From the NCBI GenBank assembly GCA_903830945.1, contig CAIKVT010000066.1, positions 1-44,196 on the forward strand: a stretch of DNA of 44,196 nt. Reading direction: 5' to 3'. The notes beneath the pieces were generated by a model. That model did no database searches. It had not been told where the DNA came from and worked only from the letters and a program-made list of their open reading frames with translations. Made by a program: the position numbers and the translations under genes. The stretch comes from an uncultured Elusimicrobia bacterium. Lineage in GTDB: Bacteria > Elusimicrobiota > Elusimicrobia > UBA1565 > UBA9628. Shown one piece after another: positions 1-44,196 of this stretch (within the stretch, counting starts at the first letter, position 1; every line of letters starts with the position of its first letter).

Positions 1-291
1 GATGACGGCCACGTAGAGCGGAAAGCACAAAAGCACCAAGTACAGGCGCGCCAGGGGCAGGGAGAGAACGGCGCAGACGACCAACAGGATGGTCAGGCCG
101 CCGGAGATTTCCCCCCACAGGTGGGGTGATGGCGGGTTCAAGCCCAAGCTCCGATGCGCCCAGACTCCGACTGCAGCCATGACCAGGAGCAGTCGGAGCG
201 CCGGCCAGAGGTTCCAATACGCGAGCCGAGTCCAACGGGGGGTCGTATATCCCATGCCTAGATATACGAGGCCGAGGCGAAAACGTTCCAT
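1..291 (-). CDS. Membrane protein, N-terminal fragment cut by the window edge
   Basis: The minus-strand frame is open from an ATG at 291 to the first base (97 codons). The translation starts MERFRLGLVYLGMG. It has a hydrophobic segment at residues 32-45 (LRLLLVMAAVGVWA) and a longer one at about 66-97 (SGGLTILLVVCAV..., then LARLYLVLLCFPLYVAVI), as expected for a multi-pass inner-membrane protein. A GTG at 300 in the same frame, with GAGGG just upstream, is an alternative start. I do not recognise the family. A good sigma70-like promoter reading towards this gene lies at 490-518, which leaves a leader of about 190 nt that crosses the antisense of structured element copy 1. The plus-strand ORF over the same bases is not coding-like. 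Confidence 0.6.
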   Translation of the reverse strand, partial: MERFRLGLVYLGMGYTTPRWTRLAYWNLWPALRLLLVMAAVGVWAHRSLGLNPPSPHLWGEISGGLTILLVVCAVLSLPLARLYLVLLCFPLYVAVI

Positions 292-382
292 TTTGGTCAC
301 GGTGCCCTCAGGGAGTCGTAGGGCCTGGGGAGAATCTGCTTGACGATATCTAATTGATTTGCAACAATAATTTGAGAAACGT

Positions 383-415
383 GGGCTGGTATCTGACTAG
401 TCCCATATCCAGCCC
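383..415. other. Intergenic hairpin
   Basis: GGGCTGG (383-389) and CCAGCCC (409-415) form a perfect 7-bp inverted repeat with a 19-nt loop, extended by a TAT/ATA pairing with a bulge. It lies in the leader of the minus-strand membrane gene and just upstream of structured element copy 1. There is no T-tract, so it is not an obvious terminator. Apart from this hairpin, copy 1 and the promoter at 490-518, I see nothing else in 292-551. Confidence 0.35.
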
Positions 416-435
416 CCGCAACCAATTTAAAGATT

Positions 436-493
436 CGAACCTGCAACGAGTAATATCAGGACCTTGACCCCCGAAAGGGGGTTTCGTGTTTTA
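436..493 (+). ncRNA. Structured repeat element, copy 1 (candidate small RNA or leader)
   Basis: First of three near-identical ~58-nt elements. Parts in order: CGAA; stem CCTG (440-443) with CAGG (457-460); a loop containing ACGA (446-449); ACCTTGA; stem CCCCC (468-472), GAAA tetraloop, GGGGG (477-481); then TTTCGTGTTTT (482-492). The loop ACGA can pair with TCGT (484-487) in the tail, giving a pseudoknot, while GC stem plus T-rich tail also looks like an intrinsic terminator. Unlike copies 2 and 3, no convincing plus-strand promoter precedes it, and no plus-strand gene follows until 2422. A strong minus-strand promoter overlaps its 3' end, so it may be a relic or may be read as antisense. Confidence 0.55.
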
Positions 494-518
494 TAGTACG
501 CCTATCCCGCCTGGTCAA
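490..518 (-). promoter_or_regulatory. Sigma70-like promoter for the membrane gene at 291
   Basis: On the minus strand a TTGACC -35 box (518-513) and a TATAAA -10 box (495-490) are separated by exactly 17 bp. It would start a transcript near 483 reading leftwards through the reverse complement of structured element copy 1 towards the ATG at 291. Confidence 0.55.
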
Positions 519-551
519 CCTATGACCATTATTAGCGCCTTATCATCTCCG

Positions 552-2267
552 TCACTGACGTCTTTTGTCTATTAGCGATTGTACGGCGTCAGGTGTATTG
601 GTCTGAATCATGATGTTTGCACCCTGCTCGACGATATCCAAGAACAGACGCCCGAGGTCATCATGATAAACACCCTCGAATTGGGAGGTGTCAGTCTGCG
701 GGATCTGGTCGTAAAGTATCTTAAGATGGTGCTCACGCGCCCACGCGCGGATCCTTGGGTCGCGCATATGATTTAGATACTTGATCTCAATAATCTGAAT
801 AGCATAGGCCAGAAAAGGCTCCATGGCGCGGATCCATTCGTCGGCGCTGGTTTTAGAAGTGACGTTATCCGGGCTGGCCATGATCCTAATGTCCGGGTCG
901 ACCGCCCGAGCCAGCGCGGCTACACGAGGATGACGCACGGCGATGAACGCCTGGCCATGGGCCTTGGCGTGACCGAGGGCGGTCGATAGGTTTTGGAGCG
1001 CCTTGCGGGTGAATTCCTCGATCTTTTCGGTACTCCAGGAACCAATGATCCAATGCCAGTCGGAAAGGTCATAAAGGCGTCGGGCCAAATGATTGATCTC
1101 CTTAAAATCAAGGTAGAGAGCGATGGGTCCGGCCGCGATCGAACGCGGCAGGATCTGGCCGCTCGTCGAAGGAGGCCCGCGGGCTTCATAGGAATACTCC
1201 GGTATCTGAAGCTTCCCAGGGCGCTCGACACTTTTGAGCAGCTCCGTCAGGCTGATGAGTGGATATTCGCGCCCTGACGGACGGTCGAATATCTTAATCT
1301 GACCGTTGGAGCCATCGTCCCGATAATGACCTACACCGTCAAGAAGAAGGAAATCCCAGTGGCCTTCCTTTTGTCGCGCGAGCTGCGGGTACTCTTGCCG
1401 AAAGGCTTCGATCCTATGCTGCGGGGTCTGGTAGTCGCGCACCAGGACGTGGAATGTCGGATCATGATAGATGATGAACTGGTCGCCGGCCTGGCGAATG
1501 TCGACCTCAATGACGATGGGGCGTTTATGAGCGGCCTCGACGGAGTGGGCGATATTCCCCCAGGTGCTCTCGCCGGCGACGCCCCTGTAATCGTTCTTGC
1601 CATGAGCGACGACGACCGTTTCTTTAGAGCGGAGGAGTCTGTCCAGAACGCCTGGAGCGACACCCGGCACTGCGGCCACGTCTGCGTTCAAGGCTCCTTT
1701 CCGCGAAGTCAGCCCGTCCGTCTCCAGTGGCGGGGCTTCCTTCGCCCCGTCGAATATCCAGGAGGCCGAAGGGGCCTTTCTGGCGGCCTCGATCAGGGAG
1801 GCCATGATCCCAATCCTTCGGGAGCCTTCGAGGAGCGCCGCCTCTTTGAGGACGATCAGGGAGCGCCGGAGAGCGGCAAGCTCGGGGGCGGGCTGGGCTT
1901 CCAGGGAATCGATAAGCTTCTGAGCGGCCTGGGGCTCGGCCACGACTCTGGCGAGGACCTGGGCGGAGAGCCCGTCGATGGGCTCTTTTTCCTTCAGGGA
2001 GGAGATGTACGCCGCCGCCTTCTCTGGCTGGATTCGCCCGTCCTCCAAAAGCCGGACGAGTTTATCGGCGTGGAAGGAAAGATTGAAGTACTGGGGACTA
2101 TTTGGAGCGGTGAGCGAGCCAATGGAGAGATGGCGGACCAGGGTCTCTGGCAGCAGGGGAACGGCGATGGCGTTGGCTGCCGGAGCGGCAACGGTTGCTT
2201 TTGGGGAGACTCCGGCCTGCCCGAAGGCAGTAAAGGCCAGAGCGAAAACGAAAAGGCTCGTGCTCAT
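552..2267 (-). CDS. Secreted GDPD/PLC-like phosphodiesterase family protein
   Basis: 571 aa. The start at 2267 is chosen because it opens a signal peptide (MSTSLFVFALAFTAFGQA); the frame is open to 2414 but that extension is not protein-like. Residues 40-210 are a helical region of unknown role. From about 217 a glycerophosphodiester-phosphodiesterase-like TIM barrel is visible: VVVAHG (His222), IEVDI (Glu254, Asp256) and IIYHDP (His268, Asp269), the usual His and metal-site residues. The normal HRG...PENT segment is altered (AHGKNDYRGVAGEST), so the substrate may not be a glycerophosphodiester. Likely extracytoplasmic. It is monocistronic, with no clear terminator after the stop. Family is fairly sure; substrate unknown. 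Confidence 0.7.
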   Translation of the reverse strand: MSTSLFVFALAFTAFGQAGVSPKATVAAPAANAIAVPLLPETLVRHLSIGSLTAPNSPQYFNLSFHADKLVRLLEDGRIQPEKAAAYISSLKEKEPIDGLSAQVLARVVAEPQAAQKLIDSLEAQPAPELAALRRSLIVLKEAALLEGSRRIGIMASLIEAARKAPSASWIFDGAKEAPPLETDGLTSRKGALNADVAAVPGVAPGVLDRLLRSKETVVVAHGKNDYRGVAGESTWGNIAHSVEAAHKRPIVIEVDIRQAGDQFIIYHDPTFHVLVRDYQTPQHRIEAFRQEYPQLARQKEGHWDFLLLDGVGHYRDDGSNGQIKIFDRPSGREYPLISLTELLKSVERPGKLQIPEYSYEARGPPSTSGQILPRSIAAGPIALYLDFKEINHLARRLYDLSDWHWIIGSWSTEKIEEFTRKALQNLSTALGHAKAHGQAFIAVRHPRVAALARAVDPDIRIMASPDNVTSKTSADEWIRAMEPFLAYAIQIIEIKYLNHMRDPRIRAWAREHHLKILYDQIPQTDTSQFEGVYHDDLGRLFLDIVEQGANIMIQTNTPDAVQSLIDKRRQ

Positions 2268-2421
2268 TACAAAGATAGTATTATCTTCGCGAACATCAGA
2301 GGCCAGGGTCCTTCGCCCTCGACTAGTGGGCCTTTGGAACCATCTAAAAATCAGGACTTGTGGTATACGCGACTCGCAGGCCAAGTAGCCGATTATGCCA
2401 TGAAATAGATACACTCAATTC

Positions 2422-2979
2422 ATGCTCCCCGTGCTGATGCTCTTCCTCATCCCGATCGGCGGCGGCATCCCGGCTGGCGTGCTGCTGGCACGCGGCCATG
2501 GCATCGCTTGGCCAGTCACCATGGGCCTCTACCTCGTCTCCGACGTTATCCTGGCGTTCCTGTTCGAGCCGGTGCTCCGACTGCTGATCGCAGCTGGGCG
2601 CAGCATCCCCCCTCTCGCCCGCGCGACCGACGCCGTCCGACGCGCGATGGACCGGACCGTGGCCCAATACGGCGGCGGCGCGGGGCCGTTTGCTCTCATC
2701 ATGATTGCGTTCGGCGTCGACCCCATGACGGGCCGCGCCGCGGCGGCTGCGGCCGGACACGGATTCGTCTCGGGCTGGGCCATCGCCATCGCCGGCGACA
2801 TGATCTACTTCACCGTCATCATGGTCGCGACCTTGCGTCTAAACTCCGTCCTCGGCGACCCCAACCGAACCATGACGGTCATATTGGTCGCGATGATTTT
2901 TCTGCCCATGCTGATACGCCGCTTGAAATCAAAATGCGCCAAGCTGACCCTGCCGGGCGGCGGTCTTCAGGCCCCCTAG
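2422..2979 (+). CDS. Small multi-pass membrane protein, unknown function
   Basis: 185 aa, with about four to five hydrophobic segments (roughly 3-24, 31-58, 84-100, 113-138, 145-163), a GGGIP turn near residue 13 and a basic tail (RRLKSKCAK). The layout resembles small integral-membrane transporters, but I do not recognise the family with confidence. The Shine-Dalgarno sequence is weak. Its stop overlaps the convergent rsmH stop by 4 nt (2976-2979). It is divergent from the GDPD-like gene, so the 2268-2421 gap should hold both promoters; I could not pick clear -35/-10 pairs there. Confidence 0.6.
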   Translation: MLPVLMLFLIPIGGGIPAGVLLARGHGIAWPVTMGLYLVSDVILAFLFEPVLRLLIAAGRSIPPLARATDAVRRAMDRTVAQYGGGAGPFALIMIAFGVDPMTGRAAAAAAGHGFVSGWAIAIAGDMIYFTVIMVATLRLNSVLGDPNRTMTVILVAMIFLPMLIRRLKSKCAKLTLPGGGLQAP

Positions 2980-4037
2980 ACCCGCACGACACGCCAGAGT
3001 CTCGCCGAGCGCGAGCGCGGGTTCAGGCGGACCTCCTCAGGCGACGGCCGGCGCGGCTCCACAAGCGGCGCGCGCCACAACCCCGCGGTCGTCTGCGCGC
3101 CGAGAGCTCCGCCGACCAGCGCCTCCTCCCCGGAGTGGAAGGTCAACAGCACCGCCCGACCACCGGAGCGCAACAGCCACGGCAGGTCCCGGAGCAACTG
3201 GGCCAGAGCTTCGTGCTCGGAGTTCACGACGATCCGCAGCGCCTGAAACGTCCTCGCGGCAGGATGAGAGGAGAACGCGTCCTTCTTAAGAAACCGCCCC
3301 GCTCCCAGTTTCTTTGCGACGCCGACAGCCGCAGCGAGTTCGCGCGTCGTCCTGGGCGAGCGCCCCTTGGCGGCAAGGCCCGCCAGCGCCGCCGCAATCG
3401 CAGCCGCGTCAGGCTCATCGCCGAAGCGAGACAACGCCGCCGCGATCTCCGCCTCATCGGCGCGCGCAAGCCATTCGCAGGCGGTCTCCCCGCGCGAGCG
3501 GTCCATGCGCATGTCAAGAGGTCCGTCCGTTTTGAAGGACATCCCGCGCTCCGGCCGGTCGAGCTGCATGGACGAGACCCCGATATCAGCCAGAAGGGCG
3601 TCTACGTCGTAAATCTTGAGCTCGCGCAGAACCTTCGCAGCACCCGCATAGTTGCCGCGGCGGACAACGACGGCCGCTCCGCGCCGGCGTAGGCGCTTCT
3701 CGGTCCGCACGAGCTCCTCGCCATCGAGGTCGATGCCGATGACGGAACCCGCCGGACCCACTGCATAAGAAATCCGCGCCGCGTGCCCTCCCCAGCCCAG
3801 CGTGCAGTCGAGGACAGTCGCTCCCGACAGGGGCTCCAGAGCCTGCATCACCTCGTCAAGCATGACCGGAAGATGCGCGCCCGCCGGTGTCGATCCGCGG
3901 GCCTGCGCCTTGGCGACCTCGTCCGGAAAGCGCTCCGCGTTGAGTTCCTTATACTTCTCCTCGAACCGGCGTGGGTGCGTGCCCTGGTAGCGCTTGCGCC
4001 TGCGATGCGGCGGCCCGGCGGAATGATCTGGTTCCAT
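2976..4037 (-). CDS. rsmH: 16S rRNA (cytosine(1402)-N(4))-methyltransferase RsmH
   Basis: 353 aa. RsmH (MraW) methylates N4 of C1402 in 16S rRNA using SAM. Visible motifs: LPVMLDEVMQAL at about 56, the SAM-binding DCTLGWGGHA, DIGVSSMQLD followed by GPLDMRMD, LRIVVNSE, and TFHSGEEAL where the family usually has SFHSLEDR. An N-terminal extension of about 55 residues rich in Arg/Lys (PPHRRRKRYQG) is longer than usual. The ATG at 4037 follows a GGGAGA ribosome-binding site. The gene is usually in the dcw cell-wall cluster; here it stands alone. An extended -10 promoter lies at 4053-4061. Confidence 0.9.
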   Translation of the reverse strand: MEPDHSAGPPHRRRKRYQGTHPRRFEEKYKELNAERFPDEVAKAQARGSTPAGAHLPVMLDEVMQALEPLSGATVLDCTLGWGGHAARISYAVGPAGSVIGIDLDGEELVRTEKRLRRRGAAVVVRRGNYAGAAKVLRELKIYDVDALLADIGVSSMQLDRPERGMSFKTDGPLDMRMDRSRGETACEWLARADEAEIAAALSRFGDEPDAAAIAAALAGLAAKGRSPRTTRELAAAVGVAKKLGAGRFLKKDAFSSHPAARTFQALRIVVNSEHEALAQLLRDLPWLLRSGGRAVLLTFHSGEEALVGGALGAQTTAGLWRAPLVEPRRPSPEEVRLNPRSRSARLWRVVRV

Positions 4038-4052
4038 GCGGCTCTCCCGGGG

Positions 4053-4061
4053 AGTATACCA
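4053..4061 (-). promoter_or_regulatory. Extended -10 promoter for rsmH
   Basis: The minus strand reads TGG-TATACT (4061-4053), an extended -10 box with a near-consensus hexamer. No good -35 box lies 17 bp upstream, as is common for extended -10 promoters. Predicted start near 4046, giving a leader of about 9 nt that carries GGGAGA before the ATG at 4037. It is back to back with the plus-strand promoter at 4089-4118. Confidence 0.45.
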
Positions 4062-4088
4062 AACAGGCCCGGGGAGATAAAAAACTCC

Positions 4089-4118
4089 TTGACCTGCCGG
4101 GCCCGAATGCGCTATACT
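4089..4118 (+). promoter_or_regulatory. Sigma70-like promoter driving structured element copy 2
   Basis: TTGACC (4089-4094) and TATACT (4113-4118) with an 18-bp spacer. Predicted transcription start near 4125, about 10 nt before the conserved CGAACCTG that begins the element. Copy 3 has the same arrangement (TTGACG, 17 bp, TATACT), so the promoter and the element appear to travel together. Confidence 0.65.
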
Positions 4119-4134
4119 TCATTGCTGTTGATTT

Positions 4135-4191
4135 CGAACCTGTAACGAGAAATGTCAGGACCTTGACCCCCGAAAGGGGGTTTCGTGTTTT
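4135..4191 (+). ncRNA. Structured repeat element, copy 2 (candidate small RNA or leader)
   Basis: CGAA; stem CCTG (4139-4142) with CAGG (4156-4159); loop ACGA (4145-4148); ACCTTGA; stem CCCCC (4167-4171), GAAA loop, GGGGG (4176-4180); tail TTTCGTGTTTT from 4181. The ACGA loop can pair with TCGT in the tail. The consensus promoter just upstream makes plus-strand transcription likely. The RNA would either end at the GC stem and T-rich tail as a transcript of about 65 nt, or read on 42 nt to the small ORF at 4233 and the methyltransferase at 4340. It differs from copy 1 at only four internal positions, all in the first loop. Confidence 0.65.
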
Positions 4192-4232
4192 AGGGTCGCG
4201 CCCGGCGCCGGCGCGCTTAGTACAATCTCTCC

Positions 4233-4343
4233 ATGACATCCCTCTTGACGGACCGCCATGCCGCGGGGACAGTGGGGGTCTCCCTCCAAGAGCTACACGA
4301 GATACTGAGCGAGGCCGGCCCCGCCGCAGAGCAGGCTCCATGA
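4233..4343 (+). CDS. Small ORF (36 aa) translationally coupled to the methyltransferase
   Basis: ATG at 4233 to TGA at 4341-4343 encodes MTSLLTDRHAAG... ending EQAP. Its stop overlaps the start of the next gene in an ATGA (4340-4343), typical of translational coupling. The middle (SLQELHEILSEAG) is predicted helical and acidic. There is no strong ribosome-binding site. It may be a genuine small protein or a leader ORF that delivers ribosomes to the methyltransferase. I do not recognise a family. Confidence 0.4.
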   Translation: MTSLLTDRHAAGTVGVSLQELHEILSEAGPAAEQAP

Positions 4344-5035
4344 GTCCTTCGGGCCTGAAGATCCTAGCCTACGAGCTCACGCCTCTGGGCATACTATGCC
4401 TGCGGCGGCGCAAACTTCCATCCGATCCGGGGACTACGGTCACGGAGGTCACCCTCGATGGCGAATTCCTCATGAGCAGCCGCAACACGGCCTCCGAGCG
4501 GGCCCTGGCCGAATCCGCTCTCGAGATGCATCCGGGCCTGGAACTCAAGACCCTCGTAGGCGGACTCGGCCTAGGCTATACCGCGAGCGCCGCCCTGGCG
4601 TCGCCGCGCGTCGGAAGCCTAGAAACAGTCGAGCTCCTGCCCCAGGTCATCGCCTGGCTGGATCAACGGCTCTGGCCTCTCGCCGATGAGCTCAAGGCCG
4701 ACACACGCTTCCAGGCGGTCCAGGGAGACATCTTCAAGCTGCTTGCTGGGCCGCCAAAGAGGCGCTTCGACCTGATCCTCATCGATGTCGACCATTCCCC
4801 AGAGGAGCGCCTAGACGAAGCCAGTGGCTCTTTCTATACCGCGAAGGGTTTAGCGCGGGCCAAAAGGCATCTAGAGCCCGGAGGCATCCTGGGCGTATGG
4901 TCGTACTCCGAGTGCATCCCCTTTGGCGAGGCGCTGCGCAAGACGTTCGCGGAGGTCCGCATCCAGCCGGTACTCTTCCAGAACAGGCTCGCCGACACGG
5001 TCCGCACGGATTGGCTGTACTTCGGACGCTCTTGA
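4340..5035 (+). CDS. Spermidine-synthase-like SAM-dependent methyltransferase
   Basis: 231 aa, starting at the ATGA overlap with the small ORF (the open frame runs further upstream, but through the rsmH promoter and the structured element). It has a Rossmann methyltransferase core: LVGGLGLGYTA (about 71-81, motif I), the acidic end of beta 2 in LETVELLPQV, then a QGDIF element and LILIDVDHSP (about 150-159). The fold resembles the spermidine synthase family, but an N-terminal half-domain and a clear putrescine pocket are not seen, so I would not assign polyamine synthesis. Probably transcribed from the promoter at 4089 if the element is read through. Confidence 0.6.
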   Translation: MSPSGLKILAYELTPLGILCLRRRKLPSDPGTTVTEVTLDGEFLMSSRNTASERALAESALEMHPGLELKTLVGGLGLGYTASAALASPRVGSLETVELLPQVIAWLDQRLWPLADELKADTRFQAVQGDIFKLLAGPPKRRFDLILIDVDHSPEERLDEASGSFYTAKGLARAKRHLEPGGILGVWSYSECIPFGEALRKTFAEVRIQPVLFQNRLADTVRTDWLYFGRS

Positions 5036-5150
5036 AGCCAACCCCGTTGAAATTGCCTCGGCCGCGCCTGGCTAGGCAGAAGATGAGTCCGTGGCTGGGA
5101 CCGCGGGTCGGAGCCCTGTTACGGAATTATGAACAGCGGCCGCCGGCCTA

Positions 5151-5179
5151 TTGACGAAAGCGGCGCCATGGACTATACT
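5151..5179 (+). promoter_or_regulatory. Sigma70-like promoter driving structured element copy 3
   Basis: TTGACG (5151-5156) and TATACT (5174-5179) with a 17-bp spacer; the -10 box is identical to that of copy 2. Predicted start near 5186, about 12 nt before the element. Confidence 0.65.
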
Positions 5180-5197
5180 CCAAGTAGCCGCATTTTC

Positions 5198-5252
5198 CGA
5201 ACCTGAGACGAGCAATGTCAGGACCGAGCCCCCGAGAGGGGGTTTCGTGTTT
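5198..5252 (+). ncRNA. Structured repeat element, copy 3 (candidate small RNA or leader)
   Basis: CGAA; stem CCTG (5202-5205) with CAGG (5219-5222); loop ACGA (5208-5211); ACCGAG; stem CCCCC (5229-5233), GAGA loop, GGGGG (5238-5242); tail TTTCGTGTTT (5243-5252). Compared with copies 1 and 2 it has a one-base shorter spacer and GAGA for GAAA, which keeps a GNRA tetraloop. ACGA/TCGT pseudoknot pairing is kept. The next gene is 196 nt downstream (ferredoxin subunit at 5449). Confidence 0.65.
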
Positions 5253-5370
5253 CCGGCCGGTGCGCAGGCTCCCATTAGATTATCTTATGGCCGACGCTTG
5301 CACACGGCCAATTTTTGTTACCATATGGAAGTCGCTACACGGGGAACTGAATATATCCCGCGTGCCCTGT

Positions 5371-5415
5371 GCGGCGTCGCGGATGCGATGCGACGCCGTC
5401 CTGATAACCCTCAGG
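5371..5415 (+). promoter_or_regulatory. Two hairpins in the leader of the oxidoreductase operon
   Basis: GGCGTCGC (5373-5380) and GCGACGCC (5390-5397) form a perfect 8-bp stem, extended by C5372-G5398, around a 9-nt loop. Directly after it, CCTGA (5400-5404) and TCAGG (5411-5415) form a second stem. No T-tract follows, so simple termination is unlikely. The position 34 nt before the ferredoxin start fits an mRNA-stability or translational-control structure; no known riboswitch class was recognised. Confidence 0.35.
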
Positions 5416-5448
5416 AAGTGCGCGGTCGTCATGAGCCGAGGAGGAAGC

Positions 5449-5670
5449 ATGCCGAACATCAAGGTAGATGAGGCGCGCTGCAAAGGCTGCGAGCTCTGCA
5501 CCGCCGCCTGTGTCAAGAAGTGCATCGTGATGTCAACGACTTTCAGCGTCACGGGCTATTATCCCGCCGTCTGCTGCGCCCCGGAGCGCTGCACCGGCTG
5601 CGGCCTGTGCGCCCAGATTTGTCCGGACCTGGCCATCACGGTCTTCAAGGAAGAGAAGGCTAAGGCATAG
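5449..5670 (+). CDS. 2-oxoacid:ferredoxin oxidoreductase, ferredoxin-like subunit (VorD/KorD type)
   Basis: 73 aa; ATG at 5449 follows a strong AGGAGGAAG site. Two cysteine clusters, CKGCELCTAAC and CTGCGLCAQIC, the first followed by VKKC and the second by PDL, bind two [4Fe-4S] clusters of the 8Fe ferredoxin fold, with a divergent CC insertion between them (AVCCAPE). It would pass electrons from the thiamine-diphosphate site to free ferredoxin. It is the first gene of a four-gene operon in the order delta, alpha, beta, gamma. Longer upstream frames are rejected because they run through the leader structures. Confidence 0.85.
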   Translation: MPNIKVDEARCKGCELCTAACVKKCIVMSTTFSVTGYYPAVCCAPERCTGCGLCAQICPDLAITVFKEEKAKA

Positions 5671-5697
5671 GACGTTAAAGGATTTCAGGAGGCGATA

Positions 5698-6773
5698 ATG
5701 GGCGAGAAACTTCTCATGAAGGGCAACGACGCGATGGCCGAAGGCGCCGTACGCGCCGGTTGCCGGTTCTTCGCGGGCTACCCCATCACCCCGCAGAACG
5801 AGGTGCCGGAATACATGTCCTGGCGGCTACCCCAAGCGGGCGGAGCCTTCATCCAGGCGGAATCCGAGGTAGCTGCGATCAACATGCTTTATGGGTCAGC
5901 GGCGACCGGGATCAGGTGCATGACCTCATCCTCCTCGCCAGGCATCAGCCTCAAACAGGAGGGGATCTCCTACGCGGCCGGCGCGGACCTGCCCATCTTC
6001 TTCGCCAACGTGGTGCGCGGCGGCCCGGGCCTGGGCAACATCGCCGGCGCCCAGGGCGATTATTTCCAGTCGGTGCGCGGGGGCGGCCACGGCGACTACC
6101 GGACCTTCGTCATGGCGCCGGATTCTGTGGAGGAAATGGGGAACTTCCCCCTCCACTGCTACGCGGTCGCGGAGAAGTACCGTATCCCGGCCATGATCTT
6201 GACTGACGGCGTGCTGGGCCAGATGATGGAGCCCCTGGAATTCAAGTTCCCCGAAGTTGACCCCAAGAAACTCTCAGAACCTGACTGGGCCCTGGGCGAG
6301 TGCCGGGGCCGCAAGAACCGTCTGGTGGGCTCCTACGATCTCTACGAAGGCCGGCTTGAGGTCATGACTCTCAACCGCGCCAAAAGATACGCTGAAATCG
6401 AAGCCAAGGAGGTCATGTTCGAGGCCCAGCAGTGCGACGATGCCCAGATCGTCCTTGTTGCCTACGGCATCTCGGCCCGCGCCTGCGGCGCGGCCCTAAA
6501 GATGGCCCGCGCCGAAGGCCTCAAGGTAGGGCTCTTCCGGCCAATCACCCTCTGGCCGTTCCCGAAGAAGCAGCTGCGTGAGCTCGCCGACCGGGTCCAA
6601 GGCTTCCTGGTCGTGGAGATGAGCCTCGGGCAGATGGTCGATGACGTGCGGCTGGCGACCGAGTTCCGCGCGCCGGTGCACCTCCACGCCCGCCCCTCCG
6701 GCGTCACGCCGACGGGAGAGGAGATCCTCAAGAAGATCAAGGACACGCTGAAGGCAGGCAAGGGGGAATGCGT

Positions 6774-6786
<13 letters not shown>
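5698..6786 (+). CDS. vorB: 2-oxoacid:ferredoxin oxidoreductase alpha subunit, VorB type
   Basis: 362 aa; an AGGAGG site lies just before the ATG. The protein matches the VorB (3-methyl-2-oxobutanoate) type: KGNDAMAEGAVRAGCRFF, YPITPQNEVPEYMS, AESEVAAINMLYGSA, SSSPGISLKQEG, GGPGLGN, and GQMMEP. The C-terminal third is the transketolase-C-like domain (VLVAYGISARACGAAL). Family knowledge: oxidative decarboxylation of branched-chain 2-oxoacids to acyl-CoA with reduction of ferredoxin; related enzymes use 2-oxoglutarate, so the substrate is inferred. It ends CVCCK and its last bases overlap the beta subunit. Confidence 0.85.
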
Positions 6787-7521
<735 letters not shown>

Positions 7522-7538
<17 letters not shown>

Positions 7539-8055
7539 GATCTCCGGCTTCGGCGGACAAGGCATCATCTCCTCGGGCGTCCTGCTGGCCTACGCCGGGA
7601 TGCTCGACGGCAAGCACGTCAGCTTCTTCCCCTCCTACGGAGCCGAGATGCGCGGCGGCACGGCTAACTGCTCGGTGGTCATCTCCTCCGACGATGTCAC
7701 GACGCCCGTGGTCTCCCAGCCCGACACGGTCATCGTGATGAACGAGCCGTCCTTGGCCAAATTCGAACCCTTTCTCAAGCCCGGAGGACTTATGATCATC
7801 AACGAATCGCTGGTCAAATCCCGACCCCAGCGCAAGGACATAAAGGTCGTTCTGGTGGCCTGCAACAAGATCGCCGACGAGCTCAAGGCTCCCAAAATCG
7901 CGAACATGGTGGCCCTGGGCGCCTTCTGCAAGCAGACCGGAGCCCTGTCTATCGAGGCAGTGGCCAAAGCCATGCCAAAAGTCTTCAAGCGCGCCAAGCC
8001 CGAGATCCTGGAGCTCAATATCCAGGCCCTAAAGAGGGGCGCCGGCCTGAACTAG
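7522..8055 (+). CDS. 2-oxoacid:ferredoxin oxidoreductase gamma subunit
   Basis: 177 aa. GFGGQGIISSGVLLA near the N-terminus is the gamma-subunit signature, followed by SFFPSYGAEMRGGTANCSVV. This subunit packs against the alpha/beta core and helps bind CoA. The ATG at 7522 lies within the beta gene and follows GGAGG. Convergent with the next gene: 11 nt separate the stops, with no recognisable terminator. Confidence 0.85.
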
Positions 8056-8066
8056 CGCCGCTTTCT

Positions 8067-11036
8067 TCAGGGAATCAGGATGACGCCGCATCCTGTGGAA
8101 CCGTCGATGCGGATATCGAGCGGCTTGACCAAGCGCACATGGCGCAACAGCTCGGTCTCGGCGAAGGCGGGCTGATCATCGAGCCAGTCCCAACGCAGGG
8201 TCCCGCCGCCGTGCTGGCCATGCACCGTGAAGTAACCCAGGCCCAGCGAAGTCACGTTGTGGAAGAAGTGGGTCCCAAAAGAAGGGTCTATGACGAAATC
8301 CTGCAGGGTGGTCTCTACGATGACGCGAGACTCCGATATCTGGTTCCAGCGCACCGGAATGCCCAACCACGGGTCGGCCGAACCCCAGCGGCCGGGGCCG
8401 ATGAGCAGGCACTGGCGCCCCTCGCGCTTCAATGACTCGTTGATCCGCCCGATCTCACCTGCGATCTCGACCGTGCGGGCCGGATCAAAGCGCTCGGGCT
8501 TGACGTAGACCACGTCCGTGACATTAGCTACGTAGCCATTGCCCAGGGTCCGCGGGCTCTCACAAAGCACGCTCTGGCCGGGCGACCCGTCGAGCCTCAC
8601 CTTTTGCGTACTCCAGCGCGAAATCATCGGCCGCATCTGCAGGATGGCGAACTCCTGCAAGCCATCCTCGCCGCGGTCGATGTTGACGGCGAACTCAATC
8701 TCCACGTGCGAGCCCATCGCTTCCCGGCCCATACGCGTGATCAAATTGAGCACCTCGGGCAATGGGAACACGTCATCTTTAAGGATCGGAGCGAAAGTCA
8801 CCAACCGCACGCCGGGCCGCGAGGTCCCGTCATAAACGCCCTCGTTCTCAGCGGAATAAGTCGAGCCCACGGGCCCCAGCGTCTGGTCCTCTTCGGCGGC
8901 GTCCAGCCCCAGCCAGACCATATTTGGCTCATGGTCGTACCCCAGGTCGCCAGCGCTACGCTGCGTGTCCAGGGCCAGAAACTCACGCTGGGAGTTTTCC
9001 AGATAATCGTTGACCGTGGAGAACTGATGCAGATGATGCGGATGGTTGGGCGAGAAGCGCAGGGAGCGGTAGCCATCCATGATGGTCTTGCCCAGGCCCA
9101 ACGCCACGTACGCCACGCCGTCCTCGGCCGTGATCGGCGGCACCGGATAGTAGTTATAGGACTGTGCCACCCCAGAGAAACTCGGGTAGTAACGCCGGCC
9201 GTCCCCGCGCAAGCGGCCTACCAGATGCTGAACGATGACCGCCATCTTCTCCTCGTCGGGAAGGTGCGCGGAAAAACGCAGGTAAGCCCGCGCCTCGGCT
9301 GAATAAGTCGATGCGTAAACCAGCTTCACCGCCCGGGCCAACTCCCGCACGCGCTCCTCCATGTCGGAGGCGTTATTGGGCAACATGTAGGTCTTGTAGA
9401 TCCCAGCAAAAGGCTGGGCACGGGAATCTTCCAGCATGCTCGATGAACGCACGGCTAAAGGTCCGTGGATCCTACCGACCATGGTGCGCAGGTCGGAGAT
9501 GACGTAAGCGGGCAGGTCTGCCTTGAGGAAAGCCTCGGCCAGCTCCGCGTTGGTGTGCTCCGCGCGCACGAAAGCATTGAGGCCGTTGTGCTCCATGAAA
9601 AAGTCAAAAACATCCGTAGAGATGACCGATGTGGGCGGGACCGTGATGCTCACCCCTTCAAAACGCTGCGCCAGATCGGTTTTGGACAACAAGAAGTTCA
9701 CGAAAGCCAGGCCGCGGGCCTTGCCGCCGATCGAGCCTCGCCCGATCTTGACGAAAGGGCTCTCCTCATCGAAGTACCGGCCGTCGAACTGGATGATGGT
9801 CCCCAACTGCGTCTTCTGTAGGAACCGGTGCATGGTCTCGATGAGATACTTGCGCAAGCCCCCGATATCCGCGAACTCCGCCGCCTTACGCGGACGGATG
9901 CGATAAGCGATCTCAAACTCCGTGCGGGCCATAAGCCACTTGGAGAAGTGGTTGCGGTTAGAGTGGAACTCGATGGCCGAGTCCGGGGCGGCCTTGAGTG
10001 CCCCGATCATCCCGTGCAGGTCCGAAGCTCGGCCGTATTCCCGGCCCGATGAATCGCGGAACACAAAGTCGCCAAAACCAAAGTAAGTCAGGATGAAGTC
10101 TTGGAGCTGTTTGAGCAGGGTCGGAGAGGTCTTCTGCAGGAAGGACGCGCCAACGGCCGCCGCGTCGGGAGCCTTCTTTGAGTCCGAGGACTGCACCAAC
10201 ACCGGCATATCCGGGATGTCGGCTTTCACCTTCTCCGCGAAGACCAGACCTGCACGAGGGTCTTCGACGCCGCCGCGTCGGAACTGAATATCCGTGATGA
10301 TGCCCAGGAGGTTGCTGTGATATTTCTCGTAAAGCGCCCACGCGGACTCATAATCGTGCGCCAGCAGGATCTTGGGCCGGGCGCGCATGCGCAGCATCTT
10401 ATGCGAGAGATTAATGCCCTCGGCCATGAGCAGCTGGGTCTGCTTCATGAGCTCCGCGTAGAGCACGGGCAGGTAGCTCGAGTAGAAGCGAACCGAGTCT
10501 TCGATGACGATGATGGCCTGCACGCTCGTGACACTGATATCGCGGTCGATGTTGCGGCTATCCTCGACGAGCTTGATGATGGACATGAAGATGCGGGGGT
10601 CGCCCAGCCAGACGAACACCCGGTCCACGGCCGACCGGTCCAAATCGCTCAACTGAGCTACGTCCATCATGTTGAAGCACAGCAGGATCACCGGCAGTTC
10701 AGGGCGGACGCGCTTAACCCCCTGGGCAAAGCCTGAAACGTCGAGGTTCCCCACGGAGGCCATAGTGATGATAAGGTCGAATGACTCGCCCTCGATGCGC
10801 TTGAGCGCCTCGGCGGCCGTTGAGACCCGGGTCACGCGCGGAGCGTAGCGAAGGTTGAGGTCCAGGTACTCGCTGAAGACCAGCTCGGTCAGCGCATCGT
10901 CGTCGGCCAGCAGGAAAGAGTCGTAAGGGGCGGCGACTAGCAACACCTCCCGAATACGGAAGGGCATGAGCTTGTCGAAACCGCCGAACTGGATATCGTA
11001 GGTTCCGACGAGGGCCTTGGGCTTATTATCGGACAT
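8067..11036 (-). CDS. Receiver-like domains fused to a PEP-synthase-type ATP-grasp domain
   Basis: 989 aa. The N-terminus (about 30-150) looks like a response-regulator receiver (FLLADDDALTELVF, FDLIITM). A second receiver-like unit follows at about 215-320 (KILLAHDYESAW, GIITDIQF with a candidate phospho-Asp, VLVQSSDS). From about 430 to the end is a PPDK/PEP-synthase N-terminal nucleotide-binding domain: GRGSIGGKARGLAF, AVRSSSMLEDS, FAGIYKTYMLPN, and a C-terminal GPGRWGSADPWLG. The phosphohistidine and PEP/pyruvate TIM-barrel domains of real PEP synthase are absent. It could be a signalling or regulatory kinase rather than a metabolic enzyme. It follows gdhA across a 13-bp hairpin. Confidence 0.65.
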   Translation of the reverse strand: MSDNKPKALVGTYDIQFGGFDKLMPFRIREVLLVAAPYDSFLLADDDALTELVFSEYLDLNLRYAPRVTRVSTAAEALKRIEGESFDLIITMASVGNLDVSGFAQGVKRVRPELPVILLCFNMMDVAQLSDLDRSAVDRVFVWLGDPRIFMSIIKLVEDSRNIDRDISVTSVQAIIVIEDSVRFYSSYLPVLYAELMKQTQLLMAEGINLSHKMLRMRARPKILLAHDYESAWALYEKYHSNLLGIITDIQFRRGGVEDPRAGLVFAEKVKADIPDMPVLVQSSDSKKAPDAAAVGASFLQKTSPTLLKQLQDFILTYFGFGDFVFRDSSGREYGRASDLHGMIGALKAAPDSAIEFHSNRNHFSKWLMARTEFEIAYRIRPRKAAEFADIGGLRKYLIETMHRFLQKTQLGTIIQFDGRYFDEESPFVKIGRGSIGGKARGLAFVNFLLSKTDLAQRFEGVSITVPPTSVISTDVFDFFMEHNGLNAFVRAEHTNAELAEAFLKADLPAYVISDLRTMVGRIHGPLAVRSSSMLEDSRAQPFAGIYKTYMLPNNASDMEERVRELARAVKLVYASTYSAEARAYLRFSAHLPDEEKMAVIVQHLVGRLRGDGRRYYPSFSGVAQSYNYYPVPPITAEDGVAYVALGLGKTIMDGYRSLRFSPNHPHHLHQFSTVNDYLENSQREFLALDTQRSAGDLGYDHEPNMVWLGLDAAEEDQTLGPVGSTYSAENEGVYDGTSRPGVRLVTFAPILKDDVFPLPEVLNLITRMGREAMGSHVEIEFAVNIDRGEDGLQEFAILQMRPMISRWSTQKVRLDGSPGQSVLCESPRTLGNGYVANVTDVVYVKPERFDPARTVEIAGEIGRINESLKREGRQCLLIGPGRWGSADPWLGIPVRWNQISESRVIVETTLQDFVIDPSFGTHFFHNVTSLGLGYFTVHGQHGGGTLRWDWLDDQPAFAETELLRHVRLVKPLDIRIDGSTGCGVILIP

Positions 11037-11046
11037 GGCCGGTTGT

Positions 11047-11083
11047 GGAAACGGCGGCGAGCGCGAAGCCCGCCGCCGTTTCC
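11047..11083 (-). terminator. Perfect 13-bp hairpin between gdhA and the receiver/ATP-grasp gene
   Basis: GGAAACGGCGGCG (11047-11059) and CGCCGCCGTTTCC (11071-11083) are perfectly complementary around an 11-nt loop. On the minus strand it lies 21 nt after the gdhA stop and 10 nt before the next ATG. The downstream tail has only TTT within the stem, so it may be a weak terminator or a stability element. No Shine-Dalgarno sequence is seen between it and the ATG at 11036. Confidence 0.45.
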
Positions 11084-11104
11084 TTCACCGATCTGCTGAC
11101 GCGC

Positions 11105-12592
<1,488 letters not shown>

Positions 12593-13111
12593 CTAGATTT
12601 TCCCGGTCAAGGGTACCGGCAGGGCGAACACGCGCGTCCCCGCATCCTTATCCAGGAGGTAAAGGGCCTTCTCATCCTCCAGACGCTGGGCCTGGCGCAG
12701 CATGGCCTCGGCGCTGGCCTCCTCCTCCACCTGCTCGGCGATGAACCACTCCAGTGCCTGTTTAGTGGCATGGTCGCGCAGCTGCACGGCCAGATCCGCG
12801 ATCGCATGGATGGAAGCGGTCACGGCCCGCTCATGAGCCACGACCGCCTTGAAGATGTCGGTAGTGGACTTGAACTTGGGAGGCGGAGCGTCTATCCCTC
12901 CCAGAACCGGCTGGACGCCTTTCTCGCAGAGATAGTTGAAGAAGATCAGCGCGTGGCAGCTCTCCTCCTGCGCCTGCACCCGCATCCACTTAGCCAGCCC
13001 GGGCAGAACCTGAGCTTCGAACCAGCCCGCCATGGCCATATAAAGATAGGCCGAATAGAACTCCTTGACGACCTGTTCGTTGAGCGCCTTCTCCAGCTTT
13101 TTATCCAGCAT
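12593..13111 (-). CDS. ftn: Bacterial non-haem ferritin
   Basis: 172 aa; the ATG follows a clear GGAGGTCGGAT. Four-helix ferritin: EFYSAYLYMAMAGWFE, QEESCHALIFFNYLCEKG (Glu and His of the ferroxidase centre), VAHERAVTASIHAIADLA and WFIAEQVEEEASAEAMLRQ carry the iron ligands expected for FtnA-like proteins. No haem-binding Met typical of bacterioferritin was identified. It forms 24-mer cages that oxidise and store iron in the cytoplasm, useful in a cell with many iron-sulfur enzymes. It is divergent from pntA. Confidence 0.9.
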   Translation of the reverse strand: MLDKKLEKALNEQVVKEFYSAYLYMAMAGWFEAQVLPGLAKWMRVQAQEESCHALIFFNYLCEKGVQPVLGGIDAPPPKFKSTTDIFKAVVAHERAVTASIHAIADLAVQLRDHATKQALEWFIAEQVEEEASAEAMLRQAQRLEDEKALYLLDKDAGTRVFALPVPLTGKI

Positions 13112-13189
13112 ATCCGACCTCCTTAAGGGACCTGAGGCATGTGCAGTCAGGACCGCGCTGCCGCTTTGGACCCAGGCCCGGAATAATTG

Positions 13190-13198
13190 TGATATAAT
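13190..13198 (+). promoter_or_regulatory. Extended -10 promoter for pntAB
   Basis: TGA-TATAAT (13190-13198) is an extended -10 motif with a perfect consensus hexamer. No good -35 lies at the right distance (TTGGAC at 13166 is 21 bp away). Predicted start near 13205, about 45 nt before the pntA ATG. The AT-rich block also contains TTATAT on the other strand, which could serve ferritin. Confidence 0.5.
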
Positions 13199-13249
13199 CC
13201 AATGCGTCGCGCAACACTAAAATTCAGACTACGGGAAAGGAACCTTATT

Positions 13250-14800
13250 ATGAAGATAGGCATCCCCGCTGAGATCATCGAAGGCGAACGCCGGGTGGCC
13301 GTCGCTCCCGAGACGGTGGCCGGGCTCAAGAAGCTCGGAATCGATTTCCTCGTCGAATCCAACGCCGGCGCCGGAGCGGACTTCTCCGACGCCGATTACA
13401 AGGCGGCCGGCGCGGAGGTCACGCCGGACACTCGGGCGGTATGGGCGACAACCGATGTCGTCTTAAAAGTACGCCCGCCGGCGCTCAACGCAAAACTCGA
13501 GGCCCATGAAGTGGACCTGCTCAAGGAAGGCGGGGCGCTGATATGCTTCGTCTACCCAGCCCGGAACAAGGAGCTCATGGACCGATTCGCGGCCCGCAAA
13601 CTCACCGTGCTGGCCATGGACATGGTCCCCCGGATATCACGCGCGCAGAAAATGGACGCTTTGAGCTCCATGGCCAATATCGCCGGCTACCGCGCCATGG
13701 TCGAGGCCGCTCACATCTTCGGCCGTTTTTTCACCGGCCAGATCACGGCGGCAGGCCGGACCCAGCCGGCTAAAGTCATGGTCATCGGCGCCGGCGTGGC
13801 CGGCCTGGCGGCCGTCGGCGCGGCCAAGGGCATGGGCGCCATCGTGCGCGCCTTTGACACGCGCCCCGACGTGAAAGACCAGGTCAAGAGCATGGGCGCG
13901 GAATTTTTAGAGGTCTCCATCAAGGAAGACGGGACCGGAGCGGGCGGCTACTCCAAAACCATGAGCCCCGAGTTCATCAAGGCCGAGATGGCCCTTTTTC
14001 TCAAGCAGGCCAAGGAGGTGGACATCATCATCACCACCGCGCTGGTTCCCGGAACCAAGGCCCCCACCCTTCTAACTAAGGAGCACGTCGAGGCCATGAA
14101 GCCCGGATCGCTCATCGTGGACATGGCCGCGGAACAAGGCGGCAACTGCGAACTGACCAAGCCCGGGACAATCTCAGACCACCACGGGGTCAAGATCGTG
14201 GGCTATACTGACCTCGCCTCGCGCCTCCCCAATCAGGCCAGCAAACTCTACGGCGCCAACCTGGCACACCTCCTCAAGCACATGGAGGCTCAGAAGGGAT
14301 GGAAGATCAACATGGAAGATGAGATCGTCCGCGGCTCGCTGATCGCGCATGCTGGCCAGATCACCTATCCCCCGCCCAAACCCAAGACGGTGATCAAGCC
14401 CATGGCGGCCACCCCGGCGCCCGCCGCACAGGCCACGCCCACCGCGAAGAAATGCCCCTGCGGACGCAACGCCATCTTAAGTCTCCTCGCAGCCGCCGCG
14501 CTCACCGCAATCGGGCTCTACGCCCCGGCGGCGTTTATGGCCCACTTCACGGTGTTCGTGCTGGCCATCTTCATCGGGTATATGGTGGTCTGGAACGTCA
14601 CCCCGGCCCTGCACACGCCGCTCATGAGCGTCACCAACGCCATCAGCGGCATCATCGTGATCGGGGCCATGCTGCAGATCTCCGGCGGCTTCGACCGCTG
14701 GACCACTTGGGCCGCGGCATTCGCGGTGCTGCTCGCCTCCATCAACATCTTCGGCGGGTTCCTCGTGACACGGCGCATGCTGGCGATGTTCAGAAAGTAA
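13250..14800 (+). CDS. pntA: Proton-translocating NAD(P) transhydrogenase, alpha subunit
   Basis: 516 aa, start MKIGIPAE at 13250 after AAAGGAA; a 16-residue upstream extension lacks support. Domain I (NAD-binding): [20 protein letters not shown], the [21 protein letters not shown] segment and [22 protein letters not shown] Pro/Ala linker (about 385-400) leads to four C-terminal membrane helices (PNT-4TM region, from about 408 to the end). This is the fused E. coli-like layout rather than split PntAA/PntAB. It couples hydride transfer from NADH to NADP with proton entry. Operon with pntB, 14-nt gap. Confidence 0.93.
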
Positions 14801-14814
14801 GGGAGAATCAATCC

Positions 14815-16233
14815 ATGGAACAAACCATCGCGCAGAACGGCATGTTGGTCGTCCTCTACGTCATCGCCAGCGTCTTGTTCATCCTCAGCCTCGGCGGGCT
14901 GAGCAATCCCGAGAGCTCACGCCGCGGCAACTGGTTCGGCATCATCGGCATGGCCATCGCAGTCGGAGTCACATTCTTCCATCCCCAGGTTACCGCGCAG
15001 AGCTACGGCGTCCTACTCGCCATGATCGTACTCGGCGGCGCCATCGGCTCAATCGTGGCGGCCCGCATCGCCATGACTGCCATGCCCCAGCTGGTGGCGG
15101 GCTTTCACAGCTTCGTCGGCCTGGCCGCGGTCCTGGTCGGCATCAACAGCTACATGGACAGCGCCGGGCTCATGGGCGCTGAACGCGTCATCCACGAGAT
15201 GGAGGTATTTCTGGGCGTCTTCATCGGGGCCGTGACCTTCACGGGCTCCATAGTGGCCTTCGGCAAGCTTCAGGGCCTCATCCGCAGCAAGCCCCTCCTT
15301 CTGCCGGGACGCCACTTGCTCAATATCGGGATGTCCTTAGTCTCGGTGTATTGCGGCTACCGCTTCTTCGGCGTCCAGGACATCATGACCCAGGGCCTGC
15401 CCGCGCTCCTGGCCATGACCGTCATCGCCTTCATCCTTGGGGTGCACCTGGTCATGAGCATCGGCGGCGCGGACATGCCGGTAGTCGTCTCCATGCTCAA
15501 CAGCTACTCCGGCTGGGCGGCGGCAGCGACCGGCTTCCTGCTCGCAAACGACCTGCTCATCATAACCGGCGCCCTGGTGGGCTCAAGCGGTGCCATCCTG
15601 AGCTACATCATGTGCACGGCCATGAACCGCTCGCTCCTGAGCGTCATCTTCGGAGGCTTCGGCGCCGAGGAGGGCAAGGCCGCGCCGGCGGGCGCCCAAC
15701 CGGCGGGCGAGGTGGTCGCGACCACCGTCGATGAGGTCTCCAACATGCTCAAGGAGGCCCGGCAGGTCATCGTGGTGCCGGGCTACGGCATGGCGGTGGC
15801 CCGCGCCCAGCACCCCGTCAAGGAAATATCGGACAAGCTGCGCGCCCGCGACGTGAAGGTGCGCTTCGCCATCCACCCGGTGGCCGGACGGCTGCCCGGG
15901 CACATGAACGTGCTCCTGGCCGAGGCCAACGTCCCCTACGACATCGTCATGGAGATGGACGAGATCAACCCTGACTTCCCAGAAACAGACGTGGTCCTGG
16001 TGATCGGCGCCAACGACATCGTCAACCCCGGCGCACTCGAGGATCCCTCGAGCCCGATCTACGGCATGCCGGTCTTGGAGACCTGGAAGGCAAAGACCAC
16101 TATCGTCCTCAAACGCAGCATGGCCGCGGGCTACGCCGGCGTCGACAACCCGCTGTTTTACAAGGACAACACCCGGATGCTCTTCGGCGACGCCAAAAAG
16201 TCCGTCGACGCCATCCTCGCGCAGCTGCAGTAA
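14815..16233 (+). CDS. pntB: Proton-translocating NAD(P) transhydrogenase, beta subunit
   Basis: 472 aa, start MEQTIAQNG at 14815 after GGGAGAA; a much longer upstream frame is antisense noise through pntA. The first 260 residues hold about nine membrane helices, with [24 protein letters not shown] typical of PntB. Domain III binds [43 protein letters not shown] and [15 protein letters not shown]. Length is close to the usual 460-475 aa. With PntA it forms the inner-membrane enzyme that normally supplies NADPH. Confidence 0.94.
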
Positions 16234-16250
16234 CAGACCGGAATATTCGT

Positions 16251-16279
16251 ACAATGGGGACATGAACTGCCCCCATTGT
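16251..16279 (+). promoter_or_regulatory. Hairpin with the peptidase start codon in its loop
   Basis: ACAATGGGG (16251-16259) and CCCCATTGT (16271-16279) are a perfect 9-bp inverted repeat. The 11-nt loop (16260-16270) contains the ATG at 16262-16264. A -10-like TACAAT (16250-16255) overlaps the left arm. In RNA from pntAB read-through the start codon would be exposed in a hairpin loop; in DNA it could be an operator over a near-leaderless promoter. Confidence 0.45.
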
Positions 16280-18199
16280 CTTTTCCTGCTGGCCTTCCTG
16301 ACGTCATCGTCCGCCCAGGCCGCTCTGTCGGACCGGGATAAAGGCATAGAGCAGGCTCGGCAGCTTTGGACCGCTGCCGACGGCTCGCCGGAGGAATTCT
16401 CGCGCTTTACGGCGGAGAACTTCGCGCAGGGCCCGGAGCGCGACATCATCTTCGACCGCTTCGAGGCCAAGCTGGAAGCCATGCGCGGCCACTACACAGC
16501 TTTAGGCCTGGAGCTGCGGCGCGAGATGGACGAAGACCGCGGCGAGCTCAAGCCGGTGGACCGGCTGTTCGCCGCGCTGGACCCTTCCGCCCACATGATG
16601 GAGGATCTTTTCAAGAGCCGCCTGGGCTTTATCGCGGCCTTAAACTTCCCTCTGCGCACGCTGGAGGAGTCCGCTGCCCAAGGCGCGTCCTGGACAAGAA
16701 AGCAGTGGGCCGAGGCCCGCCTGACGAAGCTGTTCGCCTTCCGGGTGCCGACCGAGGTGCAGCAGAAGACCGCTGATATCCGCGCCGCGGCCGAGGTCTA
16801 CGTCGATACCTACAACGTCTACATGGACCACGTGGTAGGCGCCGACGGCAAGCCCATGTTCCGCGACGGGCTCAAGCTGCTCTCGCACTGGGGCTTGCGC
16901 GACGAACTGCGAGGGCTTTACGCGGACCCTGCGGGTCTGGCGAAGCAGAAGACCATTCTGACCATTATGGAGCGAATCATCAACCAGGATATCCCCAAGA
17001 CGGCGGTGGACGGCAAAGAGTATCTTTGGGACCCGGCGAAGAACACCTTGGACGGCAAGCCTGCGGAGCGCGAGCCGGACACGCGCTATGCGACTCTGCT
17101 CTCGCTGTGGCGCGCGGCCCGTCTGGAAGACCCGTATTATCCTGGCTATCCGACGCTTATGGACCGTTCATTCAAGCTGGAGCGGGAGATCCCGGAGCCG
17201 GAGGTCGAGGCGCTGCTCAAGAGTCTGCTGGAAGCGCCGGTGGGCAAGCAGGTGGCCGACCTGATCAAGAAGCGCCTGGGCCGCAAGCTTCTCCCTTTTG
17301 ACATCTGGTACGAGGGGTTCAAGCCGGCCAAGGGCATGCCGCAGGAGCAGCTGGACGTCTTGGTGCGCAAGAGATATCCGACGTCCGAGGCTTTCCATCA
17401 GGATATCCCGAACATCCTTATGAAGTTGGGATTTTCTCCGGAGACCGCGCAGTTCGTGGCGCCACATATCGAGGTGGACGCGGCCCGGGGCTCGGGACAT
17501 GCGGCTGGGCCGGATATGCGTTCGGACAAATCTCACTTACGCACGCGGGTGGGCAAGGCGGGGATGGACTATCTGGGATTCAATGTGGCGATGCATGAGC
17601 TGGGACATTGCGTGGAGCAGACTTTTTCGATGCAGCGGGCGGATCATTATCTGCTACACGGGGTGCCCAACGATGCATTCACGGAGGGGTTCGCTTTCAT
17701 GTTCCAGGCGCATGACCTGGACGTGTTGGGATTGAAGAAATCGGACGCAGATGCCGCTTCTTTGAAGGATCTAGACGATTTTTGGATGGCGAGAGAGATC
17801 TCTGGCGTGGCTTTGGTGGATATGCGGACGTGGCATTGGATGTACGAGCATCCGGGGGCGACGCCGGCGCAGTTGCGCGAGGCGATGGTGGGGATAGCCA
17901 AGGATGTGTGGAACCAGTATTATGCGCCGGTTTTAGGCGTGAGGGATTCGCCGCTGCTGGCCATCTACTCGCACATGTTCTACTACAGCCTTTACATCCC
18001 GAACTATCCATTGGGGCATCTGATCGCCTTCCAGGTGGAGGACTATTTCAAGACGCATTCCTTGGGGACGGAGATGGAGAGGATGTGCCGCATCGGCAGC
18101 GTGACGCCCGCGGAATGGATGCGGCAGGCGGTAGGCGAGCCAATCTCGACTGCGCCGATGCTCAAGGCAGCGAAAAAAGCGGCGACGCTCGTCCGCTAA
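16262..18199 (+). CDS. Secreted HExxH zinc metallopeptidase
   Basis: 645 aa. A short signal peptide (LFLLAFLTSSSAQA, cleavage near residue 20) points to export. A long helical region precedes the active site HELGH (445-449, in NVAMHELGHCVEQ), with TEGFAF 26-30 residues later supplying a likely third zinc ligand (Glu475), the gluzincin pattern. Further helical segments (about 500-620) complete a thermolysin/M3-like two-lobe shape. Exact MEROPS family not assigned. The ATG is in the loop of a perfect hairpin. It lies 28 nt after pntB and overlaps the convergent next gene by 4 nt. Confidence 0.7.
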   Translation: MNCPHCLFLLAFLTSSSAQAALSDRDKGIEQARQLWTAADGSPEEFSRFTAENFAQGPERDIIFDRFEAKLEAMRGHYTALGLELRREMDEDRGELKPVDRLFAALDPSAHMMEDLFKSRLGFIAALNFPLRTLEESAAQGASWTRKQWAEARLTKLFAFRVPTEVQQKTADIRAAAEVYVDTYNVYMDHVVGADGKPMFRDGLKLLSHWGLRDELRGLYADPAGLAKQKTILTIMERIINQDIPKTAVDGKEYLWDPAKNTLDGKPAEREPDTRYATLLSLWRAARLEDPYYPGYPTLMDRSFKLEREIPEPEVEALLKSLLEAPVGKQVADLIKKRLGRKLLPFDIWYEGFKPAKGMPQEQLDVLVRKRYPTSEAFHQDIPNILMKLGFSPETAQFVAPHIEVDAARGSGHAAGPDMRSDKSHLRTRVGKAGMDYLGFNVAMHELGHCVEQTFSMQRADHYLLHGVPNDAFTEGFAFMFQAHDLDVLGLKKSDADAASLKDLDDFWMAREISGVALVDMRTWHWMYEHPGATPAQLREAMVGIAKDVWNQYYAPVLGVRDSPLLAIYSHMFYYSLYIPNYPLGHLIAFQVEDYFKTHSLGTEMERMCRIGSVTPAEWMRQAVGEPISTAPMLKAAKKAATLVR

Positions 18200-18834
18200 G
18201 CCTGAGAAGGCAGCGTTATTCGTTCCTTCTTTAGGACCGGGACGGACGAGCGGCGCGGCCGGCCCATCGGCCGCTTCTCGGTGGCCGCCGGACCTTGCTC
18301 GGCCATAGGCTCCACCGCGGCCTTCTCCTGAACCAAGCCCGCATAGAGCCTGCCCGTCACACCGCCCTGAAAGGAAAACCGGTCCTCGACAAGCGGCCCG
18401 CCTAAAGACCTCTCAATGCGGACTTTATGAGAAGCCCAAGCCGCCTCATCCATATCCCCAAAAGGATAGACCGCGAAGAAGACCGCGGCCCGATATCTCC
18501 CCCTCCCCTTGCGCAGCCGCTTGATCAGCTTGCGCAGGTCCTTGACGTCTTCCGCCAGATCGCCCGAAGCCGCCTTGGTCCCCTCGCAAACGAAAGCCGT
18601 GGGCAGACTCGCGACTTCCACAAGCCAGTCCCCAAAGCGGACCGCGGCGCGCCCCTTGGGAAGCTTGAAGGCAGGCTCCGCCTCCCCGATCTGCGCCAGG
18701 ATGGCCGTCAGCTCCACCTTGAGCCACCCGTCCATGCGCACCCGGCCCCGCGACAAGGCCGCCATCGCCTTATGCTCCCAGAACCGGCGCTTAAGCTCGT
18801 TGCCGACGTGCGTGCACAGCCCCTCAAACTCCAT
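18196..18834 (-). CDS. Unknown protein in the glycogen operon
   Basis: 212 aa; it starts 2 nt after the glgB stop, so it is probably co-transcribed with malQ and glgB. The N-terminal two thirds look like a folded alpha/beta domain (WLKVELTAILAQIGEAEPAFKL, RFGDWLVEVASLPTAFVCEG, RAAVFFAVYPFGD). The C-terminal 45 residues are low-complexity and basic, with GRPRRSS, like an AT-hook core. No signal peptide or membrane segment. I do not recognise a family; DNA- or RNA-binding is possible from the tail only. Confidence 0.55.
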   Translation of the reverse strand: MEFEGLCTHVGNELKRRFWEHKAMAALSRGRVRMDGWLKVELTAILAQIGEAEPAFKLPKGRAAVRFGDWLVEVASLPTAFVCEGTKAASGDLAEDVKDLRKLIKRLRKGRGRYRAAVFFAVYPFGDMDEAAWASHKVRIERSLGGPLVEDRFSFQGGVTGRLYAGLVQEKAAVEPMAEQGPAATEKRPMGRPRRSSVPVLKKERITLPSQA

Positions 18835-18836
18835 GG

Positions 18837-20768
18837 CTATTTGCCCTCGCTCTTAAAATAAAGGATAGACAACGGCGGCAGACAGATCTCCAGGGACTGG
18901 CCGTGCCCGTGCCAGCCAACGCCCTGGGCGTTCACACCGCCCAAATTGCCCAAGCCAGAGCCGCCGTACTCGGCCGCGTCGGAGTTGAGGATCTCGGCCC
19001 ACCAGCCGCCGTGCGGCACACCCACCCGGTAGGTCTTGCGCGCCACCGGCGTGCAATTCATAACCACCAAAATCACGTCATTGGTCGACTGCCCCTTGCG
19101 TATGAAGCTCAAGACCGAGTTATCCGCGTCGTTGCAATCGATCCAGGAGAACCCCGAAGTATCGAAGTCCCGCTCATAGAGAGCCGGCTCGGCCCGATAG
19201 ACGCGGTTGCAGCGCTCCACCAGCCGGCGCACGCCTTCGTGCGGCGCATGATCCAGCTGATCCCAGTCCAGGCTCGAATTGCTATCCCACTCCCGCCACT
19301 GGCCCCATTCGCCTCCCATGAACAAAAGCTTCTTCCCCGGCTGGGACCACATATAGCCGTACATGAGGCGCAGATTGGCGAACTTCTGCCAATCATCTCC
19401 GGACATCTGCGAGATGAGAGAGCGCTTCCCGTGCACCACCTCGTCGTGGGACAACGGCAGGATGAAGTTCTCGTGGAAGGCGTAAAGCATGCGAAAGGTG
19501 ATAACGTTCTGGTGATATTTACGGTGGATGGCATCCTTCTTCATGTAGTTCAAGGTGTCGTGCATCCAGCCCATGTCCCACTTGAAACCAAAGCCCAGCC
19601 CGCCCACATAAGTCGGCCGGGAGACCATGCCCCAGGACGTCGACTCCTCAGCATAGGTCTGCACATCCGGGAATTGCTTATAGACCTCCTCGTTGAGCCG
19701 CCGCAGCAGCCAGATAGCCTCGATGTTCTCACGACCACCGTACTCGTTGGGGATCCAGTCCCCGTTCTTGCGCGAATAGTCGAGATAGAGCATGGAGGCC
19801 ACGGCGTCGACGCGGATGCCGTCGACGTGGTACTTGTCGAACCAGTACAAGGCGCTGGAAATGAGGAAAGAGCGCACCTCGTTGCGGCCGTAGTTGAAAA
19901 TGAAGCTGCCCCAGTCCGGATGGAAACCCTTGCGCGCATCGGCGTGCTCGTAAAGAGCCGAGCCGTCGAACAGCCCGAGGCCGTGGCCGTCGGTGGCGAA
20001 GTGCGAAGGCACCCAGTCCAGGATCACGCCGATGCCCTCCTGGTGCAAGTGGTCCACCAGATACATAAAATCCTGCGGCGTGCCGAAGCGTGAGGTAGGC
20101 GCAAAATAACCGATGGACTGGTAGCCCCAGGAGCCGGAAAAGGGGTACTCCATGACGGGGAGGAACTCGACGTGCGTAAATCCCATCCGCCGCAGATGGG
20201 CCGAGAGTTTGGGCGCGAGTTCCCGATAGGTGAGCGACCGGTTGCCTTCCTCAGGCACGCGCATCCAGGACTCAAGGTGCATCTCATAGATGGACACCGG
20301 CGCGTCGTGGGCATTGCGCTGCTTGCGTTCCTTCATCCAGGCCGCGTCGCTCCATTGGTAATCCAGGTCCCAGACCACGGAGGCGGACTTCGGCGGAACC
20401 TCGGCATGGAAGGCCACAGGGTCGCACTTCTCGACTTTATGTCCGTGCAGGTTCGATGAGATGTGGTACTTATAGGGCGCCCCTTTCTCCACGCCAGGGA
20501 CGAAGCCCTCCCAGATGCCGGAGGAGCCCCGGGGATGCAGGTGGTTCTTGGTCTTGTTCCATTCGTTAAAATCGCCGATGACGGTCACCTTCTTGGCGTT
20601 GGGCGCCCAGACCGCGAAGTAGACGCCTTTCTGGCCGTCGTGCTCCATGAGATGGGCCCCGAGCTTGTCATAGATGCGAAAGTGCGAGCCCTCGTTGTAG
20701 AGGTAAAGATCCTGCTCGCTGAGCAGCGTCGCCGCCGGATGATGAGCGCCTTTGTCCATGAGACTCAT
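18837..20768 (-). CDS. glgB: 1,4-alpha-glucan branching enzyme
   Basis: 643 aa with the start at 20768, where ATGA overlaps the malQ stop and AAGGAG sits 9 nt upstream; an ATG at 20777 lacks spacing, and the longer frame runs through malQ. N-terminal CBM48 ([32 protein letters not shown]), then the GH13 barrel: [15 protein letters not shown] (nucleophile Asp), TYAEESTSW (acid/base Glu), and [11 protein letters not shown]. The enzyme makes alpha-1,6 branches in glycogen. With MalQ upstream it forms a glycogen or maltodextrin module; glgA and glgC are not in the window. Confidence 0.95.
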
Positions 20769-22405
20769 TTGGTCCATCTCCTTGGGCCTCGTCCGTAGGC
20801 CCCGGTCATCAAAGCCAGCCGTCCGGCCACCGCGGGCGTCAGCTCCCCGGGCGTCAGGCGCCACTGCCAGTTGTTCTCCACGGTCCCGGGCAGGTTCATG
20901 CGCGCCTGGGAACCCAGCCCCAGCAGGTCCTGAGCCAGCAGGATCGCGGTGTCCGCCGGGCTCTTGAGCGTCGCGCGGATCATATCCCAATGCAGCTCCA
21001 CGCCGTTGGATCCAAGATAGCGCAAAGCGTTCTCCCGCTCCAGGCGAACCTGCTCCACAGTCCGGGTGCCCGACTTGTCGCTGAGGTTACGGAACCAACC
21101 CGCCACCGTGTCGTTGTCGTGCGTGCCCGTGTAGGCCACGCAGCGCTTTGGAAAATTGTGCGGCTGCTGATCTTCGTCCCAGTCGCAGAACGAAAACTGC
21201 AGGACGCGCATTCCCGGGAACTGAAATCGGTCGCGCAGGGCGGCTACCTCCTTAGTCAGCGTGCCCAGGTCCTCGGCGATGATCTCGACGGCGGGCAAGG
21301 GCCCGCCGTCCCTGGAGACGAAGGTCGTGCTCCTCTCGCCGGAAGGGACGCCCGGCTCCCCCGCTTCTGCCCTGGGGTCTCCGAAAGCGCGCAGCACCGT
21401 GCGAAAAAAGTCCTCACCCGGCGCCAGGACCCAGCGGCCGCGCACCGCGTCCTTGTCGCCAGCCGGGATCTCCCAGTAGTTATGGAAGCCGATGAAATGG
21501 TCCAGGCGCACGGCGTCGAAGCGCGAGAGCGTCGCGCGAAACCGCTCGATCCACCAGGAGTAGCCGTCGGCCTTCATGGCGTCCCAGCGGTAAAGAGGGT
21601 TGCCCCAGAGCTGGCCCTTCTGGCAAAAGTAATCCGGCGGCACGCCGGCGACTACGGAAGGCCGACCGTCCGGCCCCAGGCAGAAAAGCTCGGGGTGAGC
21701 CCAGACATCGACGCTGTCCGCGGCCGCGAAGATGGGGATGTCGCCGATAAGTCCCAGCCCGATCTTGGCGCAGTAGCCCTTGAGCTCGGCCCATTGCTTA
21801 TGGAAGAGATACTGCAGGAACTGGTGATAGCGGATGCGGGTCGCGAAGGCTTGCCGGGCGCGCTCCAGTGCCGCTGGGTGGCGCAAGCGCAGGCCCGGCT
21901 CCCACTCGACCCAAGGCAGGCCTTGGTGGATCTCCTTGGCCGCGCAGTACAGCGAGTAATCATCGAGCCAGGCCTTCTGGCCTTCGCAGAAATCGGCGAA
22001 AGCGGCCTTGGCCGCAGGGTCGACGCGCCGCTCGAAAGCGTCAAAAGCCTTGGCGAAACGGGGTTCTTTGAAGCGCTCCGCCGACGCATAATGGACGCGG
22101 TCCTTGACCTGGCCCCGGATGGCCTTGATGTCGGCCGGCTCCAACAGCCCATCCTGGCAGAGCTTGTCCAAAGACAGGAGCAGGGGGTTCGCGGCGAAGG
22201 CCGACGAGGAGAAATAGGGGGAATGCCCGTGGGCGGTGGGGCCGACGGGGAGCATCTGCCACCAAGTCTGACCGCAGGCTGCCAGGAAGTCGGCAAAAGC
22301 ATAGGCCTCACGCCCGATGTCGCCGACGCCATGGGGACCGGGTAAGGACGTGGGGTGCAGGAGCACGCCGGAAGAGCGCTGCCGCAGAGTGGGCTTCTCA
22401 GTCAT
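20765..22405 (-). CDS. malQ: 4-alpha-glucanotransferase (amylomaltase)
   Basis: 546 aa, GH77. [57 protein letters not shown] (nucleophile Asp) and IIAEDLG (acid/base Glu) are typical. Length exceeds the usual ~500 aa because of an insertion of about 25 residues (around 344-374, [12 protein letters not shown]...SRDGGP) just before the catalytic [12 protein letters not shown] segment; a perfect 10-bp palindrome lies inside it. The enzyme transfers maltodextrin units between glucan chains. First gene of the malQ-glgB-unknown operon, with an extended -10 promoter at 22418-22426. Confidence 0.93.
21287..21310. repeat. In-frame palindrome inside malQ
   Basis: GACGGCGGGC (21287-21296) and GCCCGCCGTC (21301-21310) form a perfect 10-bp stem with a 4-nt loop. 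It encodes part of a MalQ-specific insertion (residues about 366-373) that is absent from the usual amylomaltase core. Confidence 0.55.
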
Positions 22406-22417
22406 CGGTACGGCATG

Positions 22418-22426
22418 ATTCTAGCA
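22418..22426 (-). promoter_or_regulatory. Extended -10 promoter for malQ
   Basis: The minus strand reads TGC-TAGAAT (22426-22418), an extended -10 with a 5/6 consensus hexamer and no good -35. Predicted start near 22411, leaving a leader of only a few nucleotides before the ATG at 22405. Confidence 0.4.
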
Positions 22427-22470
22427 AATGGCAACTAGGCCAAGCCCCATTTCCTGAGCGTATAGCGTTA

Positions 22471-22499
22471 TTGACCTGCCCTCTTAAATACCCGACAAT
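22471..22499 (+). promoter_or_regulatory. Promoter for terC, probably leaderless
   Basis: TTGACC (22471-22476) and GACAAT (22494-22499) with a 17-bp spacer. The start would fall at about 22506-22508, on or next to the ATG at 22508, implying a leaderless or very short-leader mRNA. The manganese riboswitch often found before TerC/Alx genes has no room here. Confidence 0.45.
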
Positions 22500-22507
22500 A
22501 TGGTCCT

Positions 22508-23425
22508 ATGCTCGGCGAAACCGGCCTCTGGCTCATCTTCGGGATTGTGATCGCCGCGGCCCTGGCAATGGACCTGGGCATCCTGCACCGCCAGGCCCGA
22601 GCCGTTTCCTTCAAAGAAGCCGCCTTCTGGAGCGTGGTCTGGTGCGCTTTGGCACTAGCCTTCGCCGGGGTCATAGCCCTGACCAGCGGCCGAGAGCGCG
22701 CCCTGCAGTTCGCGGCGGGCTATCTGCTGGAAGAATCGCTGAGCGCGGACAACATGTTCGTGTTCCTGGTGATCTTCCATTATTTCGGCCTGACCCCGGC
22801 CCACCAGTCGCGCGTCCTGCATTGGGGCATCCTGGGCGCGATCGCCATGCGCTTCATCTGCATCTTCGCGGGGGTGACGCTGGTCAACACCTTCCACTGG
22901 ATGATCTACATCTTCGGGGCCATGGTGATCTACACGGGCGCGAAGATGGCGTTGACGGACGAAGCTCAGGTCCGGCCTCAGGACAACGCGGCCCTTAAGC
23001 TCCTGCGAAAGGTCATGCCCCTGACGGATGATGGCCAGGGCCAAAGCTTCTTCTTGCGCTTAGGCGGTGTCCAGCACGCGACCCCGCTGCTGGCCGCGCT
23101 CTTAGTCGTCGAGTTCTCGGACGTCCTTTTCGCCATGGACTCGATCCCCGCGGTGATTGCCATCACCACGGATCCTTTCGTGGTCTACACTTCGAACGTG
23201 TTCGCCATACTCGGCCTACGAGCGCTGTTCTTCCTGCTCGCCGACCTGATGGTGACCTTCCGATTCATGAAAGCCGGGATATCCCTCATCCTCATCTTCG
23301 TGGGCCTCAAGATGCTGGGCGGACACTTCTTTCACGTGCCCACTGGCGTGTCATTGTGCGTGATCGCCGCAGTGTTGGGCGCAGCCATCGCAGCTTCCCT
23401 GCTGACGAAACCCAAAGACTCCTAG
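22508..23425 (+). CDS. TerC/Alx family integral membrane protein
   Basis: 305 aa with about eight to nine membrane helices. TerC signatures: LEESLSADNMFVFLVIFHYF with conserved acidic residues in the membrane, and VVEFSDVLFAMDSIPAVIAIT, then FAILGLRALFFLLADLM. Members of this family (Alx, MeeF) export Mn2+ or protect against metal and tellurite stress. Transcribed alone from a promoter directly before the ATG; a terminator-like hairpin follows the stop. Confidence 0.88.
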   Translation: MLGETGLWLIFGIVIAAALAMDLGILHRQARAVSFKEAAFWSVVWCALALAFAGVIALTSGRERALQFAAGYLLEESLSADNMFVFLVIFHYFGLTPAHQSRVLHWGILGAIAMRFICIFAGVTLVNTFHWMIYIFGAMVIYTGAKMALTDEAQVRPQDNAALKLLRKVMPLTDDGQGQSFFLRLGGVQHATPLLAALLVVEFSDVLFAMDSIPAVIAITTDPFVVYTSNVFAILGLRALFFLLADLMVTFRFMKAGISLILIFVGLKMLGGHFFHVPTGVSLCVIAAVLGAAIAASLLTKPKDS

Positions 23426-23458
23426 GCCGGCTTCAGGACCGGTTTCCGGCCTGATTTT
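23423..23458 (+). terminator. Rho-independent terminator after terC
   Basis: AGGCCGG (23423-23429) and CCGGCCT (23445-23451) form a 7-bp stem followed by GA and TTTTT (23454-23458). It overlaps the terC stop and the 3' end of the convergent deoB-like gene. Confidence 0.5.
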
Positions 23459-24701
23459 TCCGGAACCCGATGGGCTTGAAGCCGCAAGCCTCCTCATAGT
23501 CCTTGGCACAGCCCAACACCTGAGCCGCGATGTGCCCCACCTCGCAAAGGCTCTTGCCAGGCCCGACCTTGATGCCGCCCAGGTCCGCCCCAAAGCCGAT
23601 GCGCTCAACGATCAAAGGCAGCTCCTCTTTGTTGTGGTAGCCATAATCCTCGCGGTGCTGCATGCCGTGGTCGGCCGTAATGATCAGCAGGTCGCCCTTG
23701 CGCAGCCTGGCCTCGAAGAGCGGCAAGGCCTCATCCACGCCTTCCAGGCAGCGCAGCGCCCCGGCCACGTCCCGCGTGTGCCCATAGAGACTGTCAGCGT
23801 CGACCAGGTTCGTGAACACGAAGGTCCCGCCCGGCCGGTACACCGCGGCCGCCTCGGCGAGGACGTTGACAGTGCCCTGGATCGTATAGGGGTTGGTGTC
23901 CTTCTTTTTGGGATGCATGAAGCGCAGACGCAGGCCGGGATCCAGAAAGGTCGGCCTGGTCAGCTTGATGCGCTCATGGTAGGCCGTGTTGACCAGATCG
24001 CACGTCTTGCCAACGGCGGCAGTCCACACGTCCCGCGCATACATCACGTCCACCAATGTCTTCCCCCGCATCGGCAAGACCTTATCGTGGCGATTGGCCG
24101 TACGCACGATATCCCCCTCCGCCGAGCGAACATAGGCTCGCGCGATCACGCGCGTGATCGGGATGCCCATCTCCCGCGCCAGCTCGAAGGCGCAGTCCGC
24201 TATCGCGTGCTGTTCCTTGACCGGGATCACCGCTTCATTCATCGCGATCTGGACCAAAGGGTCGCATTTGCTCGCGTACACGATGGGATGGCCCGTTTTC
24301 TCATGCGCGGCTGCGTTGAGCTCGATGGCCTCCATCCCCCCCGCCATCTTGTTGAAGATCGTCTTGCGGCCGATGCGCTTCTCCAGGGCCGCAATAAAAT
24401 CCCACCGAAAGCCGTTGGGGAATAAGCCGTAGGTGCTCGGGTCCACGATGCCCACCATCTCCCGGTGTCCGATGACCGAATCCGCGGAGGCGGAAGCCTG
24501 CTTCAGGCGCATGGCGCAGGTCTTCCTGCCATCGCGGCCCAGGCGTTGGCGGTGCCTTCGGGCCACGATCCGGCCCAAACCCAGACGCGAGAAGTTGGAA
24601 AGCTTCAACTTGCCCGGATGCTGGTCGAGCAGGAAGTCCAGAGTCTGCGCCCCCACGGCATCCACGACCAGAAGCAGGACCGTCGCTTTCGGCTTCACCA
24701 T
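23433..24701 (-). CDS. deoB: Phosphopentomutase-like metalloenzyme at the end of the ole operon
   Basis: 422 aa, alkaline-phosphatase superfamily. DeoB-like motifs: LLLVVDAVGAQTLDFL, SADSVIGHREMVG (canonical DTxxGHWEM), FTNLVDADSLYGHTRDVAG (canonical NLVDFDSLYGHRRDPEG) and ITADHGMQ...DYGYHNKEELPLIV. Phosphopentomutase interconverts (deoxy)ribose 1- and 5-phosphate using two Mn ions. The motifs are diverged and no nucleoside-salvage gene is near, so another phosphosugar or phospho-lipid substrate is possible. It starts 4 nt after oleD with GAGGT as ribosome-binding site, so it shares the ole transcript. Confidence 0.7.
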   Translation of the reverse strand: MVKPKATVLLLVVDAVGAQTLDFLLDQHPGKLKLSNFSRLGLGRIVARRHRQRLGRDGRKTCAMRLKQASASADSVIGHREMVGIVDPSTYGLFPNGFRWDFIAALEKRIGRKTIFNKMAGGMEAIELNAAAHEKTGHPIVYASKCDPLVQIAMNEAVIPVKEQHAIADCAFELAREMGIPITRVIARAYVRSAEGDIVRTANRHDKVLPMRGKTLVDVMYARDVWTAAVGKTCDLVNTAYHERIKLTRPTFLDPGLRLRFMHPKKKDTNPYTIQGTVNVLAEAAAVYRPGGTFVFTNLVDADSLYGHTRDVAGALRCLEGVDEALPLFEARLRKGDLLIITADHGMQHREDYGYHNKEELPLIVERIGFGADLGGIKVGPGKSLCEVGHIAAQVLGCAKDYEEACGFKPIGFRKNQAGNRS

Positions 24702-24705
24702 ATGC

Positions 24706-25704
24706 TTACCTCATTTTCTGCGCGTCGAACCATGTCCGCAGCCGTTCCAGCCCGGCAGCGAATGTCACATGCGGCTCATAGCCCAGATCGCGCCGGGCGG
24801 CCGAGATATCGAACCAATGCGCCGTGGTCAGCTGCTGGACCAAAAAGCGCGTCAACCTCGGCTCGCCGCCGCGCTTGCTCACCGAGTACAAGGTCTCATA
24901 GCCCCAGGCCGCAAAGTTGGCCAAGATAGGCTGGACGGTATCTTCGACCGGCGGCAGTCCCACCGCGTCCAAGATAGCGTTGATGACATCCCAGACCGGC
25001 CGCGGTTCGCCTCCGGTGATAAAATAGGCCTGGCCCGCGATCGAGCTGCCCGGCGACAGCCGCTCCAAGGCGAGGCGGTGCGCCTCGGCCGCGTCGTCGA
25101 GATAAGTCGTGTCCACCTTCTTATTGAGCGTGCCGATGCGGCAAAGCTCGCCGCTGCGGGCCTTCTCGATGAGCCGGGATATGAGCTTATCCTCGCCCGG
25201 CCCCCAGACCAGATGAGGCCGCAAGGCCACCGTGGCAAGAGCGGCCGTGTTGCTGGAGAGCACCATCGCCTCAGCCGTAGCCTTGGTGCGCGAGTAGTGG
25301 GAATCGAAAGATCGAGGATAAGGCGCGGACTCGTTGCAGCCCTCCACGTCACTACCGGTGAACACGACGCTGGGAGAACTGGTGAACACCAACTTCGAGA
25401 TGCCCAGTCCCTGGCAGGCCCGCAGCACGTTGTTAGTACCGGTGACATTGACCTGATGGAACTCTTCCAGAGGCCCCCATAGCCCCACCTTGGCCGCGCA
25501 ATGCACCACGGCCTCGGCGCCCCGGCAGGCGGCCCGCACCGAATCCAGGTCAAGCAAGTCCCCGGGGAACTCCACCACGCCATCTTTGGCCAGCTCTGGA
25601 TGATTGGTTCTCGAGAGACTGCGCACCTCATGGCCATGGGTGCGCAAGAGCCGTGCCACCGCCCCGCCTATGAAACCGCTGCCGCCCGTCACCAGGACCC
25701 TCAT
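24706..25704 (-). CDS. oleD: OleD-like NAD(P)-dependent 2-alkyl-3-ketoacid reductase
   Basis: 332 aa; the start at 25704 forms an ATGA overlap with the oleC stop, and the 11-residue upstream extension lacks support. Extended short-chain dehydrogenase: MRVLVTGGSGFIGGAV (Rossmann), VVHCAAKVGLWGP, VFTSSPSVVF and the catalytic YSRTK (Tyr137, Lys141). This matches the 3-beta-hydroxysteroid dehydrogenase/OleD group. OleD reduces the 2-alkyl-3-ketoacid made by OleA to the 2-alkyl-3-hydroxyacid. Fourth ole gene in order A, B, C, D. Confidence 0.85.
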   Translation of the reverse strand: MRVLVTGGSGFIGGAVARLLRTHGHEVRSLSRTNHPELAKDGVVEFPGDLLDLDSVRAACRGAEAVVHCAAKVGLWGPLEEFHQVNVTGTNNVLRACQGLGISKLVFTSSPSVVFTGSDVEGCNESAPYPRSFDSHYSRTKATAEAMVLSSNTAALATVALRPHLVWGPGEDKLISRLIEKARSGELCRIGTLNKKVDTTYLDDAAEAHRLALERLSPGSSIAGQAYFITGGEPRPVWDVINAILDAVGLPPVEDTVQPILANFAAWGYETLYSVSKRGGEPRLTRFLVQQLTTAHWFDISAARRDLGYEPHVTFAAGLERLRTWFDAQKMR

Positions 25705-27449
25705 GTGACCCTCCTGCGCACGGGAGTACGCTGGCACTGACCGCCCTCAGGAAAGGTGCTAACGGTCATATGCCCCTTGGCCCAGACCGCCAGCTTCTCC
25801 CGGAAGATCTTGGCGTTGTGCCGAACATCCACCGGAAAGCCCGGATGAAACAGGACTGTCTGGATGCTCCTGGTGTGCGCGAATCGCTGCGCCATCTCCA
25901 GGAGCTCGCGGCGCACCCGGTCGCGATCCGCTCCTGGTTCCAATTCCACGCATAAGACCGGGATTTGCGCACCTGCGGCATCTAAAGTTCCGCAGGTGCC
26001 GGCCGCCATCCCCACTAAGGCGCTGCGCCGCACCCAGGGATGCTGGTTGAAGACGCCCTCGCAGGGGATGGTGAAAAGCGTCTCCGGCAGGGCATTGATG
26101 CGGTGGCTCTTGCGACCGCAGAACCACAGCCGGCCTGTCTCATCGAGATAACCCACGTCGCCCATACGGTGGCGCACCGCCCCGTCCGGCTCCGAGATCT
26201 TGGCCAGGGCCGTGGCCTCGGGCCGATGGAAATACTCACGCGTGACCACCGGCCCTTTAACCACGATCTCGCCAATCTCGCCGGCAGGAACGCAAAGGGC
26301 CGCGGACCAAGCCGGAATAGGATCGTCGCTGATGCCTATGACTTTGACTTCCATACCGGACCAAGGCCGGCCCACGCAAATGCCGCGACCCTCCCCGGTC
26401 ATGACCGCGGTCTGAGCCAGCACCTCGGAACCCGTGATGCAGGCCACGGGCAAAGCCTCGGTCGCGCCGTAGGGCGTGTGGATCTCCGCCTCCGGGGACA
26501 ACATCCGCGCCAACCGGGCCAGGACCTTGGCCGGGACCGGCGCTCCGGCGCAGATCACACGCTTGAGGCTGGGCAGACGCGCGCCGTGGCTCTCGCCGTA
26601 GCGGCTCACGGCATCGAGAAGCGCGGGTGAACCGAAGAGCTGAACCGCGCCATGCGCCTGGATGGGCAGGACGATCTCGCGCGGGTCGACCCGGGCCGGC
26701 CGGGTCGGGTCCATGCGCGGGATGATCGCGCTCAGGCCCAAGGCCACGTCGAAGAGGGCGAAGAGCGGGAAGGTCGGAATCGAATAACCGCCGGGCTCGA
26801 TCTGAAAATGCTCGCGCAGCATGGCCGCCTGATGCGCGAATATGCCGTGGGTGTAGACCGCACCCTTGGGCGCGCCAGTGCTGCCCGAGGTGAATAGGAT
26901 CGCCGCAGTTTTGTCTTTCCCAAAGTCGGCGCCAAAGGCGCCGACTCCGGCCGCCTCCCTGCGGGGGGCGGCCGTTCCGTCGGGGGACGATGCCGTTTTA
27001 TAAAGGTCCGTAAGATTAAGCCCCCCCCACCCCCACTTCCTCCCCACCGTCACCATGCTCCGGATACTGCCCTTGCCCCACCCTCCAGCCAAGCGCGCCA
27101 GATGCGCCTTGGTCGAGCCGATGAAGGCCTGGGGCTCGGCCTCGGCCAGACAGCGGCCCACATTCTCCCAACCTATGCCTGGGTCGATGAGCACCGGCAC
27201 CGCACCGCAGCGCAACAACGCGAAGGTCAGCGAAATGAAATCGATGCCAGGCGGCACCAGCAGCGCTGCGCGCACGCCTGGGCCCACACCGATGCGCTCC
27301 AAGCCCGCAGCCAAGCGCCAGCACTCCGCATCGAGCTCCTTGAATGTGATGGAGCGCCGGCCGTCCAGCACCGCGGGACGATCCGCCACTTTGGCCGCGG
27401 CCTCCATGAGTAGCTCGGATACGCTCAGAAGTCGATCCTGCGTCGTCAT
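25701..27449 (-). CDS. oleC: OleC-like beta-lactone synthetase (AMP-forming)
   Basis: 582 aa, ANL superfamily. TAAILFTSGSTGAPKGAVYTHG (A3 phosphate loop, about 181-202), YGATEALP, GDVGYLDETGRLWFCGRKSHRI (A7/A8) and a C-terminal NAKIFREKLA. The short start (MTTQDRLLSVSELL) and the absence of a pantetheine partner fit OleC, which adenylates the 2-alkyl-3-hydroxyacid and closes the beta-lactone, rather than a fatty acyl-CoA ligase. A pair of perfect palindromes encodes residues about 159-176 just before the A3 loop. The stop is 4 nt into oleD; oleB ends 1 nt before the start. Confidence 0.87.
   Translation of the reverse strand: MTTQDRLLSVSELLMEAAAKVADRPAVLDGRRSITFKELDAECWRLAAGLERIGVGPGVRAALLVPPGIDFISLTFALLRCGAVPVLIDPGIGWENVGRCLAEAEPQAFIGSTKAHLARLAGGWGKGSIRSMVTVGRKWGWGGLNLTDLYKTASSPDGTAAPRREAAGVGAFGADFGKDKTAAILFTSGSTGAPKGAVYTHGIFAHQAAMLREHFQIEPGGYSIPTFPLFALFDVALGLSAIIPRMDPTRPARVDPREIVLPIQAHGAVQLFGSPALLDAVSRYGESHGARLPSLKRVICAGAPVPAKVLARLARMLSPEAEIHTPYGATEALPVACITGSEVLAQTAVMTGEGRGICVGRPWSGMEVKVIGISDDPIPAWSAALCVPAGEIGEIVVKGPVVTREYFHRPEATALAKISEPDGAVRHRMGDVGYLDETGRLWFCGRKSHRINALPETLFTIPCEGVFNQHPWVRRSALVGMAAGTCGTLDAAGAQIPVLCVELEPGADRDRVRRELLEMAQRFAHTRSIQTVLFHPGFPVDVRHNAKIFREKLAVWAKGHMTVSTFPEGGQCQRTPVRRRVT
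26924..26974. repeat. Twin in-frame palindromes inside oleC
   Basis: AGTCGGCGCC (26924-26933), AAA, GGCGCCGACT (26937-26946) form a 10-bp hairpin. One base later CGGCCGCCTCCC (26948-26959), TGC, GGGGGGCGGCCG (26963-26974) form a 12-bp hairpin with one wobble pair. They encode the Ala/Gly/Arg-rich linker just before the ATP-binding loop. Confidence 0.6.
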
Positions 27450-27450
27450 A

Positions 27451-28335
27451 TCAAGCCGGTATGGGGTGCCTCGCGAGGAAATCCTTCACCAAGGGGATAA
27501 TCAGGTCGCCGGCGTCCTCCAGGACGTAATGCCCGGCGTCCGGGAAACGGTGGACCTCGGCCTTGGGGAAACGGCGCACCCACTCGTCCAGGAAATTCCT
27601 GTCGAACACAAAATCCTTCTCCCCCCAGCAGATGAGCATGGGCCGATCCTGGAAAAGATCCAGCCTCTCGGCGGTCCGCGTCACCAAGCCGTAGGCTCTG
27701 TCACCGGGCCCCAGGGGGATGTCCTCGACGAAGCGCTGGACCGCGATGCGGTTAGCCCAGGAGTCGTAGGGCTCCAGATACAACCGCCGCAGTTCCGGGC
27801 TCATGGGCCTGCGCGTGCAGCACATGCGGCTAGCGGCTATGGCGAAAGCGTTAGCCCCGCGCACCAGGAGCGCGCCCAGCGGACTGCGACAGGCCTTGAG
27901 TCTCCAGGGCAGGCTCTTGCCATTCGGCAAGGGGAAGGCGCCGGTGTTGAAGATGACGATCCTGCGTATCCTCTCCGGATGGCGCGCCGCTAGCGCCATG
28001 CCGATCATGCCGCCCCAATCATGCAGGACCAAGGTCACGCGGTCTCTGACTGCGATGGCTACGAGCAGAGACTCGAGGTCGTCCACGCGGCTCTTGAGGG
28101 TGTAGTCGTATTGGTCGTCGCCGGGCTTGCTGGAGAGTCCGCATCCTATATGGTCAGGGACTACGACGCGATAGGAGTCGCTCAAGGCCTGGGCGAGTCC
28201 GCGGTAATAGATCGCCCAACTGGGGTTGCCGTGGACCATCACGACCGGGTCGCCTGAGCCGGAGTCCAGGTAGTGCTGGCGCAGCGGCCCGCGCTCATGG
28301 AAGCGGCTCTCGAACGGCAAAGCCGGATGCCTCAC
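27451..28335 (-). CDS. oleB: OleB-like beta-lactone decarboxylase (alpha/beta-hydrolase)
   Basis: 294 aa with a GTG start at 28335 that overlaps the oleA stop in a GTGA; the longer frame upstream runs through oleA. Haloalkane-dehalogenase-like alpha/beta-hydrolase: VVMVHGNPSWAIYYR (oxyanion HGNP), LVLHDWGGMIGM (nucleophile Asp106), WGEKDFVFD and FPDAGHYVLED (His269). OleB uses this Asp to open the beta-lactone and release CO2, leaving the cis-olefin. Its place between oleA and oleC is the common ole order. It ends 1 nt before oleC. Confidence 0.87.
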   Translation of the reverse strand: MRHPALPFESRFHERGPLRQHYLDSGSGDPVVMVHGNPSWAIYYRGLAQALSDSYRVVVPDHIGCGLSSKPGDDQYDYTLKSRVDDLESLLVAIAVRDRVTLVLHDWGGMIGMALAARHPERIRRIVIFNTGAFPLPNGKSLPWRLKACRSPLGALLVRGANAFAIAASRMCCTRRPMSPELRRLYLEPYDSWANRIAVQRFVEDIPLGPGDRAYGLVTRTAERLDLFQDRPMLICWGEKDFVFDRNFLDEWVRRFPKAEVHRFPDAGHYVLEDAGDLIIPLVKDFLARHPIPA

Positions 28336-29345
28336 CACTGCCACCCCAACATGAGGCAGTTGAGGCCGCTGCCGATGCCCAGAAAAGCGACCTGATTCCC
28401 TTTTTCGAGGAACTCGCGTTCCTCGGCGATGGCCGCAGTCATAGGCAAAGACACGGTGCCGATGTTGCCCAGGAACTCGTAGGTCTGGAAATCCTTCGCC
28501 TCGGGCACGCCGATCTCCGCGAGGACCTGGCTGCGATGCGGGGCGCCGACCTGATGGCAGATGGTCTTGTCCACGCCCGCGGCAGTCCAGCCCAACTCCT
28601 TCATAAAAGCGGCCCAAGTGGCACGTCCCAGGCCCACGCCGTGCTTCAAGACCGCGGCGGCGTCCGTGGACATGCAATCGCGCTGCCAGAGGCAGAGGCC
28701 GTGGTGCTCGGGAGCGGTGCGCAGGACGCCTCCCAGGAGGCGATGCCCGCGACGACCGAAGGAACCGTCGGTCAACAGCACGCCGACTGCCCCCGAGCCG
28801 CCGGTCAAGGTGGCCATGGAAAGACGGAAATGGCTCATACTCGGGTCTTTGAGCATGCTCGCGATCATACTGTCGTTGATCTCGCGGGCGGACTCGCAGG
28901 AGACGACCAGGCCCGCGCGTATAGCGCCGAGCTCAATGGCATTGGCGACCTCGAAGATGCCGTTCATGACGCCAAGGCAGGCGTTGGAGATGTCGTAGAC
29001 CGCACAGTCCGGCCGGACCCCCAGGCCGGCCGCCACGGCGCAGGCCGTTGCTGGCTCGCTGGCCTCGCGACAGACGCCCGCGTAGATAAGGGCGCCGAGT
29101 TCCGAGGCCGGTACGCCGCCCGCGGCCAGGGCCTTGCGCCCGGCGCGCGCCGCGCCTTCGGAAAGCTTGAAGCCCGGCTCCCACCAGCGCCGCTCGCGGA
29201 TGCCGGTCAGGGCTTCGAGCTGGCCCGTCTGCATGCCCAAGGCGCGGTAGACCGGGGCGATGCGCTCCTCCAAGGTCGCGGAGGCGACCACGTCGGGCGC
29301 CAACTCGTAGCCGATGGCCTCTAAAAAAACCTTAGTATAGCGCAT
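28332..29345 (-). CDS. oleA: OleA-like head-to-head acyl-CoA condensing thiolase
   Basis: 337 aa, start at 29345 after GGGAGGGGC; the longer frame runs through the lipoprotein gene. Thiolase fold with the OleA pattern: Cys123 in SNACLGVMNGI, His264 in CHQVGAPH, Asn294 in GNIGTVSLP, and Glu97 in REASEPATA, equivalent to the Glu that OleA donates across the dimer and that ordinary FabH lacks. OleA joins two acyl chains by a non-decarboxylative Claisen reaction to a 2-alkyl-3-ketoacid. It is not FabH-like in context. Second gene of the six-gene operon; the adjoining Pfa-like synthase may supply the chains. Confidence 0.9.
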   Translation of the reverse strand: MRYTKVFLEAIGYELAPDVVASATLEERIAPVYRALGMQTGQLEALTGIRERRWWEPGFKLSEGAARAGRKALAAGGVPASELGALIYAGVCREASEPATACAVAAGLGVRPDCAVYDISNACLGVMNGIFEVANAIELGAIRAGLVVSCESAREINDSMIASMLKDPSMSHFRLSMATLTGGSGAVGVLLTDGSFGRRGHRLLGGVLRTAPEHHGLCLWQRDCMSTDAAAVLKHGVGLGRATWAAFMKELGWTAAGVDKTICHQVGAPHRSQVLAEIGVPEAKDFQTYEFLGNIGTVSLPMTAAIAEEREFLEKGNQVAFLGIGSGLNCLMLGWQW

Positions 29346-29355
29346 GCCCCTCCCG

Positions 29356-30240
29356 TCAGTCCTCAACGACGCGGGAGATGGCTTCGACCAAAGAGCCTGC
29401 GGCCTGTTCCGCGGCCTTCTGCACGGCCTTCTCGCAGGCCTCGGCCTGAGTGCGCCCGAACCCAGTCGCGTCCTGGGCGGCTTGGCCCACGACCACATGC
29501 TGCCCTGGATCGCCCTTTGACACTAGGGCCTCGGGACGCAAGCTGGCCCGGCAGGAAGGACCCAAGTCCACCCCCATGGGCCTCGTCGATCCGAGCCCCT
29601 CCGTCTTGAGCTCGCCCGACACCGCAATGCGCGCAGCCCCGGCCTGCGCCGGAGACAGGACCACGAAACCCTTCGCGTTGAATCGGCGCGCGAACTCGAC
29701 TTCCGCGAGCTTCACCAAGCCGGCAGCGACGCCGGATATCCCGACGCTGACGCTCTTCTCGGTGCGACGGCGCTGCGCCGCCGCGAACGCCTCCTTGATG
29801 GCCGCGTCAGCGTCTTCCTGGATCATGGAGCAGCGCACCCAGTACTCCTTGCTGCGCTCGTCGCGGTACTCGTCGAAGCGCTTGCGCCCCAGGACAGCGT
29901 CGAAGACACTGCCGGTCATGCTCTCGATATCCTCACGGGACACTTCTGAGCCGTTGCGCATCTCGGCCTGAAGGCTGGTCTTGACCTCACCACTGACCAC
30001 GACGCGCAGCTTCAAGCTCAGCTTCTGCAGGGCGTCGTTGTAGGCCGTGTCGCGGGCCTTCTTGACGCCGTCCGGGTCAGAGGCCCGATAGGAGCCGAAC
30101 CCGACCCCGTCTATCCCGGCTCCCTCCGCGCCGGCGGAGCCAACCCAAACCGGTCGGCGCGAGGCTGGGCTGCCGCAGGAGGACAGGACGAATGCCGCCA
30201 GAAGCGCGACCGCGGCTTGCTTTAAAAGCGCTTTACTCAT
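29356..30240 (-). CDS. LPP20-like lipoprotein heading the ole operon
   Basis: 294 aa, start MSKALLKQ at 30240 after GGAGGATT. Lipoprotein signal: hydrophobic VALLAAFVLSS then Cys22 (SCGS). Residues about 45-160 (GFGSYRASDPDGVKKARDTAYNDALQKLSLKLRVVVSGEV...) follow the LPP20/FlgP pattern, and the second half (GISGVAAGLVKLAEVEFARRFNAKGFVVLSPA) recalls CsgG/LpoB-like folds. Likely anchored in the outer membrane. It ends 10 nt before oleA, so it is co-transcribed with the olefin genes. Divergent from the vWA protein gene. Function unknown. Confidence 0.65.
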   Translation of the reverse strand: MSKALLKQAAVALLAAFVLSSCGSPASRRPVWVGSAGAEGAGIDGVGFGSYRASDPDGVKKARDTAYNDALQKLSLKLRVVVSGEVKTSLQAEMRNGSEVSREDIESMTGSVFDAVLGRKRFDEYRDERSKEYWVRCSMIQEDADAAIKEAFAAAQRRRTEKSVSVGISGVAAGLVKLAEVEFARRFNAKGFVVLSPAQAGAARIAVSGELKTEGLGSTRPMGVDLGPSCRASLRPEALVSKGDPGQHVVVGQAAQDATGFGRTQAEACEKAVQKAAEQAAGSLVEAISRVVED

Positions 30241-30294
30241 CAGGAGAATCCTCCGGGAACCTTGGCCGAAAGTCGGTGTCAAAAAGGATAGCAT

Positions 30295-30323
30295 TTCACC
30301 GCTATCTCGGTCCGCGATAGTAT
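30295..30323 (+). promoter_or_regulatory. Possible promoter for the CsgG-like/vWA gene
   Basis: TTCACC (30295-30300) and TAGTAT (30318-30323) with a 17-bp spacer, both imperfect. Start near 30330, 25 nt before the ATG at 30355. The 114-nt divergent gap should also hold the ole-operon promoter; a TTGACA on the minus strand (30282-30277) has no matching -10 box, so I leave that one open. Confidence 0.3.
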
Positions 30324-30354
30324 GTTACAATCCCAACCACCCACAGGAGGATTA

Positions 30355-31998
30355 ATGAAGACCAGGCCCAGACTCGTTTTAGCGCTCTCCTTGCTGACTT
30401 TCCTGGCCGCGTCCGCTTCAGCGGAGCCGCTGGAGAAGCTCGCCCGCAAGCTGGAAGCCGGCCTGAAAGGCCAGCCCGTCAAGCTGATGGCAGTATTGAG
30501 CTTCCCTTACCATGACGGGGCCACGAGCAGCGGCTCCACCATCGTGCAGGAGCGCCTGACCACATTCCTCGTTGAGAGCGGCAATGTACAAGTCGTGGAA
30601 CGCAGCCTCCTCAAGAAGGCGCTGGAGGAGATGAAGCTCGAAACCACGGGCCTGATGGACCCGCAGACCACCAAGGAACTGGGCAAAGTCCTGGGAGTAG
30701 ACGCAGTGGTGGTGGGGACGCTCAACGACCTTTCCAAAAAAAAGACCGAGATCAACGCGCGCATCATCCAGACCGAGACCGGCAAGATCCTGACCGCAGG
30801 CCAGACCAGCTTCTCCCGGACCTGGACGGACGACCCGATCAAGACGCCCGCAGGCCCGACCCCGCCTCCCACGCCCGTGACCGGGCCGGCCAATCCGGCG
30901 ACCCCGGCCAACCCTCCGACGGGACAATACCTGGGCAAGGCCTTGGTCCAGATCGCCATCCTCCTCGACACCTCCAATAGCATGGACGGACTAATCAGCC
31001 AGGCCAAGAACCAGCTCTGGCACATCATCAACGAGTTCGGCGCAGCGGAAAAGGGCGGCAACAATCCCACGGTGCAGGTCGCGCTCTATGAGTACGGCAA
31101 CGACAACCTTGCCGCGGGCGAGGGCTACATCCGCCAGGTCCTGCCTTTCACCACGGACCTGGACAAGATCTCAGAGCAGCTCTTCGGCCTCAGGACCCGC
31201 GGCGGCCAGGAGTACTGCGGCTGGGTCATCCGCGATGCGATCGGCTCACTGCAGTGGGACAGGCACGCCGACGTATACAAAGCCATCTTCATCGCCGGCA
31301 ACGAGCCGTTCACCCAGGGCCCCGTGGACTTCCACGAATCGGTCGCGGAGGCCGTCAAGAAAGGCATCGCAGTCAACTCCATCTTCTGCGGCAACCGGCA
31401 GGAAGGCGTGGCCATGCAGTGGAAGGCCGGGGCCGACGCGGGCGGAGGCGACTACGCCAACATCGACCAAGCGGCCCAGGTGGTCTCCGTTCAAGCCCCC
31501 CAGGATGCCGAGATACAGCGCCTCTCCAGCCAGCTCAACGACACTTTCATCGCCTACGGCTCAGCAGGAAAAAAGGCCCGAGCCCGACAGGAAGCCGCGG
31601 ACAACTCCGCCCTCGCGGCTCCGGCCGCGACGGGCGTGGCCACCCAACGCGCCATGGCCAAGGCGGGGACACAGTACAGCAGCCAAGCCGCGGAATGGGA
31701 TGTGGTCAGTGCGTTGGATACCGGCAAGCTCAAGGAAAGCGAGATCCGCAAGGAGGAACTGCCCAAGGAGCTCCAGGCCATGGATTCCAAGGAGCGGGAC
31801 ACCTACATCCGCAAGAAAGCGAACGAACGTAAAGCCATCCAAGCCAAGATCAGCCAATTGAGCGAGCAGCGGCGCAAATACGTATCCTCTGAGGAAAAGA
31901 AGCTCGCGGCGCAAGGCGCCAGCCAGACCTTGGGCCAGGCCGTCATCAAGACAGTGCGCTCTCAGGCGACGAAAAAGGGGTTCAAATTCAAAGATTGA
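30355..31998 (+). CDS. Secreted CsgG/FlgO-like domain plus von Willebrand A domain protein
   Basis: 547 aa; the start at 30355 follows AGGAGGATTA. Signal peptide 1-23 (ALSLLTFLAASASA). Residues 40-158 resemble the FlgO/CsgG-type domain (VKLMAVLSFPYHDG, VVERSLLKKALEEM, LGKVLGVDAVVVGTLND). A Pro/Thr-rich linker (164-190) follows. The vWA domain at about 196-395 has an intact MIDAS start DTSNS (205-209). The C-terminal 100 residues are Lys/Glu/Arg-rich and likely helical. Periplasmic or surface location is inferred. Its last 11 bases overlap the convergent transposase frame. Confidence 0.7.
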   Translation: MKTRPRLVLALSLLTFLAASASAEPLEKLARKLEAGLKGQPVKLMAVLSFPYHDGATSSGSTIVQERLTTFLVESGNVQVVERSLLKKALEEMKLETTGLMDPQTTKELGKVLGVDAVVVGTLNDLSKKKTEINARIIQTETGKILTAGQTSFSRTWTDDPIKTPAGPTPPPTPVTGPANPATPANPPTGQYLGKALVQIAILLDTSNSMDGLISQAKNQLWHIINEFGAAEKGGNNPTVQVALYEYGNDNLAAGEGYIRQVLPFTTDLDKISEQLFGLRTRGGQEYCGWVIRDAIGSLQWDRHADVYKAIFIAGNEPFTQGPVDFHESVAEAVKKGIAVNSIFCGNRQEGVAMQWKAGADAGGGDYANIDQAAQVVSVQAPQDAEIQRLSSQLNDTFIAYGSAGKKARARQEAADNSALAAPAATGVATQRAMAKAGTQYSSQAAEWDVVSALDTGKLKESEIRKEELPKELQAMDSKERDTYIRKKANERKAIQAKISQLSEQRRKYVSSEEKKLAAQGASQTLGQAVIKTVRSQATKKGFKFKD

Positions 31999-32704
31999 AC
32001 GAATTCGGGGACACAATATCTAACTCCCTTCCACCCGACTGGATATAGCTGGTCGCTTTAGGGCCAGGCCGTTGCCTTCGCAATCTGCGGCCCAGCTGTG
32101 CCTCCAGCCGAGTCACGAACTCGTCAGCCCCCAACGGTCTGCCGGTCCGCTCACAATCGCGGATTCTATCGACGGTCCCTTTATCCATCGGTTCAGCCAA
32201 GAACTCCTGCCAATCCGCGACGATATCTAGCAGCGGCCTTACCTCGACCACATGGTCATCTCGCGCATTCAAGTGCGCCCTGGCACTGCTCCACGGATAG
32301 GATTCAGGACGCTCCACCAGCCCAGCCCGCACAGGATTGAGCTCAATGTACCTTGCCGCGTTCAACAGGTGTCTCTCATCCATAGGGCACGAACCGAACC
32401 GTCCTTGCCAGAGGTAGCCGGTCCATCCTTCCCTCTGATTGATGAGACTCGTGTAACGGCGATGAGTCTCCCCGATAGCGCGGTGAAGGCCGTCCTCGCT
32501 CCCAGGGACCATGATTAGGTGCACATGGTTCGGCATCAATACATAACCCCAAATCACCACACCGCATTTTGCGGACTGCTCCGCCAACAGATCCAAATAA
32601 CTCTCAAAATCGGAGTCCCGAAAAAATGTCCTCATTCTTCGGTTTCCCCTTTGAACTATATGATGGGGGATGCCTGGGACGACGACCCGTGCCATGCGCG
32701 CCAT
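31988..32704 (-). CDS. REP-associated tyrosine transposase (Y1, HUH family)
   Basis: 238 aa. Opening MARVVVPGIPHHIVQRGN, the HUH motif MPNHVHLI (His60, His62) and a candidate nucleophile Tyr119 in ARYIELNPVRAGLV are typical of RAYT/Y1 transposases, which nick and move short palindromic REP elements. An ATG three codons in (32695) is an alternative start. Its final residues (DIVSPNSFNL) are encoded by the left terminal inverted repeat and by the end of the neighbouring vWA gene, so the original C-terminus may have differed. Many short palindromes in this window could be its substrates (inference). Confidence 0.88.
   Translation of the reverse strand: MARMARVVVPGIPHHIVQRGNRRMRTFFRDSDFESYLDLLAEQSAKCGVVIWGYVLMPNHVHLIMVPGSEDGLHRAIGETHRRYTSLINQREGWTGYLWQGRFGSCPMDERHLLNAARYIELNPVRAGLVERPESYPWSSARAHLNARDDHVVEVRPLLDIVADWQEFLAEPMDKGTVDRIRDCERTGRPLGADEFVTRLEAQLGRRLRRQRPGPKATSYIQSGGRELDIVSPNSFNL
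32003..32027 (+). repeat. Left terminal inverted repeat
   Basis: Begins ATTCGGGGACACAATA and ends TAACTCC; the reverse complement of 32776-32800 with three mismatches (positions 1, 17 and 18). Confidence 0.75.
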
Positions 32705-32775
32705 AGGATGTTTATCCGGGCCGCTCTTCGGCCCTAATAATCATACGATTGACAGGCGATTTAGTTCCGTGGCCC

Positions 32776-32800
32776 GGAGTTAAGTATTGTGTCCCCGAAC
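32776..32800 (-). repeat. Right terminal inverted repeat
   Basis: Begins GGAGTTA and ends TATTGTGTCCCCGAAC; it pairs with 32003-32027 over 22 of 25 bases. It lies 7 bp from the stop of the Pfa-like megasynthase gene. Confidence 0.75.
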
Positions 32801-32807
32801 TACCGAA

Positions 32808-35800
32808 CTAAGCTAGGCGCAGGGTGAAGTCGGTCATCGTGTAGATGACCAAGCCGTCCACCTTCAGCAAGCCGTCCGCCTTGATGAGCCGGCGCGCATC
32901 GTCCACCGCGGTCACGCAGGCCTCTACGGTGACGAGTTTATTGGTTGGGATAACCTGGCCTCTGTAGAGCCAACCGTGCTTCTGGCCCAAAGCCATGGAC
33001 TCGAAGCGGCCCGATGCGCCTGGCCATCTCTCGCGCGCCGCGACCTTCATCAGCTGGATAAAGGATTCCAAGCCCAATGAGCCCGGACAGACCGGATCCT
33101 GATAGAAATGCGCCTTAAAGAACCACTCGGACGGGTCCACCCTCTTCGTGCCGCGGATGAAGCCCAACCCCCTCAACCCGCCGTCCGGCACATAGCAATC
33201 GACCGAATCGACCATCATGAGCATCTTATCCGGCATGCCCGCCTGCGCCAGGCTAGGCCGCAGACCACGCGCCAGCTCAGCCTGGGACGACGCATAAGAC
33301 GCAGCCCCGCGCACTCCGACCTGTGCGGAAAGAGCGCCTTTGGAGAAGAACCCGAACTCCGTGCTGCCCTCATAGACTAAACGCCCGTCGCAGCGCACGG
33401 CCATCTCATAGTCCTGGATGAGCATGCCCGCTGACTGCACGTTCTTGGTCATCTTGACCGTGGTGACAAGCGTCCCGACATCAGGGCCGATCTCTTCATG
33501 TTGGATGGCGGCCCCGCCCAGGTTACGGAAAGAAAGGTCGGTCTGACTCGACAAGGCCGAGCCCACGTAAGCGGCCAGCCAGCCGCAAGGCTGCAGCGCG
33601 ATTTCCAAGAGCACACCGAAAGGCATGGTTGGCTGGCCGTTGGACTTGAAGTACCAGGCATCCTTCGGCACGTTATATTCCGCGTCCACCACGCCGCCGG
33701 CCGCCAACTTGAACGCCTCGCAGCCCTCTATCCGGGTTATGCGGTCCAGGACCTGATATGGCGGGCCAGGCAGGCGGGCGATCACCCGCCCGGAGTCGAA
33801 GACGCGGTAGGGTTCGCCGAAAGCCTCAGAAGGCTTTCCTACGGCAAAGGCCAAGATGCGGTCGGTATCGAACAACGGAACCGGCGCCCCCCTTGAGGGG
33901 GGCGCCGGTGGCGCGGCAGCAAAGCTGCCGCGCTCATTCCATAACACCGTCAATGCGGCTTTATCCGTCCCCCCCATCCTCACACACATATCCGTAATGC
34001 GCACAATGGGCTTATCGTCCGCGTACATCAAAGCGTCGGCGATGGCGAAAGGCGCTGGGTCGAAGCCCAACTCCTTGACCTCCACCCGGTAATGGACCTT
34101 CTTCGTCGAGGCGATTACCTGGCCGCGGCAGTGCAGGCCGCTGGTGACCCCAGGCACAGGCTCGTACCAGACCTTAGACTTCTCCCCCACCCAGCCCTGT
34201 CTCATGAGCAGGATGCGCAAAGTGTGCAGGCAGCACTCGTACATCAAGGTACCGGGCATCACGTTGTCATCGGAGAAATGGCAGGTCAGATGCCAGTCGT
34301 CTGGCCGGATGTCCGCCTCGCCTTTGATGACGCCCAGGCCCCAGCGTCCGCCTTTGGGATCGAGCTCCACCACCCGGTCGACCAGCGCCATCTTCCCTGT
34401 GGGCAGACCCACCGGCTCGCGCAACGGTAAACCCGCGAAAGCCGGACCGAAGCAGGCGGCAAGGTCTCCCCGACGTAGAGCCAGAACCTGCTCGTCGGAA
34501 TACTTCTCGCGGCCGAACCCCGGCACCAGCGGGGCCCAGTCAGCCGGCAGCTTGCCCGGCTTGGGTGCAAGCTCCTCGGGCTTGAACACCACGCCCTTGC
34601 CCGCGGCCAGCTCCTCGGAAGTGAAGAATCCGGCGCAGCCCTTGCGCATGCTCAAAAGCGGCTGGCTGTTCACCATACTCTCGTAGTTGAAGAAGAAGAG
34701 CCACACGTCCCCGTGCCGGGCGAAACGGTCGATCTTGATGTCGTAGCGGATCACATCGCCCGGAGTGGGCAGGCCGCGGTGGAAGGTCACCTCGGCGTCG
34801 AGCAGCCGGTAGACGCGCAGGCCCTTAGTCTCGAGGTCGATGCCGAGATAACCAGATAGGAAAAGGTCCGCTTGGCCCGCCTCAACCGCGATGCAGGTCG
34901 GGATGCGGTTGCAGTCCAGATACCAGGCTCCGGCCTTCACGTCGTGCTCCGTCACCACCCCGCCGGACTTCAAGGAGCGCGGCTCTCCCGACACGCTCAC
35001 GATACGGTCGACGAGCATCAGCGGCTCGTCAGGCAGGCGCACCCGGGTCGGATAAGAGTCCACCTCGGAAAAAAGCGGGCCTAAGGCCTTGCCAATGGAT
35101 CCAATGGCGAATTCCATGCACTTTTCGCGGCCCATAAAGCAGTCCGTTTTAAAATCTCGCGCCGCAGGCGCGGAAATCGCGCCGACACCCCCTGGGGTGT
35201 CGGCGTCATTCTCGTCAGCCAGCCGAGTTGAGGGGGGCAATATCCGTTCTCTCCCCCCTCCCTTCATCAGCGCATTTTGAAACGCGATGTTCTTCAACTG
35301 CGCCTGGGCGAAATTCTGTGAAAGCCTAAGGAATGCCTCATGCGCTTTGAGTCCAGCCGCATGCGCGGCCAGCAACTGCTGCTGCAAGGCGGTCGGTACC
35401 ATCACGACGGCGAGAGCCGGTCGCTCCGGGACAGGCGACACGGAAACCGGGAAGGCATCCGTCAGGGAAGGCGCTACCAAAGCCATGACCGGCGCTTCGG
35501 TCTTTGGTCTAGGCCTCCAGATGATAGGCTTAGGCGCCCCAGCACCCAAGGGCACGCTCACGCGCGGACGAGCCGGTGCGGGATCCTGGTGGTCGGCCGC
35601 GCAGGAGGACAGGCCGTAGAGGGGCTTCAAATCCACCGGGATGCGCTCCGCGATGAGCTGGGCCAGCAGGCGCAGCACCGTAGAGACTTCGTCGCTGCCC
35701 CTCATGCAGGCCGAGCGGGCCGCGTGCGGCAAGGGGCCCAAGATCTTGTCGATCATCCGTGTGGCCGAAGCCTGGGGGCCCAGCTCGATGAAGACCCGCG

Positions 35801-38800
35801 CCCCGTCCTCGTAGGCTTGGCGCACCAACGCCGGAAAGTCCAGCGGGCGCGCGGCCTGGGCCGTGATGGAGTCCGCGGCGCTCTCCTTGGTGACCTCATA
35901 GGCCTTGCCCCAAGCCCCGCTGTAGAAGCGCACGCCGGCCGGCGCCGTGGTGGGCAGCAGATGAAGTTCCCGATACTGTTTTTCAACGAGTTCAGCGGCC
36001 GGGAAATGCACGGTGGAGACGCCCTGCAGAGGAAGGAACACGCAGCCCAGGCCCTGGACCACGTTGTCTACGGCCTTGCGATAACCGCCGACCACGCACT
36101 CGAACGGCGCGTTGACGATCAAGAGCGCCGCCCGCTCCATGCCTTTCAAGGCCATCTTGACCGTGTCCGCCGGACGGTCGATGACGCCCAGCACCCAGTC
36201 CATGCGCTCATCGGAGGACAGGTTCCAGAAGCGGCGCGCCGCGTCGCAGGGGCCGGCCAGATCGCTGGTGAACAAGCTCGACTGCTTCATCCGGCGCAGC
36301 ATCTCGTCGCGGCCGGTCCAGGCGCGCAGGGCGAAGAGCCCGGCGGTCTCTCCCAGGCTGTAGCCCACCACGAACCTGGGCTCGACGCCGAAGCCGCGCA
36401 CCAGGTCGCTCAAAGCCGTGGCATGGGCCACGGAGCCGAAGATCATGGCGTGGAAATCGGCGATAATGGCGGCCTCGGCCTTCGCCTCCCAGCCCTGCTC
36501 CCAGGAGAACCGCCACGGTGCGAAGCGTTCGGGCACGGACTGGCCGCGCAGGTAGCCGTTCTCTGCGTCGAGCCGCCGCAGGACCTCGGGCCATTGAACG
36601 CCCAGACCCACGCTCATGCCCAGGTACTGATTGCCCGAGCCCGGGAACACGAAAGCCAGCGCCTCGGCGCCGAAGGCGACGCGCGTGGTCACATGGATCC
36701 GGTCGCCCGATATGGGCCGCTCCGGGTTGTCGCGTACTGACTGCTCGGCCGCGGTCATCAGCTCAGCCAGGTCCACGACGCCGCACGCCACGAAAGCCAA
36801 CCCGAACTTGCGCTCCGGATGACTCCCCTGGGACGCCCACCAGCGGCGGGCCAGTCTCTCCACGCTGGAATCCGCATCCTGCGCCGCCAGCCAGGAACGC
36901 AGGGCGGCTAGACCGTCCAAGAGCCCGGCCGCGTCGTCAGCCTCGACTACGAAGAGTGCCTCATCTCGCGCGCCCAACGGCTGGCGCCGTTCCGTCGCGA
37001 CGCGCCCGCCCTCCGCAGCCTGAGGCACGGCCTCTAGAACGACATGGCCGCAATTGCCGTCCGTGGCCATGGAGCTCACACCGGCGCGGCGCGGCCCCTC
37101 GGCGCGGTTGCGCAGCCAGTACTGAGGCCGCAGAGGGACATGGAACCGCTTGGCCGCGGCCGCGAGCTCAGGCAGTGCCTGGAAGGGCCTCATGGGCGGC
37201 AATATCTCCTGATAGAGGCTCAGAGCCGCTTTGACAAGGCCTGCCAGAGCCGAGGCAGCCCCCGCGTGCCCAAGCTGGGACTTGACGCTGCCCAAGGCGC
37301 AGGGCAGGCCCGCTTCGGCCGTGCCGTAGAAATCAGCCAAGGCCTCGGCCTCGACCCGGTCCTCCGCGGGCGCGCCGCTGCCATGGGTCTCCAGGTAGCC
37401 CACTGTGGTGGGGTCCACTCCGGCATCGGCGTAGGCGCGGCCCAGCGCCGCAGCGTAGGCGGCAACGCTGGGCGCCGGCCGGTCCACCCCGCCTCCCGAA
37501 GCGAATCCCAGGCCCTTGATGACCGCGTAGACCCGGTCGCCGTCGCGCACCGCGTCGTCCAGGCGTTTCAAGATCAAAGCGGCCGCGCCCTCGCCCGGCA
37601 CAGGGCCGTCCGATGAAGAGTCGAAGGGCTTGGCCAAGCCGGCGCCGGTGAAGGGCCGTAGGGCATGGCTGCCCAGCACCGCGCGCAGGTCTCCGGAAAG
37701 GTCTACGGCGCCCGCGATGGCGACCTCGAGTTCGCCTTGCTGCAGAGCACGGACCGCCGCCTCCACGGCGCGCAGGCCGGAGTTCTCCTCCGAGGAGACG
37801 GCGAGGCTCGGGCCGCCGACATGGAACTCACGCGCCACGCGGCTGGCCACGATAGCGCCCAAGGCGCCCATGGTCCGATTGGCCGAAAGGGCCGGACCGA
37901 CAGCCTCGCGCAGGAGACGGATCCACTCGGCTTCATCCTCTGGCGAAAGGTCCCAGCCCAGTTTCTTGGCCCAGCGCCGCCCGGCCTCGGCTAAGGACCA
38001 GCGCAGATCGAAGTTGGTGGTGTTGAGGTCCAGGCCCAGGCCGATGAATACCCCTGCCGACTCTCCCGGAAATGACTTCAAGCCCGCGTCCTTGATCGCC
38101 TTGGCCGCTGTGTCGAGCATAAGAAGCTGCTGAGGCAGCATCTCCTCCATCTCCTTGGGCGGGATGCGGTAGTCAGCTGCCGCCACGCTCACCTCCGGAA
38201 GATAGTGCCCCGGGTAGCGGGACGCCTCGTTGCTGCCCCACCAGCGATTCTCAGGCATGGACAGCGCGGCCTGCGATTGTCCGCCCAGGACATGCTCCTG
38301 GAACCGCCGCAGACCAGAACAAGCCCCGAAGTTCGCCTCCATGCCTACGATAGCTATAGGGACATTCGCAGTCGCCGGCTCGACAGACACAGGCACGGCG
38401 ACGCTATGAACTTTGCGCCCTGGGAAGTTATACTCTTCGATCAAGACATGCGCGTTGATGCCGCCGAAGCCGAAGGCGCTGACCGCGGCGCGGCGAGGGG
38501 TCTTGCCATCCCGGCATTCCCAGCTCGAGCACTCGACGGGCACCCGGAAGGGGCTCTCCTCCAGAGCCAGCGCCGCGCCGGCCCGGGAGAAGTTGGCGCT
38601 GGGAGGCAGTAAGCGGCGCTGCAGGGCCAACAGCGTCTTCATGAGGCCGGCGGCGCCCGCGGCCGTAAGCAGGTGCCCGACATTGGACTTGACCGAGCCG
38701 ATAGGGCACTGTCCCGCGCTCCAGCCCCTCTCGCCCCAAAGTGCCTTGAGGCTCGCGACCTCGATGGGGTCTCCGGCGGGAGTTCCGGGCGCGTGGCATT

Positions 38801-39767
38801 CGACCAGGTCCACCTGGGACGGCGCCCACCTCGCTTCTTGATAAGCGGCACGCATGGCGCGCAGCTGCCCGGGCGTGTTGGGCGCCAGGAGGCTGCCGCC
38901 CACGTCATTGGAAAGGCCGATGCCCGCGATGACGCCGTAGACTCGGTCGCCGGCGCGCAGGGCGTCATCGAGGCGCTTTAAGACGAACATGCCCGCGCCT
39001 TCGCCTACGACCAGGCCGTCGGCGGACTCGTCGAAAGGCGCGGGCCGGCCCGAGGCGGAGAGTGCGCGCAGTTGGGAGAAGCCCATCTGTGTATAGAGGC
39101 TCTCCGGCCTGGACACGCCGCCCGTGATCATGGCGTCGGCGCGGCCCGCGCGCAGCTCGTCGCAAGCGAGCTTCAAGGCGTAGAGGGATGACGCGCAGGC
39201 CGCGTCCAGAGCGAAGCTCCCCCCGCCCAAGCCCAGGCCTCGCGCCACAACCCCTGCGGGCAGGCCGGCGACGAATCGATTGAGCGGGTCGGTCTTCCTC
39301 TCCGCAGACAGACGCCGCCCCAGCAGGCGCTCGCTGAGCACCGGCAGGAGCAGTTCCCGGGTCAAAGCGGAGGCTGAGTCAGTGGGCAGGACGATGTTGC
39401 CGATGATGACGCCCGTGCGCGTGCGGTCCAGGCCCTCGGTGCGCGCGTCGTGCCAGGCCGAGCGCGCGGCGTGCAAAGCCAGATGGAATACCGGATCGAG
39501 CCTGGACAAGAAGCCGGCTTCCAGCTCAAGGCCTTCAGGGTCCAGGCGGAACCCGTCTATAAGGCAGGCCTTGGCGCAGTAAACCTTGTCCGGCGCTGGC
39601 CGGGCCGGGTCGAAGGCCTCGGTAGGCGGCAGGATCCAGCGTCCCGAAGGAACCTCGCGGCTGGCGCAGCGGCGCAGGGCGATGTTGTCCCAGAAGCGGT
39701 CCAGCTCCGGCGCATCCGGGAAGATGCCGCCGATGCCGACGACCGCGATGGGGATACGGTCTTTCAT
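32808..39767 (-). CDS. Pfa-like megasynthase, KS-CLF-AT-DH-DH (PfaC-like)
   Basis: 2319 aa; the ATG at 39767 overlaps the lipoprotein stop (ATGA). KS (1-445): active Cys191 in DAACASSLYALK, His325 in ECHAPGTPAGD, His365 in KSNVGH. CLF (470-915): KS fold, but SSEENSG replaces the Cys site, as in PUFA synthase chain-length factors. AT (about 1035-1400): FVFPGSGNQYLGM, GYSLGE (Ser1137). A Pro/Ala linker with palindromes follows, then two FabA-like double-hotdog DH units (about 1600-1930 and 1970-2319) with CHFSDDNVMPGTLMYE and AHFYQDPVCPGSLGLE. PfaC usually lacks AT, so this is a variant. Acts with the upstream ACP/KR/DH protein; ER (PfaD) and the phosphopantetheinyl transferase are not in the window. 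Confidence 0.85.
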   Translation of the reverse strand: MKDRIPIAVVGIGGIFPDAPELDRFWDNIALRRCASREVPSGRWILPPTEAFDPARPAPDKVYCAKACLIDGFRLDPEGLELEAGFLSRLDPVFHLALHAARSAWHDARTEGLDRTRTGVIIGNIVLPTDSASALTRELLLPVLSERLLGRRLSAERKTDPLNRFVAGLPAGVVARGLGLGGGSFALDAACASSLYALKLACDELRAGRADAMITGGVSRPESLYTQMGFSQLRALSASGRPAPFDESADGLVVGEGAGMFVLKRLDDALRAGDRVYGVIAGIGLSNDVGGSLLAPNTPGQLRAMRAAYQEARWAPSQVDLVECHAPGTPAGDPIEVASLKALWGERGWSAGQCPIGSVKSNVGHLLTAAGAAGLMKTLLALQRRLLPPSANFSRAGAALALEESPFRVPVECSSWECRDGKTPRRAAVSAFGFGGINAHVLIEEYNFPGRKVHSVAVPVSVEPATANVPIAIVGMEANFGACSGLRRFQEHVLGGQSQAALSMPENRWWGSNEASRYPGHYLPEVSVAAADYRIPPKEMEEMLPQQLLMLDTAAKAIKDAGLKSFPGESAGVFIGLGLDLNTTNFDLRWSLAEAGRRWAKKLGWDLSPEDEAEWIRLLREAVGPALSANRTMGALGAIVASRVAREFHVGGPSLAVSSEENSGLRAVEAAVRALQQGELEVAIAGAVDLSGDLRAVLGSHALRPFTGAGLAKPFDSSSDGPVPGEGAAALILKRLDDAVRDGDRVYAVIKGLGFASGGGVDRPAPSVAAYAAALGRAYADAGVDPTTVGYLETHGSGAPAEDRVEAEALADFYGTAEAGLPCALGSVKSQLGHAGAASALAGLVKAALSLYQEILPPMRPFQALPELAAAAKRFHVPLRPQYWLRNRAEGPRRAGVSSMATDGNCGHVVLEAVPQAAEGGRVATERRQPLGARDEALFVVEADDAAGLLDGLAALRSWLAAQDADSSVERLARRWWASQGSHPERKFGLAFVACGVVDLAELMTAAEQSVRDNPERPISGDRIHVTTRVAFGAEALAFVFPGSGNQYLGMSVGLGVQWPEVLRRLDAENGYLRGQSVPERFAPWRFSWEQGWEAKAEAAIIADFHAMIFGSVAHATALSDLVRGFGVEPRFVVGYSLGETAGLFALRAWTGRDEMLRRMKQSSLFTSDLAGPCDAARRFWNLSSDERMDWVLGVIDRPADTVKMALKGMERAALLIVNAPFECVVGGYRKAVDNVVQGLGCVFLPLQGVSTVHFPAAELVEKQYRELHLLPTTAPAGVRFYSGAWGKAYEVTKESAADSITAQAARPLDFPALVRQAYEDGARVFIELGPQASATRMIDKILGPLPHAARSACMRGSDEVSTVLRLLAQLIAERIPVDLKPLYGLSSCAADHQDPAPARPRVSVPLGAGAPKPIIWRPRPKTEAPVMALVAPSLTDAFPVSVSPVPERPALAVVMVPTALQQQLLAAHAAGLKAHEAFLRLSQNFAQAQLKNIAFQNALMKGGGRERILPPSTRLADENDADTPGGVGAISAPAARDFKTDCFMGREKCMEFAIGSIGKALGPLFSEVDSYPTRVRLPDEPLMLVDRIVSVSGEPRSLKSGGVVTEHDVKAGAWYLDCNRIPTCIAVEAGQADLFLSGYLGIDLETKGLRVYRLLDAEVTFHRGLPTPGDVIRYDIKIDRFARHGDVWLFFFNYESMVNSQPLLSMRKGCAGFFTSEELAAGKGVVFKPEELAPKPGKLPADWAPLVPGFGREKYSDEQVLALRRGDLAACFGPAFAGLPLREPVGLPTGKMALVDRVVELDPKGGRWGLGVIKGEADIRPDDWHLTCHFSDDNVMPGTLMYECCLHTLRILLMRQGWVGEKSKVWYEPVPGVTSGLHCRGQVIASTKKVHYRVEVKELGFDPAPFAIADALMYADDKPIVRITDMCVRMGGTDKAALTVLWNERGSFAAAPPAPPSRGAPVPLFDTDRILAFAVGKPSEAFGEPYRVFDSGRVIARLPGPPYQVLDRITRIEGCEAFKLAAGGVVDAEYNVPKDAWYFKSNGQPTMPFGVLLEIALQPCGWLAAYVGSALSSQTDLSFRNLGGAAIQHEEIGPDVGTLVTTVKMTKNVQSAGMLIQDYEMAVRCDGRLVYEGSTEFGFFSKGALSAQVGVRGAASYASSQAELARGLRPSLAQAGMPDKMLMMVDSVDCYVPDGGLRGLGFIRGTKRVDPSEWFFKAHFYQDPVCPGSLGLESFIQLMKVAARERWPGASGRFESMALGQKHGWLYRGQVIPTNKLVTVEACVTAVDDARRLIKADGLLKVDGLVIYTMTDFTLRLA
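33880..33933. repeat. Twin in-frame palindromes in the DH-DH linker
   Basis: ACCGGCGCCCCCC (33880-33892), TTGA, GGGGGGCGCCGGT (33897-33909) form a perfect 13-bp hairpin. One base later GCGCGGCAGC (33911-33920), AAA, GCTGCCGCGC (33924-33933) form a perfect 10-bp hairpin. They encode the Ala/Pro-rich linker between the two dehydratase units (residues about 1945-1963). Confidence 0.65.
35158..35260. repeat. Cluster of in-frame palindromes in the AT-DH linker
   Basis: Three inverted repeats in about 100 bp: CGCGCC/GGCGCG (35158-35172), CGCCGACACCCC/GGGGTGTCGGCG (35180-35205, perfect 12 bp with a 2-nt loop) and GAGGGGGG/CCCCCCTC (35230-35260). They encode the low-complexity linker (about residues 1503-1537) between the acyltransferase and the first dehydratase unit. 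Confidence 0.6.
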
Positions 39768-40768
39768 TTCTCCTTGGCGGGAGAGATGGTGAAGGCCGCC
39801 GCGTCCTCGGCCCATTCGATGCCGGCGGAGTCGAGCCGCTGGACCACGCCCAGATAGCCGCCCTTGGCCGGGTCGGAGAGCTTGGCCGGCAGGAGGGTCT
39901 TGGTCGCGACGACGCGGATGGTCTCGGCCGAGAGGGGCGGATGGTCGTCGGGCATCTGAGCCACGAGGTGGACGCCGCGCTTGGCGGCTTCCTCATCGGG
40001 GTAGGCCCAGGTCTGGCCGGCCTTGACCTTGGCTTCAGGGACCATCTCATTAGGAATGAGGAGCGAAGTCTCGGAGTTCATCTGGACGTCGTAGAGATAG
40101 ATATAGGCGTCGCGTCGCGGCGTGACGGATATCCTGGCCTCGTCGCCTTCCATGAAGCGGTCGCGGGAAAGACCGAGCTCCACGATGAAGTCCTTGTCCC
40201 AGTCCGCGGGGCGCTCCTTAATGCAGGCCTTGAGGTCCACGTAAAAACCGCATTGACGGCAAGTCCCCAGGTCGCGGTACTCGTCGATGATGATCTTCTG
40301 GTCGATGATACAGCCGCGGCGCGTGGTGCGCAGGACGCTCTCGATGAGGTTGGTCTGACCGCGCAGGCTCTCCTGCTGGAAGTCGAGCGAGCGCTGGTTG
40401 ACGTCAACTCCCAGGAGGTCGCGCATGGCCGCTTCGAGAGATTTTTCGATGGCGCGAGCGCGGGCCTGGTCGCGGGATTCATTGCCGCCGACCGGGATCG
40501 TGGCGTCGGCCCGGACCCAAGTGCAGCCGCGCTTAGCGTCCTTCTCGCCGATCTGGGAGGATGGAGCCGGAGTCTCGGGAACTGGGGCTGGAGCCGGGGC
40601 GGGTTTTGATTTCCTTGCTTCACCCAGGCCGGGCTCGACCTCGTTGAATGATTTCTCGGCCCTGTCTTTGACTGCCGCATAGTCGGGTTTGGAGGTCGGG
40701 CCTGCTTTTCGATTATGGCAGGCGGCCAGACCGAACAACAAAGGCAGAACAAGAGCGACTCGCCTCAT
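39764..40768 (-). CDS. DUF4384/LPP20-like lipoprotein inside the megasynthase operon
   Basis: 334 aa, start MRRVALVL at 40768, 1 nt after the upstream stop, with GAGAG as ribosome-binding site; the longer frame runs through the Pfa-like gene. Lipoprotein signal LPLLFGLAAC with Cys17. A Pro/Ala linker (55-75) leads to an LPP20-like segment (ESRDQARARAIEKSLEAAMRDLLGV), a Cys-rich stretch (RDLGTCRQCGFYVDLKAC) and a C-terminal DUF4384-like beta domain (RISVTPRRDAYIYLYDVQMNSETSLLIPNE). Its stop overlaps the next gene. An outer-membrane lipoprotein in a lipid-synthase operon is unusual; function unknown. Confidence 0.7.
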   Translation of the reverse strand: MRRVALVLPLLFGLAACHNRKAGPTSKPDYAAVKDRAEKSFNEVEPGLGEARKSKPAPAPAPVPETPAPSSQIGEKDAKRGCTWVRADATIPVGGNESRDQARARAIEKSLEAAMRDLLGVDVNQRSLDFQQESLRGQTNLIESVLRTTRRGCIIDQKIIIDEYRDLGTCRQCGFYVDLKACIKERPADWDKDFIVELGLSRDRFMEGDEARISVTPRRDAYIYLYDVQMNSETSLLIPNEMVPEAKVKAGQTWAYPDEEAAKRGVHLVAQMPDDHPPLSAETIRVVATKTLLPAKLSDPAKGGYLGVVQRLDSAGIEWAEDAAAFTISPAKEK

Positions 40769-40769
40769 A

Positions 40770-43700
40770 TCACTCTCCCACCGCCACGGTATTACGCCGG
40801 AAAGCCTCACCCAACGACTTGTCCACCGTGCACTCACAACCTTCCATCCGCGCCGCCAAGATGCCTGCATGGTCCAGGAAGTCCATATCCGCTCCGACGA
40901 GCCCGTCCGCGGACTTCGTAACCCGGGCACGGATGACGCAACCCGTTTCAGGCATGCGCCGGTACTGCCGATAACGACCGACAAAGCTCGGCAAAGACGC
41001 GGCGCCCAGCTTCTCGCAGGTCCACAGGATCATGGCCTGGAAGGCGGCGTCGAGCGCCGCGGGATCCGAGAGCCACACATCGCGCCAAGGCAGCCTCATC
41101 CAATTCTTCGGCGGCAAAGCCTGTGCCGCATGCACCACGATCCCCGACTGGGAGCACCCGGCCACCAAGCGGATGAACCGCTGGTCCGGGCCATGGAAGA
41201 GGATATCCCGATAGGCTTTCTCCACCGTCCGGGCATAGGGCTGAAGCGGAAAATCAGGCATGACGGCCGGAGCGGCCGGCAGCTTGTCAGTCAAGACCAC
41301 GTCCGCGCTGGCATGCAACACCGAGCTCGGCCCCCGGAGCTCCGCTCTCACGATGTAGTTGCCGTCCGTTTTCACCGCTTTGCCGGCCAGAAGCGTCACA
41401 GCATACTCCGGACCTTTGAGCAGCACTCCCTTGTAGATGCGCATGCCGTCCAGCCCGTGAAAATGCAGTCCCGGATGGCCGTGCAAGGCCGTATGCGCCA
41501 GCCACTCCGCAATGAAGGCAAAAGGCAGGACCGGCGCGCCGTTGATCACGTGCGAGGACAGGAACGGAAAATCCGCGACCGAGACCTTCCGCTCGAAGAC
41601 GGACGCAAGATCCGCGACCCGGGCCTTCAAAGCCGCAACCGGCCTGGCGATGGCCACGACCTCGACCGAGCGACTATCCCCGGAGAGCTCGCGCACTAGG
41701 AACCCCCCCCCCTCCTCCAAACCGATCACGCCAACACCCTCGGAAGCGAAAAGCTTCTTCAAGGACTCGTTGACCATGCCCCCATCCCACGGGCCCCAAT
41801 TGAAGGCCGCGACCCGGCACCCATCCAGCCGCCGCGAGAGCAAGCGCGCCGTCTTGTTCAAGACCTCGTTTGCCATGGCGTAGTCGCTCTGCCCCGAGCG
41901 GCCGAAGCGCGCCGTAGACGACGAGAACAGCGCCAGCGCCCTGAGCTCGGAGAGGTCCAGCGCCTGGAGCAGATGCCTCAGGCCCGCGACCTTGGTCAAG
42001 AACACTGAATCAAACTGCTCGGGCGTCTTGTCGGCGATGAGCTTGTCCGCCAGGACCCCGGCGCCGAAGACCAGGCCTCGGATCGGACCGTGCTCGGCCT
42101 TGACGCGAGCCAAAGCCTCAGCCACGCCGTCAGCATCGCGCACATCGGCCTGGACATAGATCGTGCGGCTGCCCGCGGCTTCCAAGGCAGTCAAATGGGA
42201 GCGGATCTCACGGCCGGCCAGCACCGCGCGGCACAACTCGCCCGCCTCCTTGGGAGTCTTGTCTTGGAATCGACCCAGGATCGCCTTCTTGAGTTCAGAC
42301 TCGCCGCGGCAAGCCTTGAGCCAGTCTTCTTCCTCACCGGGAAGGGGACTGCGGCCCATGAGGACCACAGTCGGGCGGCAAGCCCTGGCCAAGGCTAGGG
42401 CCGCCTGTGCGGTCACTCCGCGCGCGCCGCCGACCACGAGGACCGCGTCCGCGCTCTGGAGCGGCAAGGTCCCGGCCTCGGGACTTACCGCATCCTCGAG
42501 CTCCAGTTCCTTGCGGCCGGAGGCGGAGAGGCCCACCTCGAGCGGTCCGCGGTAGAAGAGCTCAACGGCCACGGCCTCGGCCGCCGAAACCGCGTCGTCC
42601 CAGCCAGCAGCCAAGTCGAGCGCCTTGCAGGACACCTCGGGCCACTCGTGCGAAGCTGTCTTGGCCAGACCGGCCAAGGCGCCCTGGACCGGATCCTGCT
42701 CGGACTTGAGCCCAGAAAGGCCAAAAACGCCGTCGAGACGGGAAACCGTGGCAAAGACCGCGCCGCCGTCCTGACCGGCCCGGCGCAGGGCCGGCAGGGT
42801 TAGGCGGGCCAGACTGAAGGCATGGCGCATGAGGTCCTCGGAGGCCGGTGTCCAGAGCTGGTTCGGCTCCAAGCGCGTGACCGGCGCCAAGACCACCAGC
42901 GCCGCCAAGGCTTGCGGGACCTGCAACGATCCCAGATGGTCCAAGGAGACGACCTCTGCCTTATGACCGCGGGCCTTGAGGTTGCCTGCCAAAGCCTTAG
43001 CGAGGCCGTTGCCGTCGTTGGCGATCCAGATGGGCAGCTTGGCGTCAAGACGCACGGCCGGTCCATGAGCTTTACACTCCACGGCCCGCAGGACGGAGCG
43101 GGTCAGGACAGCAGTCGCAACGGAATCGGCCGTCGCGATCGGCTTTGGCTCCCGTTGAGGAGCTTCTCCAGACTGGGACAGATAAGCCGTGATCTGCCGC
43201 AAGGTGCGCAGGGTTCCCAGGTGCTCGGGCTTGACCTTGGGCGCCTGCGGGAGCTTCTCCTGGATCGCGGAAAGAATCTCCACGCGCTTGATAGAATCGA
43301 TGCCCAGGTCGGACTCCAGGTCCATGTCCAGGTTCAGGGACTCCGGCGGATAGCCGGTCTTCTCCGACACCATGGCGATGAGCACGGCCTCCACTCCGGA
43401 AGCCGCGGCCGCACTCGGCGCAGGGGCCGGAGCTCCGGCCGAGAGGAACTCGGCGATCTTGCGCAAGGTGCGCAAGGTTCCCAGGTGCTCGGGCTTGACC
43501 TTGGGAGCGGCAGGCAATTTCTCCTGGATCGCCGACAGGATCTCCACCCGCTTGATGGAATCGATACCGAGGTCGGACTCCAGGTCCATGTCCGGGTTCA
43601 GTGACTCCGACGGATAACCAGTCTTCTCCGATACCACGGCCAAAAGCACGGCGTCGACCCCAGAAGCCGAGGCTGCCGCAGGCGCAGGGATCACGGCGCC

Positions 43701-44196
43701 GGTCGAGAGGAACTCGGAAATTTTACGCAAGGTCCTCAGGGTACCCAGATGCTCGGGCTTGACTTTGGGAGCGGCAGGCAATCTCTCTTGGATCGCGGAG
43801 AGGATCTCCACGCGCTTGATGGAATCGATGCCCAGGTCGGATTCCAGGTCCATGTCCGGGTTCAGTGACTCCGGCGGATAGCCGGTCTTCTCCGAGACGA
43901 CCGACAGGAGCACGATCATGATGTTAGAACTTCCGGCCCCGGAGGGGCCGGAAGCCGCCCCGACGCCCTCAGGCATCGGAGCGTGCCGTTGGGGAGCGGG
44001 CTCGACGACTGGAGTCAGCGCGTGCCCCAAAAGGATCTGGTGCTGCTGCTCCACCAGAGACTGGAAAGACTTCTGGATGGATTCCTGGCCTTGGAGGAAG
44101 CGGGCGTGCAGCTCTGCCGTCTGCTCCTGCAGCCTCTGCAGAGCGTTCATGCTTTCCTGAGCCGACTGCAAGGTCGTTGCTGTTGAATTTCCGGCA
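40770..44196 (-). CDS. Pfa-like megasynthase, ACP3-KR-DH part (PfaA-like), 5' end outside the window
   Basis: The minus-strand frame is open to the right edge; a TTG at 44171 is not a real start because AGNSTATT continues upstream. Visible from the N-terminal side (numbered from that TTG): a coiled helix (1-50), three ACPs (85-157, 173-245, 259-333) each with LGIDSIKRVEIL (phosphopantetheine Ser117, Ser205, Ser293), a ketoreductase (about 570-800; VLVVGGARGVTAQAAL, SSSTARFG, SDYAMANEVL) and a PKS-DH-like hotdog domain (about 880-1125; HVINGAPVLPFAFIAEWL). KS and AT are expected beyond the edge. A 10-G run lies in the KR region. First visible gene of the operon. Confidence 0.85.
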   Translation of the reverse strand, partial: AGNSTATTLQSAQESMNALQRLQEQTAELHARFLQGQESIQKSFQSLVEQQHQILLGHALTPVVEPAPQRHAPMPEGVGAASGPSGAGSSNIMIVLLSVVSEKTGYPPESLNPDMDLESDLGIDSIKRVEILSAIQERLPAAPKVKPEHLGTLRTLRKISEFLSTGAVIPAPAAASASGVDAVLLAVVSEKTGYPSESLNPDMDLESDLGIDSIKRVEILSAIQEKLPAAPKVKPEHLGTLRTLRKIAEFLSAGAPAPAPSAAAASGVEAVLIAMVSEKTGYPPESLNLDMDLESDLGIDSIKRVEILSAIQEKLPQAPKVKPEHLGTLRTLRQITAYLSQSGEAPQREPKPIATADSVATAVLTRSVLRAVECKAHGPAVRLDAKLPIWIANDGNGLAKALAGNLKARGHKAEVVSLDHLGSLQVPQALAALVVLAPVTRLEPNQLWTPASEDLMRHAFSLARLTLPALRRAGQDGGAVFATVSRLDGVFGLSGLKSEQDPVQGALAGLAKTASHEWPEVSCKALDLAAGWDDAVSAAEAVAVELFYRGPLEVGLSASGRKELELEDAVSPEAGTLPLQSADAVLVVGGARGVTAQAALALARACRPTVVLMGRSPLPGEEEDWLKACRGESELKKAILGRFQDKTPKEAGELCRAVLAGREIRSHLTALEAAGSRTIYVQADVRDADGVAEALARVKAEHGPIRGLVFGAGVLADKLIADKTPEQFDSVFLTKVAGLRHLLQALDLSELRALALFSSSTARFGRSGQSDYAMANEVLNKTARLLSRRLDGCRVAAFNWGPWDGGMVNESLKKLFASEGVGVIGLEEGGGFLVRELSGDSRSVEVVAIARPVAALKARVADLASVFERKVSVADFPFLSSHVINGAPVLPFAFIAEWLAHTALHGHPGLHFHGLDGMRIYKGVLLKGPEYAVTLLAGKAVKTDGNYIVRAELRGPSSVLHASADVVLTDKLPAAPAVMPDFPLQPYARTVEKAYRDILFHGPDQRFIRLVAGCSQSGIVVHAAQALPPKNWMRLPWRDVWLSDPAALDAAFQAMILWTCEKLGAASLPSFVGRYRQYRRMPETGCVIRARVTKSADGLVGADMDFLDHAGILAARMEGCECTVDKSLGEAFRRNTVAVGE
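41703..41712. repeat. Run of ten C (ten G in the coding strand)
   Basis: A 10-base homopolymer in frame within the KR-DH segment of the PfaA-like gene, encoding three glycines (EEGGGFLV). Such tracts are slippage-prone in polymerases and in sequencing. Confidence 0.8.
43173..43919. repeat. Tandem ACP coding repeats, 264-bp period
   Basis: Three ACP modules spaced exactly 88 residues apart (serines 117, 205, 293), with long identical runs such as DSIKRVEILSAIQE and KVKPEHLGTLRTLR. The Ala/Pro linkers between them differ more. A 16-bp perfect palindrome (43425-43440) sits in the linker between ACP2 and ACP3. Confidence 0.85.
43930..43954. repeat. In-frame palindrome before the first ACP
   Basis: CTTCCGGCCCC (43930-43940), GGA, GGGGCCGGAAG (43944-43954) form a perfect 11-bp hairpin encoding the Gly/Ser-rich linker just upstream of ACP1. 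Confidence 0.6.

Follow-up and report, generated by a model that had tools for sequence, protein, structure and literature searches.

The window analyzed here, a stretch of 44,196 nucleotides, is one of the 84 contigs of a 3.24-Mb genome from Elusimicrobiota, and it contains three intergenic copies of an element of ~60 nt each, all on the + strand where the original prediction had placed them. Copy 1 occupies positions 434-493, and copies 2 and 3 occupy positions 4133-4191 and 5196-5253, respectively. The exact core pattern of the element has four matches in the 3.24-Mb genome and none for the reversed control, with the fourth copy located on contig C78 (G000:C78:1350-1412, minus strand). An alignment of these four copies, all from the same genome, has 49 of ~58 columns invariant. 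The genes downstream of the copies in the window encode a protein with a weak methyltransferase domain and a 4Fe-4S protein that is followed by 2-oxoacid oxidoreductase-like genes, the latter recognized by eye. An RsmH/MraW methyltransferase gene (PF01795; 2976-4037, minus strand) is divergent from copy 2, and positions 32808-44171 of the minus strand hold two very large ORFs that by eye resemble polyunsaturated-fatty-acid/polyketide-type synthases. Predicted sigma-70 promoters precede copies 2 and 3 on the + strand, with the same boxes and spacers that had been described previously: the first lies at 4089-4118 (TTGACC at 4089-4094, an 18-bp spacer, and TATACT at 4113-4118) and the second at 5151-5179 (TTGACG at 5151-5156, a 17-bp spacer, and TATACT at 5174-5179). 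Copy 2 matches its G003 counterpart at 62/62 positions, and copy 3 matches those in the genomes G003 and G004 at 61/61 positions. Since these elements are 100% identical while their flanks of 20-100 nt are 47-76% identical (random DNA being ~48%), the comparison indicates that the element is under strong selection.

From 5' to 3', the element consists of a short conserved UUCGAA, a hairpin (P1), a linker, a second hairpin (P3), and a U-rich tail. By eye, UUCGAA may bear some similarity to tRNA T-loops and to helix 31 of 16S. On the + strand of copy 2, P1 spans positions 4139-4159 and pairs CCTG (4139-4142) with CAGG (4156-4159) around a 13-nt conserved loop, P3 pairs CCCCC with GGGGG within positions 4167-4180, and the T-rich tail TTTCGTGTTT lies 3' of P3 at 4181-4190. 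Both stems had been proposed in the original prediction with the reservation that covariation was absent, which is accurate for the window but not for its relatives, where P1 and P3 both covary. Across the 55 divergent copies of alignment A6, the third pair of P1 is UA in 30 copies, CG in 22, AU in two, and GC in one, and at locus L344 three of the four P1 pairs are altered on both sides. P3 varies in both sequence and length among the 55 copies, with its pairing kept. Standard pairs fill 93.4% of the cells of these copies vs. 86.8% in shuffles, none of 500 shuffles scored as high, and sliding the partners by 1-3 columns reduces the standard pairs to 29-61%. Because both stems covary across 55 divergent copies, we conclude that P1 and P3 are covariation-supported stems and that the element is a structured RNA.

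The near-invariant unpaired parts of the element are the P1 loop ACNAGNAAU and the tail UUYGUGUUU, in which the two conserved G's would exceed the needs of a plain terminator. A coding role for the AUG within the loop was rejected, as 28 of the 105 distinct sequences have an A in place of its G. The original prediction had also described the 3' stem and T-rich tail as terminator-like, and this description agrees with both the covariation of the hairpin and the conservation of the tail. The pseudoknot that was proposed between ACGA and UCGU did not hold, as 24 of the 55 divergent copies have a non-standard pair at its third position. A nested closing helix (CGAA/UUYG) that would join the 5' end to the tail fits 98.6% of cells, because the tail base that varies is a pyrimidine in almost all copies and faces a G that hardly changes. 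Only one side of this helix varies among the 55 copies, with no two-sided change, and single-sequence folding yielded no energy gain for it; therefore, we regard the closing helix as only possible.

A search of the window with the Rfam 15 covariance models returned no match above the gathering threshold, and permissive settings (E up to 5) returned only two unrelated weak matches, both elsewhere. Of the two covariance models that were built for the element, R1 (from the four copies of this genome) matched 7/7 genomes in the genus, 35/44 in the family, 45/56 in the order, and 69/341 in the phylum, and R2 (from 55 divergent copies) matched 68/341 in the phylum. It should be noted that the carrier genomes are mostly draft assemblies, that copies from related genomes are not independent, and that the search tool itself describes its E-values, usually 1e-8 to 1e-22 for R1, as approximate. 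Each carrier genome has one to five copies. Beyond the order, the matches fall in further families of this class, mainly in f8, and in a pattern scan of named genomes the carriers among the matches listed were all labelled Elusimicrobia (L037, L045, and L068). None of the 44 genomes of other phyla that were chosen for a partial pattern match and then searched whole with the model carries the element, and neither a nucleotide-similarity search of plasmid and phage collections nor a strict pattern search of viral contigs found a match to it. Additional matches to the pattern, from viral contigs and from other phyla, were discarded since their fit to the model was not convincing. Three false matches (L333:4952, L370:5073, and L371:4989) were likewise removed from the copy set, the last two of which overlap tRNA-Asn and tRNA-Cys. 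Open-licence literature yielded nothing matching the element, and no title or abstract among the papers that mention both Elusimicrobia and small RNA deals with regulatory RNA in these bacteria. With no Rfam match and many copies in relatives that carry compensatory changes, the suspected new family is borne out, and we conclude that the element is an undescribed, conserved structured RNA family of the class Elusimicrobia. Little seems to be known of regulatory RNA in this group, and the two covariance models together with >110 copies are enough for an Rfam-style family entry.

Beyond the earlier claims, the element is linked to the initiator tRNA gene. Leaving out the three false matches, we classified by pattern the settings of 113 copies, drawn from both the order and the class, and found 41 to be located directly 3' of a tRNA-Met(CAT) gene, with a gap of 2-21 nt where the tRNA was called by aragorn. 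The tRNA next to the element ends in CCCCCGCAACCA, which is the mark of an initiator tRNA. Another six copies were assigned to a second class, in which a remnant of the tRNA-fMet 3' end precedes the element; among these, L292:2226 looks doubtful by eye and L286:32 is truncated by the end of its contig. The remaining 66 have neither setting. Copy 1, a former tRNA-fMet trailer, is itself preceded by such a remnant (ATCCAGCCCCCGCAACCAATTT; 407-428, + strand), which resembles an integration scar and from which the rest of the tRNA is missing. In its counterpart in G003 (L278:8522), the full tRNA is still present. The same genome as the window has an intact tRNA-fMet without the element on contig C60 (G000:C60, T-arm to CCA end at 123568-123592; L372), flanked by ORFs that resemble a large serine recombinase and a tyrosine recombinase, as read from their sequences and not from a profile. 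A mobile element likely integrated at the 3' end of tRNA-fMet and thereby parted the tRNA from its old trailer. At further loci (L409, L428, L429, and L430; L392, L397, and L415), tRNA-fMet trailers lack the full element but show, before the terminator, either motifs resembling ACGAGAAA or a hairpin of TTTCTCGACGAGAAA. These trailers are possibly an older form of the element motif.

The setting of a copy also distinguishes whether a promoter is predicted for it. We scanned for a TATAAT-like box (≥5/6 matches) located 14-28 nt upstream and for paired -35/-10 boxes (≥9/12 matches), using dinucleotide shuffles for comparison. A TATAAT-like box was found in 43 of 65 non-tRNA copies vs. 5.4 ± 2.1 in shuffles, and paired boxes were found in 32 of the 65 vs. 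1.9. The tRNA-linked copies yielded a single box among 40, vs. 1.0 in shuffles. Thus, the 41 tRNA-linked copies have the arrangement of tRNA 3' trailers, being immediately 3' of the tRNA on the same strand with no promoter of their own, while the stand-alone copies mostly combine two features of a stand-alone sRNA, namely a predicted promoter directly upstream and a conserved secondary structure (P1 and P3). From these counts, the element would therefore be either co-transcribed with the tRNA or transcribed from its own predicted start, which is ~6-13 nt 5' of the element in the stand-alone copies. In six copies that start with AACGAACC or ACCGAACC (L292:2226, L296:7522, L301:5122, L314:6985, L319:3552, and L332:1069), a palindrome, TGACGN4CG(T/A)CA, is present at exactly -42. 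It is probably a regulator site and suggests that this sub-group may be separately regulated. Because the family is conserved and is found either as a tRNA trailer or behind its own promoter, we favor a small regulatory RNA reading and consider it fairly probable that these are small structured RNAs of ~65-75 nt, derived from the initiator tRNA trailer or from their own promoter, with a terminator-like end.

The alternative that survives best is that the element is a specialized intrinsic terminator of tRNA-fMet and other transcripts with no function as a free RNA. It does sit where the terminator of tRNA-fMet belongs, convergent genes often end 5-20 nt from it, and in 40 regions of relatives that have tRNA-fMet but no detected element beside it, most of the tRNA genes have an ordinary hairpin of the terminator type, with a run of T's, after them. 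Since these element-free relatives mostly use plain terminators at this position, the tRNA-linked role of the element is either dispensable or terminator-like. However, a terminator has no need for a conserved UUCGAA, the P1 loop sequence, the G's of the tail, or P1 itself, and one would not expect to find it directly 3' of a promoter of its own, where no other sequence is transcribed first. We therefore consider a mere terminator unlikely.

The original prediction had envisaged a possible riboswitch-like family with a switch-like design. A further alternative is a cis-regulatory leader (riboswitch or attenuator) that would control the downstream gene via the terminator-like hairpin. Using a simple, home-made hexamer caller for gene calls, the next gene downstream was found to be co-directional in 41 of 62 callable stand-alone copies and convergent in 21; in 15 of the latter, a promoter-like box precedes the element. 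With co-directional genes outnumbering convergent ones roughly two to one, a cis effect may apply to some copies. For example, several genomes have genes resembling ABC-F ATPases within tens of nt 3' of the element (L302:9089-10900; also L283, L289, L324, L326, and L331), which were identified from an MPILLSCQ-type N-terminal sequence. Likewise, copy 4 and its counterparts are followed after ~7-15 nt by a gene for a small conserved protein of ~50 aa (MKMHLFEF...; about 1190-1340 of the minus strand in L005; also L280, L278, and L293), and a Pfam search with the L005 protein yielded no match. However, the downstream genes differ widely, and their comparison revealed no consistent, functionally related set. 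Some of them also have a -10-like box 3' of the element, such as the TACAAT at 4221-4226 (+ strand), which lies between copy 2 and a closely following ATG at 4233, a layout that is repeated in L279, L303, L310, and L330. Accordingly, the gene after copy 2 may have its own promoter, independent of read-through. Moreover, a switch at the tRNA would control nothing consistent, and the pseudoknot that was meant to compete with the terminator is unsupported. The neighboring genes thus speak against cis regulation as the general function but leave room for it at some loci, and with downstream genes so diverse and about a third of them convergent, we find a general riboswitch or leader function quite improbable. 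Finally, it is highly improbable that the element is mobile or recombination-associated DNA spread by integrases using the tRNA-fMet 3' end, as could be imagined from the tRNA-fMet remnants before some copies (copy 1 included) and from the recombinase-like genes around the intact tRNA-fMet, given that genomes have so few copies, that positions are shared within the genus, that the covariation is typical of RNA, that promoters occur at a fixed distance, that the plasmid, phage, and viral searches mentioned above found no match, and that integration into the tRNA displacing the old trailer explains the remnants.

Returning to the small RNA reading, we infer its transcription, termination, and action in trans as follows. 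The RNA would have two sources. In one, the initiator tRNA-fMet transcript would carry it as a 3' trailer, from which it is presumably freed during tRNA processing; in the other, it would be transcribed from the stand-alone sigma-70 promoters. In both cases, P3 and the tail would probably end transcription, and the released RNA may act in trans upon a protein or another RNA via its conserved loop. A search for Hfq (PF17209) was negative in all seven genomes of the genus (0/7), whereas it was positive in 5 of 14 control genomes. There is thus no indication of a base-pairing sRNA of the Hfq type, and because no Hfq homologue was found in these seven genomes, a protein-binding role or Hfq-independent pairing seems more likely. 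As a further conjecture, which we consider rather unlikely, each initiator tRNA transcript across the class might free one structured sRNA that tunes or reports translation-initiation capacity through a protein partner, with copies under other promoters adding further inputs to the same target. In any case, it is unusual for a conserved RNA to be linked to the initiator tRNA gene and to have promoter-driven paralogues as well.

Among known systems, the guanidine-III (ykkC-III) riboswitch has the short strings ACGAG and UCAGGAC in common with the element. The element differs from it in having no corresponding Rfam match at E-values up to 5, in pairing CAGG within P1, and in lacking a consistent downstream gene. 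Sibling sRNAs of bacteria are encoded by several near-identical genes, each with a separate promoter. This is similar to the few related copies of the element per genome, most of whose non-tRNA copies have both a promoter and a terminator-like end, and to the promoter palindrome shared by one of its sub-groups; the element differs in its lack of an Rfam match and in that part of its copies are tRNA trailers. The remaining parallel is the leuZ 3'ETS of E. coli and Salmonella, which is described in PMC5222698 (citing Lalaouna et al. 2015) as a tRNA-trailer sRNA processed by RNase E and as an Hfq-dependent sponge derived from a polycistronic leucine tRNA transcript. Like it, the element would be a small RNA in a tRNA 3' trailer that begins a few nt past the tRNA end, whereas it differs in that it occurs in a genus with no Hfq match in its seven genomes, follows the initiator tRNA, has a covariation-supported structure, and also exists as promoter-driven stand-alone copies.
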